Source: Pseudobutyrivibrio sp. ACV-2 (GTDB lineage: Bacteria; Bacillota; Clostridia; Lachnospirales; Lachnospiraceae). From it: DNA of 64,000 bases. The notes below the pieces were generated by a model. That model was not told the origin of the DNA, did not search any database, and worked only from the letters and a program-made list of their open reading frames with translations. Both the position numbers and the translations under genes were made by a program. The stretch covers positions 74,408 to 138,407 of the forward strand of contig NZ_FNQZ01000007.1 of the NCBI RefSeq assembly GCF_900107545.1, read 5' to 3'. This document shows positions 1 to 64,000 of the stretch, one piece after another; the stretch's first letter is position 1, and every line of letters starts with the position of its first letter.

Positions 1-1743
1 GCAAGTAATTCAGCTTCAGAGAGCTCTGCAGCTTCGTTATCAGCAAGTACTTCAGAAAGCATAAGATTATCAGAGTCACAGAGTGCATCTGCAAGAATAA
101 GTGAGCTGGAGAGCTTATCAGCATCAACAAGCTTAAGCCTTTCAGTATCAGAAAGTGCAAGCCTTTCAGCAAGCCTTTCTGCATCAGAGTCAACTGTAGC
201 AAGCTTAAGTGCCAGCGAATCAGCAAGCTTATCAGCCTCAGAATCTGAGTCAAGTAGCATTGCTCAGAGCTTGTCTGCAAGCACATCAGCTTCAGAGTCT
301 GAGTCAAGTAGCTTAGCTCAAAGTGAGTCAGCAAGTACATCTGCATCTGCAGTAGCTTCTGAATCAGCATCAGCAAGTGCTAGCACATCGACTTCAAACT
401 CAGCATCTGAGTCAACAGTGGCAAGCTTAAGTGCAAGTGAGTCAGCAAGTACTTCAGCATCAGCTTCATCCTCAGAAAGTACAGCTGCATCATTATCAGC
501 AAGTGTTTCTGAAAGCATCAGGGAGTCTGAATCTGCAAGCACATCAGCTAGAATTAGTCAGTTGGAGAGCATTTCAGAATCATATAGCTTAAGTGAATCT
601 GCTTCAGTAAGTGCATCTGAGAGTGCTTCAACAAGTGTAAGCTTAAGTGTTTCTGAGTCAGTTTCAGCAAGTACATCTGAGAGTGTTTCAGAAAGTGTAA
701 GTGTTTCAGAAAGTATTTCTGAGTCTATATCAGCAAGCACTTCAGAGAGCATTAGTACTTCAGAGTCGATCTCAACTAGCGAGAGTCTTTCAAACTCTGA
801 GTCAGCATCTGTAAGATTGAGTGAGCTTGAAAGCTTAAGCACTTCAGTTAGCCTAAGCCAGTCTGAGTCTATAGTTGCAAGTACATCAGAAAGCATTAGT
901 GTTTCAGAGTCAATTGCTGCAAGTGAAAGTATATCTGCTTCTGAATCTGCATCTGCAAGATTAAGTGAACTAGAGAGCCTTTCTACATCAGCTAGCATAA
1001 GCCAGCTTGAAAGCCTTAGTGCTTCACTCAGCACAAGCGTATCTGAAAGCATCAGTACATCAGTTAGCATTAGCCTTTCAGAAAGCATGAGCTTGTCACA
1101 TAGAACCAGCACATCGCAGTCAGCTAGTCAGTCAGCATCAGCAAGTGCAAGCACATCGCAGTCAGCTAGTCAGTCAGCATCAGCAAGTGCAAGCACATCG
1201 CAGTCAGCTAGTCAGTCAGCGTCAACAAGTGAGAGTGCATCACAATCTGCTAGCCTTTCAGCTTCAGCTGCAAATGTGACAAGCAATAATGGCGGTGGAT
1301 CAGGTTCAGGTTCAAGCGAACCTTCATCCGCATCAGAGTCAAGCCAGGCTGCTCCAGCAACAACTGGTCAGAATCTATCTGATGAAGTTGTAGATTTTGC
1401 AGATGAGAATATTTCAATTACATCAACAATAGACTTTAATGAGGTTAATTCAGCTGCGAGACCAAGAACAAATGCCACAGCAAATACAACACATTTCAAC
1501 GAGGTAGGTAGAGATAATTCTATTGGAAATAATCAGGTACCACTTGCTGTAGTTCTTGACAGGGATGCAGAGGATATAGTTGTAATTAAAGATGAAGAAA
1601 CGCCTCTCGGAATTGCAAAATCTGGAGCAGGAGCAAGAGTATGGTGGTATTGGATACTCATTATAATCAGCGCCGTTTCAGGAAAGGTTGCAAAGGACAA
1701 GAGAAAGGCAAAAGCAAGCTCTGTGGAAAATATAGAAGAGTAG
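1..1743 (+). CDS. Serine-rich repeat surface protein, C-terminal part (5' end outside window)
   Basis: The frame is open from base 1, so the gene begins upstream. About 435 residues are almost pure Ser-Ala/Ser-Glu/Ser-Thr dipeptide repeats, interrupted by ARISQLES- or RLSELES-type blocks. Then come a Gly/Ser linker (about codons 427-445), a non-repetitive segment of about 110 residues, one hydrophobic segment ([14 protein letters not shown]) and a basic tail. This is the layout of serine-rich repeat glycoproteins, which are O-glycosylated and carried to the surface by the accessory Sec pathway as adhesins. The asp2-like gene just downstream supports that reading. There is no LPXTG; the membrane segment is preceded by EETPLG, which may be a non-canonical sorting motif (inference). 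The ligand-binding domain would lie in the missing N-terminal part. Confidence 0.85.
1108..1233 (+). repeat. Three tandem 42-bp repeats inside the serine-rich gene
   Basis: Three consecutive 42-bp units begin at 1108, 1150 and 1192. The first two are identical; the third carries a few changes at its end. Each encodes [14 protein letters not shown]. Nucleotide identity is much higher than in the surrounding degenerate Ser repeats, so this is a recent duplication tract likely to vary in length between strains. Confidence 0.9.
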
Positions 1744-1826
1744 AGACGAAATGACAGAAAATAGCTGCTAAATATATAAATATTCACAAAAGTTTGTAGA
1801 TTGCGATAAATTTATAAATTATAATT

Positions 1827-1863
1827 AAGAGAGTAGCTGTATTAGTGTGGCTGCTCTCTTTTT
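1827..1863 (+). terminator. Rho-independent terminator after the serine-rich gene
   Basis: An 11-bp stem (1827-1837 with 1850-1860, one G-U pair) closes a 12-nt loop and runs into a T tract. It ends the adhesin transcript. It also covers a possible upstream start of the next frame, supporting the later start at 1889. Confidence 0.8.
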
Positions 1864-1888
1864 AAATCTGAAAATGGAGGCAAGAGAA

Positions 1889-2911
1889 ATGAATAAGAAT
1901 CTTAAATCTTTTCTAGAGGTACTTGGAGTGTTAGTAATCACTTGTATTATTGCAATGACGAGTCCCTTTAATCCATGGGCAAATGTAGGATTTACATCGA
2001 TGCAGGAAGAGATTTTAGACATAGCTCACTCAGTGAGGGAAGGATATCTGGCGTATGTTGATTTAGGTGGGAATTATGGACCTGTCCTATATGAGTTTTA
2101 TGGGCTGGGCTATCTTCTGACAGAGACTCATGTGGTTCATTTCGTAATGGAGCTGGTAATCATATTTGCCTCAGTTTATTTTCTTTATAAGTCTGCAAAA
2201 CTATATACATCTGAGATATTTGCCATTGTGTGTACTGCAATTCCAACAGTATTTGGATGGGGAGCCCTTACCAGTACAGGGCCTGAGATGATATTGTTCT
2301 TTATTATGTCTCTTACAGTGTACCATGTTACCAGACAGTTAAAATATGGCTTCCTTTCATATCATACATATCTGTTGGCTATAGATATGACACTTGTGAT
2401 TTTTTTACAACCTGGATATTGCATTCTTTGGTTTATAATACTTCTTTTCTTTGCTGTTATGTTTAAGGTGAAGGACATAGAAAGTAAAGATTATAAAAGT
2501 TTTTGGATGTCTATATTGGAAGGAATAATCACCGTAAGTATCCCTATGGGATTGTACCTTTGGTATTTTAAAAATGCATCATCATTCCTTGAACAGGTTG
2601 TTAATTATAATTTTAACAACATGGGAAATCTTGCATCAGGTCTTAGGATAACTCTAGGAACTCCATGGAGCTTACTTATAGTTTTACTTTTGGTTGTAAT
2701 TATCGTAAAAGCATTTAAAGGGGATTACTTCCTTGACTTGTGCTGCTGGCTTGGATTGATTGCAGTGGCAGTGATTGTTATTTCGCTTCAGGGAGATGTT
2801 AATCCACATTCTATAGAGTTGTTGAAGGCTCTTTATGTTGTGCCTCTTGCGAGTGCATTTTCCTTTATCGACGAGCCCCTTGGGCTTAGTGCTGAGGAGA
2901 GAAAGTTTTAG
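1889..2911 (+). CDS. Polytopic membrane protein, GT-C glycosyltransferase-like
   Basis: About 340 residues with roughly eight or nine hydrophobic helices. The start at 1889 is chosen because GGAGG (1876-1880) lies 8 nt upstream. An earlier in-frame ATG at 1847 falls inside the terminator hairpin. Near residue 50 the segment YVDLGGNYGPVLYEF resembles the D-x-x-x-x-x-GP-x-x-Y loop of GT-C-fold membrane glycosyltransferases, which use lipid-linked sugars, but the protein is shorter than usual for them. It lies between the serine-rich adhesin and asp2, with 3 bp to the latter, so a role in modifying or assembling the adhesin is inferred. Family assignment is tentative. Confidence 0.5.
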   Translation: MNKNLKSFLEVLGVLVITCIIAMTSPFNPWANVGFTSMQEEILDIAHSVREGYLAYVDLGGNYGPVLYEFYGLGYLLTETHVVHFVMELVIIFASVYFLYKSAKLYTSEIFAIVCTAIPTVFGWGALTSTGPEMILFFIMSLTVYHVTRQLKYGFLSYHTYLLAIDMTLVIFLQPGYCILWFIILLFFAVMFKVKDIESKDYKSFWMSILEGIITVSIPMGLYLWYFKNASSFLEQVVNYNFNNMGNLASGLRITLGTPWSLLIVLLLVVIIVKAFKGDYFLDLCCWLGLIAVAVIVISLQGDVNPHSIELLKALYVVPLASAFSFIDEPLGLSAEERKF

Positions 2912-2914
2912 GCT

Positions 2915-4408
2915 ATGGATAAAATTCGAATTCTGCAAATCGGTGAAACTAGCTGGAAAAAACGATATGTAATTCCGGAACGTGTAAAGATTATCTTTGC
3001 AGGGGATAAAATTGTGCCTAAAAAAGAGATTTACGAAATTGTAGTTTTAGAGCGCAATATTACAGAAGAGGAATTCGGGGTTATAGATAACATGTCTATG
3101 GCATATTGTCTGTTTGTATTAGATACAGTTCCCATGGATGCAATTACCAAAAGGCTGTTTATTCATAAAATGGGCAAGTATCTACCAGCATCAGATGTAC
3201 AGAAATTCATTGATAATGAGGTAAAAAAATACTTTCCAAAGCCATATGGTGAGAAATTTAACCCTGAAGCAATTGGCATAGCGCAAGGCTTTAAGGGTAG
3301 TGTGAAATGGTTTGGTCAGTACAGCGTCACTCTTGATGGAGACTATGGAAATGATTTTAATCAAATTGTCTTCTGGCGGGGCAATATTCCTATAGAAGCT
3401 GGCCAGGCTATAGAGTTTTGGCTTGAATATAAAAAATCTCCTGATATTGAAATAGCTTTATCTATAAGACAATTTGTTTCAGGAAGTCTTGCTGATGTAT
3501 GTGACAGCTGGGAGTTTTCAGAAGAAGAGCTTAAAAATCCAGTGCGGATAGAGGGTAAGAATGGCTCTGGAACTATTTTTTGTTCTTTAATGGCAAAAGG
3601 CAGGGGAAGGCTTGATATAATTGCACTTCACGACAGAATTTCCAGATGGGACCAGGGCATTTTTATGGTAGGGGGAGAACGCTTTGTTACTTCGGACAGG
3701 GAAGAGATTTTTGCCTACTTCAATCCAGGAGATTTGAAACCGCCCCTTGCAGTTTATTTCTCAGGATATAAAACCCTTGAAGGCTTTGAAGGTTATTATA
3801 TGATGAAGAAAATGGGCTGCCCATTTCTTTTGATTGCAGAACAGCGTTTTGAGGGTGGCGGATTTTATTTGGGAACAGAAGAATATGAGAAGCTTATGGT
3901 ATCAGTTATTCAAAGGTATCTCGACAGGCTGGGGTTTTATTCAGATCAACTTATCTTGTCGGGAATATCCATGGGCTCAATAGGTTCTTTATACTATGGC
4001 TGCGATTTGAAACCACATGCTTTGATTTTAGGCAAGCCCCTTGCAAGCTTGGGGGACGTTGCCACAAACGAAAGATTAAGGAGACCAGGGGGATTTCCAA
4101 CCTCTCTTGATCTCCTTGCTTATCATGGTGGTGGTATGGATAAAGCTGCCATAAAAACTTTAAATGACAGATTGTGGGATAAAATCAGGTCTACTGATTT
4201 CAGCCATACCAAATTAATAATATCCTATATGTACGAAGACGATTATGACGACACGGCTTATGATAAGCTTTTGTCTGAATTAAACTCCTTTGGAGTTCAG
4301 GTATACGGAAAAGGTCTCCATGGTCGTCATAATGATAATTCAGCAGGCATAGGTGCTTGGTTTAAAAGTCAATATCAAAGAGTGCTGCAGGACGATTTTA
4401 ATCGATAA
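2915..4408 (+). CDS. asp2: Accessory Sec system protein Asp2
   Basis: A 497-residue protein close to the usual Asp2 length (about 500). The C-terminal alpha/beta-hydrolase half contains the nucleophile elbow GISMGSIGSLYYG, followed by KPLASLGDVATNERLRRP, a stretch typical of Asp2. The catalytic Ser is in GISMG, and the late HGRHND is a candidate catalytic His. In streptococci Asp2 is part of the SecA2/SecY2 pathway and O-acetylates GlcNAc on serine-rich glycoproteins during export (family knowledge). It starts 3 bp after the membrane-protein gene and lies near the adhesin. SecA2, SecY2, Asp1, Asp3 and the Gtf enzymes are not in the window. Confidence 0.8.
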   Translation: MDKIRILQIGETSWKKRYVIPERVKIIFAGDKIVPKKEIYEIVVLERNITEEEFGVIDNMSMAYCLFVLDTVPMDAITKRLFIHKMGKYLPASDVQKFIDNEVKKYFPKPYGEKFNPEAIGIAQGFKGSVKWFGQYSVTLDGDYGNDFNQIVFWRGNIPIEAGQAIEFWLEYKKSPDIEIALSIRQFVSGSLADVCDSWEFSEEELKNPVRIEGKNGSGTIFCSLMAKGRGRLDIIALHDRISRWDQGIFMVGGERFVTSDREEIFAYFNPGDLKPPLAVYFSGYKTLEGFEGYYMMKKMGCPFLLIAEQRFEGGGFYLGTEEYEKLMVSVIQRYLDRLGFYSDQLILSGISMGSIGSLYYGCDLKPHALILGKPLASLGDVATNERLRRPGGFPTSLDLLAYHGGGMDKAAIKTLNDRLWDKIRSTDFSHTKLIISYMYEDDYDDTAYDKLLSELNSFGVQVYGKGLHGRHNDNSAGIGAWFKSQYQRVLQDDFNR

Positions 4409-4414
4409 ATGCAT

Positions 4415-5266
4415 TTAAATTGCATCACAAGGTGGTAACAGGGCTGATAGCTCAGAACGGATGTGGTTGTGGGCTATCTGTCCATCTGAAACATTAAAAT
4501 ATGTGTAGGAGTGGGTGTTTAATGTTTCATTGATTGTGTCATCGCCGGTGATGTCAACGTTGTAATAATTTCCACCGATTCTAACTATATTCCAGGCGTG
4601 TTCTTCGCCATTTGCAACTCCAGTTACGTAATAACATGTTATACCAAGCTTTCTGCATGCAAGCTGAAAGGCTCTTGAATACCCTGCGCAAACACTAATG
4701 CCTTCAACAAGAGCTGAGTATGCACTTTGATGGCTTGTGCTGTTTGAACTATAGGTGGCATAATCGCAGATTATATCATGAACAGCCCGTTCTCTCTCTA
4801 ACTCTGTCGTAAACATTGATGCTTGCTCCACAACTCTGTTTACAGAATTATTAAAAGCAAAAATAGCAGCATTTAATTTGCTTTTTGGGATACAGTAGTT
4901 AAGCTTTAGCTGAACAACATCGCCTGATGAATTATATCCGTATTTGTAAGAAGTGCTTACCCAGAATAATTCAGGATGATCATTGTACACTGCATTCATT
5001 GTTATAAATAGATTGTCATGAGACAGAGGGGAAGCAAGTTTGAATATGTCCTCATTAAACCCAAGAATGTTTTTATAAACCTGGTTATAAACCATTTTTT
5101 GATTATCATTTAGAATGCTGCTGTATATATAGTCATCGCCAGTAGCATATGTTTTAAAATCGTAGTTAAAGAATAGTGTTACTAAAAGTGTGGCTGAACA
5201 AATGCCAGATATAAATTTAATATAGTTTTTACATAAAAATAAATCTATTTTCTTTATGAATCCCAT
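4415..5266 (-). CDS. Membrane-anchored transglutaminase-like protein
   Basis: A 283-residue protein with a hydrophobic N-terminal signal/anchor (about residues 18-35), so it is probably outside the membrane. The C-terminal transglutaminase-like domain keeps the Cys-His-Asp triad: Cys in GISVCAGYSRAF, His in GEEHAWNIV, Asp in YYNVDITGDD. Such domains act as proteases or peptide-crosslinking enzymes; the substrate here is unknown. AAGGAGG sits just before the ATG at 5266. It converges on asp2 with only 6 bp between stop codons, and no strong terminator is seen there. Confidence 0.8.
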   Translation of the reverse strand: MGFIKKIDLFLCKNYIKFISGICSATLLVTLFFNYDFKTYATGDDYIYSSILNDNQKMVYNQVYKNILGFNEDIFKLASPLSHDNLFITMNAVYNDHPELFWVSTSYKYGYNSSGDVVQLKLNYCIPKSKLNAAIFAFNNSVNRVVEQASMFTTELERERAVHDIICDYATYSSNSTSHQSAYSALVEGISVCAGYSRAFQLACRKLGITCYYVTGVANGEEHAWNIVRIGGNYYNVDITGDDTINETLNTHSYTYFNVSDGQIAHNHIRSELSALLPPCDAI

Positions 5267-5471
5267 AATACAGCCTCCTTGAACATTAGAAATATACTTT
5301 CTTGTTCAATACATATATCTATTATAACGGATATTGTCAGATAATATATACGGTAGCTGGACTATTTTCACAAAAATATCACACATGTTTAACCTAAATA
5401 GTAAGAACTTGCCTGGGACCGGTGATACTATAAAAATGAGCAGGTTTAACGTGCTATTTTGGAGGAATATT

Positions 5472-6173
5472 ATGGCATTTGTTGAATTTAAAAACGTTGG
5501 AAAAATATATAAGACAGGTGAGGTGGAAATAGAGGCACTTCATAATGTAAATTTTGAAATTGAAGAGGGGGAGTTCTGCATAATAGTAGGAGCTTCTGGC
5601 GCAGGCAAAACAACTATTTTAAATATTTTAGGTGGAATGGACACGCTTACCAGTGGAGGGGTGTATTTAGCCGACAGAGATGTGTCAGGCTATTCACCAA
5701 GAGAGCTGACAAGCTACAGAAGATATGATGTAGGTTTTGTTTTTCAATTTTACAATCTTGTGGGCAACCTTACAGCAAAGGAAAATGTAGAGCTTGCTGC
5801 TCAAATCTGTAAGGACCCAATAGACGCAGCCACAATTCTTACTGAGGTAGGCTTGAAGGATAGAATGAACAACTTCCCTGCACAGCTATCAGGTGGCGAG
5901 CAGCAACGCGTGGCTATAGCGAGAGCACTTGCCAAGAACCCTAAGCTTCTTTTATGTGATGAGCCAACTGGAGCACTTGATGATGATACAGGCAGACAGG
6001 TCCTAAAGCTTCTCCAGGATACCTGTAAAAACAACAACAAGACTGTAGTAGTTATTACCCACAACCATGCTCTCACAGCAATGGCTGACAGAGTGATCAC
6101 GGTGAAGTCAGGGACGGTGGTGGATATGTATATGAATGAGTCACCGAAGTCTGTTGATGAGATTGAGTGGTAA
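5472..6173 (+). CDS. ABC transporter ATP-binding protein (MacB/LolD type)
   Basis: 233 residues from the ATG at 5472, chosen because GGAGG (5461-5465) lies 6 nt upstream. An upstream in-frame start at 5334 would add about 46 residues not expected in the family. It has Walker [10 protein letters not shown], signature LSGGEQQR, Walker [13 protein letters not shown] and the H-loop VVITHNH. This is the subgroup that pairs with FtsX/MacB-type permeases, and the next gene is one. It powers mechanotransmission or export rather than classical uptake; the substrate is unknown. Confidence 0.9.
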
Positions 6174-6175
6174 AA

Positions 6176-6222
6176 GGCTTCCCCTTGAGGGGAAGCTGTC
6201 AGCGAAGATGACTGATGAGGTG
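6176..6222 (+). repeat. Palindromic repeat copy 1 (two hairpins + GATGAGG)
   Basis: GGCTTCCCC-TTGA-GGGGAAGC, then GTCA...TGAC, then TGATGAGGTG. It lies 2 bp after the ATPase stop. Its terminal GAGGTG is the only Shine-Dalgarno for the permease start at 6229 (6-nt spacing). The second stem is weakened relative to other copies. Confidence 0.85.
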
Positions 6223-6228
6223 TGATAT

Positions 6229-9114
6229 ATGTTATTTCTATCACTATTAAGAGAAATCAAACAAACGCTGGGGCGCTATCTGGCCCTCATGATGATTATA
6301 GCTCTTGGTGTGGGCTTTTTTGCAGGTCTAAAGGTCACAGACCCTGCTATGCGTACTTCTATGCACAAATATCTTACTGAAAATGAATTCTATGATTTTC
6401 GTCTCATATCATCACTTGGTTTTGAAAAACAGGATATAGATTATATAAAGGAAAAAATAAGCGCCAGAGCAGTTGAGGAAGGTATAAGCTTTGATATTAT
6501 TTCTGAGGTGGACAAGACTCAATACGTGTTAAAAGCAATCAGTATACCGGAAGAAATAAATAAAATTGTTTTGGTGGACGGAGCATTTCCGACTAAGGAT
6601 GATGAATGCTTAGCAGATATTAAATCATTTGACAGCAGCTATATTGGTAAACAAATTGAAATATCATCAACAAACGAAGCTGATGATAAGGAGCATTTTA
6701 AGTACGATAGCTATAAGATAGTCGGATTAGTGAAAACTCCTCTATATATTCAGTATGAGCGTGGAACCACAACGCTAGGAACCGGTGTTTTAGACGGATT
6801 CTTTTATGTGAACAATGGTGCCTTTGATGTAGATTACTATACTGATGTATATGTGAAGCTTGATTCTGACCCAGCGCTATACTCGGATGAATATGACATG
6901 CTGATTGATGATAATGAGGATGCCATTCAGAAGACATTAGATATAGCAGCTGAAAACAGATATCAGCGTATTGTGGCTGAAGCCAATGAAAAGCTCAATG
7001 ATGCAAAAAAAGAACTGGCAGATAAACGTGCTGATGGCCAGAAAGAGTTGGATGATGCCAAGGTGGAATTGGATGATGCAAAGAAGAAATTGGATTCTGC
7101 CAAGAAATCCATAGCTGAATATGAGGATATGGAGACTCAGCTACAGAATGGACTTGACGAGATGCTTGCCAACATTACGCAGAAGGAACAGGCAATGGCT
7201 ATCAATCCCGAAATGGTGGATCAGGCCCAGTACCAGGGGTTGGTTGCTACCTATCAGGAAAATTCTGCAAAGCTATACACCCTTCAGTCCAGCCTCAAGG
7301 ATGCAAAACGTAAATACAAATCAGGAAAAAAAGAATATGAGGACGGCTTGACAGAGTACGAAGATGGTTTGAAGGAATTCGATGAAAAGATTGCCGATGC
7401 TGAGGATAAAATAGCTGATGCCCAGGAGGAAATTGATGATATTGAAGAGGCCACAACCTATCTTTTAGGAAGAGACAGTAATGCAGGTTATGTATGTTTT
7501 GAGAGTGATTCTACCATTGTAGGAGCCATTGCAAATGTATTCCCGGTATTCTTTTTCCTAGTGGCAGCGCTTGTATGTATGACTACAATGGGAAGAATGG
7601 TTGAGGACCAGAGAACCCAGATAGGAGTCTTTAAAGCACTTGGATATAGTAATTCCAGCATCATGGCCAAATTTGTGATTTATTCCGGCTCTGCCGCCAT
7701 GATTGGTGCAGCTATAGGATTTACTGTAGGCACCATTGTATTCCCTAAGGCTATTTGGTTTGCATATCAGATGATGTACAACACCAGAGGTGTGGATTAC
7801 TACTTTGATGCAAGGATGCTTTTCATAAGCTTCATTGTGTCATTTATTTGCTCCGTGGGAGTTACTTTAGTTTCCTGTCGCGTGGAGATGACAGAAATGG
7901 CTGCATCCCTTATGAGACCGAAGGCACCAAAGGCCGGAAAGCGAATTTTCTTAGAATACATTCCATTCTTCTGGAACAGGCTTAAGTTCTTGAGAAAGGT
8001 CAGCCTGAGAAATATCTTCAGATATAAGGGCAGACTGATAATGATGGTAATGGGAATTGCAGGCTGTACAGCCCTTTTGGTAGCTGGCTTTGGCGTGTAT
8101 GATTCCATTGCAGATATAGCGGTAAATCAATATACCAACATTGCCTACTATGATTTGGATATCACCTTGAAGAATGGGGCAGATGGCAGCGTTCGTGCCA
8201 TGGAAAAGATAGATTACACAGAGGATGACTATATTCTTTTCTACCACACCTCTGTGGATATGAAGTTTGGAAAGAACACCAAGAACATCTATCTTAACGT
8301 GTATGAGGATGGAGCAAACATAGAGAAGTTCTATGATATCCACGACAACAAGGGCAATCACATCTCAATGGCTGATTTGGCGGAGGATGAGATTATCATT
8401 AATAAGGGCTTGTGTGACCGTTATGGAATGAAGTTGGGAGATAGCATCACTATTTCTTCAGAGGATATGCAGCCAGTTCAGTTTAAGGTGGGAGGCATCA
8501 ATCAGAATTTTATCTATAACTATATGTACATGAACACTAGCACCTATGAGAAATATATAGGGGCACTTCCAGAGAAGAAGAATCTGTACGCTGTTGTACA
8601 TGAGGGTGAGGATGCCCACGAGATAGGTGCCAAGCTTATGGGTGACAGCTCTGTCAGCGTTGTAATTCCTACCAATGATATGCTGGACAGAGTAGGGAAC
8701 ATGATGAAAAGCCTGAATATTATTGTTTACCTGGTAATTGGTTCTGCCATGGCACTTGCAGCAGTGGTTGTTTACAATCTTACCAATATTAACATCTCTG
8801 AACGCGTGCGAGAGATTGCCACAGTAAAGGTTCTCGGTTTTTATAAGGAAGAGACCAGAGCATACGTATTCAGAGAAAATATACTTCTTGCAATTATGGG
8901 TGCAGCAGTGGGACTTGTGGTAGGAAAGTTTTTCCATGCCTTTATCATGAGTCAGATTGTTGTGGATTTAATTACCTTCGATGTGAGGGTAACGCCACTT
9001 AGCTACGGGCTGTCATTTATCCTTACAATTGTATTTACGTTGATTGTAAATTTCTTTATGGGTCATAAGCTGGATGAGATAAGTATGACAGAGTCTCTAA
9101 AGGCTGTTGAATAA
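6229..9114 (+). CDS. FtsX-family ABC permease with long coiled-coil extracellular domain
   Basis: 961 residues. There is an N-terminal membrane helix ([16 protein letters not shown]), then a large extracellular region. At about residues 245-395 this region includes heptad-rich coiled coils (many DDAK/DGLKE repeats). Next come an FtsX core with three helices at about residues 425-560, a further transmembrane segment near residue 605, a second soluble domain, and a final FtsX core at about 835-955. This is the two-FtsX-domain layout of large Gram-positive permeases. Translation appears to use the GAGGTG of the palindromic repeat at 6176-6222. It partners the ATPase upstream. The substrate is unknown; neighbours are exported proteins, which suggests a cell-surface role (inference). 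Confidence 0.85.
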
Positions 9115-9150
9115 AATGTAAATAGTTAAGCTGTGGATAGGAGTTAAGCT

Positions 9151-11976
9151 ATGAAAAACAGAGTATTTATTATCGGGGGAATAATTGCTGTAGTTTTAGT
9201 AATCGGTGGAATCATAGGTTGGAGAATGTCTTCAGGCTCCTCGGAGGGGGCAGCACTTGATGGCCTGGAGCCTGTAGCATTTGAAAAGGTATCAGAGGAT
9301 GATGCCATTTCAGAAAAGGAGTATATGGCTCTTTTAAACGAGGCCTTCAGTTATGAGGACACCTTGGAATACTCCGATAATAAAATAACTGGTAAAGAGG
9401 CAGTGGCTAAGGGGGGAGACCGTCTTGGCCCAGCTTATCGTGACTTCCTTTTGGAGGAAACAGAGGATACTCCTGAAAACAGATTTGACCTTGTTCAGAA
9501 AAAGGGGGCCCTTTCAAAGGATTTTGAAGAGGCTTATTTAAGTCAGGCTCAGGCGGAAGCTCTTATTAAGAATTTTACGAGCCTTGCTACTTTGGAAGAC
9601 TATCATGTGTCAAAATCTGAGTATCAGGTGGCTGAGAACGTAGTGGATGGCTCAGAGTGGACAGTTACCTACTATACCAGTCATGAGGATGGCTCAGAGG
9701 AAGCTCTTATTGAGATAAAGGGGGATGCGCCCGCCGTTGGAGAGAAGCTTATCTACTTGGATACTGTAGGTGTTCTTCGTGGTGGAATTATCACCGCAAT
9801 CGAAAAGCGTGAGGGGGATACCTATGACGTTATGACTACCCAGCCAGATAGTCTGGATGAGCTGCTTTCTGATTTTACAGTGGCAGGCTACGTGGACTGG
9901 TCTGAACTTGATGCACTTAATACGGAGGATGGAACCCAGACGCTGGATTCTTCTAGTGCGCCTAATTATAGCTTTGTATCTACAGAATCTAACAAGATAA
10001 TCAGGACTACTATTACAGTAACAGGAGAAGTATCTAGTTCAGTCAAAACATCCTCAGGTAAATTAGAGAATGACCTGAAGATAACTGGTTTTACAATAGG
10101 AAATACTGACTATTCATATCTGTGTGACTCTTTTCATTCTACAAAAGAAATATATGAAGATAATATTTATGAGCCAACAGATCCTGAAGAGATAAAGGAA
10201 AAAGAAAAGCAAGACCGCATAGATAAAATAGAAAAAGACGAAGGCTATAAAGAGGTTGGAACCGCAGAAAAAGTTGAAATTGACCTTGAGGACTTCCAGC
10301 TATATGAATATGTGGACGAAGACGATTCTTGGTATGAGTGTTCCTTTACTCCAGTTTTAAAAGTAGGAGATGTTTCAGCTAGTTATTCATTTACTACACC
10401 AACCTTCCCTTGTAAAATCCTTATTGGAACAATACATTTTAATGCGAGTGCTCATGTTGATATGGAAATGGAAAATGTCTCCGTTGTTGTAGCTACAGAA
10501 AATCCGCTTCAAATGACATTTGGTGCAGACAAAAATGGTAATGCAAAGAAAGCTGAAAAGGTTAAGCTTACATCAAACTTTACTGATGATGGTATATCAG
10601 CTGGTAATGCAGAAATATCATTAAACGCAGGTGTTGCACCAAGCGCTTCACTTACAATAGCAGGCTTTCCTATAATAACGTCAAAGGTTGATGTATATTT
10701 ACAGCTTGCAGCAGAGCAGCTTGATATAGTAGAAGGATATGATACAGCTTGCTGGGAAGGTAAGTTTGTAGGCCCGATGATAGATCTTTATTGGAATGAC
10801 CCTGAGGAGGCGTCTCTATTCTCATCGGTGGTATCACCTTTCCTCGCAGGTTTAGGTAAAAATTCTGGCAAAGTACCTTTGCTAACAGAAGCAAACACCT
10901 TCAAAATGTACTGTCACATGGAGTTTGACGACCCTCCAAAGTTTATGGAGGACCCAGAGCATGACGCTGCAGTCTGCACTCATGTGGCAGCGGATGGAAG
11001 CAGATCTAAAATTAAACGTAAGGTAGACTATACCTTGCCAAAAGAAAAAGTTGAACTTGATAAGGACACAGCTCAGCTCTATCAGGATTTCCTGGATGGC
11101 AAGGTGAAGGCATCGGTGGTAAAGGACAACAATTATCCTGATGCATTCGAGGATGTGAATAAAGAGTATTCAATTGATGATTTGTATAATGATACTCTAA
11201 CTAAGCTTTCTAAGCAGTGTGAAGAATGGGATTGGGAAAGTGATTATGATTATTCTGAACATAAGGTAGAATACATTGATGCTGGAAAAGATGAAAACTA
11301 TGAAATGGTTATATCTTATTCCAGAGAGCATTTATACTGCGATTGGGCCAGAGTTATTTTAAGAAATAATAATGGAAAGCTAGAGATTTGCTACAGATAT
11401 GTTATTTCCTTGTATTCTGGTGATGGTGGAGATTCTGGCGCTGTCATCTACTACAATGGTGTAATAGCAGATACAAGCTCTGGTGTCTGGTATGGCGACT
11501 ATGAAAGTGGATTTTTAGATGGTGATGGTAAATATCATAATTGGTATAGATATAGCACAACCTTTGTAGAAAATCATATGTATCTGCCTCCAGATGGCAG
11601 ATCAGTTCCGATTTTTGAGGATGATAACAATTGGGGCATAGTAGGTATTAGTCTTCCACCATATGAGGGATATGAAGCTGATTGTGCATATTCATACATA
11701 TGTCCTGAAATGCACACTTGGGAGCAGCCAGTGGAAAATAAGATAAGCTTCGGTGAAGATCCACATTTCATTTATGATACCGACGAGAATTATAAATCCA
11801 GCTTTGATGCCTTTGCAGCTGGAATGGCTGAATATAGAAATCTTAATATTGATAATGACTGGTGGATGTATGATGGTTATTATAATGACACATTAAGTGT
11901 CACAAAATCAAAAGAGCTTGTAGAAGAGCAAAGACAGAAAATCGGTCTTACTGATAACATCTATTACTTATACTAA
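9151..11976 (+). CDS. Large exported protein of unknown function
   Basis: 941 residues, not recognised. The N-terminus is basic and then strongly hydrophobic (IIGGIIAVVLVIGGIIGW, residues 5-23), a signal anchor without a lipobox. The rest is acidic and hydrophilic, rich in Asp, Glu and Tyr, with no obvious catalytic motif and apparently mostly beta. ATAGGAG ends 7 nt before the start. It lies 36 bp after the FtsX permease and ends at a terminator, so ATPase, permease and this protein probably form one operon. That suggests an extracytoplasmic partner of the transporter (inference). Confidence 0.7.
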   Translation: MKNRVFIIGGIIAVVLVIGGIIGWRMSSGSSEGAALDGLEPVAFEKVSEDDAISEKEYMALLNEAFSYEDTLEYSDNKITGKEAVAKGGDRLGPAYRDFLLEETEDTPENRFDLVQKKGALSKDFEEAYLSQAQAEALIKNFTSLATLEDYHVSKSEYQVAENVVDGSEWTVTYYTSHEDGSEEALIEIKGDAPAVGEKLIYLDTVGVLRGGIITAIEKREGDTYDVMTTQPDSLDELLSDFTVAGYVDWSELDALNTEDGTQTLDSSSAPNYSFVSTESNKIIRTTITVTGEVSSSVKTSSGKLENDLKITGFTIGNTDYSYLCDSFHSTKEIYEDNIYEPTDPEEIKEKEKQDRIDKIEKDEGYKEVGTAEKVEIDLEDFQLYEYVDEDDSWYECSFTPVLKVGDVSASYSFTTPTFPCKILIGTIHFNASAHVDMEMENVSVVVATENPLQMTFGADKNGNAKKAEKVKLTSNFTDDGISAGNAEISLNAGVAPSASLTIAGFPIITSKVDVYLQLAAEQLDIVEGYDTACWEGKFVGPMIDLYWNDPEEASLFSSVVSPFLAGLGKNSGKVPLLTEANTFKMYCHMEFDDPPKFMEDPEHDAAVCTHVAADGSRSKIKRKVDYTLPKEKVELDKDTAQLYQDFLDGKVKASVVKDNNYPDAFEDVNKEYSIDDLYNDTLTKLSKQCEEWDWESDYDYSEHKVEYIDAGKDENYEMVISYSREHLYCDWARVILRNNNGKLEICYRYVISLYSGDGGDSGAVIYYNGVIADTSSGVWYGDYESGFLDGDGKYHNWYRYSTTFVENHMYLPPDGRSVPIFEDDNNWGIVGISLPPYEGYEADCAYSYICPEMHTWEQPVENKISFGEDPHFIYDTDENYKSSFDAFAAGMAEYRNLNIDNDWWMYDGYYNDTLSVTKSKELVEEQRQKIGLTDNIYYLY

Positions 11977-11988
11977 TACTAATTTCTT

Positions 11989-12016
11989 AGCCCTCGGCAT
12001 TAGCCGGGGGCTTTTT
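11989..12016 (+). terminator. Rho-independent terminator
   Basis: A 10-bp GC-rich stem AGCCCTCGGC/GCCGGGGGCT (one G-U pair) with a 3-nt loop and TTTTT. It closes the ABC transporter operon. Confidence 0.9.
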
Positions 12017-12121
12017 GCGTATAGGTAAATGCTAAAGGATATCAGTTGCAATCTGAATTATATATATTATAATATCTTTATAGAAGATTATATATAATTA
12101 TATTTGAGAAAGGTTGATTAT

Positions 12122-13177
12122 ATGTCTAAGAGAAGCCCTTATAGCATCAGCTTTGGAAGAATACCAAACCAATATATAAGCAGAAGTCTTTTAATAGATG
12201 ATATTATAGATATATTGAATAGCAATCCAGTGGAAGAGCAGGCTTTTAAACTGACTGGAATTAGAGGAACGGGAAAAACTGTTACGCTTACAGCCATTGA
12301 AAAAGAACTGAAGGAAGATAGTCAATGGATTATAGTTGATATCAATTCAAATTCAGATATATCAAAGGAGCTTGTGGCAAATCTTTATGGAACAGTCCCA
12401 TTTCTTTCATCGTTTATTGATGCGAATCTGAACCTTTCAGCTTTTGGGATAGGTATTAACCTTGAGAAAAAGAGCCCTGTTACAAGCATGGATGTCATTC
12501 TTAAGAAAATTCTTGAAGAAGTTCAGAAGAAGAATAAGAAGGTGCTTGTTGTTATAGATGAGGCCAGAAAGACAGATGCACTTGTAGATTTCATTCAGGA
12601 ATTTCAAATTTTAATTCGAAATGAATTGCCAATTTATTTGATTGCAGCTGGCTTATACGAAGATATAGAAGGTCTGGAAAATGCAGATGGACTCACATTC
12701 TTCCTTAGAGCCACAAAATACGAAATGAAACCGCTTAATCTTGTTGTCATAGAAGATGATTACGAGAAAACACTTGGAGTATCAGAAGAAGTGGCAAAAG
12801 AACTGGCAACCTATACTAAGGGCTATGCATTTGCTTATCAGGCCTTTGGAAAATACATGTGGGAGTCTGGTGATAAGGAAATATCCAAAACTGTATTAGC
12901 TCTTGTTGATGAAGCTCTTGCTGCAAAAGTATATGACAAAATATGGAGTGAGTTACGAGAGAAAGAAAAATGGTATCTCACATTCATAGTAGAAAAAGAC
13001 TCTATGTCTGCATCCGAACTATTAGAAATCACCAAGACCAGTCACAATGAGTGGAGCGAACCTCGCAAGCGACTGATTGAAAAAGGAATTTTAGATGGGA
13101 GCGAACGTGGTATCATAAAGGTAAGGTTGCCTAGATTTAAGGAATATGTAGAGGTAAACAAACTGAATAATCTTTGA
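12122..13177 (+). CDS. Orphan AAA ATPase with C-terminal winged-helix region
   Basis: 351 residues from the ATG at 12122 (AGAAAGG ends 8 nt upstream; a TTG at 12104 is possible). Walker A is GIRGTGKTV and Walker B is KVLVVIDEA. The last 75 residues (ASELLEITKTSHNEW, then RLIEKGILDG) look like a winged-helix DNA-binding domain. This is the general pattern of the archaeal-ATPase/STAND-like AAA proteins, whose biological roles are mostly unknown. It stands alone between two terminators, behind an AT-rich promoter region. There is no toxin, nuclease or phage gene beside it, so I do not call it a defence gene. Confidence 0.65.
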   Translation: MSKRSPYSISFGRIPNQYISRSLLIDDIIDILNSNPVEEQAFKLTGIRGTGKTVTLTAIEKELKEDSQWIIVDINSNSDISKELVANLYGTVPFLSSFIDANLNLSAFGIGINLEKKSPVTSMDVILKKILEEVQKKNKKVLVVIDEARKTDALVDFIQEFQILIRNELPIYLIAAGLYEDIEGLENADGLTFFLRATKYEMKPLNLVVIEDDYEKTLGVSEEVAKELATYTKGYAFAYQAFGKYMWESGDKEISKTVLALVDEALAAKVYDKIWSELREKEKWYLTFIVEKDSMSASELLEITKTSHNEWSEPRKRLIEKGILDGSERGIIKVRLPRFKEYVEVNKLNNL

Positions 13178-13184
13178 AATATTG

Positions 13185-13220
13185 AGCTGTGTGCTACGTA
13201 TGTGGAATACAGCTTTTTTT
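13185..13220 (+). terminator. Probable terminator after the AAA ATPase
   Basis: AGCTGT (13185-13190) pairs with ACAGCT (13209-13214) and leads into seven T residues. The loop is large, so it is weaker than the other terminators here. Confidence 0.55.
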
Positions 13221-13232
13221 AATTTAGGCTTT

Positions 13233-13270
13233 GTTGCTAAATGTTACTAAAGGTTGCTAAAGGTTGCATC
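13233..13270. repeat. 10-bp tandem repeat array upstream of thrC
   Basis: Nearly four units of GTTGCTAAAG begin at 13233, 13243, 13253 and 13263, an exact one-helical-turn period. The array lies about 70 bp upstream of the thrC promoter region. Exact 10-bp spacing is typical of cooperative protein-binding sites; no binder is known. Confidence 0.6.
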
Positions 13271-13337
13271 TCTAAAAATGTAAAAGATATCATATGTAGA
13301 ATTGTCACATCAAAAAATAAAAAAAGAGGATTATTTT

Positions 13338-13373
13338 TTGACTAGATTTTAACGGTTCACTGTGCTAAAGTGT
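13338..13373 (+). promoter_or_regulatory. Possible thrC promoter
   Basis: TTGACT at 13338-13343 is a fair -35. The -10 is uncertain: TGTGCT at 17 bp, or an extended-type TGC-TAAAGT slightly further on. The region is AT-rich and lies 40-70 bp upstream of the start. Confidence 0.35.
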
Positions 13374-13408
13374 AGGGAAAGAATTTATACACAAAGAGAG
13401 GAAGAATC

Positions 13409-14899
13409 ATGGCAGTAAATTACGTTAGTACAAGAGATGTAAACAAGGCTGAGATTACAGCTTCACAGGCAATTTTAAAGGGACTTGCAGATGATGGTGG
13501 TTTGTTTGTTCCTACAGAGGTTCCAAAGCTTGATGTTCCTGTAGAAAAGCTTGCTGAGATGACATATCAGGAGGTCGCTTACGAGGTACTTAAATTATTC
13601 CTTGGAGATTTTACAGAAGAAGAGCTTAAGCATTGCATCAACAGTGCCTACGACAGCAAGTTCGACACAGAAGAAATCGCTCCTTTAGTATACGCAGATG
13701 GAGCATATTATCTCGAATTATTCCACGGAGCAACAATTGCTTTTAAAGATATGGCACTTTCTATTTTGCCACATCTTATGATTACTTCCGCTCGTAAAAA
13801 TAACATTAAAAACGATATCGTAATTCTTACAGCTACATCAGGTGATACAGGAAAGGCTGCCCTTGCAGGCTTTGCAGATGTTGAGGGAACTCGTATCGTT
13901 GTATTCTATCCAAAGAATGGTGTTTCTGCTATTCAGGAGCGCCAAATGGTTACACAAAAGGGCGACAACACACACGTTGTAGGTATCAAAGGAAACTTTG
14001 ACCAGGCTCAGACAGGTGTTAAGCAGATGTTTAATGACAAGGCACTTGCAGCAGAGCTTGATGCAGCAGGATTCCAGTTCTCATCTGCAAACTCTATTAA
14101 TATCGGACGCCTCGTCCCTCAGATTGCTTACTACGTATATGCGTATTCAAAGCTTATCGCAGAGGAAAAGATTGCAGCAGGTGAAACTATTAATGTAGTA
14201 GTACCTACAGGAAACTTTGGTAACATCCTTGCAGCATACTATGCAAAGAACATGGGACTTCCTATCGCAAAACTTATTTGTGCATCTAACGAAAACAAGG
14301 TTCTTTACGATTTCTTCACCACAGGTGAATACGACAAGAATCGTGAGTTCATCCTTACAAATTCTCCTTCAATGGATATTCTCATCTCAAGCAATCTTGA
14401 GCGTTTGATTTATCACATTGCAGGTGATGATGCTGCTAAAAATTCAGAGCTTATGGAAAGCCTCAAGACTACAGGCAAATATGAAATTACAGAAGATATG
14501 AAGGCAAAGCTTGACAGCTTCTATGGAAACTATGCTTCTGAACAGGAGACAGGAGATGCTATCAAGTCTCTTTATGAAAAGACTGGCTACATCATTGACA
14601 CACACACTGGCGTTGCTTCATATGTTTACAACAAATACAAAAATGAAACAGGTGATGACAAGACAACAGTAATCGCATCAACAGCTAGCCCATTCAAGTT
14701 TACACGTGCCGTAATGGGTGCCATCGACCCTGCCTACGAAAAGGAAGAGGATTTTGTACTTGTAGACAAGCTTTCTGACCTTGGAAAAGTAGCCGTACCT
14801 AACGCAATCGAAGAGATTCGCTCAGCAGAAGTACGTCACGACACCGTCGTAGAAGTAGAGGATATGTGCGCAGAAGTAAAGCGTTTCCTTGGTATATAA
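13409..14899 (+). CDS. thrC: Threonine synthase
   Basis: 496 residues, full length for the long (type 1) threonine synthases. It converts O-phosphohomoserine to threonine with PLP in the cytoplasm. The N-terminus (YVSTRD, then GLADDGGLFVP) and the segment FHGATIAFKDMAL, holding the PLP-binding Lys, are diagnostic. TSGDTGKAAL and PTGNFGNILA are the phosphate-binding loops. GAGAGGAAG lies before the ATG. It is monocistronic between its own promoter region and a terminator shared with citrate synthase. Codon use is biased towards well-expressed genes. Confidence 0.96.
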   Translation: MAVNYVSTRDVNKAEITASQAILKGLADDGGLFVPTEVPKLDVPVEKLAEMTYQEVAYEVLKLFLGDFTEEELKHCINSAYDSKFDTEEIAPLVYADGAYYLELFHGATIAFKDMALSILPHLMITSARKNNIKNDIVILTATSGDTGKAALAGFADVEGTRIVVFYPKNGVSAIQERQMVTQKGDNTHVVGIKGNFDQAQTGVKQMFNDKALAAELDAAGFQFSSANSINIGRLVPQIAYYVYAYSKLIAEEKIAAGETINVVVPTGNFGNILAAYYAKNMGLPIAKLICASNENKVLYDFFTTGEYDKNREFILTNSPSMDILISSNLERLIYHIAGDDAAKNSELMESLKTTGKYEITEDMKAKLDSFYGNYASEQETGDAIKSLYEKTGYIIDTHTGVASYVYNKYKNETGDDKTTVIASTASPFKFTRAVMGAIDPAYEKEEDFVLVDKLSDLGKVAVPNAIEEIRSAEVRHDTVVEVEDMCAEVKRFLGI

Positions 14900-14956
14900 T
14901 GCGTAAAATTTAGGCGTAAGAAATACCTACATAAAAATAAAACTTAATAACTAAAA

Positions 14957-15044
14957 TAAAAGCATTTGCAATATATCTTTGTTTTTCAATGAGTATAGGC
15001 TTGACCGATATTGAAAAACTTAGATATATGCAAATGCTTTTTTG
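14957..15044. terminator. Bidirectional terminator between thrC and citrate synthase
   Basis: AAAGCATTTGCA (14959-14970) pairs with TGCAAATGCTTT (15029-15040). Further inner pairing (ATATATC/GATATAT, TTTTTCAAT/ATTGAAAAA) and A/T tracts on both sides serve both converging genes. Confidence 0.85.
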
Positions 15045-15076
15045 ATACCTGAATTGTTTTATTATTATGTATTACG

Positions 15077-16459
15077 TTAGTCTACGACACGCTCCTCAAT
15101 CGGAATGTATTTCTTGTGTGGACATACGGTCATGTACGCTGGACGCATGATTTTGCCCTTGTGGCATACCTCTTCCATACGGTGGGCGCTCCAGCCGGCA
15201 ATACGTGCAATGGCAAATATAGGAGTGAACAGCTCTCCTGGGATGCCAAGCATCTGATATACAAAGCCTGAATAGAAGTCTACGTTTGGTGATACACCTT
15301 TGTAAATCTTACGCTCTTCAGCGATAATCTTTGGAGCAAGACGGGCAACTCTTTCATAGAGCTGATATTCCTTTTCCATACCCTTTTCTACAGCAAGCTT
15401 CTCTACAAATGAGTGGAAGGTAAGCGCACGTGGATCTGAAACAGAATAGATAGCGTGTCCCATACCATAGATAAGACCTGCTTTATCAAATGCTTCACCG
15501 TGAAGCAGGGCTCTAAGGTATGTAGAAACCTCTTCTTCGTCCTCCCAGTCGCTTAGATGGGCTTTCATATCCTCAAACATTCTTACAACCTTGATATTGG
15601 CACCACCATGCTTTGGTCCTTTTAGTGAGCCAAGTGCGGCAGCAATAGCTGCATATGTATCTGTACCTGATGATGATACAAGGTGAGTAGTAAATGTAGA
15701 ATTGTTACCACCACCGTGCTCCATATGAAGAATTAGCGCAACATCAAGAAGCTTTGCTTCAAGTGGAGTGAATTTGCTGTCAGGACGCAGACAATGCAAA
15801 ATATTTTCAGCAGTAGAATAGTCTGGTCTAGGCTGATGAATGATGAGGGAATGATCATTGTAGTAATAATCATAGGCAGCATAGCTGTAAACTGAAAGCA
15901 GTGGGAAGTTTGCAATCAGCTGCAGACACTGTCTTAAAACGTTTGGTTCTGATGTATCATCAGCGTAATCATCATAAGAATAAAGAGCCAGCACCGAACG
16001 TGCAAGAGAGTTCATCATATCCTTTGAAGGGCTCTTCATAATCATATCTCTAACGAAATTTTGTGGAAGAGAGCGATATTGTGAAAGAAGCTTTTTGAAT
16101 TCGTCAAGCTGTTCTTTAGTTGGAAGAGTTCCAAAAAGCAATAAGTATGCGCATTCTTCAAACCCGAAATGCTGTTCTGCAGGAAGATTTTTGACTAAGT
16201 CCCTTACGTTATAGCCTCTGTAAAAAAGCTGACCATCACAAGGCACTTCCTTGCCATCTACAAATTTCTTTGAGTTAACTTCTGATATTTCGGTGATACC
16301 GACTAAAACACCCTTACCATTAAGGTCACGAAGCCCACGCTTAACGTCGTAAGTGGTGTAAAGCTCTGGATCTATATATGAGGATTTTTTTGACAGCTCT
16401 GCCAGTTTTTCAAGCTCTGGTGTGATTTCGCTGTAGTTTTCGATTACCATATTTAGCAT
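15077..16459 (-). CDS. gltA: Citrate synthase
   Basis: 460 residues, condensing acetyl-CoA and oxaloacetate. Active-site signatures are HMEHGGGNNSTFT (His), GMGHAIYSVSDPRA (His) and PNVDFYSGF (Asp). An N-terminal extension of about 40 residues before the catalytic core is common in clostridial forms. Two ATGs compete, at 16459 and 16450. AGGAGG is 3 nt from the first and 12 nt from the second, so the start is uncertain by three codons. It is divergent from pckA. With no other TCA enzyme nearby, a role in glutamate biosynthesis is likely (inference). Confidence 0.93.
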   Translation of the reverse strand: MLNMVIENYSEITPELEKLAELSKKSSYIDPELYTTYDVKRGLRDLNGKGVLVGITEISEVNSKKFVDGKEVPCDGQLFYRGYNVRDLVKNLPAEQHFGFEECAYLLLFGTLPTKEQLDEFKKLLSQYRSLPQNFVRDMIMKSPSKDMMNSLARSVLALYSYDDYADDTSEPNVLRQCLQLIANFPLLSVYSYAAYDYYYNDHSLIIHQPRPDYSTAENILHCLRPDSKFTPLEAKLLDVALILHMEHGGGNNSTFTTHLVSSSGTDTYAAIAAALGSLKGPKHGGANIKVVRMFEDMKAHLSDWEDEEEVSTYLRALLHGEAFDKAGLIYGMGHAIYSVSDPRALTFHSFVEKLAVEKGMEKEYQLYERVARLAPKIIAEERKIYKGVSPNVDFYSGFVYQMLGIPGELFTPIFAIARIAGWSAHRMEEVCHKGKIMRPAYMTVCPHKKYIPIEERVVD

Positions 16460-16504
16460 TTTCCTCCTTTTGCACTTTAGTGTACTAAACTAAAAGTTTT
16501 TTGT

Positions 16505-16533
16505 ATATTACCACAGTAAAACTTCTTATACAA
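16505..16533 (-). promoter_or_regulatory. Sigma-A promoter of citrate synthase
   Basis: On the minus strand TTGTAT (16533-16528), a 17-bp spacer, then TAATAT (16510-16505). The perfect palindrome 16530-16543 overlaps the -35 and could be an operator. Confidence 0.7.
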
Positions 16534-16679
16534 TAATTATTGTGACATTTATTAAGAAAAAAATCCAAGAGAATAATTAAATTTAAGAAAAATTTTTCAA
16601 TTAAACCTTTATCTGACGACTAATTGTAAATAGTAACAAAATTCAGAATTGAAATTGTACAGACCTAAGAGCATTTTTT

Positions 16680-16697
16680 ATGTGAAATAATTGACAA
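16680..16697. promoter_or_regulatory. Possible Rex-type operator at the pckA -35
   Basis: ATGTGAAATAATTGACAA is an imperfect palindrome resembling the Firmicutes Rex site (TTGTGAA-N4-TTCACAA form) and covers the pckA -35. Rex senses NADH/NAD+, which would suit a gluconeogenic or fermentative enzyme. This is a match by eye only. Confidence 0.35.
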
Positions 16698-16719
16698 TAA
16701 CTTTTCTGTTGGATAGAAT
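16691..16719 (+). promoter_or_regulatory. Strong sigma-A promoter of pckA
   Basis: Consensus TTGACA (16691-16696), a 17-bp spacer and TAGAAT (16714-16719). The predicted start site is near 16726, giving a leader of about 80 nt. Confidence 0.85.
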
Positions 16720-16806
16720 GATATTTAGCGGAAATTAGTGTATAGCCCTTGAAAAATCAGGGGTTAACTAATAAGAAAATTAATTAGAAAAGTGAGGTAA
16801 GACAAG

Positions 16807-18420
16807 ATGGCTAATGTTGATTTAACAAAGTATGGCATCACAGGAACAACTAGTATCATTCACAATCCTTCTTACGAGGATCTCTACAAGGCAGAGCTCG
16901 ACGCTAAGAACGAAGGATTTGAAGTAGGTAAGGAAACAGAGCTTGGCGCTGTTAACGTTATGACAGGTATCTACACTGGTCGTTCACCTAAAGATAAGTA
17001 CATTGTCATGGATGAGAATTCTAAGGACACTGTTTGGTGGACATCAGATGAATATAAGAATGATAACCATCCTATGTCTGAAGAAGTTTGGGCTAAGGTA
17101 AAGGATCTTGCTAAGAAGGAACTTTGCGACAAGGATCTTTATGTTGTAGACGCTTTCTGCGGTGCTAACAAGGATAGCCGCATGGCAGTTCGTTTCATCA
17201 TGGAGGTTGCTTGGCAGGCTCACTTTGTTGAAAATATGTTTATTAAGCCTTCAGCAGAAGAACTTGAAAACTTTGAACCAGACTTCGTAGTTTACAATGC
17301 TTCAAAGGCTAAGGTTGAAAACTTTGAGGAACTCGGACTTAACTCTGAGACATGTGTAGCATTCAACATCACATCTCGTGAACAGGTTATCATCAACACA
17401 TGGTACGGTGGAGAGATGAAGAAGGGTATGTTCTCTATGATGAACTACTTCCTTCCACTTAAGGGTATGGCTTCAATGCACTGCTCAGCTAACTGCGATA
17501 TGGATGGAAAGCACACAGCTATCTTCTTTGGTCTTTCTGGTACAGGTAAGACTACACTTTCTACAGATCCTAAGCGTCGTCTTATCGGTGATGATGAGCA
17601 CGGCTGGGATGACAACGGCGTATTCAACTTCGAAGGTGGTTGCTACGCAAAGGTTATCGGTCTTGACAAGGAATCTGAGCCAGATATCTACAACGCAATC
17701 AGAAGAGATGCTCTTCTTGAGAACGTTACAGTTGATGACGCTGGCAAGATTGATTTTGATGACAAGAGCGTTACAGAAAACACTCGTGTATCTTACCCAA
17801 TCGATCACATTAAGAATATCGCAGCTGAGGTAAACGGTGTATCTGCAGGTCCAGATGCTGATAATGTTATCTTCCTTTCAGCAGATGCATTTGGAGTACT
17901 TCCTCCAGTATCTATCCTTACACCAGAGCAGACAAAGTACTACTTCCTTTCAGGATTTACTGCTAAGCTTGCTGGTACAGAGAGAGGTATCACAGAGCCT
18001 ACACCTACATTCTCAGCTTGCTTCGGTCAGGCATTCCTTGAGCTTCACCCAACAAAGTACGCTGAAGAGCTTGTAAAGAAGATGGAGAAGTCTGGTGCAA
18101 AGGCTTACCTTGTAAATACAGGTTGGAACGGTACAGGAAAGCGTATCACAATTAAGGATACAAGAGGAATCATCGATGCAATCCTTTCAGGTGACATCAA
18201 CAATGCTCCTACAAAGACTATTCCAATGTTCAACTTCGAAGTTCCTACAGAACTTCCAGGTGTAGATCCAGCAATCCTTGATCCTAGAGACACATACGCT
18301 AACCCTTCTGAGTGGGAAGAGAAGGCTAAGGATCTTGCTGAGAGATTCAACAAGAACTTTGTTAAGTACACAACAAATGAGGCTGGTAAGGCACTTGTGT
18401 CTGCAGGCCCACAGCTATAA
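16807..18420 (+). CDS. pckA: Phosphoenolpyruvate carboxykinase (ATP)
   Basis: 537 residues, typical of the ATP-dependent enzyme, which interconverts oxaloacetate + ATP with PEP + CO2. The P-loop [13 protein letters not shown] lies near residue 240, followed by DDEHGW and GGCYAK (metal and substrate loops); the substrate loop YTGRSPKDK is near residue 58. In rumen-type anaerobes it often works in the carboxylating direction during succinate or propionate formation (family knowledge; direction here unknown). It has its own consensus promoter and terminator. The strongly biased codon choice indicates high expression. Confidence 0.97.
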
Positions 18421-18439
18421 TTAGTACGATGATTTATAG

Positions 18440-18475
18440 ATTCCTCTGTGACTTTTGTTGCAGAGGAATTTTTAG
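18440..18475 (+). terminator. pckA terminator
   Basis: A 9-bp stem ATTCCTCTG/CAGAGGAAT (18440-18448 with 18461-18469) followed by TTTTT. Confidence 0.85.
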
Positions 18476-18564
18476 TTTTATTTTTTAATAACGCCGTTAT
18501 AAATGACTGTATTTTATGTATTAGGACTCTTTTATTTAACTCTGTGAAAAAACAGTTCTTTATT

Positions 18565-18590
18565 TTGTCACAAATATGTAGTACTATAAT
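18565..18590 (+). promoter_or_regulatory. Probable promoter of the structured RNA
   Basis: A perfect TATAAT at 18585-18590. The best -35-like hexamer, TTGTCA at 18565-18570, is only 14 bp away, so the -35 is uncertain. Confidence 0.45.
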
Positions 18591-18596
18591 TGCAGG

Positions 18597-18854
18597 TAGT
18601 AAATACCGATTTTTTTCTAACCTGGGATGAACGATTTAACTTATCCTTTTTGAACCTACATTTACTTTAAACGGAATGCTTATATTTCTAATTGGCTGTC
18701 AGGCCTCCAATGCGCAGTGGAAGACAAAAAATTAGTTGCGGCGATCCACCTAGCTAGAGCTAGGAGTCAATTGATAGGCCCGTCACTCTGGGTTAGATAT
18801 TTAAAAGATAGAGAAAAACGAATGAAAGCGTTCGTTTTTCTCTATCTTTTTTTT
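18597..18854 (+). ncRNA. Structured non-coding RNA, possibly 6S RNA
   Basis: About 460 bp separate pckA and the next gene, with no convincing ORF. The stretch 18597-18854 starts just after a TATAAT box and ends in a perfect 20-bp terminator. CTAACCT near 18617 can pair with GGGTTAG near 18790 to close the molecule. Inside are a perfect hairpin CCTAGC-TAGA-GCTAGG (about 18749-18764) and a bulged long-range pairing (TAATTG with CAATTG). A rod of about 190 nt with a terminal closing stem and an internal bubble fits 6S RNA, the RNA polymerase decoy of Firmicutes. I cannot prove homology without a covariance search. It is not tmRNA, RNase P or SRP RNA by motif. Confidence 0.55.
18803..18854 (+). 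terminator. Strong terminator of the structured RNA
   Basis: A perfect 20-bp stem (18803-18822 with 18831-18850), 8-nt loop TGAAAGCG, then T residues. Confidence 0.93.
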
Positions 18855-18896
18855 GCGTAGATTATTTGCTAAAATCTACAATTGAGGAGATTTTTT

Positions 18897-19769
18897 ATGT
18901 GGACATTTTTAGGTTATGGAAAAACATATTTAGATAAATGCGGAAGGGACAATATAGGAGCTTACGCTGCGCAGACAGCATACTTTATGATTATGTCGGC
19001 GCTGCCAGTACTGATGCTTTTGGTGTGGGTGGCAGGTCTTGTTCCATCTATAAATCAATATCTGTATGAATTGGTTTTTGATGTTATTCCGGAAGAGTTT
19101 TCGCCCTATGTAATAAAGGTCGCAAGAATGGTTACACAGGGCTCTGTAGGTGCTATTTCCATTTCGGCAATCATGGCAATCTGGTCATCTGGTAAAGCCT
19201 TCCAGAATCTTATGGTAGGTCTTAACCAGGTAAACAAAATAGAAGAGACCAGGGGGTGGGTTACAAGACGCCTTAGAGCAGTTTTTTATATGATGGTTTT
19301 ACTATCTGTAATTATTGTAATTATGCTAATGCTTGTCTTTACAGCAAAGCTTCAGTATTACGCAAAAAATTACTATGGTTTTTTACCTTACATGGTAGGT
19401 ATCAGACCTTTATTTAGAAATATATTTGTATTTATATTTCTTGTAATCGTATTTACGTTTTTATTTGCGGTTTTACCAAACAAGCATCTTACCTTTATGA
19501 GCCAGCTGCCAGGCGGGATTATTTGTGCAGTTAGCTGGTATCTGTTTAGTACAGGTCTTGCTATATGGGTTAGGATTTTTAATAATTTTTCCATGTACGG
19601 AGCCTTTGCTACTATGATGATGTTTATGTTTTGGTTGTACTTTTGTATGTATTTTATGTTAATGGCAGCAGAGGCAAATGTTTTTTTTGCAGAAGCCTTT
19701 GGCATGGCCTGGGAGAAATTTAAAAACGATTTTAAGGCAAAACACTTCAGTAATTGGACTACAAGATAA
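18897..19769 (+). CDS. YihY/BrkB-family membrane protein
   Basis: 290 residues from the ATG at 18897. GAGGAG lies 7 nt upstream, and a TTG at 18882 is less likely. There are about six transmembrane helices. The N-terminal motif DNIGAYAAQTAYFMIMSALP and the central SGKAFQNLMVGLNQV are typical of the YihY family, once misnamed RNase BN. The molecular function is unknown. It stands alone, with queA 52 bp downstream. Confidence 0.85.
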   Translation: MWTFLGYGKTYLDKCGRDNIGAYAAQTAYFMIMSALPVLMLLVWVAGLVPSINQYLYELVFDVIPEEFSPYVIKVARMVTQGSVGAISISAIMAIWSSGKAFQNLMVGLNQVNKIEETRGWVTRRLRAVFYMMVLLSVIIVIMLMLVFTAKLQYYAKNYYGFLPYMVGIRPLFRNIFVFIFLVIVFTFLFAVLPNKHLTFMSQLPGGIICAVSWYLFSTGLAIWVRIFNNFSMYGAFATMMMFMFWLYFCMYFMLMAAEANVFFAEAFGMAWEKFKNDFKAKHFSNWTTR

Positions 19770-19821
19770 TTCTGTGCTAAACTAAATCGGATGTAGTTAT
19801 TTAAAGTAATAGGATATAGAT

Positions 19822-20856
19822 ATGTTAGTAAAAGATTTTGATTATGAACTTCCAGAGGAACTGATTGCTCAGGATCCATTGGAAAAACGAAGCAATTCAA
19901 GACTTATGGTCTTGGACAAAAATACAGGCGAGATAGTACATCGCCATTTCTACGATATTAAAGAATATCTTAAGCCAGGAGATTGCCTGGTTATCAACAA
20001 CACGCGAGTAATTCCAGCCAGATTATATGGTGCCAGAGTAGGCTCCGGCGGAAAGGTTGAAATCCTTCTTCTTAAGAGAATCAGCGACAGTCAGTGGGAA
20101 TGTCTTGTTAAGCCTGGTAAAAAAGCTCGTCCTGGTATGGAGATATCCTTTGGAGACGGTCTTTTAATCGGAAAGATTGTTGATATAGTTGATGAAGGCA
20201 ATAGAATCATAGAATTTAGCTATGATGGTATATTTGAGGAAATTTTGGACAAGCTTGGCGAAATGCCACTTCCTCCATATATCACACATAAGCTTGCAGA
20301 TAGAGACAGATATCAGACCGTCTATGCGAAATATGATGGCTCAGCAGCTGCTCCTACAGCTGGGCTTCATTTTACACCAGAGCTTCTTGAGGAAGTAAAG
20401 GCTATGGGGGTTAGAATCGCAGAGGTTACTCTTCATGTTGGACTTGGCACCTTTAGACCAGTCAAGGAAGAGGAAGTGTTAGAGCATCACATGCACTCAG
20501 AATATTACGAGCTCACACAGGAAGCCTGCGATATCATTAATGAAACAAAGGCAAATGGTGGAAGAGTAATATCTGTTGGAACCACAAGCACTCGTACCCT
20601 TGAGTCTGCAGCCGAGCCAGGAAAGCCACTTGCTCCAAAGAGCGGTTGGACACAGATATTCATTTATCCTGGATATGAGTTTAAAGTAATCGATGGGCTT
20701 ATCACCAACTTCCATCTGCCACAGTCAACACTTATCATGCTGGTTTCAGCACTTGCAGGCAGGGAACACGTGCTTGCCGCCTATGAAAAGGCTGTTGAGG
20801 AGCGCTACAGATTCTTCTCCTTTGGAGATGCCATGATGATTACAGATTTACAATAA
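19822..20856 (+). CDS. queA: S-adenosylmethionine:tRNA ribosyltransferase-isomerase
   Basis: 344 residues, family length. QueA adds the epoxycyclopentandiol ring from SAM to preQ1-modified tRNA in queuosine synthesis. Signatures include [24 protein letters not shown] at the N-terminus (in two parts), [21 protein letters not shown] and [17 protein letters not shown]. Its upstream gap carries only a weak ribosome site (AGGATA). The remaining queuosine genes are not in the window. It may be transcribed into pheS-pheT, 57 bp downstream. Confidence 0.96.
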
Positions 20857-20913
20857 GAAAACTTACTGTTAAAATTTTAACCTATACGAGATTATTTTTT
20901 AGGGAGGCCACCT

Positions 20914-21969
20914 ATGGTAGATATTATTTCTGAATTAAGTGCCAAGTTCGAAACTGAGCTTCAGAACATCAAGAATTCCGAAGAGCTTGAGAACATTAGA
21001 GTTTCTTACCTTGGTAAAAAAGGTAGCGTTACAGCTGCTATGAAAGAGATGGGCAAGCTTTCTGCGGAAGAGAAAAAAGAGTTTGGCCAGAAGATTAACT
21101 TACTTAAAAACACAGTTGCTGACAGAATTTCTGCTAAAAAGGATGAGATTGCAGCATTAGAGCTTCAAAAGGAAATTGATAAGGTTCCTGAATTTGATAT
21201 TTCCCTTCCAGAGCATTTTGATCAGGGAAGCTATCATCCTATTACTCTTGTTCAGCGCCAGTGCGAGACAATTTTTAAGTCCATGGGCTTCACAGTTGAG
21301 GACTATAGCGAGGTGGTTACAGATTACGAGTGTTTCGAAGCTGTTAACATCCCTAAATATCACCCTGCAAGAGATATGCAGGATACATATTATCTTGAAA
21401 ATGGTCAGTTGTTAAAGTCACAGACTACAGCTGCTCAAAATGCAATTTATAAAAAATATCGTAAGCAGTTAATTGAAAATGGCACTCCTATCAAGGCTAT
21501 TTTCCCAGGACGTTGCTTTAGAAATGAAGCTACAGATGCATGCCATGAAAACACATTCTTCCAGATGGAAGGTGTTATGGTAGGAAAGGATATTTCTATT
21601 TCTAACCTCATCTATTTCATGAAGACTATGCTTTCTGAGGTGTTCAGACGTGACATAAAGGTTCGTCTTCGTCCAGGCTTCTTCCCATTTGTGGAGCCTG
21701 GCTTTGAGCTTGATATCAACTGCCTCAACTGCGGCGGTAAGGGATGTCCTTCTTGCAAGCATTCAGGGTGGCTTGAGCTTTGCCCATGCGGTATGGTTCA
21801 TCCAAAGGTTCTTGAAGAGGGTGGCATTGACCCAGAAAAATACACAGGCTTCGCTTTTGGTCTAGGCCTTACAAGACTTGCAATGATGAAATATGGTATT
21901 AAAGATATTCGTGATCTGAACAGTGGTAATCTTTCAAGCTTAGCTCAGTTCACAGATGACGAGCAGTAA
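20914..21969 (+). CDS. pheS: Phenylalanyl-tRNA synthetase alpha subunit
   Basis: 351 residues. The N-terminal coiled-coil arm (residues 1-90) is followed by the class II core. Motif 2 is in FPGRCFRNEATDACHENTFFQ; motif 3 is GFAFGLGLTRLAMMKYGI. An insertion with four cysteines (CLNCGGKGCPSC) lies near residue 273, a variation seen in many clostridial PheS. The 57-bp gap upstream is too short for a T-box. It forms an operon with pheT, 15 bp downstream. Confidence 0.96.
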   Translation: MVDIISELSAKFETELQNIKNSEELENIRVSYLGKKGSVTAAMKEMGKLSAEEKKEFGQKINLLKNTVADRISAKKDEIAALELQKEIDKVPEFDISLPEHFDQGSYHPITLVQRQCETIFKSMGFTVEDYSEVVTDYECFEAVNIPKYHPARDMQDTYYLENGQLLKSQTTAAQNAIYKKYRKQLIENGTPIKAIFPGRCFRNEATDACHENTFFQMEGVMVGKDISISNLIYFMKTMLSEVFRRDIKVRLRPGFFPFVEPGFELDINCLNCGGKGCPSCKHSGWLELCPCGMVHPKVLEEGGIDPEKYTGFAFGLGLTRLAMMKYGIKDIRDLNSGNLSSLAQFTDDEQ

Positions 21970-21984
21970 GGGAGGACGTGAAAC

Positions 21985-24345
21985 ATGTTTATTTCAATGA
22001 ATTGGATCTCTGATTTTGTTGACCTTGAGGGTCTAGACAAGATGGAGCTTATTTCTAAGTTCTCTCTTGCAACAGCAGAGGTTGAAAATGATATATATCA
22101 CAAGGGTGAAGATTTATCAGGAGTAGTTGTAGCTGAAATCAAATCAGTAGAAGAGCACCCTGAGTCAAAGAAGCTTCATCTTTTAAAGGTAGATGCAGGT
22201 GATGGCAAGCTTACAGATGTAGTTTGTGGTGCACCAAATGTTCGTGTTGGCATGAAAACAGCCTTTGCAAAGGTTGGTGCTACACTTGGACCTATCACAA
22301 TCGCACCAAGACCACTTGCAGGATACGAATCATATGGTATGTGCTGCTCTGAAAAAGAAATTGGTATTTCAGACAACAATGACGGCATCATGGATATCCT
22401 TGAAGATGCTGAAAATGGTACAGATATCAAGGATTTATATGAAATCGATGACATTATCTTCGAGGTAGATAACAAGTCTCTTACAAATAGACCTGATCTT
22501 TGGGGACATTACGGAATAGCAAGAGAGTTTGCTACTATTGCGAAGCGTCCTCTCAAGGAGCTTCCAACACTTGACTTAAGCCAATACGACAATCTTGAAA
22601 AGGTTGACCTCAAGATTGAAGATGAACTCTGTCAGAGATATTCATCAATCAAAGTTGAAAACGTAGAAAAGAACGTTGCTCCAATGAACATGAGAATTCG
22701 CCTTTTCTATTGCGGCATGAGAGGCATCAACCTTCTCGCAGATTTAACAAACTATATCATGCTTGAAATGGGACAGCCAATGCATGCCTTTGATTCACGC
22801 AAGGTAGAGAAAATCCGTGTTAAGAGATTTGATACACCATTTACATTTACAACACTTGATGGTGTGGAGCGCAATATCGATGAGAACACTCTTATGATTT
22901 GCAATGATAATACACCAGTTGCTATCGCAGGTATCATGGGTGGCCTTGATTCAGAAATCGTAGAGGATACAACAACTCTTACTCTTGAGTCTGCAACATT
23001 TAATGCTGCATCTATCAGAAAGAGTGCAGTTCGTCTTGCGCACAGAACAGACGCTTCAGCTCGTTACGAAAAGAGCCTTGACCCTGAGATGACAACAGTA
23101 GCCATCGCTCGTTTCATGAAGCTTCTTCTTGAAATCGACCCAGGTGTAAAGGTTGTTTCTGCACTTACAGATGAATACGCATTCCATTACCCACATATTG
23201 CTCTTGATTTCGACAAGAATTTCGTAGACAAATATACTGGAATTGAAATTACAAATGAGCACATTGTAGATACACTTGCAGCTCTTGGATTCACAGTTGC
23301 ACAGGATGGAGATAACTTCCATGTTGATGTTCCTTCATATCGTGCTACAAAAGATATAAGCTTAAAGGCAGATATTATCGAAGAAATCACACGTATTTAC
23401 GGATATGACAACTTCGAGCTTTCAACAACAAATGCACCACTTTATCCAGTACGTATGGATGAGACAAAAAATGTTGAAGATAGAATCAAGGACATCCTTG
23501 TTAAGAGATTCAGTCTTCACGAGGTTCATTCTTATGTATGGCAATATGCAGATGAATACAAGAAGCTTGGAATGGAAGTAGAGGAAAACATTAAGCTTGC
23601 AAACTCTACAAACCCTAACATTGAAACACTTAGACGTTCAATCATTCCTACACAGCTTTGCCAGGTTAATTACAATACAGGCTATGCTACTGATTTCGGT
23701 ATCTTTGAGGTAGGACGAGTAGTAGAAGGTCTTAAGGAAGATGGGCTTTGTGACGAGCATAAAAAGCTTTGCATCACATTATTCTCAAAGACTAAGTCTC
23801 TTGAGAAGCTTTATTTTGAGCTTAGAGACATGCTTGCTGAGACAATAGAGGATGTTAGACACAAGGCACTTACATATAAAAAGCTTGAGGCAACACATTC
23901 ATATCAGCATCCAAAGAACTTAAATGCACTTGTGCTTGATGGAGTTCAGATTGGTGAAATCGGTGTTGCACATCCACTTGTATCAAAGAAAATCGATAAA
24001 AAAGCAGCTATCGTATTTGCTGAAATCGATGTGGAAGCACTTGCTGATATTGCTCAGGAGAATATTTCTTACGTTGAGCCTTCAAAATATCCTTCAATTG
24101 AAGTAGATTTATCATTTATTGCAGAGAAATTTGCAGAAATAAATGATACAATAAAAGAGACAGCTGATTCTATTTTGAAAAAGGTCGGTGTTACCGATGT
24201 ATATAATGATGGAAACAGCAAATCAATCACTGTAAGACTTCTTTTTGGTGAGGATGATCGTACACTTACCCATGACGAAGTTCAAAAGGTGGTAGATGAT
24301 ATTATAGCTAAGCTTAAGGAAAAAGGTATTAATCTTAAACTTTAA
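21985..24345 (+). CDS. pheT: Phenylalanyl-tRNA synthetase beta subunit
   Basis: 786 residues with the expected order: EMAP-type tRNA-binding domain (about 40-150, VVCGAPNVRVGMKTAFA), B3/B4 editing domain (about 210-390), B5 domain, a catalytic-like core, and a C-terminal ferredoxin-fold anticodon-binding domain (from about 695). It forms the (alpha-beta)2 enzyme with PheS. GGGAGG lies upstream of the ATG at 21985. Confidence 0.96.
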   Translation: MFISMNWISDFVDLEGLDKMELISKFSLATAEVENDIYHKGEDLSGVVVAEIKSVEEHPESKKLHLLKVDAGDGKLTDVVCGAPNVRVGMKTAFAKVGATLGPITIAPRPLAGYESYGMCCSEKEIGISDNNDGIMDILEDAENGTDIKDLYEIDDIIFEVDNKSLTNRPDLWGHYGIAREFATIAKRPLKELPTLDLSQYDNLEKVDLKIEDELCQRYSSIKVENVEKNVAPMNMRIRLFYCGMRGINLLADLTNYIMLEMGQPMHAFDSRKVEKIRVKRFDTPFTFTTLDGVERNIDENTLMICNDNTPVAIAGIMGGLDSEIVEDTTTLTLESATFNAASIRKSAVRLAHRTDASARYEKSLDPEMTTVAIARFMKLLLEIDPGVKVVSALTDEYAFHYPHIALDFDKNFVDKYTGIEITNEHIVDTLAALGFTVAQDGDNFHVDVPSYRATKDISLKADIIEEITRIYGYDNFELSTTNAPLYPVRMDETKNVEDRIKDILVKRFSLHEVHSYVWQYADEYKKLGMEVEENIKLANSTNPNIETLRRSIIPTQLCQVNYNTGYATDFGIFEVGRVVEGLKEDGLCDEHKKLCITLFSKTKSLEKLYFELRDMLAETIEDVRHKALTYKKLEATHSYQHPKNLNALVLDGVQIGEIGVAHPLVSKKIDKKAAIVFAEIDVEALADIAQENISYVEPSKYPSIEVDLSFIAEKFAEINDTIKETADSILKKVGVTDVYNDGNSKSITVRLLFGEDDRTLTHDEVQKVVDDIIAKLKEKGINLKL

Positions 24346-24365
24346 TTTTTAGTGGGAGGCAGAGC

Positions 24366-24713
24366 ATGGAAGAAAAGAGAAAACACAAACGACTGGACAT
24401 TAACGTAAAGGTAGAAATTGAGCGTATTGATGAGGACAACATCACTACAGTAAAGTATATGGATGTTGAGGTAACCAATATTTCAAAGACTGGCTTGGCT
24501 TTTAGAATGCCGGACGTTGAGTTTGAGATTGGAACCTGCTTCGATGCCAAAATTCAGATTTGGACAAAGGAAACAATCGATACAGTATTCAAGGTTGTCC
24601 GAAGCAACAGGCTGGAAGACAATACATACGAATATGGATGTATTTTTGTAGGTATGACTGACACAGATGCATTAAAGATTGAAATATATCAGTTGTTCAA
24701 TGACGTAGAATAA
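24366..24713 (+). CDS. PilZ domain protein (c-di-GMP receptor)
   Basis: 115 residues, essentially one PilZ domain. The RxxxR arm is RKHKR at residues 4-8, and the D/N-x-S-x-x-G motif is NISKTG near residue 40. Both c-di-GMP-contacting parts are therefore intact. It is likely a single-domain effector responding to c-di-GMP; the EAL protein at 48.3 kb could control its ligand. It lies 20 bp after pheT and 20 bp before lgt, probably in the same transcript. Confidence 0.85.
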   Translation: MEEKRKHKRLDINVKVEIERIDEDNITTVKYMDVEVTNISKTGLAFRMPDVEFEIGTCFDAKIQIWTKETIDTVFKVVRSNRLEDNTYEYGCIFVGMTDTDALKIEIYQLFNDVE

Positions 24714-24733
24714 AAATAATAGGAGAGTTTAAT

Positions 24734-25591
24734 TTGGACAATAGCATTATATTTCCAAATCTACATATTACTCTAGGCAATGTTGAAAAAGGATTCTATA
24801 TCGGATCCTTTTTCATTGCTTTTTATGGGGTAATTATTGCCATAGGGATGCTTGTGGGCGTGAGCTTTATTCTAAAAGAAGCAAAGAGAGTAGGATTTGA
24901 CGAAGATAAATTTTTAGACATTTGCATTATTACTATTGTAGTTGGAGTATTAGGCGCAAGAGCCTATTATGTTATATTTGCTTGGGATTATTACAAGGAT
25001 AATATCCTTAACATATTTAACATAAGGCAGGGAGGTCTCGCTATTTATGGAGGAGTCCTTGCTGGAATTGCTTCTGTAATTATTATTTCCAAAATCAGAA
25101 AACATGATATTCTAAAGGTTTTGGATGTATGTATTTTTGGAGTTGTCATCGGCCAAATTTTTGGACGATGGGGCAATTTCTTTAATAGAGAAGTGTTTGG
25201 GCAATACACAGACGGGCTTTTAGCAATGCTTCTTCCTATCAATTCTGTAAGAAGTGAGTTGGACATTACTCCTGAAATGCTTTCGAATCTTGTGGAGATA
25301 GAAGGGGTGCAGTTTGTTTCTGTTCATCCAACATTTCTTTATGAATCACTTTGGAACCTTGGACTTCTTATAATAATGCTTCTTATGAGAAAGAAAAAGA
25401 AGTTCAATGGACAGATATTCTTTACCTATTTAATAGGTTATGGCGCTGGTCGTTTTTGGATCGAAGGTATCCGTACAGACCAGTTAAAGCTTTGGGGAAC
25501 TAACCTTCCAGTATCACAGCTTATTGCAGCGATATTGATTGTGGTGGGAAGTGGTTTATATATGTATAAGCTGAAAAATCAGGATAAATAA
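24734..25591 (+). CDS. lgt: Prolipoprotein diacylglyceryl transferase
   Basis: 285 residues with about seven membrane helices. The Lgt signature GRWGNFFNREVFG is intact, and HPTFLYESLWN is the conserved later motif. It attaches diacylglyceryl to the lipobox Cys of prolipoproteins, which here would include the CbiK-like and BtuF-like proteins at 50-54 kb. The start is TTG at 24734, with AGGAG 8 nt upstream and no ATG nearby. Confidence 0.95.
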   Translation: MDNSIIFPNLHITLGNVEKGFYIGSFFIAFYGVIIAIGMLVGVSFILKEAKRVGFDEDKFLDICIITIVVGVLGARAYYVIFAWDYYKDNILNIFNIRQGGLAIYGGVLAGIASVIIISKIRKHDILKVLDVCIFGVVIGQIFGRWGNFFNREVFGQYTDGLLAMLLPINSVRSELDITPEMLSNLVEIEGVQFVSVHPTFLYESLWNLGLLIIMLLMRKKKKFNGQIFFTYLIGYGAGRFWIEGIRTDQLKLWGTNLPVSQLIAAILIVVGSGLYMYKLKNQDK

Positions 25592-25622
25592 TCCACTTTC
25601 ACATCAAAAATTGTATTTTTTT

Positions 25623-25653
25623 AAAGACATTAGCATGGCTAATGTCTTTTTTT
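25623..25653 (+). terminator. lgt terminator
   Basis: A perfect 12-bp stem AAAGACATTAGC/GCTAATGTCTTT with a 3-nt loop and seven T residues. It separates lgt from the division cluster. Confidence 0.95.
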
Positions 25654-25765
25654 GTGTCAAATTTTACTTAAAAATTTCTTATTTTGTAGTTTTTATGGGA
25701 TTGTCCTCCACTCACCACCACATGTTGTGAGGTCTTTAAAACATTGATTTTTCACGGGTCGTGGG

Positions 25766-25794
25766 TTGCACATGGAGGAATAATGGTTTAAAAT
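25766..25794 (+). promoter_or_regulatory. Promoter of the division (dcw) cluster
   Basis: TTGCAC (25766-25771), a 17-bp spacer and TAAAAT (25789-25794). The predicted start site falls at the first MraZ-type box. Confidence 0.75.
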
Positions 25795-25801
25795 ATAGTC
25801 A

Positions 25802-25839
25802 AAAGTGGAGGAAAGTGGAATAAAAGTGTCATAAAGTGG
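25802..25839 (+). promoter_or_regulatory. Four MraZ-binding boxes
   Basis: AAAGTGG/AAAGTGT boxes start at 25802, 25812, 25823 and 25833, spaced 10, 11 and 10 bp. MraZ is known to bind direct repeats of this kind upstream of its own gene as an octameric ring. The position at and just after the predicted start site suggests autorepression of the cluster. Confidence 0.8.
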
Positions 25840-25879
25840 TGGATATTGAGACAATCCGCCAGGAAAGGAGGAGTGTCTC

Positions 25880-26311
25880 ATGTTCATGGGAGAATACAGC
25901 CACAATATAGACGCGAAAAATCGTCTTATTATGCCTGCAAAATTTCGTGAACAGTTAGGAGAACACTTTGTTGCCACTAAAGGAATCGATGGTTGCATCT
26001 TTGTATATCCACTTAGCGAATGGAAAATCATCGAGGAAAAGTTTAGAGAAATTCCACGAACCACTAAGGACGCCAGAAAGTTCTCCAGATTCTTCTTTGC
26101 AGGGGCAGCAGAATGTGACATTGATAAGCAGGGAAGAGTACTTATCCCGGCAAACTTAAAGGAATATGCTGGAATCGATAAGGAAGTGGTTTCTGTAGGC
26201 GTACTAAACAGAATTGAAATTTGGTCTAAGGATCGTTGGATTGAGGAAGGTACATACGACGACATGGATGAGATTGCAGAACACATGGCAGAACTTGGAC
26301 TTGGCATTTAA
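25880..26311 (+). CDS. mraZ: Transcriptional regulator MraZ
   Basis: 143 residues with the two AbrB-like half-domains of MraZ, each with its D-x-K-x-R-[LV]-x-[LIM]-P motif: [13 protein letters not shown] and [13 protein letters not shown]. It is a DNA-binding regulator of the division cluster. GGAGG precedes the ATG at 25880; a second ATG two codons later is possible. Its likely operator is the box array 40-80 bp upstream. Confidence 0.96.
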
Positions 26312-26328
26312 GGGAGTTTAAATATTCA

Positions 26329-27273
26329 ATGGAGTTTAATCATTATTCAGTTCTCTTACATGAGACAGTGGACAATCTGAATATAAAACCTGATGGCATA
26401 TACGTGGATGGTACATTGGGTGGAGGCGGCCACTCATTTGAAATCGCCAGCCATTTGACCACGGGTCATCTGTATGGCTTTGATCAGGATACAGATGCAC
26501 TTAAGGCGGCCGGGGAGAGGCTTGCCTGCTATGGCGATAAAGTTACCACTATTCATAGTAACTATGAATTCATGAAAGAGAGACTAGGGGAGCTAGGAGT
26601 TACAAAGGTCGATGGCATCATGCTGGATCTTGGTGTTTCAAGTTTCCAGCTTGATGAAGCTGACCGAGGCTTTACCTACAGAGTTGATGATGCACCTCTT
26701 GATATGAGAATGGATAAGGACAATCCTATGACGGCGGCAGATATAGTTAACAACTATTCTGCCGAGGATTTGACCAGAGTCCTTTTCAATTACGGTGAGG
26801 AAAAATTTTCAAAACAGATAGTTAAGAACATATTAAAAGAGCGAGAAAAAGCTCCAATCCTTACCGCTGGGCAGCTAAATAAAATCATTGCTGAGAGCAT
26901 TCCAAAGAAAGCACAGGTTGGACAGGGGCATCCATCAAAGAGAACCTACCAGGCTCTTAGAATTGAGTTAAACAGAGAACTTACAGTTTTAGAGAATCAT
27001 ATAGATGACATGATTGATTTGTTGAATCCAGGTGGAAGACTTTGCATTATCACCTTCCATTCATTGGAGGATAGAATCACAAAAGTGGCATTCAAGAGAA
27101 ATGAAGATCCTTGCACATGTCCAAAGAATTTCCCGGTTTGTGTATGCGGGAAGAAATCAAAGGGAAAGGTAATCACAAGAAAACCAATCCTTCCAAGCGA
27201 ATATGAGCTTGAACACAATTCAAGATCAAAAAGCGCAAAACTTAGAGTGTTTGAGAAAATAGAGACAGAATAA
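26329..27273 (+). CDS. rsmH: 16S rRNA (cytosine(1402)-N4)-methyltransferase
   Basis: 314 residues. SAM-binding [12 protein letters not shown] near residue 30, then [21 protein letters not shown] and ITFHSLEDR. It methylates C1402 in the ribosomal P site. The C-rich [13 protein letters not shown] stretch near residue 265 is usual in the family. It sits in the standard place, 17 bp after mraZ. Confidence 0.96.
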
Positions 27274-27292
27274 AATTTTTAGGGAGTTTAAA

Positions 27293-27778
27293 ATGCAGGA
27301 AGTACAGACATATTATTATCATCAAGGGAATACAGTTAGAAAAGACGAAATATATGTTAGTCCTGCTAGAACTCTGCCAACTAGAGAGCAAAGAGAGCGT
27401 GAAAAGCGTGAAGAAGCTATTCGTAATCAGAAGATTGCGTATAGACGTCACAAAGCAGCTCTTAGAAAAAACAGACTTTTAACAGGTTATATGCTTATGG
27501 CTGTAATGCTTACAGTATTTATGCTTGTAGGCTATGTAGCTCTCCAGACTAACGTTTCTACTAGAATGGATAATATCGCAAGTCTTGAAAAACAGCTTGC
27601 TACATTAAAGGCAGACAATAAGGCCGCTGAAAGCAGAATCTCCACCACTACAAATCTTAGTGAAATAAAAGATAAAGCAATAAATGATTTAGGAATGGTG
27701 TATGCAACTAGCAGCCAAATAGTGTATTATAGTGTGGATGGCTCAGATTACATGAGCCAATATCAGGATATACCATAA
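27293..27778 (+). CDS. ftsL: FtsL-like cell division protein
   Basis: 161 residues: a basic, Arg/Lys-rich cytoplasmic part (about 75 residues), one transmembrane helix (YMLMAVMLTVFMLVGYVAL), then an extracytoplasmic coiled coil (SLEKQLATLKADN). Sequence conservation in FtsL is low; size, topology and position between rsmH and a class B PBP support the call. It would join FtsQ/DivIB and DivIC to recruit FtsW-PBP at the septum. Confidence 0.8.
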   Translation: MQEVQTYYYHQGNTVRKDEIYVSPARTLPTREQREREKREEAIRNQKIAYRRHKAALRKNRLLTGYMLMAVMLTVFMLVGYVALQTNVSTRMDNIASLEKQLATLKADNKAAESRISTTTNLSEIKDKAINDLGMVYATSSQIVYYSVDGSDYMSQYQDIP

Positions 27779-27808
27779 ATTTGGTAATCCTACCTAGGAA
27801 GTACAATA

Positions 27809-29860
27809 ATGGCTAGTAATAGTAGTAGAAGAAAAAGAATTAAACCAAATAAAAAAATTTTGAAAAGAATGCAATTTAAGCTCTGGTTTGTGTTTGGGGT
27901 TGTTTGTATTCTTTTTGTGTTTCTAATAGGACGTGTAATGTACATTCAGTACACCAGCGGTGACAAATACGAAAAGATTGTTTTGTCACAGCAGCATTAC
28001 GACAGTTCTATTATTCCGTTTCAAAGAGGCGATATTGTTGATGCCAGAGGCACAGTACTTGCAACAAGCGTTGATGTGTACAATGTTATCTTAGACTGCA
28101 AGGTGCTGAATGCCAGGGACGAAAAAATCGAGGGCGCAAAGAAAACCACAGTTGAACTGGTGGATGATTGCTTTGAAGAAATAGATAAGGAAAAACTTAC
28201 AACTCAGTTAGAGGATCATCCAAAGTCTCAATACTTCGTTTTGGCAAAAAGAGTTCCTTACGAAGAAATGGCTGAATTCCAGGAGAAAGTCGAATCTGAA
28301 GAGTACAAAGATAAGGTTTTTGGAATATGGTTCGAAAAGGAATATATTCGACAGTACCCTTACAGCACCCTTGCAGCATCTACAATCGGATACGCCAGCA
28401 GTGGTAACGTGGGAGTTATTGGACTGGAAAATAAATATTCAAATGTTCTTAATGGTGTAAATGGTCGTACATATGGCTACCTAAATTCAGACAGTAACTT
28501 GGAGCAGACCACTGTTGACGCTACCAATGGAAACAATATTATCCTATCATTAGATGTAAACATTCAGACAATAGCTGAAAACGCTATAAGAGAATGGAAT
28601 GAGGAAACGTTGGCACAGTGGAATGCAGATCATCCTGACGATTATAGGTCACAGGGATCACTCCACACAGCAGCCTTGGTTATGAATCCAAACAATGGCG
28701 AGATTTATGCAATGGCTCAGTATCCATCTTTTGATTTGAATAATCCAAGAGATTTGTCGGCATATTATAGTGAAGAGCAAGTTGCTGAGATGTCCGAAGA
28801 AGACAAGATGGATAAGCTAAATAAAATCTGGCAGAATTTTGCTATCACCTATACCTACGAGCCAGGCTCTACATTCAAACCATTTACGGTAGCAATGGGA
28901 CTTGAAACAGGAGTCTTATCAGGTAATGAAACTTATTTCTGCGATGGTGGTGAGATGATTACAGGCTATCCTAGACTGGTAAAGTGTGTTGCATACACTA
29001 AAGGTGGTCATGGCACTCAAACCATAGCAGATGCTCTTTCAAATTCCTGCAATGATGCTTTGATGCAGATGGTTCGTGTGATTGGACCGGAAACCTTTGC
29101 TGACTACCAATCAATATTTGGATTTGGTCAAAAAACAGGCATCGACTTAACTGGAGAGGCCAGTACAGCAGGTCTTATTTACAGCAGAGATGATTTGGGT
29201 TCAGCTATCAACTTAGCCACTAATTCATTTGGTCAGAACTTTAACACTACAATGATTCAGCTTGGTACAGGTTTTTGTTCTCTGATAAACGGTGGTAATC
29301 TTTATGAACCACATTTAGTTACAAAGATTACAGATCCAAACGGCAACACAGTTAGTGAAATTGAGCCTACCATCTTAAAAAAGACCATATCATCAGAAGT
29401 TAGTGATTTGATGAGGGGATATCTGGAATATGTAGTGTCAGATGGTACTGGTAAGACAGCAGGTGTCGAGGGTTACACTATTGGTGGTAAAACAGGTACA
29501 GCCGAAAAGCTTCCTCGTGGAAACCGTAAATACTTAGTATCATTTATAGGATTTGCACCAACAGATAATCCTGAACTTGTGGTTTATGTTATCGTAGATG
29601 AACCGGCAGTTGATGATCAGGCACACAGTAGCTTTGCTCAGCAGATTGTACATAATATTTTTGAGCAGGCCCTTCCATATTTAGGAGTTGAATCTTCGCT
29701 TACAGAAGAGCAGGAGGCTGAGGCGGCTGCAGCACTTACCGAACATGCACAGCAGGTACTTTCCCCAGATGAGGGTGGCACAGAGGATACTCCAGAAGGA
29801 GAAGATTCAACGGCAGACCCTAATGCTACACCAGATAACGGAAATGAAGATAATGAGTAA
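27809..29860 (+). CDS. Septal class B penicillin-binding protein (FtsI/PBP2B type)
   Basis: 683 residues. There is one N-terminal membrane helix (about 30-50), a pedestal dimerisation domain, then a transpeptidase with STFK (about 354), SNSCND (SxN, about 411) and KTGTAEK (about 560). It crosslinks septal peptidoglycan with FtsW. No PASTA domains are seen; instead the last 45 residues are an acidic, low-complexity tail (Asp/Glu/Pro/Thr). It could be the vegetative FtsI or a SpoVD-type enzyme; position favours division. Confidence 0.92.
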   Translation: MASNSSRRKRIKPNKKILKRMQFKLWFVFGVVCILFVFLIGRVMYIQYTSGDKYEKIVLSQQHYDSSIIPFQRGDIVDARGTVLATSVDVYNVILDCKVLNARDEKIEGAKKTTVELVDDCFEEIDKEKLTTQLEDHPKSQYFVLAKRVPYEEMAEFQEKVESEEYKDKVFGIWFEKEYIRQYPYSTLAASTIGYASSGNVGVIGLENKYSNVLNGVNGRTYGYLNSDSNLEQTTVDATNGNNIILSLDVNIQTIAENAIREWNEETLAQWNADHPDDYRSQGSLHTAALVMNPNNGEIYAMAQYPSFDLNNPRDLSAYYSEEQVAEMSEEDKMDKLNKIWQNFAITYTYEPGSTFKPFTVAMGLETGVLSGNETYFCDGGEMITGYPRLVKCVAYTKGGHGTQTIADALSNSCNDALMQMVRVIGPETFADYQSIFGFGQKTGIDLTGEASTAGLIYSRDDLGSAINLATNSFGQNFNTTMIQLGTGFCSLINGGNLYEPHLVTKITDPNGNTVSEIEPTILKKTISSEVSDLMRGYLEYVVSDGTGKTAGVEGYTIGGKTGTAEKLPRGNRKYLVSFIGFAPTDNPELVVYVIVDEPAVDDQAHSSFAQQIVHNIFEQALPYLGVESSLTEEQEAEAAAALTEHAQQVLSPDEGGTEDTPEGEDSTADPNATPDNGNEDNE

Positions 29861-29871
29861 GGAGTATAGAA

Positions 29872-30825
29872 ATGTTTGAAGTTTTTTTACCAATGATAAT
29901 TGCCTTTTTTATTGTACTGGCATTGGGACCAGTGTGTATCCCACTTTTGCGTAGATTAAAAATGGGAAACACAGAGCGAGAGTACATCGAGGAGCATAAA
30001 TTGAAAAATGGAACACCTTCTATGGGTGGTATTATGATTTTAATAGCTTTTTCGGTTGTTTCACTTATTTTTGCTACAGTTCGACACACTACACAGATTT
30101 ATCCAATAGTTTTCATGACTTTAGGCTTTGGAATCTTAGGATTTGTAGATGATTTACTTAAAGCATTAAAGAAAAGTTCAGATGGTCTAAAAGCATGGCA
30201 GAAGATGCTGGGACAGATCGTTCTTACTATAGCATTTGCAGTTTATATGATTAATTTCTCAGGTGTTTCACTTGAAATCAGAATTCCTGTAACAGGCGCA
30301 TTTGTAGATATAAGCTGGCTTGCAATAGTTGTACTTTTCCTGTGTGTACTTGGAACTGTCAACGGAGCCAATTTTACAGATGGTCTTGATGGACTTGCTA
30401 CATCAGTAACACTTGCAATCGCAGGTTTCTGGGGAATAGTTGCCATGACACTTGGTTCAGAAATCACACCTGCAATCGCAGCAATGATTGGTGCTTTATT
30501 TGGATTTTTAATGTTTAACGTTCATCCAGCCAAGATTTTCATGGGAGATACAGGTTCTCTTGCACTTGGTGCTTTTGTGGCTTCTACCGCTTATATGCTT
30601 CAGATGCCTATTTTCATAATTATTGTTGCACTTATTTATCTTGTTGAGGTTCTTTCAGTTATTCTTCAGGTAGGCTACTTTAAGCTTACAGGTGGTAAAC
30701 GAATTTTTAGAATGGCCCCTATTCATCATCACTATGAGCTTGGTGGTTGGTCTGAGGTAAAGGTAGTAGCAGTATTCACAACTGTAACTATTTTCTTATG
30801 TCTTTTCGCCTACTATTTGGTTTAA
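29872..30825 (+). CDS. mraY: Phospho-N-acetylmuramoyl-pentapeptide-transferase
   Basis: 317 residues with about ten membrane helices. It makes lipid I from UDP-MurNAc-pentapeptide and undecaprenyl phosphate. Motifs: GTPSMGGI, GFVDDLLK, NFTDGLDGLA, FMGDTGSLALG, and the C-terminal MAPIHHHYELGGWSE with its His triad. It starts 11 bp after the PBP. Confidence 0.97.
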   Translation: MFEVFLPMIIAFFIVLALGPVCIPLLRRLKMGNTEREYIEEHKLKNGTPSMGGIMILIAFSVVSLIFATVRHTTQIYPIVFMTLGFGILGFVDDLLKALKKSSDGLKAWQKMLGQIVLTIAFAVYMINFSGVSLEIRIPVTGAFVDISWLAIVVLFLCVLGTVNGANFTDGLDGLATSVTLAIAGFWGIVAMTLGSEITPAIAAMIGALFGFLMFNVHPAKIFMGDTGSLALGAFVASTAYMLQMPIFIIIVALIYLVEVLSVILQVGYFKLTGGKRIFRMAPIHHHYELGGWSEVKVVAVFTTVTIFLCLFAYYLV

Positions 30826-30843
30826 TGAAATGGGGATGAGCTT

Positions 30844-31995
30844 ATGGCAAGAGATAAAGAACTGGCGGTCTCCAGAAAGGAAGCCCGCCAGCAAAGAAAA
30901 ATAAAACGACTTCTTAACTTTGACTATACACTCTTACTTATCATTTTTTTTATTTTGGCATTTGGCCTGGTTATGTTATACAGTACCTCAGCCTACGCAG
31001 CTGCATTAAAACAAGGAGATTCTATTTTTTATCTTAGAACTCAACTTAAAGCAGCAGTCCTGGGTTTTTGCGGTATGTTTATTACTACAAAGGTAGACTA
31101 CAGAAGATGGTCTACTTTGGTTATTCCAGCATATTTATTTTCGATATTTTTATGTATAGCAGTACTTTTTGTAGGTGTAACAATTAACGAGTCTTCAAGA
31201 TGGCTTAGGATTGGTCCTATTTCCTTTCAGCCATCAGAGCTTACAAAAGTGGCTGTAATACTGCTTGTGGCTTACATTATAGACAGAGCTCCAAAAGCTC
31301 AGAGAAATTTAAAGGGGACAGCTTTCACAATGTTGCTGGTTTTGCCAGCATTTGCGGTTGTAGCTACAAATAATCTTTCTACAGCTATTATTATTCTTGG
31401 TATTGCATTTATCATGGTGTTTATTGCATCACCTAAGTTTGTGCAGTTTATAGCAGCTGGAGCAGCGTTGTTTGTACTTGTAGTATTTTATATTACCACA
31501 GCGTCTTACAGAGCAGGCCGTATAGAAGCCTGGCTTCATCCGGAAAACCATATGGATGGTAAAGGTTATCAGACGTTACAGGGACTTTATGCCATAGGAA
31601 GTGGCGGCCTTTTTGGAAAGGGACTTGGCGGTAGTATGCAAAAATATATTGTACCAGAAGCGCAAAATGATATGATTTTTTCAATCATATGTGAGGAACT
31701 GGGCGTTTTTGGCGCGGTTTGTGTTATTCTTCTTTATATTCTTTTGCTTTATAGATTATTGTATATTGCAAACCACGCAAAGGATATGTTTGGTTCTTAT
31801 ATTTGCATAGGCATTATGGGACATATTGCTTTGCAGGTTATATTAAATATTTCTGTAGTTACTAATACAATTCCTAATACAGGTGTTACGCTACCACTTA
31901 TTAGTTACGGTGGAACATCTGTTACCATTCTTTTGACAGAGATGGGATTAGCTCTCAGTGTATCCAAGAATATGGAATTTCAGGAGGAATCTTAA
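30844..31995 (+). CDS. ftsW: FtsW-type lipid II polymerase (SEDS family)
   Basis: 383 residues with ten predicted helices. Family motifs are GLVMLYSTSAYAA, ESSRWLRIGPISFQPSE and NTGVTLPLISYGGTS. SEDS proteins polymerise lipid II with their partner class B PBP, and here the septal PBP lies two genes upstream. The stop TAA overlaps the ftsQ start (TAATG), so the two are translationally coupled. Confidence 0.94.
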   Translation: MARDKELAVSRKEARQQRKIKRLLNFDYTLLLIIFFILAFGLVMLYSTSAYAAALKQGDSIFYLRTQLKAAVLGFCGMFITTKVDYRRWSTLVIPAYLFSIFLCIAVLFVGVTINESSRWLRIGPISFQPSELTKVAVILLVAYIIDRAPKAQRNLKGTAFTMLLVLPAFAVVATNNLSTAIIILGIAFIMVFIASPKFVQFIAAGAALFVLVVFYITTASYRAGRIEAWLHPENHMDGKGYQTLQGLYAIGSGGLFGKGLGGSMQKYIVPEAQNDMIFSIICEELGVFGAVCVILLYILLLYRLLYIANHAKDMFGSYICIGIMGHIALQVILNISVVTNTIPNTGVTLPLISYGGTSVTILLTEMGLALSVSKNMEFQEES

Positions 31996-32756
31996 TGGGC
32001 AGAAGAAGAAAAAAAAGAGGTCATGGCGCCCTGCTCCTGATAGTTGAACTGATACTTGGAATTGTGATTTTAATAGGCTTTTTTGGTGTAGGGGCTTACT
32101 TTCTTTGTCCGCTCAAAAATGTAAAAGTAGAGGGGACAGATCTTTATACATCAGAAGAGATTCAAGGTTACATTTTGGATGATGAATACTCAGGTAATGC
32201 AATGTATGCTTTTATTAAAAACAAAATGTTTCCTAAAGGGGATGCAGAGTTTATTGATTCATTTGATGTAAAGCTTACAAGTATGAATTCATTGACTATA
32301 GTTTGCAATGAAAAGAAGATTCTTGGATATTTGATACAAGAAGATGGAAACTATGTATATTTTGATTATAACGGAAGAATTGCTGAGATTAGTCAGACAT
32401 TTGTCGACAGAGGTTATATGAAAGTTGAGGGAGTTTCCTGTGAGAATCCTGAACGAGGCAAAAAATTAACAATCGGAAAGGAACAAATTGGATACTTAAC
32501 ATCCTTAATAAAGATATTGCAAAAGAATAATCTCATGCCTAATGTGGTTTCATATGATGAGAATAGTCACATAATTCTATCATATGAAACATATAACATT
32601 AGTTTGGGTAGCAGCGTATATTTGGAGGAGAAAATTGACCGGGTACTGCGCATACTGCCCCAATTGGATGGACTACACGGAACACTACATCTTGAGAATT
32701 ATTCCAGTGCAAGCACAGATATTGTATTCGAAAAGGATAATTATTCTGACGAATAA
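31995..32756 (+). CDS. ftsQ: FtsQ/DivIB-family cell division protein
   Basis: 253 residues. A short, very basic cytoplasmic tail (GRRRKKRGH) is followed by one transmembrane helix (about 11-35). Then come a POTRA domain (LKNVKVEGTDLYTSEEIQGYI) and a beta domain. It scaffolds the divisome with FtsL and DivIC. The identification rests on topology, POTRA pattern and position before ftsZ. Confidence 0.86.
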   Translation: MGRRRKKRGHGALLLIVELILGIVILIGFFGVGAYFLCPLKNVKVEGTDLYTSEEIQGYILDDEYSGNAMYAFIKNKMFPKGDAEFIDSFDVKLTSMNSLTIVCNEKKILGYLIQEDGNYVYFDYNGRIAEISQTFVDRGYMKVEGVSCENPERGKKLTIGKEQIGYLTSLIKILQKNNLMPNVVSYDENSHIILSYETYNISLGSSVYLEEKIDRVLRILPQLDGLHGTLHLENYSSASTDIVFEKDNYSDE

Positions 32757-32780
32757 AATATAATTTTTGTGAAAAAACGG

Positions 32781-32809
32781 TTGCGAAATAGAAAGAAAAA
32801 CTATAATAT
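32781..32809 (+). promoter_or_regulatory. Dedicated ftsZ promoter
   Basis: TTGCGA (32781-32786), a 17-bp spacer, TAATAT (32804-32809). The leader contains a short hairpin ACCTC-CCTTA-GAGGT (about 32844-32858) just before the ribosome site. Confidence 0.75.
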
Positions 32810-32874
32810 TATATGTAGTATTTTGGTATTAGAGAATTTTTCGACCTCCCTTAGAGGTTTAATAAAAGGAGGAT

Positions 32875-34116
32875 ATGGTTTTGATTAACATTACGACTGA
32901 CGAGACAGGGGCTCCTGTCAGAATCATTGTTGTTGGTGTCGGCGGAGCTGGCAACAATGCAGTAAAGCGTATGGTTGAAGAGGGCATTGGGGGAGTTGAG
33001 TTTATAGGTATCAACACTGACAAGCAGGCACTCGATCTCTGCAAGGCTCCAACTCTTTTAGCTATAGGTGAAAAAACTACCGGTGGAAAGGGTGCAGGTG
33101 CAAATCCTGAGGTTGGCATGAAGTCAGCAGAGGAGAGCGCTGAAGATATTTCTGCAGCTATTAAGGGCGCAGATATGGTATTCATCACTTGTGGTATGGG
33201 TGGTGGTACAGGTACAGGTGCTGCACCAGTTGTTGCTCGCATCGCAAAGGAACAGGGCATCCTTACTGTAGGTGTCGTTACTAAGCCTTTCCAGTTTGAA
33301 GGAAAGCCTCGTATGAACAACGCACTTAATGGTATCGAAAGATTAAAAGAGAGTGTAGATACTCTTATTGTAATCCCTAACCAGAAGCTTGTTGAAATCT
33401 GCAATAAGTCTATGGGTATCGGTGAGAGCTTCCGCATGGCTGATCAGGTTCTTCATCAGTCAGTACAGGGTATCACGGATCTTATCACTAAGAATTCACT
33501 CATTAACCTTGACTTCGCCGATGTTACAACAGTTATGAAGGACAAGGGCTTAGCACACGTAGGTATTGGCTCTGCTAAGGGAGATGAAAAGGCACTTGAA
33601 GCTGTTAAGGCTGCTGTTGCTTCTCCACTTCTTGAGACAAGCATTCAGGGTGCTACAGATGTTATCGTTAACATTTGTGGTGATGTTGGACTTAACGATG
33701 CTAACGAAGCTACATCATATGTTCAGGATATGACAGGCGCTGACGCTAATATCATTCTTGGTATTACAGTTGACGAGAATATGTCTGATGAAGTTTCAGT
33801 TACAGTTATTGCTACAGGTCTTTGTGAGCCAGCTGCTACACTAGCACCTACTCGCAGCACAGTAGCAGGAATGCAGTATGCTTCCCAGGTTAGACCAGCA
33901 GCTACTACAACAGATTTACATAATATGCGTTCTACTACAGCTCCAGCTGGACAGTCAGGTGTTACAAATACTCCACCGGTTGTTAATAGACCGGTTACAC
34001 CATCACCTGCTACACAGTCTCCACTTCATAAACCAGTTACTCCTTCTCCAACTGAGAGCAGTGTAACAGAACTAAACATTAAAATGCCTGATTTTATGAG
34101 CTCAATTAAGAAATAA
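32875..34116 (+). CDS. ftsZ: Cell division GTPase FtsZ
   Basis: 413 residues. Tubulin signature [13 protein letters not shown] near residue 105; [13 protein letters not shown] near residue 22; T7 loop LINLDFADV. After the GTPase core (to about 320) there is a Pro/Thr-rich linker and the tail ELNIKMPDF, a partner-binding peptide. The ATG at 32875 is only 2 nt from AGGAGG, whereas a TTG at 32881 has an 8-nt spacing, so the true start may be two codons later. It has its own promoter and terminator. ftsA is absent here. Confidence 0.97.
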
Positions 34117-34121
34117 ATATA

Positions 34122-34156
34122 AAAAGATGTCGGATTTTTAGTCCGACATCTTTTTT
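34122..34156. terminator. Bidirectional terminator after ftsZ
   Basis: A 13-bp stem AAAAGATGTCGGA/TCCGACATCTTTT with a 7-nt loop and a long T run. It also serves the converging chemoreceptor gene. Confidence 0.93.
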
Positions 34157-34172
34157 ATTATTAATAAATTTA

Positions 34173-36218
34173 TTACTCTGTATCATCCTTAAAGAATGAG
34201 ATTTCATCATGCAATTTTGCTGCAATATCCTTTAAATCATCAGCAGATGCTGCAAGACTTGAAACGGTAGCAGATAACTCTTCTACAGATGCACCTGTTG
34301 TCTGAGATGATGCGGCGTTTTCCTGAGAAATTGCAGATAGTGATGACATTGCATCAGAAACCACTTCGTTGGAGGTTACACAGGTATTTGCACCACCGGC
34401 AATATCTCTGACACCATTAACTGTGCCATCAATATCTTCAAGCATTCCGTTAACAGATTGAAGAGTACCACCAATTGCATCCTGCTGCTCTAAATTGCCT
34501 TGTTTAACCAGATTTGCGGCAGCTACTGCAGCTTCTGCTTCCTTAAGCAAAGCATCCATTTCTTCCCTAATGCCCTGTGCCATCGCATCAGATTCATCAG
34601 CAAGCTTCCTAATTTCTTCTGCAACAACGGCAAATCCCTTACCTGCTTCACCGGCTCTTGCTGCCTCAATCGAAGCATTAAGTGAAAGAAGATTTGTCTG
34701 AGCTGCAATTCCAGAAATACCTTCTACACGTTCATTAATGTTGGAAACAGCGTCTTGGGTTGCAGAAATGGTGCGTGCGATTTCTTCAATCCTTTCAGTC
34801 ATATCGCTGCTTGAATCTTGCAGGTTTTCAAGAGACTTGCTGGAAGATTCTGAAGCTAGCTTCATTCTACCAGCCAGACTTTCCATATTGTCGGTAGAAT
34901 TCTGAACACCAACAACGGCATCTGTAATCTTACCTACGTTTTCAGCGGCTTCCTGAATTTCTTCAGCCTGTTGAACAGCTCCTGTTGCGATTTCCTGTAC
35001 TGCGTTTGCTACTGTGTCAGTGGTTGCTGCAATTTGATTTGCCATATCGGCCAAATCCTCTGAAGAAGTAGTTACAGTAGCTGCAGAGTTTTTTATTGAA
35101 GTAACAATATTACCTAATCTATCAATAACAGAGTTTGTACTGCGAACAATTTCACCAAATTCGTCTTTTCGAGTAGCAAAGCCTTCAATCTTTTTGAAAC
35201 GTCCATCTGCTAATTGAGAGATGGAAGAGTTAACAGCAATAATTGGCTTGGTAAAGCTGGTTGCAACTACTAGAGAAATAGCTACAGAAATTATAAGAAG
35301 AATAATACCAATTATTACGATAGTCATTGCGGATTTAATTGCGGAAGACATAATGTCAGAATATTTTTGTGCGGCAGCAACAACATACCCGCTTTGAGGC
35401 TCTCTAAGCCAAGATATGTATGTTAAACCTGTATCAAGTTCTCTAAATATCAATCCGCTAGATTCAGTAGATGTCATAAATTCATAGGCACTCATATCAT
35501 ATTCTTCATCTAATGCAATCTCGAATTGTGAATGAGCTGCCATCATTCCAGTTGTATCAACAATATAACCATCATCTATGTTTTCGGCTAGGAATTCATG
35601 GAGATTATTTAAATCAAAGCTTCTTTGGATTGTTCCAATTACTCTTGAACCATCTTGACTGTAAATTGGTACACAAACAATAGTTATTCTGATGTTGTTA
35701 GATTTGCTTATTACAACATCCGAAACTGCAACCTGTCCAGTTGAAATGGCTTTTTGAAAATAATCTCGATCTGAAATATTTGTGAGTTCGGACCCATCTG
35801 TTCTAAAAAGCTGGTTACCACTTGCTAAAGTGAGGATAGTACTATTATTGCCATCATTTATTATGTCGTTTATACGATTCATGTGGGCAAGCATAACAAC
35901 CCCTGGGATAGAAGGCTCCTCGCCAATTTCAGCTTTTTGCATATAGTTAACGGTGCTAGGAGAAGTGGCAAAGGTTTCTAAGGCAGAGATGTTCTCGTTC
36001 ATGACTTCTGAAAACTTTGTTTCTATTATTTTCGCATTGGCTGACAAAAGCTTTAATGCGTCTTCTTTGTCCTTTCTTGTAGAACTATTGTAGCTTACAA
36101 GAATAGCAATAATAAGTGGAACGGCTACAAGCAAAGCCATAAGTAGTATAAGCTTTGTTTTGATGCTATCCTTAAAGCTGATTGTATTTGCTGATCTAGT
36201 AGATGATTCTTTTCCCAT
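34173..36218 (-). CDS. Methyl-accepting chemotaxis protein
   Basis: 681 residues: transmembrane helix 1 (about 24-45), a large extracellular dCache-type sensor (about 46-285), helix 2 (about 290-318), HAMP (about 320-375), then a long cytoplasmic coiled coil. The hairpin tip has the invariant pattern [20 protein letters not shown]. The ligand is unknown. No che or flagellar gene is adjacent, as is common for dispersed receptors. Confidence 0.93.
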
Positions 36219-36518
36219 ATGCCCCTCCTGAAGAACAAATATCTAGAATTTATCAAACTCCAAAACTATTCTATAACATGAAATGGAACAAATTGTGAAA
36301 CAAATGTTAAAGATGTATATACAACTTGTGAGATAATAGATATAGTGTTAAAAAATAGCAGCATAACATAAAAGGGGGACAAGTGGTGAGAATTTATATA
36401 TGGAAATGACTTTTGGCTGACAAGACTTATGTTTTTAAAAGAAAACAGTTACATGCAATTGGATGTGCTATAGTTAGTTAGTGAAAAAATTAACGATATA
36501 TATTCTCAGCAACAAAAT
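36219..36518. other. Intergenic region between the chemoreceptor and hydE
   Basis: A 300-bp AT-rich divergent spacer. GGAGGGGC on the minus strand (about 36224-36231) is the chemoreceptor ribosome site. For hydE only weak promoter-like pairs are visible, such as TTGGCT-17-TAAAAG near 36413 and TATATT at 36499-36504. No ORF or strong hairpin is seen. Confidence 0.5.
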
Positions 36519-37583
36519 ATGAAAAATCCAATAGAAATTTTAGAAAAACTAAATAATACACATTCCCTTTCAATAGAGGAATATGAACTACTTCTTAATA
36601 ATATTAATCCAGAGCTTATGCAGCTTGCAGCTAACTATGCCTGCGATTATCAAAAGCAATATTATCAGAACAAAGTGTTTATACGAGGCCTTGTGGAGTT
36701 CTCCAATTATTGTAGAAACAATTGCTTATATTGCGGTATTCGACGTGATAATAAAAACTGCGAGCGATATCGTCTTCGTATAGAAGAAATTATCAAATGT
36801 GCAAATGAAGGATACGACTTAGGTTTTAGGACAGTAGTTTTGCAGGGAGGCGAGGACTTCGCATACTCAGATGAAGATATGTGTCATATCATAAGGGAGA
36901 TAAAAAAAGCTCATCCCGATATGGTGATCACTCTTTCAATAGGAGAGCGAGATAGAGCAAGCTATGAGGCGTACTATCAGGCAGGTGCAGGACGATTTTT
37001 GCTTAGACATGAAACTGCAAATCCAGCACTGTATGCCAAGCTTCATCCAAAGGAATTGTCTTGGGAACATAGGATGAATTGCCTTAAAGATCTAAAGGAT
37101 ATAGGCTATCAGGTAGGAGCCGGTTTTATGGTGCAGTCTCCTGGCCAGACTAATTATGATTTAGCGATGGATCTAAAATTCGTAGAAGAATTTAAGCCAG
37201 ACATGTGTGGAATTGGTCCGTTCATCAGCCACAAGGACACACCATTTGCTAAAGAAAACAGTGGAACCCTAGAGATGACATTGTTTTTGATTTCTCTGAT
37301 GAGACTAATCTATCCACAAATGCTCATCCCAGCCACTACAGCACTTGGCACAATCGATGCTAAGGGACGCGAAAAAGGAATCCAGGCAGGTGCCAACGTC
37401 CTAATGCCAAACCTATCACCCGTATCAGTCCGCAAAAAATATAGCCTATATGATAACAAAATCTGCACCGGCGAAGAAGCAGCCGAATGCATAAACTGCC
37501 TAAAAGGCCGCGTCAACTCCATAGGCTACGAAATCATAACCGCCCCTGGCAACCGCGCCGGCTTCGAAAAACGCGTTGAATAA
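36519..37583 (+). CDS. hydE: [FeFe] hydrogenase maturase HydE (radical SAM)
   Basis: 354 residues. Radical SAM motif CRNNCLYC near residues 67-74, then GGEDF and the TIM barrel. The C-terminal Cys trio (CTGEEAAECINC) binds the second cluster found in many HydE. HydE takes part in building the di-iron subcluster of the H-cluster. There is no recognisable Shine-Dalgarno before the ATG at 36519. The last 90 or so codons shift strongly to A- or C-ending codons, unlike the 5' half. Confidence 0.93.
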   Translation: MKNPIEILEKLNNTHSLSIEEYELLLNNINPELMQLAANYACDYQKQYYQNKVFIRGLVEFSNYCRNNCLYCGIRRDNKNCERYRLRIEEIIKCANEGYDLGFRTVVLQGGEDFAYSDEDMCHIIREIKKAHPDMVITLSIGERDRASYEAYYQAGAGRFLLRHETANPALYAKLHPKELSWEHRMNCLKDLKDIGYQVGAGFMVQSPGQTNYDLAMDLKFVEEFKPDMCGIGPFISHKDTPFAKENSGTLEMTLFLISLMRLIYPQMLIPATTALGTIDAKGREKGIQAGANVLMPNLSPVSVRKKYSLYDNKICTGEEAAECINCLKGRVNSIGYEIITAPGNRAGFEKRVE

Positions 37584-37621
37584 TCCATTATTTTTAGTGG
37601 ATTTAATTTATAAATTATAAG

Positions 37622-37712
37622 TAGCCCGCAGGTAACAATGTTCTGGGCTTCTTAAGGGAAGCATTCCTAGCTGACCGTAGAAGCCCAGAATATTGTGACC
37701 GTAGCGGGCGAG
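37622..37712. repeat. Long imperfect palindrome between hydE and hydG
   Basis: The left arm (about 37624-37652) pairs with the right arm (37679-37709) over about 28 positions, with two mismatches and one 3-nt bulge. The arms share TTCTGGGCTTCT. The loop of about 26 nt has a small inner hairpin. There is no T run, so it is not a simple terminator. It has a sequence different from the 45-bp repeat family and could be a MITE-like relic or an mRNA-stabilising hairpin. Confidence 0.7.
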
Positions 37713-37756
37713 CCAATACCTAAAAATTTACACAAACACGAAAAGAGGTAAAAATA

Positions 37757-39199
37757 ATGTACAATGTAAAGTCTATGAAAGCTGATGAGTTTATAGACCA
37801 TCAGGAAATCCTCGACACAATAGAATATGCCGAAGCAAACAAAAATAATTTCGAGCTTATCGATAAGCTCCTTGAAAAAGCAAGACCAGTAAAGACTGAG
37901 GAAGGCTGTGTATGTAGCGGTCTTACACACCGTGAAGCAGCAGTTCTCCTTGCATGTGAGGATGAAAAATACATCCAGAAAATGTTTAACGTAGCACAGG
38001 AGATAAAGGATGCATTTTACGGTAACCGTATCGTTCTTTTTGCTCCACTTTATCTTTCAAATTATTGTGTAAATGGCTGTGTATACTGCCCATATCATCT
38101 CAAAAATAAGCATATCGCCAGAAAGAAGCTTACTCAGGAGGAAGTTAAGGCTGAGGTTATCGCACTTCAGGATATGGGACACAAGCGCCTTGCCATCGAG
38201 GCAGGAGAGGACCCTGTAAACAACCCTATCGAATACATCTTAGAGTGCATAAATACTATCTACAGCATCCATCATAAAAATGGAGATATCAGACGTGTAA
38301 ACGTAAATATTGCCGCAACAACAGTTGAAAATTACAAGAAGCTTAAGGATGCAGGTATTGGTACATATATCTTATTCCAGGAGACTTACAATAAGGAAAG
38401 CTATGAACAGCTTCATCCAACAGGACCAAAGCACGACTATGCATATCATACAGAGGCTATGGACCGTGCAATGGAAGGTGGTATTGATGACGTTGGACTT
38501 GGTGTACTTTTCGGACTTGAAAGCTATAAGTACGAGTTTGCCGGACTTCTCATGCACGCAGAGCACCTTGAGGCAGTTCACGGAGTAGGACCACACACAA
38601 TTTCAGTTCCAAGAGTAAAGCATGCAGACGATATTGATCCTGATGAGTTTGACAACTCTATTCCAGACGAAATGTTTACAAAAATCGCAGCCTGCATCAG
38701 AATCGCTGTTCCATATACAGGAATGATTATTTCTACAAGAGAGTCTGAGGAAGTACGTCGCAAGATGCTTCAGGTAGGTATTTCTCAGGTTTCAGGTGGT
38801 AGCCGTACATCAGTTGGTGGTTACACAGAGGAGGAGCGTCCTCATGATACAGAGCAGTTTGATGTTTCTGACCAGCGTACACTTGATGAGGTAGTAAAGT
38901 GGCTGATGGAGACAGGACACATTCCTTCATTCTGTACAGCATGCTACCGTGCAGGCCGCACAGGTGACAGATTTATGTCTCTTTGCAAGACAGGTCAGAT
39001 TATTAACTGCTGTCATCCAAACGCACTTATGACACTTACAGAATATCTTGTAGATTATGCTTCTGAGGAGACAAAGGAAGTAGGCTTCAAGATGATAGAG
39101 GATGAGCTTAAGAAGATTCCAAAGGAAAATGTAAGAAACATTGCCATGGAAAATATTGAAGCCATCAAGAATTCCAACAGAAGAGATTTTAGATTCTAA
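37757..39199 (+). CDS. hydG: [FeFe] hydrogenase maturase HydG (radical SAM tyrosine lyase)
   Basis: 480 residues, full length. The radical SAM cluster motif is CVNGCVYC near residues 107-114. The C-terminal CTAC...C motif (CX2CX22C) binds the auxiliary cluster where CO and cyanide from tyrosine are assembled on iron. AAAGAGG precedes the ATG. It lies between hydE and hydF with palindromic elements in both gaps. Confidence 0.96.
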   Translation: MYNVKSMKADEFIDHQEILDTIEYAEANKNNFELIDKLLEKARPVKTEEGCVCSGLTHREAAVLLACEDEKYIQKMFNVAQEIKDAFYGNRIVLFAPLYLSNYCVNGCVYCPYHLKNKHIARKKLTQEEVKAEVIALQDMGHKRLAIEAGEDPVNNPIEYILECINTIYSIHHKNGDIRRVNVNIAATTVENYKKLKDAGIGTYILFQETYNKESYEQLHPTGPKHDYAYHTEAMDRAMEGGIDDVGLGVLFGLESYKYEFAGLLMHAEHLEAVHGVGPHTISVPRVKHADDIDPDEFDNSIPDEMFTKIAACIRIAVPYTGMIISTRESEEVRRKMLQVGISQVSGGSRTSVGGYTEEERPHDTEQFDVSDQRTLDEVVKWLMETGHIPSFCTACYRAGRTGDRFMSLCKTGQIINCCHPNALMTLTEYLVDYASEETKEVGFKMIEDELKKIPKENVRNIAMENIEAIKNSNRRDFRF

Positions 39200-39202
39200 A
39201 TA

Positions 39203-39249
39203 GCCTTCCCCATTAGGGGGAAGGTGTCAGCGTAGCTGACGGATGAGGG
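39203..39249 (+). repeat. Palindromic repeat copy 2
   Basis: GCCTTCCCC-ATTA-GGGGGAAGG, then GTCAGC-GTA-GCTGAC, then GGATGAGGG. It starts 3 nt after the hydG stop. Its terminal GAGGG is the ribosome site for hydF (7-nt spacing to 39257). Confidence 0.93.
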
Positions 39250-39256
39250 AAATATT

Positions 39257-40441
39257 ATGTCACTAAATAACACACCAAGCGGTGCACGCACCCACATAGG
39301 CTTTTTTGGTATCAGAAACGCCGGTAAATCAAGCATAGTAAATAAGCTCACCAATCAGGAAATATCCCTTGTGTCAGCCCATAAAGGTACCACCACGGAC
39401 CCTGTTAAAAAGTCCATGGAGCTTCTTCCTATAGGCCCTGTTGTTATAATCGATACAGCAGGCTTTGACGATGAAGGAGAGCTTGGAGAACTTAGGAAAC
39501 ATCGCACCTATCGCATTTTAGATGAAATGGATATTGTTGTACTGGTGCTTGATGCCAGAGAACAGGTCATTTCAGAGGAGGAAATTGATTTCCTTAAGGA
39601 TGTAAAATCAAGAAAGCTTCCTTATATCATAATTGAAAATCATACAGATGAGGCTGAGGCTCATGGCTTTAAAGAACTTTCAGACGAAAATATCATATTT
39701 GTAGATGCTACAAAGGATGATATGTCTAAAGTAAAAGAGGCTCTTATTAGCCTCAAGCCAGAAAAAAAGGAGCCAGTTCTTTTGGCAGATTTAGTCAAGC
39801 CAAAGGATACAGTAGTCCTTGTAATTCCAATAGATGAATCAGCTCCAAAAGGTAGAATTATTCTTCCACAGCAAATGGTTTTAAGAGATTTGTTGGATAA
39901 TCATTGTAAGGCTATCTGCTGCCAACCACAGGAATTAGCTGAAACCCTCAAGGAAAACAGCAATGTTTCATTAGTAATTACAGATTCTCAGGCGTTCAAA
40001 AAGGTTGCTGAAATTGTACCAAATGAGATAGAGCTTACTTCTTTTAGTATTCTTATGGCAAGATACAGAGGAAGTCTGGGCACACAGCTTGAGGGAGTTG
40101 CAGCCATAAAATCCCTTAAAGCTGGTGACAAGGTGCTTATTTCCGAAGCCTGCACACATCACAGGCAGTGCAACGATATTGGCACAGTTAAAATACCAGG
40201 CTGGGTAAAAAACTACACAGGCCAGGATATAATTTTTGAATTTTCATCAGGTAATGAATTTCCAGAGGATTTATCAGCCTACGCACTTGTCATTCACTGT
40301 GGCGGCTGCATGATAAATGAAGCAGAAATGAAAAGCCGAGTAAAACACTGCAAAGAGCAGGGCGTTCCAATCGTAAATTATGGCATGGCTATTGCAGAAT
40401 TTAATGGAATTTTAGACAGAAGTCTTAGAATATTACAATAG
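39257..40441 (+). CDS. hydF: [FeFe] hydrogenase maturase HydF (GTPase scaffold)
   Basis: 394 residues. GTPase domain: GIRNAGKSSIVN (P-loop), GTTTDP, DTAGFDDEG. Then a dimerisation domain and a C-terminal cluster-binding region with CTHHRQC and HCGGCM. HydF receives the di-iron unit and delivers it to HydA. The start is set by the repeat-derived GATGAGGG. The stop TAG uses the first G of the next repeat copy. The first 25 or so codons are rich in A/C third bases. The hydrogenase itself is not in the window. Confidence 0.95.
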   Translation: MSLNNTPSGARTHIGFFGIRNAGKSSIVNKLTNQEISLVSAHKGTTTDPVKKSMELLPIGPVVIIDTAGFDDEGELGELRKHRTYRILDEMDIVVLVLDAREQVISEEEIDFLKDVKSRKLPYIIIENHTDEAEAHGFKELSDENIIFVDATKDDMSKVKEALISLKPEKKEPVLLADLVKPKDTVVLVIPIDESAPKGRIILPQQMVLRDLLDNHCKAICCQPQELAETLKENSNVSLVITDSQAFKKVAEIVPNEIELTSFSILMARYRGSLGTQLEGVAAIKSLKAGDKVLISEACTHHRQCNDIGTVKIPGWVKNYTGQDIIFEFSSGNEFPEDLSAYALVIHCGGCMINEAEMKSRVKHCKEQGVPIVNYGMAIAEFNGILDRSLRILQ

Positions 40442-40483
40442 CCTTCCCCTTGAGGGGAAGGTGCCCAGAGGGCGGATGAGGTG
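40441..40483 (+). repeat. Palindromic repeat copy 3 (GCCC-stem variant)
   Basis: GCCTTCCCC-TTGA-GGGGAAGG, then GCCC-AGA-GGGC, then GGATGAGGTG. The second stem differs completely from the GTCAGC form yet still pairs. It abuts the hydF stop codon, sharing its G. No gene starts downstream on this strand. Confidence 0.92.
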
Positions 40484-40510
40484 TGTACCTAAAATACTTA
40501 GACTAATCTA

Positions 40511-40542
40511 AATAGCTTCCCCAAAAATAGGGGAAGCTATTT
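40511..40542. terminator. Bidirectional hairpin terminator after hydF
   Basis: A perfect 12-bp stem AATAGCTTCCCC/GGGGAAGCTATT with a 7-nt loop, flanked by A/T. Its CTTCCCC/GGGGAAG core matches the first hairpin of the repeat family, so it may be a derivative. Confidence 0.75.
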
Positions 40543-40548
40543 CCATAA

Positions 40549-40929
40549 CTAAGCTCCAAAAAAGAAAAAGAATAACACATACAAAACGAGCAACAGCATA
40601 ATGCCAACTCCAATAGTAGTGCATAGTATAAGCTTACTATTGTTTTTCTGCTGATGCTGTATTTGATTGATAGATTCAGTAAGTGTATTGATTTTTAGCT
40701 CAAGGGCATCACATTTTTCTTCGATTGGAAGACTTAGCTCTTCAAAGCTTTCGCGCAACGTTGCTTTGAGATACTTTGGTGCGACTTCATCAGAATCTTC
40801 ATAATTGTTTTCTTTTGCTTCAATAAGCTTTTCAAGTGAAATCAGACTATCTTTGATATGAGCAAATTCTTCTTTTACATTTCTGTCTCCGAAATCAGAT
40901 AAGTCCATAATGTTTGCATCGTTAATCAT
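40549..40929 (-). CDS. Small tail-anchored coiled-coil protein, unknown
   Basis: 126 residues, not recognised. An acidic, charged N-terminal part with heptad-like segments (EEKCDALELKINTLTESINQI) precedes a single C-terminal transmembrane helix (LILCTTIGVGIMLLLVLYVLFFFF). This is a tail-anchored topology with the bulk in the cytoplasm. GGGGGC at 40935-40940 (minus strand) is a plausible ribosome site. It converges on hydF across a terminator. No function is assigned. Confidence 0.6.
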   Translation of the reverse strand: MINDANIMDLSDFGDRNVKEEFAHIKDSLISLEKLIEAKENNYEDSDEVAPKYLKATLRESFEELSLPIEEKCDALELKINTLTESINQIQHQQKNNSKLILCTTIGVGIMLLLVLYVLFFFFFGA

Positions 40930-40991
40930 TTTCTGCCCCCTTACGTTGAATATTCTAAAAATTTAGTTCAAAATCTATAGTTGTTATAATT

Positions 40992-41021
40992 TTACCACTT
41001 TATTAAAGAAAAGAGTATAAT
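40992..41021 (+). promoter_or_regulatory. Promoter of the thioesterase gene
   Basis: TTACCA (40992-40997), an 18-bp spacer, then perfect TATAAT (41016-41021). The start codon is about 65 bp downstream. Confidence 0.6.
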
Positions 41022-41085
41022 GTATTTGAATGTGGTGGAAAATAGTAATAAGCTATAAAATATAAACTTGAAAGGAATTACATAT

Positions 41086-41475
41086 ATGCTTGAAGTAGGA
41101 ATGAAGGGCCAGGCCCAAACAGAGGTTAACTTGGATAATACTGCAAAGGCTTTTTGCAGTGGAGCCTTAGATGTTTTTGCTACACCAGCAATGATTTCTC
41201 TTATGGAGGAGACTTGCTGGAAAATGATTCAGCCTGAGCTAGAGGAAGGTGAGGGCTCTGTAGGTACTATGGTAAATATCAGCCATACAGCCCCAAGTGC
41301 CGTTGGAAGAACGGTAAAGTGTCAGGCCACACTTACACAGATAGATGGAAGAAAACTTACTTTTGAGGTTGAGTGCTCTGATGAAAATGGAGTAGTAGGT
41401 AAGGGTACACATGAGCGTTTCATTATAAATAATGAGAAGTTTATGGCAAAAGCCACTAGACAGAAGGCAGACTAG
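41086..41475 (+). CDS. Hotdog-fold thioesterase, FlK-like
   Basis: 129 residues from the ATG at 41086 (AAAGGA 9 nt upstream; a TTG at 41068 is less likely). The pattern ATPAMISLMEETCW, then GTMVNISHTAPSAVGRTV, is typical of the fluoroacetyl-CoA thioesterase-like hotdog family. The Thr/Glu/His trio is conserved in those segments. It would hydrolyse a small acyl-CoA; the true substrate in anaerobes is unknown. Confidence 0.8.
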   Translation: MLEVGMKGQAQTEVNLDNTAKAFCSGALDVFATPAMISLMEETCWKMIQPELEEGEGSVGTMVNISHTAPSAVGRTVKCQATLTQIDGRKLTFEVECSDENGVVGKGTHERFIINNEKFMAKATRQKAD

Positions 41476-41490
41476 TTTTTATAATTAATA

Positions 41491-41563
41491 GGCATGATTT
41501 TTGTTATCCAAAAATCATGCCAGATACGAATACCGAATTTTTGATGAAATTCGCTATTCCATA
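41491..41563 (+). other. Two hairpins in the argS leader
   Basis: Hairpin 1: a perfect 13-bp stem GGCATGATTTTTG/CAAAAATCATGCC (41491-41521). Hairpin 2: GAATAC-CGAATTT/AAATTCG-TATTC-type pairing (about 41527-41563). Neither is followed by a T run, and no T-box consensus is visible. They may be a weak terminator/processing site or leader structure. Confidence 0.5.
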
Positions 41564-41591
41564 TGTTTATTAGATATTACGGAGGAAATTG

Positions 41592-43352
41592 ATGAAAGAA
41601 ATTCTTCAGCAGATTAAAGAAGTTGTAGTTCAAGGTTTCAAGGACTGTGGCTACGATGAAAAATATGGAATGGTTACTTTGTCAAACCGTCCAGATCTTT
41701 GCCAGTTCCAGTGTAATGGTGCACTTGCGGCTGCAAAGGAATATAAAAAGGCACCTATCGGTATTGCAGGTGAAGTGGCAGAAAAGCTTGCTGCAAATAC
41801 AATGTTTTCAAAGTGTGAGGCATGCCCACCAGGATTTATTAATATGAATCTGTCTGATGAGTTTATTGCAAACTTCGTTTCGCAGATGGCAGCTGATGAT
41901 GAGCGCTTTGGAGTGGACAAGGTTTCAACACCTAAAAAGGTTATGATTGATTACGGCGGACCAAACGTTGCAAAGCCACTTCATGTTGGACATCTTCGTT
42001 CCGCAATCATAGGCGAGTCTATCAAGCGTACAGCTCGTTTTATGGGTGATGAGGTTATCGGTGATGTACATCTTGGAGACTGGGGTCTTCAGATGGGTCT
42101 TATCATCACAGAGCTTAAGCTTCGCAAGCCAGAGCTTGTTTATTTTGATGAAAACTACGATGGAGAGTACCCAACAGAGCCTCCATTTACCATAACTGAG
42201 CTTGAGGAGATTTATCCATGCGCATCAGGCAAATCAAAGGAGGATGAGGCTTACAAGGAAGCTGCAATGAATGCTACCTTTGAGCTTCAGCATGGAAGAA
42301 AGGGCTATCAGGCACTTCTTGCTCATATTCTTAATGTATCTGTTACAGATCTTAAGAAAAACTACGAAAAGCTTGATGTAGATTTTGACTTATGGAAGGG
42401 GGAAAGCGATGCACAGCCATACATCCCTGACATGGTTCAAAAAATGAAGGATGATGGCTTTGCGTACATTTCAGAGGGGGCTCTTGTAGTAGACGTTAAA
42501 GAAGAAACAGACACAAAAGAAGTCCCACCATGCATGATTCTTAAGTCAGATGGAGCATCTTTATATAACACAACGGACCTTGCTACAATGGTATGGAGAA
42601 TGAAGGACTATAATCCTGATTCAATCATTTACGTTGTAGACAAGAGACAGGAGCTTTACTTTACACAGGTATTCCGCTGTGCTAAAAAGACTGGCATTGT
42701 ACCAGACGAAACAAATCTTTACTTCGTAGGCTTTGGTACTATGAACGGCAAAGACGGCAAGCCATTTAAGACACGTCAGGGTGGTGTTATGCGTCTTGAA
42801 TATCTTCTTTCCGAAGTAGAAGAGAAGATGCTTGAAAAGATTAAAGAAAATGGCACAATGAGCGATGAAGATGCTGAGAAGACAGCCAAGATTGTTGGTC
42901 TTTCAGCTGTAAAATATGGTGATCTTTCAAATCAGGCTTCAAAGGATTACATTTTTGATATAGATAGATTTACATCTGCTGAGGGAAATACAGGCCCTTA
43001 TATTCTTTACACAATCGTTAGATGTAAATCAATCCTTGCAAAGGCTGGGGATGTTGTAATTAAGGGTTCAATCCTTCCTGCACATTCTGACTCAGAGAGA
43101 GCACTTCAGCTTGAGCTTACAAAGTTCATGGCTGCACTTTCATCAGCTTACGAGGATATGGCACCTCACAAGATTTGCGCATATATTTATGATTTAGCAA
43201 ACGCATTCAACAGATTCTATCACGATACAAAGATTTTGGCTGAGGAGAACGATGAAGTAAAGGCTAGCTACTTAAAGCTTCTTACCTTGACTAGAGATGT
43301 CCTTGAAAAGTCAATCGACCTTCTCGGTTTCAAGGCACCGGAGCGTATGTAA
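41592..43352 (+). CDS. argS: Arginyl-tRNA synthetase
   Basis: 586 residues from the ATG at 41592 (GGAGG 6 nt upstream; a TTG directly before it is ignored). The class I HxGH motif is HVGHLRS near residue 132; the N-terminal Add-1 domain and the C-terminal alpha-helical anticodon-binding domain (from about 460) are both present. The stop is immediately followed by the next ATG, so it is translationally linked to the rRNA methyltransferase. Confidence 0.96.
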   Translation: MKEILQQIKEVVVQGFKDCGYDEKYGMVTLSNRPDLCQFQCNGALAAAKEYKKAPIGIAGEVAEKLAANTMFSKCEACPPGFINMNLSDEFIANFVSQMAADDERFGVDKVSTPKKVMIDYGGPNVAKPLHVGHLRSAIIGESIKRTARFMGDEVIGDVHLGDWGLQMGLIITELKLRKPELVYFDENYDGEYPTEPPFTITELEEIYPCASGKSKEDEAYKEAAMNATFELQHGRKGYQALLAHILNVSVTDLKKNYEKLDVDFDLWKGESDAQPYIPDMVQKMKDDGFAYISEGALVVDVKEETDTKEVPPCMILKSDGASLYNTTDLATMVWRMKDYNPDSIIYVVDKRQELYFTQVFRCAKKTGIVPDETNLYFVGFGTMNGKDGKPFKTRQGGVMRLEYLLSEVEEKMLEKIKENGTMSDEDAEKTAKIVGLSAVKYGDLSNQASKDYIFDIDRFTSAEGNTGPYILYTIVRCKSILAKAGDVVIKGSILPAHSDSERALQLELTKFMAALSSAYEDMAPHKICAYIYDLANAFNRFYHDTKILAEENDEVKASYLKLLTLTRDVLEKSIDLLGFKAPERM

Positions 43353-44705
43353 ATGACCGATACATCATTTTTACCAATTGACTTTATTAATCGCATGGAG
43401 CAGGACTTAGGTCCTGACTTCCATGCTTTTTTACGTTCTTACGAGGAAAACAAGATATCTGCACTTAGATTTAACCCCATAAAGGCAGATGCAGCTGTAA
43501 TAGAAAATTGCAAGGATATGCTCACAGGAAAGGTAGAGTGGAGCAACTACGGCTACTATTACGATGATGAAAATAGCCGTCCGGGGCTTCATCCATATCA
43601 TCAGGCTGGTGTGTATTACATTCAGGATGCATCTGCTCAACTTCCGGTAGAAATGCTTTGCCCACAGCCAGGCGATTACTGTCTTGATTTGTGCGCTGCC
43701 CCTGGTGGTAAATCCACACAGATAGCAGGCTATTTGATGGGAGAGGGACTCCTTGTATCCAATGAACCCATGAAAAACAGAGCTAAAATATTGTCCGAAA
43801 ATGTTGAAAGACTAGGCATTACAAATGCCATAGTCACATCAGAATATCCAGATAAACTAGCAGCGGCTTTCCCGGAATATTTCGATAGAATAATGGTGGA
43901 TGCACCATGCTCTGGTGAGGGAATGTTTAGAAAGAACCATGACGCCTGTGGTGAATGGTCACTTGATTCTGTTAAGATGTGCGCTGATAGACAGGCGGAT
44001 ATTTTAGACAGAGCCTACGAAATGCTCATACCAGGAGGCAGACTTTGCTACAGCACCTGCACCTTTGCCAAACTAGAGGATGAGGAGGCAGTGGCAGCTT
44101 TCGTTGAAAGACACCCAGATGTGACTGTTATAGAGGAGCGACGTCTATGGCCACATGAGGTAAAGGGCGAGGGCCACTATGCGGCACTTTTAGAAAAGGC
44201 TGATGACGGCAGAAGTGAGGAGTGCAGGGAAGCACGCTCACTGGCCAAGATAAAACAGCCAAACAAAAAGGAAATTGCAGATTTCCTTGAATTCAAAAAA
44301 GGCTTTTCTAAGGAGGAAAAGCTGTCAGCACAGCTGATGGATGAGGGCGTAATCAAAAACATATTACAGCTAAAGGATTTGTTGTATTTGCTCCCTGAAA
44401 ACGCACCAGATATTACAGGACTCCATGTTCTTAGAGGCGGTCTGTTTCTTGGCACTCTAAAAAAGAATCGTTTTGAGCCAAGCCATGCTCTTGCATTAGC
44501 ACTTAAAAAAGATGAGTATTGCAATGTATTTGATATGGCCTCATCTGATATTCAGACACAAAACTATCTAAAGGGCCAGTCCATCATGGCTGATGTAAAG
44601 GATGGCTGGACACTCATCACTGTGGATGGTTATTCACTTGGATGGGGAAAGGCTAGTAAAGGTCAAATAAAGAATCATTATCCTAAGGGGTTGAGATTAC
44701 TATGA
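43353..44705 (+). CDS. rRNA (cytosine-C5)-methyltransferase, NOL1/NOP2/Sun (RsmF-like)
   Basis: 450 residues. SAM-binding DLCAAPGGKSTQIA near residue 112; the two catalytic cysteines are in VDAPCSGEGMFRK and YSTCTF. The C-terminal half carries the RsmF-type RNA-binding region (FEPSHALALAL). It has no spacer after argS and a 4-nt overlap (ATGA) with the next gene. Codons 317-332 (44301-44347) closely resemble the dispersed repeat, suggesting an old in-frame insertion. Confidence 0.9.
   Translation: MTDTSFLPIDFINRMEQDLGPDFHAFLRSYEENKISALRFNPIKADAAVIENCKDMLTGKVEWSNYGYYYDDENSRPGLHPYHQAGVYYIQDASAQLPVEMLCPQPGDYCLDLCAAPGGKSTQIAGYLMGEGLLVSNEPMKNRAKILSENVERLGITNAIVTSEYPDKLAAAFPEYFDRIMVDAPCSGEGMFRKNHDACGEWSLDSVKMCADRQADILDRAYEMLIPGGRLCYSTCTFAKLEDEEAVAAFVERHPDVTVIEERRLWPHEVKGEGHYAALLEKADDGRSEECREARSLAKIKQPNKKEIADFLEFKKGFSKEEKLSAQLMDEGVIKNILQLKDLLYLLPENAPDITGLHVLRGGLFLGTLKKNRFEPSHALALALKKDEYCNVFDMASSDIQTQNYLKGQSIMADVKDGWTLITVDGYSLGWGKASKGQIKNHYPKGLRLL
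44301..44347 (+). repeat. Degenerate palindromic repeat copy within coding sequence
   Basis: GGCTTTTC...AAAGCTGTCAGC...GCTGATGGATGAGGG aligns end to end with copy 1 (shared AAGCTGTCAGC and GATGAGG blocks), with about three quarters identity by eye. It is in frame and encodes KGFSKEEKLSAQLMDEG. It is probably a coding relic of the repeat; chance is not excluded. Confidence 0.5.
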
Positions 44706-45568
44706 TGTATAAGATTTATAAGCACAAACAGGACATATACGAATTTATAATGTTTACCATAGCCTCATTGATTATGGTAATAGGAATCTATTTTTTTAAA
44801 TTCCCAAATCATTTTTCCTTTGGAGGTATAAGTGGTCTTTCTATTGTGTTGTCTGCCCTTATGACACACACACCAGGCCATATCAACCTGATAATAAATA
44901 TGGCTTTATTACTTTTAGGATTTGTAGTCTTTGGTAAAAAATTTGGAGTGAAGACCACCTACATCACATTACTTGTGTCATTCGGTCCTACAATATGTGA
45001 GAAATATTGGCCTATGGATGGTCCACTTACAAATCAGCCTGTACTTGAGCTGATGTTTGCTATAGCACTTCCAGCCTTTGCATCAGCAGTATTTTTCAAC
45101 CTTGGTGCATCTTCGGGTGGAACAGATATTGTGGCCATGATTTTGAAGAAATATACAAAGGTGGACATAGGAACAGCACTTTTCCTTTCAGATGTTTTCA
45201 TCGTAATATCAGCCTGTCTGGTATTTAATGTTGAGACTGGTTTATTCTCTCTGGTAGGACTATTAGCCAAATCACTTGTGGTAGATGAAACCATAGAAAA
45301 CATTAACCTTGCAAAATATTTCACTATAATATGCAATGACCCAGATCCGATAGTAAATTATATTACAGAAGAATTGGGAAAGGGTGCCACGGTTTACAAG
45401 GCTGAAGGAGCATATCAGCATCAAGAAAAGACTGTAGTGCTCACCATTCTAAAAAGACAACAGGCAGTGGAACTTAAAAATTATATCAGAAAAAATCAGC
45501 CATCAGCGTTTATTGCAATTACAAATAGTAGTGAAATCATAGGTAAGGGCTTTAGAGGCTATAATTAA
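44702..45568 (+). CDS. YitT-family membrane protein
   Basis: 288 residues. Five or six membrane helices in the N-terminal 200 residues (YitT/DUF161) include GGISGLSIVLSALM and GASSGGTDIVAMIL. A soluble C-terminal DUF2179 domain of about 80 residues contains KGATVYKAEGAYQHQEKTVV. The function is unknown; a transport role is suspected for the family. The start overlaps the previous stop by 4 nt; a second ATG follows at once. Confidence 0.88.
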   Translation: MMYKIYKHKQDIYEFIMFTIASLIMVIGIYFFKFPNHFSFGGISGLSIVLSALMTHTPGHINLIINMALLLLGFVVFGKKFGVKTTYITLLVSFGPTICEKYWPMDGPLTNQPVLELMFAIALPAFASAVFFNLGASSGGTDIVAMILKKYTKVDIGTALFLSDVFIVISACLVFNVETGLFSLVGLLAKSLVVDETIENINLAKYFTIICNDPDPIVNYITEELGKGATVYKAEGAYQHQEKTVVLTILKRQQAVELKNYIRKNQPSAFIAITNSSEIIGKGFRGYN

Positions 45569-45575
45569 TTCATGA

Positions 45576-45626
45576 GCCTTCTCCCCTTAGTAGGGGGAAG
45601 GTGTCACCGCAGGTGACGGATGAGGG
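45576..45626 (+). repeat. Palindromic repeat copy 4
   Basis: GCCTTCTCCCC-TTAGTA-GGGGGAAGG, then GTCACC-GCA-GGTGAC, then GGATGAGGG. The second stem has a third sequence (GTCACC/GGTGAC), again fully paired. It lies 7 nt after the YitT stop; here the next gene has its own AGAGGT ribosome site. Confidence 0.93.
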
Positions 45627-45648
45627 TATGAAGTAGAGGTATTCATAG

Positions 45649-48192
45649 ATGAAATCAGTTTGGGGCATCCTTGCCCACGTTGACGCGGGCAAGACCACAT
45701 TATCAGAAGCAATTTTATACAATTCAGGCCAGTTAGCATCCCTTGGTCGAGTAGACCATGGGGATGCTTTTTTGGATACAGATTCCCAGGAGAGAGCCAG
45801 AGGTATCACCATTTTTTCAAAGCCTGCAGTATTTGCCTATGAGGGTGCAGATATCACTCTTTTAGATACGCCAGGTCATGTGGATTTTGCCACAGAGGCA
45901 GAACGAGCAATATGGGCATTAGATTATGCTATTCTTTTGATATCCGGAACTGATGGGGTACAGGCACACACCAAAACCATCTTCAGACTGCTTGAAAAAT
46001 ACCATGTTCCAACTGTCATTTTTATAAACAAAATGGACATGGAGGGCGCTGATTTACAGGCAAATATTCAAGCTCTGAAGGCTGAGCTATCTGATAAATG
46101 CACTTTAAATAATGATTTTGAATCTATGGCTCTATCAGACGAGCAGGCAATGGAAGAGTTTTTAGATAAAGATACATTGTCTGATGAAACAGTTTTTAGA
46201 TTAATTAACGATAGACTTGCATTCCCTGTTTTTGCAGGGGCAGCCCTTAAAAATCAAGGCGTCACAGAGCTTTTACAGTTTATGTCAAAGCTTTCAAAAT
46301 CTATGTCTAGACCTTTAGAGCTTGGAGGAAGAATATTTAAAATCGAAAGTCTTGGTAGAGATACCAGATTAAGCTTTATGAAAATCACCGGTGGTATCCT
46401 TAAAGTAAAGTCCACCCTTTCAAATGGTGAGAAGATAAACGAGCTTAGAATATACTCTGGATTAAAATACACTCAGGTTGAGGAAGCAGTGGCAGGGGAT
46501 GTTGTTGCTCTTGTAGGTCCCAAAGACACCTTTGCAGGTCAAGGCATAGGCCTTGAGGGAGATAGAGCAGATTTGACTCTCAATCCAGTTCTTTCTTATC
46601 AGCTGTCATTTTTAGATGGCACATTGCCTAGGCTTGCTTATCCAAAGATTATAGCACTAAACGATGAGGACCCATCCTTGAATGTGAACTGGGACTCAGC
46701 CACAGAGCAGATAACTATGAATCTCATGGGCGAGGTTCAGACAGAAATTCTTGTAAATAAAATTAAAGCTGAGCTAGGCTATGAAACTGAATTTTCAGAA
46801 ACAGGAGTTTTATACAAGGAAACTGTTGCAGCACCAGTAGAAGGAGTAGGACATTTTGAGCCCCTTAGACATTATGCAGAGGCTCATGTTTTGATGGAAC
46901 CACTTCCTGTTGGCAGTGGAATTAAGGTTGAAGCAGATGTTTCTACAGATGATTTGGCTTTAAACTGGCAGCGTCTGATAGAGACACATATTTTGGAAAA
47001 AGAGCATTTGGGCACTTCTATAGGAGCTCCACTTACCGACGTAAAATACACCATAATTGGTGGAAGAGCCCACATCAAACATACCGAGGGTGGAGATTTT
47101 AGAGAGGCTACTTATCGTGCTATAAGACAGGGTTTAATGGAGGCTGGCACCACTATTTTAGAACCCTATTATCGTTTTGAAATGCTATTGCCATCAGATT
47201 CCATAGGGAGGGCTATGACAGATATCGAGACCATGAGCGGCTCCTTTAATCCGCCAGAGGATATTGGCGGAAAAAGCAAGCTTACTGGAATTGCCCCTGC
47301 TTCTGAAATTAAAAACTATAGTGCAAAGCTTATCACCTATACCAAAGGTGAAGGGCAGATGTCTTTGGTATTTGATGCCTATAGACCATGCCACAATCCA
47401 GACGATGTTATAACGGTATTTGATTACAATCCGGATGCAGATTTGGACAATCCTTCAGCTTCGGTATTCTGTTCCCATGGGGCAGCAACCATAGTTCCAT
47501 GGTATGAGGTTAAGGATAATTGTCATGTGCCATGCAGACAGGATAAGGCAGATTTTGAAGACGAAATCATTTCCACAAAAAGGATGAATCATAATGTGGA
47601 TGAGTGGTTAGATCCTGATGAAATAGACAAAATACTTGCTATGGCAACTCACAGCAACCATGACAAAAAGCCTAAAAAGGGATGGCATTATGGCGAAGGA
47701 ACCAGAGTAAGACGAATAGATTCCGATTATGTGTACAAGGCTCCTAAAGCCATAAAGCCTAAGGAAAAATATCTTTTAGTAGACGGCTACAATCTCATAT
47801 ATGCATGGCCTGAGCTAAAAGCTGTTTTAGACGTGAATTTAGATGGCGCCAGAGGAAAGTTGCTAGATATATTAAGCAATTACAAAGCCATGACAGATTA
47901 CAACGTAATAGCTGTATTTGATGCTTATAGGGTAAAAGGTCATGAGGTCACAGCGTCAGATTACCTGAACATACATCAGGTGTTTACCGCAGAGGCCCAG
48001 ACAGCAGATGCCTATATTGAACGCTTCACACATGAACATGGCAAAAAATACGATATTACGGTAGTGACTTCAGATGGCTTAGAACAGGTCATTATAAGTG
48101 GTGCTGGTGCAAGGCTCATATCTTCCAGAGAATTCATTCTTGAGGTAGAAAGAAAAGCTCAGGAGTTAAGAGATAATTACAATTTAGAATAG
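45649..48192 (+). CDS. Tet(M)-like translational GTPase fused to a NYN/Rae1-like nuclease domain
   Basis: 847 residues, about 200 longer than Tet(M)/Tet(O). Residues 1-650 follow the ribosomal-protection/EF-G plan: AHVDAGKTT (G1), RARGITI (G2), DTPGH (G3), NKMD (G4), then domains II-V. From about residue 705 comes a NYN domain like YacP/Rae1: LLVDGYNLIY with Asp near 712, FDAYRVKG, ETADAYIERF-like QTADAYIERF, and VTSDGLEQ; the acidic catalytic residues look intact. Rae1 cleaves mRNA in the ribosomal A site, where Tet(M) also binds. Resistance, ribosome rescue or mRNA cleavage are all possible. Confidence 0.85.
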   Translation: MKSVWGILAHVDAGKTTLSEAILYNSGQLASLGRVDHGDAFLDTDSQERARGITIFSKPAVFAYEGADITLLDTPGHVDFATEAERAIWALDYAILLISGTDGVQAHTKTIFRLLEKYHVPTVIFINKMDMEGADLQANIQALKAELSDKCTLNNDFESMALSDEQAMEEFLDKDTLSDETVFRLINDRLAFPVFAGAALKNQGVTELLQFMSKLSKSMSRPLELGGRIFKIESLGRDTRLSFMKITGGILKVKSTLSNGEKINELRIYSGLKYTQVEEAVAGDVVALVGPKDTFAGQGIGLEGDRADLTLNPVLSYQLSFLDGTLPRLAYPKIIALNDEDPSLNVNWDSATEQITMNLMGEVQTEILVNKIKAELGYETEFSETGVLYKETVAAPVEGVGHFEPLRHYAEAHVLMEPLPVGSGIKVEADVSTDDLALNWQRLIETHILEKEHLGTSIGAPLTDVKYTIIGGRAHIKHTEGGDFREATYRAIRQGLMEAGTTILEPYYRFEMLLPSDSIGRAMTDIETMSGSFNPPEDIGGKSKLTGIAPASEIKNYSAKLITYTKGEGQMSLVFDAYRPCHNPDDVITVFDYNPDADLDNPSASVFCSHGAATIVPWYEVKDNCHVPCRQDKADFEDEIISTKRMNHNVDEWLDPDEIDKILAMATHSNHDKKPKKGWHYGEGTRVRRIDSDYVYKAPKAIKPKEKYLLVDGYNLIYAWPELKAVLDVNLDGARGKLLDILSNYKAMTDYNVIAVFDAYRVKGHEVTASDYLNIHQVFTAEAQTADAYIERFTHEHGKKYDITVVTSDGLEQVIISGAGARLISSREFILEVERKAQELRDNYNLE

Positions 48193-48202
48193 TTAGTTAA
48201 AT

Positions 48203-48253
48203 AAAATAATGAATTTACTGTGATTTTTAACAGTAAGTTCATTATTTTTTTTT
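48203..48253 (+). terminator. Terminator after the GTPase-NYN gene
   Basis: A stem of about 19 bp (AAAATAATGAATTTACTGT with its complement, one G-U pair) and a run of ten or so T residues. Confidence 0.93.
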
Positions 48254-48312
48254 ATACTACCAATAAGTGGTTTATTGAGGAGAAAATTACCCCTTAACTT
48301 AGGAGCGTTCAT

Positions 48313-50475
48313 ATGGGAATATATGAGTTTGACGAAAAAGAGAGAGCAACGCTAGAAAGGCTTAGCATTGCTATGGCTATATATCAGTTGGTTGACAAAA
48401 GGGTGGTAACGCTTTTAGTTACTGATGGTATGTGCAAGCTGATGGGAATGAAGCGCTCTGATTGCGTAAAGCTTTTGAATGAGGATATGTACAAGGACGC
48501 ACATCCAGATGACAGGGCAAGAGCTGCCGATGCAGCTTATAAGTTTGCTGCTGGCGGGGATGTGTTTGACTGTGTCTATAGGACCATGTCACACACTCTT
48601 GGAGACTATGTAATTTTGCATTCTCATGGGTCTCATTTTTTTACAGAAACTGGTGTTATGCTTTCTTCAACCATCTATATGCTTGAGGGAATTGGTGGGG
48701 ATGAATCAAATCCTCTCACAGAAAGACTAGCATCTAATTATATAGACATTATGAATAAAGAGAGCCTTATAAGAGATAATTTCTACGATACTCTTACAGG
48801 CTTGCCAAACATGTCTTATTTTCTACAGCTTGCAGAGGCTGGCAAACAGTCTATTTTAAGCGCAGGCTTTACTCCAGGACTTCTTTTTATAGATTTAACA
48901 GGAATGAAATATTATAACCAAAAATATGGCCTTCGGGAAGGCGATAACCTGTTGGTTTCTTGTGCTCTGATTTTAAAGAAGTATTTCCCAAATGAAAACT
49001 GCGGTCGAATGGGTTCAGATCATTTTGCTGTTTTCACAAAAATGGAGGGTATAGAAGATACCTTAAACCAATTATTTGAAGATATAAAATATGCAAATGA
49101 GGGAAGATCCCTTCCGATACATGTGGGAATTTATTCATCAGCCTTTGAGGATGTTTCAGCCAGCAATGCTTTTGATAGAGCTAAAATTGCCAGTGATAAG
49201 GAAAAAGGAGCATATATTTCAAAGTTTGCATACTATGACGAGAATACCCATGCAGCCACAACAGATTATCAATATGTGGTTAATAATTTTGAAAGAGCCA
49301 TGACTGAGGGCTGGATTGTACCATACTATCAGCAGATAATAAGAGCCGTAAATGGTCTCGTCTGTGATGAAGAAGCATTGGCCAGATGGATTGACCCTGC
49401 AAGGGGCATGATACCACCAAACCATTTTATATATGTACTAGAGGATGTAAAGCTTATTCACAAGCTTGATTTATATATTCTAGAATGTGTAATAAAGGAT
49501 TTAGAGGATGTATATGAAAAGGGATTTTCTGTAGTTCCTGTTTCTATAAATCTTTCAAAATATGATTTTCAGCTGTGTGATATGGTGGAGGAAATCATCA
49601 AAAGAGTAGAGGCTTCAAAAATTACTGCCGCTGATATAACTATCGAAATAACAGAAAGTGTATCGGAACTTGAGCCTGAATTTGTCAGCAGACAGATTAA
49701 TAGATTCCATGAAGCGGGCTTCAAGGTTTGGATGGACGATTTTGGAAGTGGTTATTCATCCCTTAATATGCTCCAGCGATTTGATTTTGATGTTTTAAAA
49801 TTTGATATGAGATTTATGCGTGAATTTAATATGTCACGTAAAAATCATGTTATTTTAAAACAACTGGTTCAAATGTCAAAGAAGCTTGGAATTGATACTG
49901 TTATAGAGGGCGTAGAGACCATAGAACAGGTTAAATTTTTACGAGAAATCGGAGCCTCAAAGATTCAGGGCTTCTTCTTTGCCAAACCAATTCCGCTTCA
50001 GGAATGGTACGATATTTATGGAGCAAATGTAGGCAACCAAATAGAAAATCCTGAAGAAACCGAATACTATGACGCTATCACAAAGGTTAATGTTGTAGAA
50101 CCTGAGGTAAATACAGACTTCAATTGGCATTCAAAGGAATTCTTCGGTCAACTGCCTACAGGTGTGGTTGAAATAAAGGATGATGCCATGTATGTCATTC
50201 GCTATAATAAGACTTTTGCAAATTTCCTGTTGAAAGCAGATTATGTAGACGAAACAGATTTGGGTAGTGTTGCGATAAAACAAAAAAGACTTCCAGCAGA
50301 TGAAATGATGAATACTCTGGATAAATGTATAGAGTCAAAGCGATGGGAACTTGTGGAAGGCATTGATGAAGTCGGAATGAAGCTGGATTTGTTTTTGCGA
50401 TTTATTGGAGAAAATCCTTTGAACAATCGCTGCGCATTTGAGGTTGTTATTATTTCTGTTACGTCGGAAGAGTAA
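48313..50475 (+). CDS. PAS-GGDEF-EAL-PAS protein, likely c-di-GMP phosphodiesterase
   Basis: 720 residues. A PAS-like sensor (about 1-120) is followed by a GGDEF domain (about 155-310) whose active-site motif has decayed to MGSDHF, so it is probably not a cyclase. The EAL domain (about 330-575) keeps EEALARW, the Asn in VSINLS, Glu in EITES, MDDFGSGYS, Lys in VLKFD, EGVET and QGFFFAKP, so it is probably an active phosphodiesterase. A second PAS-like domain ends the protein. It is soluble and monocistronic. It could lower the ligand of the PilZ protein at 24.4 kb. Confidence 0.9.
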   Translation: MGIYEFDEKERATLERLSIAMAIYQLVDKRVVTLLVTDGMCKLMGMKRSDCVKLLNEDMYKDAHPDDRARAADAAYKFAAGGDVFDCVYRTMSHTLGDYVILHSHGSHFFTETGVMLSSTIYMLEGIGGDESNPLTERLASNYIDIMNKESLIRDNFYDTLTGLPNMSYFLQLAEAGKQSILSAGFTPGLLFIDLTGMKYYNQKYGLREGDNLLVSCALILKKYFPNENCGRMGSDHFAVFTKMEGIEDTLNQLFEDIKYANEGRSLPIHVGIYSSAFEDVSASNAFDRAKIASDKEKGAYISKFAYYDENTHAATTDYQYVVNNFERAMTEGWIVPYYQQIIRAVNGLVCDEEALARWIDPARGMIPPNHFIYVLEDVKLIHKLDLYILECVIKDLEDVYEKGFSVVPVSINLSKYDFQLCDMVEEIIKRVEASKITAADITIEITESVSELEPEFVSRQINRFHEAGFKVWMDDFGSGYSSLNMLQRFDFDVLKFDMRFMREFNMSRKNHVILKQLVQMSKKLGIDTVIEGVETIEQVKFLREIGASKIQGFFFAKPIPLQEWYDIYGANVGNQIENPEETEYYDAITKVNVVEPEVNTDFNWHSKEFFGQLPTGVVEIKDDAMYVIRYNKTFANFLLKADYVDETDLGSVAIKQKRLPADEMMNTLDKCIESKRWELVEGIDEVGMKLDLFLRFIGENPLNNRCAFEVVIISVTSEE

Positions 50476-50482
50476 GTCTGAT

Positions 50483-50511
50483 TTGACACATGACAGTAAA
50501 TGTGTTACGTT
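50483..50511 (+). promoter_or_regulatory. Promoter of the cobalamin locus
   Basis: Consensus TTGACA (50483-50488), a 17-bp spacer, TACGTT. It lies just upstream of the riboswitch. Confidence 0.7.
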
Positions 50512-50533
50512 GTTTGTCGAAATAAAAAGTGAG

Positions 50534-50698
50534 TTTAGGTGTCCATAGATTCGTATATACGAATTGGTATGGGTGAAAAGGGAATCTGGTGCGAATCCAG
50601 AGCGAAGCCGTCACTGTGTTAGGGAGTCTGTATTCAAGTCACTGAGTTATGCTTGGGAAGAGAATGCAGATGATGATCGAAGTCAGGAGACCTGCCTA
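50534..50698 (+). promoter_or_regulatory. Cobalamin (adenosylcobalamin) riboswitch
   Basis: The conserved core is present: GGTGAAAAGGGAA near 50572, GCGAATCC...AGC, GCCGTCACTGT near 50607, and the closing AAGTCAGGAGACCTGCC near 50680. It senses adenosylcobalamin and, with the terminator 60 nt downstream, should switch off the uptake/biosynthesis genes when B12 is abundant. Confidence 0.96.
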
Positions 50699-50753
50699 AT
50701 CTTAAATTAATGATTTGCGGACTTTCGAATCTTAATTCAGAAATTTGTTGAAT

Positions 50754-50779
50754 TAAGGGTCGCACTGCGCGACCCTTTT
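50754..50779 (+). terminator. Riboswitch-controlled terminator
   Basis: An 8-bp GC-rich stem AGGGTCGC/GCGACCCT with TTTT, preceded by an alternative hairpin CTTAATTC/GAATTAAG that shares sequence with its 5' arm. This arrangement fits switching between termination and read-through. Confidence 0.85.
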
Positions 50780-50822
50780 GATTTGTCGTCCGTTAAATTA
50801 AAGAAATGGAGGATGACATTAG

Positions 50823-52424
50823 ATGAAGAGAAAAGCGTTAATGGGACTAGCTCTTATGATGAGCGCGTCAATGCTGTTCATGGCATGCGGCAATAAAACA
50901 GAGCAGCCTGAACAAGCTGAGGAGGCCGCTACAGAGGTGGTTAGTGAGGAGTCAGATCAGGAAATGGCTGATAATTGTGCCAAGCTTATTGATGCAATTT
51001 ATGTTCAAAATTGGACAGAAAATACAGAGGCTCAGTGTAAGGAAGCAAAGGCTGCTTGGGATGCACTTAGCGATTCTGCAAAGGAATTGGTAGAGGGTGA
51101 GTTTGCTGACCCGGATTACTTTGGCAGAGATACAGGTGATGCGTCAAAAGATGACCCACTTAATCAGGATGAAATCGGTGACAACGAAATTCTTGTTGTA
51201 AGCTTTGGTACTTCCTTTAATGATAGTCGTGTTCAGGACATCGGTGGAGTAGAAAAGGCAATCGCAGAGGCAAACCCAGACTGGTCTGTTAGACGTGCAT
51301 TTACAGCACAGATTATCATCAATCATATTTTGGCTCGTGATAATGAAAAGATTGATAATGTTGATCAGGCTCTTAATCGTGCTGTGGATAACGGTGTAAA
51401 GAACCTTGTTGTTCAGCCTACACACCTTATGCATGGTGCTGAATATGATGAGCTTATGGAAGCTGTTGAAGCTTATGCTGACAAGTTTGAAACAGTAAAG
51501 GTAGCTGAACCACTTCTGGGTCAGGTTGGTTCTGATGCAAATGCGGTTAATTCAGACAAGGAGACAGTTGCAAAGGCTATCGCCGCTGAAGCAGTATCTG
51601 AGACTGAGTATAAGGATTTAGCAGAGGCTGAGAAGGATGGTCTTGCATTTGTATTCATGGGACACGGTACAAGCCACACAGCAAAGGTTACTTACTCACA
51701 GATGCAGACACAGATGGATAAGCTTGGTTACAAGAACGTATTCATTGGTACTGTTGAGGGTGAACCAGAGGAAACATCTTGCGAAAACATTATTGCTGCA
51801 GTTAAAGAGGCAGGCTACGATAAGGTTCTTCTTCGTCCACTTATGGTTGTTGCTGGTGACCATGCAAATAACGATATGGCTGGTGATGATGACGACTCTT
51901 GGAAGTCAATGTTTGAGGCTGATGGAAGCTTTACATCTATCGAGTGCCAGATAGCTGGACTCGGTGAAATCGAGGATGTACAGAAGCTTTATGTTAGCCA
52001 TACAAGGGATGCAATTGAATCAGAGGGACTTGCATCAGTAGCATCAGCATCAACAGACGATCTTGTAGATGGTAAGGAATATTCGGCTGAATTTAAAACA
52101 GACAGCAGCATGTTTCATGTAAATGAAGCCTGCGATGGCAAGGGTACTCTTACAACAAAAAATGGAGAAATGACTATTCATATTTCCCTTGTTTCACAGA
52201 AGATTAAGAATCTTTACGTAGGAACAGCAGCTGATGCTGAAAAGGACAAAGCCAACTGGCTTCAGCCTACAGAGGATGAGGTGACATATTCTGACGGCAC
52301 AACAGAAACTGTAAATGGTTTCGATGTTCCTGTAGAAAAGCTTGATACAGAATTTGATCTTGCAATCTTAGGTGAAAAAGGAACATGGTACGATCACAAA
52401 GTAAGTGTTTCTAATCCAAATTAG
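50823..52424 (+). CDS. cbiK: CbiK-type cobaltochelatase made as a lipoprotein, with extra C-terminal domain
   Basis: 533 residues. The signal peptide ends in a plausible lipobox (FMAC), followed by an acidic linker. The chelatase domain (about 120-400) has EILVVSFGTSF, QPTHLMHG, GHGTSH and VVAGDHANND, containing the metal-binding His/Glu set of CbiK. Residues 413-533 form a separate beta-rich domain whose pattern (GKGTLT, MTIHISL, GFDVPVEKLD) resembles the N-terminal domain of the next protein. CbiK normally puts Co2+ into sirohydrochlorin in the cytoplasm; an exported form may instead bind metal or tetrapyrrole for uptake. It is the first gene after the B12 riboswitch. Confidence 0.87.
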   Translation: MKRKALMGLALMMSASMLFMACGNKTEQPEQAEEAATEVVSEESDQEMADNCAKLIDAIYVQNWTENTEAQCKEAKAAWDALSDSAKELVEGEFADPDYFGRDTGDASKDDPLNQDEIGDNEILVVSFGTSFNDSRVQDIGGVEKAIAEANPDWSVRRAFTAQIIINHILARDNEKIDNVDQALNRAVDNGVKNLVVQPTHLMHGAEYDELMEAVEAYADKFETVKVAEPLLGQVGSDANAVNSDKETVAKAIAAEAVSETEYKDLAEAEKDGLAFVFMGHGTSHTAKVTYSQMQTQMDKLGYKNVFIGTVEGEPEETSCENIIAAVKEAGYDKVLLRPLMVVAGDHANNDMAGDDDDSWKSMFEADGSFTSIECQIAGLGEIEDVQKLYVSHTRDAIESEGLASVASASTDDLVDGKEYSAEFKTDSSMFHVNEACDGKGTLTTKNGEMTIHISLVSQKIKNLYVGTAADAEKDKANWLQPTEDEVTYSDGTTETVNGFDVPVEKLDTEFDLAILGEKGTWYDHKVSVSNPN

Positions 52425-52507
52425 TTTTCATTAGTGGATGATAGTTGTCAGTTGAGCTAATGAATAGGGGTAGTACTTAAGTTATGAAACAAAATTAAGA
52501 GGTCTTA

Positions 52508-54028
52508 GTGAAAAAATTTGGTATTTTAATAGCTGCAGCGCTGCTTTTTAGCTTAACAGCCTGCAGCTTTTTTAATAAGGACAATTCAATAAAGAAAAAT
52601 GAACCCCTAACCTACACCTGTCAGGTGACTCTTGAGGGTGGAAGTGGAAAGGCTACCGTAGATTCTCCAGCAGAGGTTGTGGTGACAGATGACAGCAAAA
52701 CAGTAAAGCTTGTTTGGTCCAGCTCAAATTATGACTATATGTTGGTTGATGAGGTGCGCTATGACAATGAGGCGTCACCTGATGAGCACTCCGTATTTAC
52801 GATACCATTTAACGAATTTGATACCGCATTTACGGTAATAGGTGATACTACTGCAATGAGTACTCCTCATGAGATAGAGTATACACTTACAGTGTATTCG
52901 CCAGAAGGTGAGCCGGTTGTAGCATCAAATGAAAGTGAAACAGGAACTTTTTCATCATCTGAAAAACCGGATTTATCTGATTACACATATAAGTCTTCTG
53001 TAGAGCTTAAATATGCCAACCAATTCAGTATAGATTATTATGAGGATGCTTCGGTTGGTGAGTTTGCTTTTATTACAATCGGTGAAGGTGAGACTTCTCA
53101 GTATTTTATCAAGCCTCTTACGGCCAAGCCTTTTAATGTAGATATTAAAGGAGTTAAAGTCCTATCTAATGTAGATAAAACATATCTGGTGTCTACATCT
53201 GTTATGGATTTGATTGCTAATATAAATGCATTAGATTCCATAGCCTTTTGTGGAACTAAAGCTGAGGATTGGTATATAAAAGATGCAGCTAACGCAATAA
53301 GGGCAGGCGATACAGTATATGCAGGGAAATATTCTGCCCCTGACTACGAGCTTTTGGTTTCAAAGGAGTGTAATCTTGCTATAGAAAATACTATGATTTA
53401 CCACAATCCAGAGGTAAAGGAAAAGCTAGAGGAGCTTGGCATTCCAGTTTTAGTTGAGCGCTCCAGCTATGAGTCAAATCCTCTTGGCAGGCTTGAATGG
53501 ATAAAGCTATATGGTGTTTTATTTGATAAGCTTGATGAAGCTGACAAGGTGTTTAAAACCCAATGTGACAGGGCAGAGGATATCGGAAGAATGGAAAAGA
53601 CAGGAGAAACTGTTGCATTCTTTTCAGTAAATTCAAATGGCCAGATTACAGTCAGAAAGCAAGGAGATTATATATCGTCTATGATTGAAATGGCAGGCGG
53701 TACATATGTGCCTGAGGGACTTTCAGACAGTGAAAATGCCCTTTCTACCATGAAAATTACCATGGAAGATTTTTATATAGGAGCTGTTGATGCGGATGTT
53801 TTGATATACAACAGTACCATAGAGGGGGAGATTAATGAAATAGATGAGCTGATAAAAAAAGCTCCATCACTAGAAGATTTTAAAGCTGTAAAATCAGGAA
53901 ATGTTTATTGCCTGAGAGAAGACTATTTCCAAAAGAGCACAAGTGTGGCAGAATTTATAGAAGAGCTACATTTAATTTTGACAGATTCATATAATTCAGG
54001 GGACTGTTTTTACAAGCTTAAGGAGTAA
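52508..54028 (+). CDS. Corrinoid/siderophore-type ABC substrate-binding lipoprotein
   Basis: 506 residues. The lipobox is LTAC at residue 18. An N-terminal beta domain (about 30-155; GGSGKATV, FTIPFNEFD) is shared in pattern with the CbiK C-terminus. A BtuF/FhuD-like helical-hinge binding domain follows (from about 210; VDKTYLVST, LDSIAFCGTK, NLAIENTMIYHNPEV, GIPVLVERSSYES). The start is GTG at 52508, with AGAGG about 6 nt upstream. With the next two genes it forms a complete importer. The riboswitch and cbi genes point to a corrinoid or cobalt-tetrapyrrole ligand (inference). Confidence 0.85.
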   Translation: MKKFGILIAAALLFSLTACSFFNKDNSIKKNEPLTYTCQVTLEGGSGKATVDSPAEVVVTDDSKTVKLVWSSSNYDYMLVDEVRYDNEASPDEHSVFTIPFNEFDTAFTVIGDTTAMSTPHEIEYTLTVYSPEGEPVVASNESETGTFSSSEKPDLSDYTYKSSVELKYANQFSIDYYEDASVGEFAFITIGEGETSQYFIKPLTAKPFNVDIKGVKVLSNVDKTYLVSTSVMDLIANINALDSIAFCGTKAEDWYIKDAANAIRAGDTVYAGKYSAPDYELLVSKECNLAIENTMIYHNPEVKEKLEELGIPVLVERSSYESNPLGRLEWIKLYGVLFDKLDEADKVFKTQCDRAEDIGRMEKTGETVAFFSVNSNGQITVRKQGDYISSMIEMAGGTYVPEGLSDSENALSTMKITMEDFYIGAVDADVLIYNSTIEGEINEIDELIKKAPSLEDFKAVKSGNVYCLREDYFQKSTSVAEFIEELHLILTDSYNSGDCFYKLKE

Positions 54029-54030
54029 TA

Positions 54031-55044
54031 ATGAATTCGTGCAGAAATAGATATAGTTTGTTATTTATAATTATGTGCATAATACTGGCAGGCTGCTTTT
54101 GTTTAGGGCTTGCTGTTGGAAGTGCGGATATTTCTGTAATAGAAGTAATAAAGATTCTCTTTACATCAGCTCAGACAGGCTCTGGCAAAATCATTATTTC
54201 AATAAGACTTCCTAGAATAATTGCGGCAATTATTTTAGGAGGTGCTCTTTCTGTTTCAGGCTATTTGCTGCAGATTTTCTTTGGAAATCCAATCGCAGGA
54301 CCTTATGTTCTTGGAATTTCATCAGGTGCAAAATTATTCGTTGCATTATCCATGGTATTTCTTTTAGGCAAGGGAATTGTTATTAATTCTCTTGTTATGG
54401 TAATAGCTGCATTTATAGGCTCAATTATTGCTATGGCTATAGTCATGGCTCTTGCTGGCAAGGTTAAAAATATGTCGTTGCTGGTAGTTTGTGGTGTAAT
54501 GATTGGCTACATCTGTTCAGCTATTACAGAATTTGTTATAACCTTTGCAGATGATTCAAATATTGTAAATCTCCACAATTGGTCATTGGGAAGCTTTTCA
54601 GGCATAAGCTGGGACTATGTGTGGGTTTCTTTGATTATAGTTGTATTGGCAGTTCTTATTTCCTTTTTTATGTCAAAGCCTATAGGTGCTTATCAAATGG
54701 GCGAGGCTTATGCCAGAAATATGGGCGTTAACATTAAGCTTCTTAGAGGAATTTTGATTCTTTTATCCAGCATTTTATCTGCAACTGTAACAGCCTTTGC
54801 AGGTCCGATTTCTTTTGTGGGAATTGCAGTTCCACATATCATGCGTGGTGTTATGAAAACAGCAAAGCCTATAATTATGATTCCAGCCTGTTTTTTGGGT
54901 GGAGCTATAATTACATTGCTTTGCGACTGTGTAGCCAGAACAGCCTTTGCTCCTACAGAGGTAAGTATCAGCTCGGTTACAGCTATTTTTCTTGCGCCAG
55001 TTGTAATCTATATTTTGGTGTCAAGGAGGATGAATCATGGATAA
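54031..55044 (+). CDS. FecCD/BtuC-family ABC permease
   Basis: 337 residues with about nine or ten helices. Family signatures are RLPRIIAAIILGGALSVSG near residue 65 and FAGPISFVGIAVPHIMR near residue 255, the coupling region. It starts 2 bp after the binding protein and overlaps the ATPase gene by 8 bp, so the stoichiometry is coupled. Inferred substrate: a corrinoid. Confidence 0.92.
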   Translation: MNSCRNRYSLLFIIMCIILAGCFCLGLAVGSADISVIEVIKILFTSAQTGSGKIIISIRLPRIIAAIILGGALSVSGYLLQIFFGNPIAGPYVLGISSGAKLFVALSMVFLLGKGIVINSLVMVIAAFIGSIIAMAIVMALAGKVKNMSLLVVCGVMIGYICSAITEFVITFADDSNIVNLHNWSLGSFSGISWDYVWVSLIIVVLAVLISFFMSKPIGAYQMGEAYARNMGVNIKLLRGILILLSSILSATVTAFAGPISFVGIAVPHIMRGVMKTAKPIIMIPACFLGGAIITLLCDCVARTAFAPTEVSISSVTAIFLAPVVIYILVSRRMNHG

Positions 55045-55855
55045 GTTGATATCAACCCTAAAGCTTGATGTAGGATACGGCAAAGAGCCTGTAGTGTCTG
55101 ATGTGAATATTGAAGTATCTCCTGGTGAAATACTTGCAATCATAGGTGCGAATGGTGCAGGTAAATCCACTATTTTAAAAACAATAGTAAGGCAGCTTAA
55201 AAAGCTGGATGGAGAGATTCGCATATGCGAATTAAACGAAGCTTCATTATCCGAAGAGGATATGGCAAAAAAGATATCTATGGTCTTAACCGAGCGAATT
55301 CACCCAGAACTAATGACCTGCTTTGACGTGGTGGCTACTGGCAGATATCCTTATACAGGGCGACTTGGGATTTTATCAGCTGATGATATAAAAGCAGTCA
55401 ACGAAGCCATACATACAGTTGGAGCAGATGAAGTTGCAAATAAAGATTTTTCCAAGGTCAGCGACGGTCAAAGACAAAGAATAATGCTTGCCAGAGCCAT
55501 CTGCCAGGACACCGATATTATGATTTTAGATGAGCCAACTTCATTTTTGGATATTCAATACAAGCTAGACATTTTATCAGTAATCCGACATCTCGCCAAA
55601 GAAAAAGGCAAAGCCGTCATAATGACAATTCACGAGCTGGAATTTGTCCCAGCCCTGGCCGACAAAGTAGTAGCAGTAGCCGACAAAAAAGTATACAAAA
55701 TAGGCACTCCAGAAGAAATTTTTACAGGCGAAACCTTAGAAAAACTCTACGCCATGAAGCCCGGTACAGGAACTCAAATAACCGAAGGCCTCTTAGCTTA
55801 TTCCAAATGCCTTCCCCTTGAGGGGAAGGTGCCCAACGGGCGGATGAGGTGTTAG
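55037..55855 (+). CDS. BtuD/FecE-family ABC ATPase with a repeat-encoded C-terminus
   Basis: 272 residues. Walker A GANGAGKST, signature KVSDGQRQRIML, Walker B IMILDEPTSFLD, H-loop TIHE. The coding sequence runs into a palindromic repeat, so the last residues (about 258-272, including CLPLEGKVPNGRMRC) are repeat-encoded, and the stop TAG uses the first base of a second repeat. The original C-terminus was probably replaced but lies outside the nucleotide-binding core. The last 100 codons are A/C-ending, unlike the 5' part. Confidence 0.92.
   Translation: MDKLISTLKLDVGYGKEPVVSDVNIEVSPGEILAIIGANGAGKSTILKTIVRQLKKLDGEIRICELNEASLSEEDMAKKISMVLTERIHPELMTCFDVVATGRYPYTGRLGILSADDIKAVNEAIHTVGADEVANKDFSKVSDGQRQRIMLARAICQDTDIMILDEPTSFLDIQYKLDILSVIRHLAKEKGKAVIMTIHELEFVPALADKVVAVADKKVYKIGTPEEIFTGETLEKLYAMKPGTGTQITEGLLAYSKCLPLEGKVPNGRMRC
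55809..55851 (+). repeat. Palindromic repeat copy 5 (GCCC-stem variant, coding)
   Basis: GCCTTCCCC-TTGA-GGGGAAGG, GCCC-AAC-GGGC, GGATGAGGTG. It is translated as the end of the ABC ATPase and followed after 3 nt by copy 6. Confidence 0.93.
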
Positions 55856-55902
55856 CCTTCCCCCTTTGGGGGAAGGTGTCAGCGCCAGCTGACGGATGAG
55901 GG
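55855..55902 (+). repeat. Palindromic repeat copy 6
   Basis: GCCTTCCCCC-TTT-GGGGGAAGG, GTCAGC-GCCA-GCTGAC, GGATGAGGG. It is in tandem with copy 5 but of the other stem type, so the pair is not a simple duplication. Confidence 0.93.
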
Positions 55903-55940
55903 CACCCCCCGGCTAGCCAAAACATAAAAAGGAAACAAAT

Positions 55941-56570
55941 ATGAAAATAGAATACCTACTCCCCACCGAAATAGAATCCAAAAGCTTCCAAATAATAACC
56001 GAAGAACTAACATCAATGTCCATAAACCTCCCCGAAGACGAAGCTCCCATCACCAAACGCGTAATCCACACTAGCGCCGATTTTGACTATGCCACCACCA
56101 TGTGCTATTCAAAAAATGGAATCGAAATAGCCAAAAAACTAATCAAAAACGGAGCCCACATAGTTACCGATACAAACATGGCCATGGCAGGCATAAACAA
56201 AAAAAAGCTTGCCACCTTTGGCGGTCAGGTACATTGCTTTATGGCCGATGAGGATGTGGCCCTAGAAGCAAAGGAGCGTCAAGTCACTAGAGCTACTGTA
56301 TCTATGGAGCGTGCTGCAAGGCTTAACAAGCCTGTAATATTTGCAATTGGAAATGCACCAACAGCTCTTATTTCTTTGTATGAAATGATGGAAGCAGGTC
56401 AGTTTACACCAGAGTTTGTGATAGGTGTTCCTGTAGGATTTGTAAATGTGGTGGCAGCCAAGGAGTTGTTTTTGAATTCTGATGTACCTTATATCATCAA
56501 TAAAGGACGTAAAGGTGGAAGTAACATTGCTGCGGCCATATGCAACGCACTGATATATAACATCAAATAA
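55941..56570 (+). CDS. cbiC: Precorrin-8X methylmutase (cobalt-precorrin-8 isomerase)
   Basis: 209 residues. CbiC moves the C11 methyl to C12, giving cobyrinate. Signatures: VIHTSADFDY (with the catalytic His, about residue 43), TDTNMAMAGI, IGNAPTALISL and GVPVGFVNVVAAKE. AAAGGAAAC precedes the ATG. The first 90 codons use almost only A or C in third position and then revert near 56220; the shift faces the repeat pair upstream. Confidence 0.95.
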   Translation: MKIEYLLPTEIESKSFQIITEELTSMSINLPEDEAPITKRVIHTSADFDYATTMCYSKNGIEIAKKLIKNGAHIVTDTNMAMAGINKKKLATFGGQVHCFMADEDVALEAKERQVTRATVSMERAARLNKPVIFAIGNAPTALISLYEMMEAGQFTPEFVIGVPVGFVNVVAAKELFLNSDVPYIINKGRKGGSNIAAAICNALIYNIK

Positions 56571-56594
56571 TAACCTTAGGGTGAATGAGGCTTT

Positions 56595-57710
56595 ATGAAA
56601 AAAGGATTCACAACCGGCAGCTGTGCTGCTGCAGCTTCAAAAGCTGCTACATATATGCTACTGACCGGGCAGGAAAAAAATAATATAGAAATAGAAACTC
56701 CAGCTGGAATCATGTTTAAAGCAGCTATTGTAGATATAAAAAGGCAGGATAATCAGGTGAGCTGTGCTGTAATTAAAGATGGTGGAGATGACCCGGATGT
56801 AACCACTGGTGCCCATGTGACAGCAACAGTTTCTCTTTTGGAAAACGGCATGGAATCACTTGAGGCAAGACCATCCATAATAATAGATGGAGGCTTTGGT
56901 GTAGGTCGCATCACATTGCCAGGCCTTGATCAACCGGTTGGAAATGCAGCCATTAACAGTGTTCCACGAAGCATGATTGAAAAAGAAGTTTTAGAGGTAT
57001 GTCATTTCCTTGATTTTAAAGGTGAGCTTAAAGTAGTGATATCTGTTCCAGAAGGAAAAGAACTGGCAGCACGCACCTTTAATCCAAGACTTGGAATAGT
57101 GGATGGAATTTCAATACTTGGCACCACAGGTATAGTGGAGCCAATGAGTAATAAAGCCCTTGTTGATACCATAAGAGTGGAGCTTAACCAGAAGAAGGCC
57201 CTAGGAACCAAGATTGCTATAGTATCCCCTGGAAACTATGGTAAGGAATTTATGAAAAATCAATTCAACTTTGATTTGGACTCAAGTGTAAAGTGCTCCA
57301 ATTTTATCGGTGAGACCATAGATATTTGCTGTCAGCTTGGATTTGAGGCCATGCTTCTTACTGGTCATATAGGAAAGCTTATTAAGGTGGCCGGTGGTAT
57401 CATGAATACCCACAGTCACGAGGCAGATTCCAGAATGGAAATTCTTGCCAGCGCTGCAATACGTGCAGGAGCAGATGCAGCTTTAGCTAGAAATATTTTA
57501 GATTGTCTTAATACAGAAGAGGCATTGCATTTGATTGATGATAGTGGTTTTTTGCAGGCTACTATGGATATCGCATTAGAAAAGATATTATTTTATTTAG
57601 ATTTTAGAGCCCAGGGCCGACTGAAATTTGATTGTATTTTATACTCAAACGAATTTGGTTTATTGGCTCAGTCCAAGGATGCAAAAAACGCATTTACGGA
57701 TTTTACCTAA
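56595..57710 (+). CDS. cbiD: Cobalt-precorrin-5B C1-methyltransferase
   Basis: 371 residues. N-terminal KKGFTTGSCAAAASKAA is characteristic, as are DGGDDPDVTTGA and GVGRITLPGLDQPVG. It acts at C1 in the anaerobic pathway. It lies 24 bp after cbiC in the same transcript; AATGAGG upstream acts as the ribosome site. Confidence 0.96.
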   Translation: MKKGFTTGSCAAAASKAATYMLLTGQEKNNIEIETPAGIMFKAAIVDIKRQDNQVSCAVIKDGGDDPDVTTGAHVTATVSLLENGMESLEARPSIIIDGGFGVGRITLPGLDQPVGNAAINSVPRSMIEKEVLEVCHFLDFKGELKVVISVPEGKELAARTFNPRLGIVDGISILGTTGIVEPMSNKALVDTIRVELNQKKALGTKIAIVSPGNYGKEFMKNQFNFDLDSSVKCSNFIGETIDICCQLGFEAMLLTGHIGKLIKVAGGIMNTHSHEADSRMEILASAAIRAGADAALARNILDCLNTEEALHLIDDSGFLQATMDIALEKILFYLDFRAQGRLKFDCILYSNEFGLLAQSKDAKNAFTDFT

Positions 57711-57741
57711 AATAAATATTACATATAGATGAGGGCTATAC

Positions 57742-59187
57742 ATGTCAAAAGTAATCATGGTACAGGGCACAATGTCAAATGTGGGCAAAAGCCTGCTAGT
57801 GGGCGCTTTGTGCAGAATTTTTAAGCAGGATGGCTACAAGGTGGCACCATTTAAATCACAAAATATGGCGCTAAATTCTTTTGTCACAGCAGATGGCTTA
57901 GAGCTTGGAAGGGCGCAGGCCATGCAGGCTGAGTGTGCAGGAGTTGAGCCTAGTGTATATATGAATCCAATTTTACTTAAGCCCACTAATGACATTGGAA
58001 GTCAGGTAATAGTAAATGGTGAAGTGGTAGGAAATATGTCTGCAAGGGACTATTTTGCCTACAAGAAAAACCTTATTCCAGATATTATGGCAGCTTATCA
58101 TGAGCTTGAAAAATGGGCAGACATAATCGTAATTGAAGGAGCAGGCAGTCCCGCAGAAATTAATCTCAAAAGTGATGACATAGTAAACATGGGAATGGCG
58201 GAGCTTGTAGATGCCCCTGTACTTTTAGTGGGAGACATAGATAGAGGTGGAGTGTTCGCCCAGCTACTTGGAACCCTTGAACTTTTAGAGCCTCAGGAGC
58301 GAGACAGAGTAAAGGGACTCATTATCAATAAATTCAGAGGCGACAAAAGCCTTTTAGATTCAGGAATCGACATGCTGGAAGAACGAGGCAAGGTCCCTGT
58401 GGTAGGTACTATTCCATATGTACGTTTGATGATAGATGATGAGGATAGCTTAAGCGAAAGATTAAGTAATTCCTTTTCAGATGACAATAACGTAAATATG
58501 GTGGAAATTGCCGTTGTTAGATTGCCAAGGATTTCAAATTTTACTGACATAGCACCCTTTGAAAATATTTCAGGAGTAAAGGTTAATTTTACTTCAAATC
58601 CAAGAGATATCGAAAATGCGGATATGGTCATTATCCCAGGAAGTAAGAATACCATATCTGATTTACGTTGGATGAGAGAATCAGGCATGGAAGCGGCCAT
58701 CAAAAGATTTGCCATTGAAAAGCCTGTTGTAGGAATATGTGGTGGCTTTCAAATGCTAGGCGAAGAAGTCTTGGACCCAGACCACATAGAAGAGGGGGGA
58801 AGTATCAGAGGACTTGGACTGCTTACACTTAAAACAACATTGCTGAATCAAAAATATAGAAGTCAAACTACAGGCAACTTCCCTGAAATGAAAGGCATCT
58901 TTGCTTCTCTGTCAGGACAAAAATACACCGGCTATGAAATCCATAACGGAAACACAGAGGGCATAAAAATAATCCAAGAAGGCAATATTCTTGGAACCTA
59001 TATCCATGGAATTTTCGATAATGCCGATTTGGCTTACAAGCTTGCATCATCCCTGGCAGAAGCTAAAGGTTGCACTCTGGAGACAGAGTCAATTGATTAT
59101 CAAATCCTAAAAGAAGCCGAATACGATAAATTAGCAAATGCTGTACGTGAAAATCTGGATATGGATTATATATATAAACTGCTATAA
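57742..59187 (+). CDS. cobQ: Cobyric acid synthase (adenosylcobyric acid amidotransferase)
   Basis: 481 residues (CbiP/CobQ). The N-terminal ATPase half has [21 protein letters not shown] and [10 protein letters not shown]. The C-terminal class I glutamine amidotransferase half has the catalytic Cys in [11 protein letters not shown] and His in YIHGIFDN. It amidates four side chains of the corrin ring. The upstream GATGAGGGCTA (57728) resembles the end of the palindromic repeat and serves as ribosome site. Its stop is directly followed by a repeat copy. Confidence 0.95.
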
Positions 59188-59277
59188 GCCTTCCCCCTGT
59201 GGGGAAGAGATAATGCTTTAGCGTTATCTGCCACCCCGGCGAGGGGGAAGGTGTCAGCGTTAGCTGACGGATGAGGG
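59188..59277 (+). repeat. Palindromic repeat copy 7, extended left boundary of the DUF559 unit
   Basis: A 90-bp variant: CTTCCCC-CTGT-GGGGAAG, then an extra hairpin AGATAATGC-TTTA-GCGTTATCT, then GAGGGGGAAGG, GTCAGC-GTTA-GCTGAC and GGATGAGGG. It begins immediately after the cobQ stop and ends with the ribosome site of the DUF559 gene. Confidence 0.9.
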
Positions 59278-59285
59278 CTACCACT

Positions 59286-60443
59286 ATGCCAAGAGTAAAT
59301 GAAAAACTAAAATCAAATTCAAGAAAACTAAGAAAATCAATGACAAAAGAAGAAAGACATCTTTGGTATGACTTTCTAAAAAAATATAAAGTTCCCGTTA
59401 AAAGACAAAAAGTTATAGGACCATACATAGTAGATTTTTACTGTCCCACAGCAAAGTTGGTTATAGAACTAGATGGTTCTCAGCATTTTGAAGAAGAGGG
59501 ACATGAGAAAGACCTTTTAAGAGATAAATATTTAATTGATAATGGTTATAAGATAGTAAGATATTCAAATTACGATATTAATAGAAATTTTGTTGCGGTA
59601 TGTGAGGATATAATGAACATTATTGAAAGGCGAGGGGAACCCTCATCCGTCAGCTACGCTGACACCTTCCCCCTGAGGGGGAAGGCTATAGTCCACTTCG
59701 TGGGCGCAGGCTGTGGAGCAGCCGATCTTATCACAGTTCGAGGAATGAGACTACTACAGCAGGCTGATGTAATCATCTACGCAGGCTCGCTGGTAAACCC
59801 AGAACTTTTAGAATATGCAAAGGAAGATTGCGAAATCTATAACAGCGCCACCATGAACCTAGAGGAGGTCATGGAAGTGATGATTTCTGCAAGTCAGGCA
59901 GGAAAAATGGTGGTGCGTCTCCACACAGGTGAGCCAAGCATTTATGGTGCAGTTCAAGAGCAGATGCATATTTTGGATGAAAAGCATATTCCATATGAGT
60001 CATGCCCAGGTGTAAGCGCCTGCTTTGGCGCCGCAGCCAGCCTTAATTTAGAATACACCCTTCCAGAGGTGAGCCAGTCACTTATTATCACCAGAATGGA
60101 GGGCAGGACATCAGTTCCTAAAAAGGAATCTATAGAAAGCTTTGCAGCACACCAGGCCACCATGGCAATTTACTTAAGCAGCGGTATGCTAGAGGAGCTT
60201 CAAAAGCGACTTATAGCAGGAGGCTACGCTGAGAATACACCTGCGGCTATAGTATACAAAGCCAGCTGGCCTGAAGAACAGAAATTCATATGCACTGTAG
60301 GAACCTTGGCCCAAACTGGTGCAGAAAATAATATCAAAAATCTTGCAGTAATTCTTGTGGGAGATGTTATTGCAAAATCTGGATATGCCCTGAGCAAATT
60401 ATATGACAAGGATTTTGAAACAGGATTTAGGAAGCCCAAATGA
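59286..60443 (+). CDS. cobM: DUF559 endonuclease domain fused to precorrin-4 C11-methyltransferase
   Basis: 385 residues from the ATG at 59286 (GAGGG from the repeat, 8 nt upstream; an ATG at 59271 lies inside the repeat). Residues 1-118 are a DUF559/Vsr-like PD-(D/E)XK domain: SMTKEERHLW, Asp50 in IVDFYC, Glu61 and Asp63 in VIELDG, His67; it looks intact. Residues 119-134 (PSSVSYADTFPLRGKA) are encoded by the inverted repeat. From residue 135 a full-length CobM/CbiF begins (IVHFVGAGCGAADLI, then VIIYAGSLVNPELL), a SAM-dependent methyltransferase of corrin C11. cobM has no start codon of its own at its natural beginning. Confidence 0.88.
   Translation: MPRVNEKLKSNSRKLRKSMTKEERHLWYDFLKKYKVPVKRQKVIGPYIVDFYCPTAKLVIELDGSQHFEEEGHEKDLLRDKYLIDNGYKIVRYSNYDINRNFVAVCEDIMNIIERRGEPSSVSYADTFPLRGKAIVHFVGAGCGAADLITVRGMRLLQQADVIIYAGSLVNPELLEYAKEDCEIYNSATMNLEEVMEVMISASQAGKMVVRLHTGEPSIYGAVQEQMHILDEKHIPYESCPGVSACFGAAASLNLEYTLPEVSQSLIITRMEGRTSVPKKESIESFAAHQATMAIYLSSGMLEELQKRLIAGGYAENTPAAIVYKASWPEEQKFICTVGTLAQTGAENNIKNLAVILVGDVIAKSGYALSKLYDKDFETGFRKPK
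59640..59686 (-). repeat. Palindromic repeat copy 8, inverted orientation, right boundary of the DUF559 unit
   Basis: The reverse complement reads GCCTTCCCCC-TCA-GGGGGAAGG, GTCAGC-GTA-GCTGAC, GGATGAGGG. It is the only copy in the window facing the other way. It is translated as the linker between DUF559 and CobM. Confidence 0.93.
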
Positions 60444-61351
60444 AAATACTTAGAGTGGTTTATTTCACAGAAAATGGTAAGCATATAAAAGAAAAACTAA
60501 ATAATGCTTTCGTCCTTGAAGAAAAGCCTGATGATATGGATTTAAAAAGCTGGACCAAGGATTGCTTTAGCCTGCATCTTCCGATTCTGTTTATTTCATC
60601 CACAGGAATTGCAGTGCGTTCTATAGCTCCATTTATAGATAATAAGCTTAAAGACAGCCCAGTAATAGTGGTGGATGAGCTTGGAAAAAATGTTATCCCA
60701 ATCCTCTCAGGCCACTTTGGTGGAGCCAACGAACTGGCCATTGAAGTTGCAAAGGTACTTGAAGCTAATCCAGTCATTACCACAGCCACAGATATCAACA
60801 ATCTTTTTGCAGTGGATGTATTTGCAAAAAAAAATGGACTTCTGATTACAGATAAAAGCAAAATCAAAGAGGTCTCAGCAAAGGTGTTAAGAGGAGAAAA
60901 GCCAGATATCAAAGAATCAGATTCTGAAATAATAATCGATGATTTAAAGCTTATTCCCAAAAGACTTATCCTTGGCATAGGCTGTAAAAAGGGGAAGGCC
61001 TTTGAGGAAATAAAACAATTCGTAAATACGTTTTATACCGATGAGGAGCTTGAAAAAAACTTATATGCAATAGCCTCAATAGATGTAAAGGAAAAAGAAA
61101 TAGGCCTTTTAAAGCTGGCTCAGTTTTATGGTGTGGATTTATTGACTTACGCTGCAGATGAATTAAAACAGGTGGCTGGAGACTTTAATGAGTCAGAATT
61201 TGTAAATGAACAAGTGGGAGTGGGAAACGTGTGTGAAAGAGCAGCCCTTCTTGCAGCCGGTCCAAATCCAAAGCTTGTGATTAATAAGACAGCAAAAAAC
61301 GGAATGACACTAGCTGCTGCAATTAGAGAAAAAATATACATAGTTTGGTAG
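60440..61351 (+). CDS. cbiG: Cobalt-precorrin-5A hydrolase
   Basis: 303 residues. CbiG opens the delta-lactone and releases acetaldehyde. The N-terminal part has FISSTGIAVRSIAP and SGHFGGANELA; the C-terminal CbiG/CobE-type domain has LGIGCKKGK and VGNVCERAALLAAG. It overlaps the cobM stop by 4 nt (ATGA), so it depends on translation of the fused gene upstream. Confidence 0.94.
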   Translation: MKILRVVYFTENGKHIKEKLNNAFVLEEKPDDMDLKSWTKDCFSLHLPILFISSTGIAVRSIAPFIDNKLKDSPVIVVDELGKNVIPILSGHFGGANELAIEVAKVLEANPVITTATDINNLFAVDVFAKKNGLLITDKSKIKEVSAKVLRGEKPDIKESDSEIIIDDLKLIPKRLILGIGCKKGKAFEEIKQFVNTFYTDEELEKNLYAIASIDVKEKEIGLLKLAQFYGVDLLTYAADELKQVAGDFNESEFVNEQVGVGNVCERAALLAAGPNPKLVINKTAKNGMTLAAAIREKIYIVW

Positions 61352-61360
61352 GAGAATAAC

Positions 61361-62116
61361 ATGGCAGGACATATTTATATTATAGGAATGGGACCGGGCG
61401 AAAGACTTTCTATGACAGAGGAAGCTTTTATCCTAATGGAAAAAGCAGATGTAATTGTGGGATACACTGTTTACATTGATTTGGTAAAGGAATATTTTAA
61501 AGATAAGGAATTCTATACCACTCCAATGAAGCAGGAGATAAAACGCTGCAGAGCCTGCTATGATTTTGCACTTGAGGGTAAAGACGTTGCATTTATTTGC
61601 AGCGGAGATGCAGGCGTATACGGAATGGCGGCCCCAATGTTTGAACTACTTCCTGAATACGTAAATACGAATTCAGATATCACAGAAGAAAACATTACAG
61701 TAATTCCGGGAGTAACAGCTGCTATTTCCGGTGCCGCAGTTCTTGGTGCTCCTATCAATCATGATTTTTGTGTAATTAGTCTAAGTGACTTACTGACTCC
61801 ATGGGAGGCTATTGAAAACAGAATAGCATGTGCCATTAAGGGGGATTTTGCAATTGCACTATACAATCCAAGCAGCCATAAGCGTCATGATTATTTACAG
61901 AAGGCCTGCGACATTATGCTTGCAGCCGGTGCCAAAGAAGATAGAGCCTGCGGTTATGTAGAAAATATTGGTCGTGAAGGTGAAAATGCTAACACCTGCA
62001 CCTTAGCAGAATTAAGAAATGCCAGTGTAAACATGTTTACAACGGTGTTCATTGGTAATTCAAATACAAGAATCCTAAACAATAGACTGGTCACACCAAG
62101 GGGATACGAATTATGA
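61361..62116 (+). CDS. cbiH: Cobalt-precorrin-3 C17-methyltransferase
   Basis: 251 residues (CbiH/CobJ). Tetrapyrrole methylase fold with the N-terminal GMGPGERLSMTEEA, ADVIVGYTVYIDL, and the central GDAGVYGMA and VIPGVTAAISGAA. It contracts the ring while methylating C17 in the cobalt-early route. GGAGAA lies upstream of the ATG, and the end overlaps the next gene by 4 nt. Confidence 0.95.
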   Translation: MAGHIYIIGMGPGERLSMTEEAFILMEKADVIVGYTVYIDLVKEYFKDKEFYTTPMKQEIKRCRACYDFALEGKDVAFICSGDAGVYGMAAPMFELLPEYVNTNSDITEENITVIPGVTAAISGAAVLGAPINHDFCVISLSDLLTPWEAIENRIACAIKGDFAIALYNPSSHKRHDYLQKACDIMLAAGAKEDRACGYVENIGREGENANTCTLAELRNASVNMFTTVFIGNSNTRILNNRLVTPRGYEL

Positions 62117-64000
62117 AAAAAGTAATTATTTTTGGTGGTACAACAGAGGGAAGAAGACTTGCGGAAATTTTAGTGAAGGCAAAGGTCTCCTGCATCTATT
62201 GTGTTGCAACAGAATATGGTAAACAGCCTGTGATGGAGTCTGACTATTTGCGCATTCATCAGGGACGCATGGATTCGAAAGCCATGACTGAACTTTATGA
62301 GCAGCAGGAGCCAGATGCAATCGTGGATGCCACGCATCCTTTTGCCCAGCTTGTGAAAACTGAAATAGAAAACAGCATATTTGCATACAGAGACGTTCCA
62401 TTTTTCAGATTGGCAAGAGATGAAGAGGAAGGCCTTGACTATAGTAACTGCTATTTCTTCAATGACATAGAGGAATGTATTCGAGCCTTAAAAAATACTA
62501 AAGGTACTATTTTTCTTACAACAGGCAGTAAGGAGCTAAAAGCCTTCTGTGGAGACGAAGAACTTAAAGAGCGTCTCATAGCCAGAGTCATTCCAAGCGA
62601 AGAAAGCATAAAGATATGTTATGACAATGGCTTAAAGGGAAATCAGATTATAGCCATGCAGGGACCATTTTCTGCAGGTATGAATCTGGCATTTTTAAAG
62701 GATAGTCAGGCTCAGGTTCTTGTCATGAAGGAAGGTGGCAAATCCAGTGGACAGCGTGAGAGAATAGTTGCCGCCAATAAGCTTGGAGTAAAGGTATTCA
62801 TTTTAAAGCGCCCAGAGGAAAAGATGGATGCCATGAATTTTGTTCAAGTGAAGAATACTTTGTTTGAAATGTTTAATCTTGCAGAGGATGTAGATGACAT
62901 CACCCCGGATATAAAACTTTCTGTTACTCTTGCTGGATTTGGCATGGGCTTTGGCTCTATCACAAGTGAAGTGCAAACTGCCATAAATGAAGCTGACTAT
63001 ATCTTTGGCGCTTCCCGCATGCTCGTTGGAATAGATAGAGATTGTAAAAAATATCCTTATTATCTTGCTAAGGATATAGTTCCGGTTTTAGAAGAAATAG
63101 CAGCAGAAATTAAGTTTGGTAAAAAGCGAGTTGTTATACTATTCTCTGGTGACACAGGCTTTTATAGTGGCTCTAAAAAACTTAAAGAAGCTATTGAAAA
63201 GCTGGCTTTTTGTACCATTAAAATCATGCCAGGAATTTCCTCTATATGTGCACTTGCAGCAAGGACCTCAGAAAGCTGGGAGGATGGCGTTATAGTAAGC
63301 ACCCATGGAACAGATGAGACATACTGGAAGCCAAGACTTACAGATGCAGTTCTATATAATAAAAAAACATTTGCACTTACATCAGGAAGTGAAGATGTAC
63401 GCCAAATTGGCGAGATGCTGGTAGAACTGGCAGAAAAACACCAGATGAAATTCCAGATTTACGCAGGTGTGAATCTATATTCAAATGAAAAGGTGCTTAA
63501 TTTGACGCCTGAGAAGTGCAGCATTTTTAGTGAAGAGGGACTTTGTACACTGTTGATTAAAAACGTAAATGCGAAGTGTAGGTTTTGTGCACCAGGTCTA
63601 GTTGACGACACATTTATACGTGACCAGGTTCCAATGTCAAAGGAAGAAATCAGAGAGCTATCTATCTGCAAACTTCGACCTACAAAAAATGCAGTAGTAT
63701 ACGATATTGGAAGCGGTACAGGCTCAGTAGCAGTGGAGCTTGCTATGTTAGACCCAACCATACAGGTTTTTGCAATTGAGCTTAAACCGGAAGCCTGTGA
63801 GCTAATCAGTAAAAACGTAGCGAAATATAATCTTCATAACGTTACCGTGGTAGAAGGAGCAGCCCCTGATATGCTTATTGATTTACCAGCTCCGACCCAC
63901 GTATTTATAGGCGGCAGTGCAGGACGCTTGGGCGACATCATAAATACTCTACAATCAAAGGCATCAGATATCAAAATAGTAGTAAATTCTGTCACCATAG
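62113..64000 (+). CDS. CbiJ-CbiE-CbiT fusion (precorrin-6A reductase + C5,15-methyltransferase + C12 decarboxylase), 3' end outside window
   Basis: The frame is open for 629 codons to the last base. Residues 1-255 are CbiJ-like (IIFGGTTEGRRLAE, VDATHPFAQLV, AMQGPFSAGMN), the NADH-dependent reductase. Residues about 268-470 are CbiE-like (VTLAGFGMGFGSIT, SGDTGFYSGSKKL, IMPGISSICALAA). From about 500 it is CbiT-like (YDIGSGTGSVAVELA, a SAM-binding loop). CbiE-CbiT fusions are well known; adding CbiJ makes three successive steps in one chain. The ATG overlaps the cbiH stop by 4 nt. Confidence 0.9.
   Translation, partial: MKKVIIFGGTTEGRRLAEILVKAKVSCIYCVATEYGKQPVMESDYLRIHQGRMDSKAMTELYEQQEPDAIVDATHPFAQLVKTEIENSIFAYRDVPFFRLARDEEEGLDYSNCYFFNDIEECIRALKNTKGTIFLTTGSKELKAFCGDEELKERLIARVIPSEESIKICYDNGLKGNQIIAMQGPFSAGMNLAFLKDSQAQVLVMKEGGKSSGQRERIVAANKLGVKVFILKRPEEKMDAMNFVQVKNTLFEMFNLAEDVDDITPDIKLSVTLAGFGMGFGSITSEVQTAINEADYIFGASRMLVGIDRDCKKYPYYLAKDIVPVLEEIAAEIKFGKKRVVILFSGDTGFYSGSKKLKEAIEKLAFCTIKIMPGISSICALAARTSESWEDGVIVSTHGTDETYWKPRLTDAVLYNKKTFALTSGSEDVRQIGEMLVELAEKHQMKFQIYAGVNLYSNEKVLNLTPEKCSIFSEEGLCTLLIKNVNAKCRFCAPGLVDDTFIRDQVPMSKEEIRELSICKLRPTKNAVVYDIGSGTGSVAVELAMLDPTIQVFAIELKPEACELISKNVAKYNLHNVTVVEGAAPDMLIDLPAPTHVFIGGSAGRLGDIINTLQSKASDIKIVVNSVTI

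Follow-up and report, generated by a model that had tools for sequence, protein, structure and literature searches.

Introduction

The described systems that most resemble the locus reported here are the REP and REPIN sequences with their RAYT enzymes (REPtrons), built on REPs of the GTAG type, in which small palindromic repeats occur as singletons and as inverted dimers and also enclose the gene of an enzyme, a Y1 transposase of the HUH type. An inverted REP pair around the gene is the layout of RAYTs (PMC2817692). In E. coli, BIMEs combine REPs of different types (y with z1 or z2; PMC8266576). Some abundant families of palindromic repeats have no known mobilizing enzyme; among them are the CGTC REPs, which are common in Alphaproteobacteria and, in the words of Di Nocera et al. 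(2013), “apparently lack a dedicated transposase” (PMC3733652). They share REP-like repeats with the locus described here but differ in having a single stem of 8–9 bp, a CGTC motif, and a CCA tail (PMC3733652). IS200/IS605 elements combine a Y1 transposase with unequal hairpin ends. The RIME and Bru-RS repeats of Rhizobiales are further possible relatives.

DUF559 proteins have been brought into view from another side. VsrA of Caulobacter, a member of the same Pfam family as the nuclease described here, causes DNA damage when a cytosine methylase is missing; its nuclease activity is inferred from this damage in vivo, and a role in mismatch repair has been proposed (PMC12907096). It is thus treated as a repair enzyme tied to a methylase, and in the main text on VsrA neither “palindrom” nor “inverted repeat” occurs (PMC12907096). 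In a Deinococcus methylase mutant, a DUF559 gene is listed among the altered repair genes (PMC6712171). No description of DUF559 paired with repeats was found in the open-access literature searched, which is weak evidence because subscription papers mostly, and preprints wholly, fall outside that scope.

Results and Discussion

A DUF559 gene enclosed by inverted repeats

In the window (the whole stretch of 64,000 nucleotides from Pseudobutyrivibrio sp. ACV-2 analyzed here), the host gene cobQ (57742..59187, + strand) ends in a stop codon that directly abuts a repeat (59188..59278, +). This left repeat comprises hairpin 1, into which an extra small hairpin is inserted, TG, hairpin 2, and the tail CGGATGAGGG, which points toward the nuclease gene. 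The DUF559 coding part (59271..59637, +) starts either at ATG 59271, within the tail, or at ATG 59286. It is followed by the inverted right repeat (59640..59689, −), its tail also toward the nuclease, which is 96% complementary over 50 nt to a dispersed copy at 39200–39249, and by the reading frame of CobM, a precorrin methyltransferase (59688..60443, +). The flanks of the cassette align with a score of 32 in inverted and 13.5 in direct orientation. The preliminary description of a DUF559 gene between two inverted copies of a dispersed repeat was therefore correct in coordinates and layout, and, as in a REPtron, the gene lies between two inverted, genome-dispersed repeats. That two copies face each other only here is true of the window, where all other copies with a whole tail lie on the + strand, but not of the genome, which contains other inverted pairs.

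The open frame, said earlier to run into the right repeat, does so and continues through it, in frame, into CobM without a stop. The resulting ORF (59271–60443, 390 codons) encodes DUF559 (PF04480, E 3.1e-28, residues 12–118; 98.3 bits against a curated cut-off of 20.6) and then the methyltransferase domain of CobM (PF00590, E 2.3e-47). The former start codon of CobM is gone: the window reads ATA-GTC at the position at which most relatives whose site is empty show ATG-GTT or ATG-ATT, and this ATA leaves a single DUF559-CobM frame of 390 amino acids. CobM must consequently be made either as a natural fusion protein or from an internal start. In a related cassette beside CobM (L043), a new ATG past the stop of the nuclease leads through the repeat into CobM, MNNNLHTPSSVTSGDSFSQREKP-LVYFVGAG. 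As for the proposed ribosome site in the left repeat, GATGAGGG of the tail, 8 nt before ATG 59286, could serve as such; the longer ORF begins at the ATG inside the tail itself.

As described before, the active-site pattern is intact, D50, E61, and D63 being invariant in 40 of 40 alignment rows, including that of the window protein; H67 is likewise invariant. By sequence profile, the closest solved structures are 3hrl (“Endonuclease-Like Protein”, 1.3e-23) and 3r3p (“Mobile intron protein”, 3.5e-4), the latter of which we take to be the Vsr-like (EDxHD) homing endonuclease I-Bth0305I. The AlphaFold2 model has a mean pLDDT of 90.3. The Pfam domains of the window ORF are limited to those of a DUF559-type nuclease and a methylase and include no Y1 domain, which sets the locus apart from IS200/IS605 elements. 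With regard to a possible defense system, three DUF559 proteins matched part of DpdF in PADLOC (E 5e-9 or weaker); a type II restriction enzyme was matched as well by two of the three.

Two repeat types with coupled bases

The dispersed copies in the window, all on the + strand, follow the layout stem 1, X-TG, stem 2, and a C-Y-GATGAGG tail, where X denotes the final base of stem 1 and Y the middle base of C-Y-G. One is of the CT type (6176..6220) and three are of the GG type (39200..39249; 40441..40481, with a short hairpin 2; 45576..45625); two further copies lie in tandem upstream of cbiC (55809..55901). The edges were set by eye, except for the copy at 39200..39249, which folds as two hairpins and a free tail. 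Four copies, two of them from the window, were folded as single-stranded DNA and all adopted this form; for each, none of 200 shuffled sequences folded as well. The tail, C[GT]GATGAGG, is not accompanied by a GTAG-type head.

Among 140 repeats of named loci, X/Y was G/G in 71, C/T in 66, and mixed in 3, that is, the two positions agreed in 137 of 140 (128 of 128 with a stricter finder); the finders accepted no bases other than G and C at X and G and T at Y. The rule was valid in all three tail classes. Base pairing was rejected as the cause of the coupling, as the usual combinations G/G and C/T cannot pair, and reasoning by hand revealed no extended pairing. We infer from this that the foot of the stem and the tail would be recognized together. 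Among the matches listed, 42 of 52 close inverted pairs were heterotypic, as were 3 of 16 that lie close in tandem; such pairing of unlike types is also a property of the E. coli BIMEs. The flanks of cassettes showed no heterotypic bias (12/22). A structured RNA family was also considered and dismissed, since five loci scanned against Rfam gave no match at E 0.1. In L036, L042, L044, L046, L047, L049, and L220, the loop of hairpin 1 carries, in some repeats, one of two longer, hairpin-like, recurrent inserts, which are candidates for nested elements or for an expanded loop class.

Cassettes within the genus

The search for PF04480 covered 61 genomes, including 29 from the genus. Of these 29, 13 had a match: 12 carry 14 intact genes (a single copy in the genome of the window), and the gene of G021 is broken (L014/L022), DUF559 being split over two frames in a genome that has no match to the repeat pattern. 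All 14 intact cassettes had inverted flanks (scores 19.5–44.5, compared with 7.5–15 in direct orientation), and all lie in the cob operon at one of three junctions, CobQ-CobM in the genome of the window, CbiD-CobM in eight genomes, and CbiC-CbiD in five; G008 and G026 hold two cassettes each. It is close to certain that DUF559 and the repeats form one genetic unit in this genus.

CobM was detected in 28 of the 29 genomes. Six show the order CobQ-CobM and five of these six are empty (gaps of 18–45 bp), so that the empty junctions proposed as a check for a mobile unit do exist in congeneric genomes. At the CbiD-CobM junction of G016, an apparent scar of a cassette was found, in which the right repeat is decayed and the nuclease is absent; this genome (89% complete) has no match to the repeat pattern. 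On the CobM tree, the eight genomes with a CbiD-CobM cassette and G016 form one clade (99/91), and these cassettes are thus most simply explained by one old insertion. The genome of the window stands apart from that clade. The nucleases situated before CbiD form one clade (95/91), although they come from hosts scattered over the CobM tree. Such site-matched nuclease clades would fit a homing endonuclease gene, but are suggestive only. Fresh jumps of the cassette were not seen, as DUF559 is single-copy in the genome of the window and confined to the cob operon throughout the genus, and there was no clear target duplication at cassette sites.

A dispersed dimer traced at one junction

One dispersed dimer from the genome of the window was followed across the 29 genomes. 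It is present at the orthologous junction in G000, G026, G015, G024, and, with an extra insert, G019. At the same junction, G008 has one repeat and the remnant of a second, G011 has one inverted repeat, and little or nothing is inserted (gap ≤7 bp) in G005, G009, G014, G010, G012, and G020. Most other genomes contain a different insert or a longer gap, including G016, G022, and G028, which are nearer kin of the dimer holders than the more distant congeners with clean empty sites; the junction is incomplete in G001, G004, and one of two loci of G006. The dimer may thus stem from a single old insertion, followed by loss in part of the lineages, or have been gained several times. Where the junction is clean, the element follows the stop codon and precedes the ribosome site, at TATAAA/TTTGG, with no clear target duplication. 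An inverted repeat pair is thus present or absent at orthologous positions, as it is for REPINs and MITE-like elements, although this was seen at one site. With this dimer site and the three cassette junctions, mobility of the cassette unit and of the dispersed dimers on an evolutionary scale is well supported. In L223, L224, L225, L227, L228, L233, L237, and L238, the dimer junction holds an unrelated insert of 106–116 bp, which looks structured and is similar between species; for L228 and L237 it gave no Rfam match at E 0.1.

Repeat numbers follow the nuclease

Repeats were counted with the pattern GGRRAAGSTGN{6,30}CKGATGAGG, which covers one repeat class only. The genome of the window has 76 matches. 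All 12 genus genomes with intact DUF559 have between 8 and 86, and 6 of the 17 without it have 2–35, these DUF559-free congeners including G014 (35) and G003 (20); the reversed pattern had zero matches in the genus genomes. Repeat count and intact DUF559 are associated (Mann-Whitney p 2e-5, relatedness ignored). Among 248 other genomes of the phylum, 17 had one to three matches, most of them apparently by chance, and three of the 248 with a strong DUF559 match (G129, G169, and G269) had none. Named DUF559 loci were represented by 50 genomes (50 of the 80 loci described below), of which 41 matched and nine did not; at least three matches were present in 34 of the 50, compared with 1 of the 248, two sets unmatched for kinship. 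Because genomes are related, none of these counts are independent.

A looser rule assigned a tail class to 71 of the 80 loci. Mapped onto the DUF559 tree, the three classes require 10 changes, compared with a mean of 25.6 after shuffling (0/200 as low); clustering of the smallest class (four rows) is unconvincing alone (19/500). The tree rests on few columns, and shared host ancestry may contribute to the clustering.

Y1_Tnp was found in 10 of the 29 genus genomes. Four of the 12 genomes with intact DUF559 hold a match, among them that of the window with one broken and one longer match, and eight (G005, G008, G015, G019, G022, G023, G026, and G028) have none.

Repeat-flanked DUF559 genes in other bacteria

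From at least 567 confirmed relatives, the best 80 were examined. Most of these stem from Clostridia MAGs; two are from Anaerolineaceae and two from Selenomonadaceae. Short flanks led us to leave out four of the 80 named loci. In the other 76, flanks of up to 300 bp were aligned locally in inverted orientation with a score threshold of 18, which was reached at 45 loci but in only 1 of 400 control genes taken from these loci. Cross-locus pairs reached it in 222 of 2,000 cases, because the repeats resemble one another between loci. Among the 45 loci, the inverted score was higher by at least 5 in 29, and the direct score in 15. The repeat finder placed repeats on both sides of the gene in 28 of the 76 loci (compared with 1 of 3,118 background windows), on one side in 31, and on neither in 17; in 22 of the 28, the tails point toward the gene. 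Comparison with control genes and background windows, with cross-locus pairs, and with resampled flanks ruled out chance similarity of the flanks. Four additional strong matches from relatives were inspected by eye: L007 and L054 have repeats on the left side, and L055 and L056 lie near contig ends. DUF559 genes are accordingly strongly enriched beside inverted repeats, as the preliminary description predicted, and it is strongly supported that the two form one genetic unit in many Clostridia. Together with the empty cobQ-cobM sites, which show that the arrangement is not fixed, this supports its interpretation of the locus as a mobile unit.

The neighbors of these genes vary. A comparison with six Cob proteins gave no match at 1e-10 in any of the 80 named loci. 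A Pfam survey of ten upstream and nine downstream neighbors, chosen by hand, revealed the order gyrB-DUF559-gyrA in L091 and L133, from two different Clostridia, and tRNA-synthetase genes on both sides of DUF559 in L127. From plasmid records, 19 of 37 matches were examined, 18 of them from outside Bacillota. With flanks of 400 bp, 10 of the 19 had an inverted score of at least 18 and nine had no inverted flank; among the controls, that score was attained by 11 of 342 pairs formed across loci and by none of 950 resampled flanks. Three of these loci lie within operons (sufB/sufC, a transhydrogenase operon, and paaD/paaZ). Their repeats differ in sequence from that of the window; in Shinella, the copies have the same core, yet both are on one side of the gene.

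In E. coli, ycjD is a DUF559 gene (L212, L213, and L214). Its neighborhood of 1,601 bp is at least 80% covered in 3,333 of 5,426 genomes. A clean empty site was not found, as both absent strains examined show an efflux operon after sapF.

What moves the repeats

Three explanations other than a mobile unit driven by its own nuclease were weighed. DUF559 might be a homing-type endonuclease gene that settled between pre-existing repeats, which would serve as cutting sites and repair homology and have spread by other means. The profile match to 3r3p, the second-best solved relative, and the fact that each nuclease clade of the genus keeps its own junction, as do the proteins at the CbiD site in their scattered hosts, agree with this, as lineage-to-site matching is a property shared with Vsr-like homing endonucleases. 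These differ in that no intron or intein was seen here and in that the cassette is bounded by inverted palindromic repeats which are also dispersed. Moreover, repeat counts go with DUF559 and the repeat class follows the nuclease tree, and the eight intact-DUF559 genomes without a Y1 match argue against it as well, so that we consider homing into pre-existing repeats unlikely. Mobilization of the repeats in trans by a RAYT or an IS200/605-type Y1 transposase, with DUF559 as a passenger captured once, would account for the RAYT-like layout (PMC2817692), and four of the 12 genomes, including that of the window, do hold a Y1 match. The same eight genomes without such a match disfavor a RAYT as the mobilizer, and DUF559 is linked to repeats of other sequence, and in further phyla, as well; this explanation is highly improbable.

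Alternatively, the nuclease could have a host function in repair or stress, comparable with the DNA damage and proposed mismatch repair of Caulobacter VsrA (PMC12907096), and the repeats could be hairpins with a terminator or regulatory role that build up between the genes of operons without being mobilized by it. Their strong hairpins, which can act as a leader or ribosome site, are in line with this. However, empty, single, and dimer states at one junction, three cassette junctions within one operon, and very different neighbors elsewhere, such as gyrB and gyrA, are hard to reconcile with such a role, and little weight can be given to it.

The reading we favor, and hold to be probable, is that of a REP/REPIN-like family of elements with a PD-(D/E)XK nuclease as partner in place of a RAYT, the cassette being its autonomous member. 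Lacking both a Y1 enzyme and a GTAG head, it would work like a REP-RAYT system without being a member: its enzyme is a Vsr-like DUF559 nuclease instead of a Y1 HUH transposase, and its repeat has two hairpins and a GATGAGG-type tail. The analogy with REPs and RAYTs drawn in the preliminary description thus holds for anatomy and population pattern. It fails for chemistry, because to our knowledge no PD-(D/E)XK enzyme joins strands, nor do we know of one that transposes alone. Correlation between nuclease and repeats makes DUF559 the likely motor of the unit.

In the mechanism that we propose, the ends of the cassette would be the two inverted two-hairpin repeats with their tails toward the gene, and the small Vsr-like DUF559 nuclease would be the enzyme; the single repeats and inverted dimers dispersed in the genome would be derivatives that lack autonomy and spread in trans. 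The nuclease would identify the repeat in its folded state, which may be a hairpin in the single-stranded DNA of the lagging strand or a cruciform, from stem foot and tail, and would nick or cut it there. Replication or repair might then place a copy of the repeat, the dimer, or the cassette at a new junction between genes, the joining being left to host repair. That DUF559 cuts the repeat and so moves it, and each step from recognition through cleavage to copying, is inferred from layout and distribution.

More tentatively, these units may represent a separate class of mobile elements, in which folded repeats are read via coupled bases of foot and tail and spread by a stand-alone PD-(D/E)XK nuclease, host repair doing the joining, and in which one enzyme family would act on different repeats in Bacillota, Chloroflexota, Pseudomonadota, and Deinococcota; we regard this as possible, if short of probable. 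If so, DUF559 would be the missing partner of many unexplained palindromic repeats of bacteria. Should the favored reading be correct, a hydrolytic nuclease would underlie a REP system. As layout, co-occurrence, and covariation tie a widespread, functionally obscure nuclease family to repeats, the question of the partner becomes directly testable, and the covariation of X and Y supplies ready pairs of substrates for a binding and cleavage assay.

Other features of the window

At gathering scores, Rfam detected only a cobalamin riboswitch (50520–50713) and 6S RNA (18616–18798) in the window. Positions 1–1300 are a serine-rich repetitive region with direct repeats of 42 bp and longer, which resembles the stalk of a surface protein.
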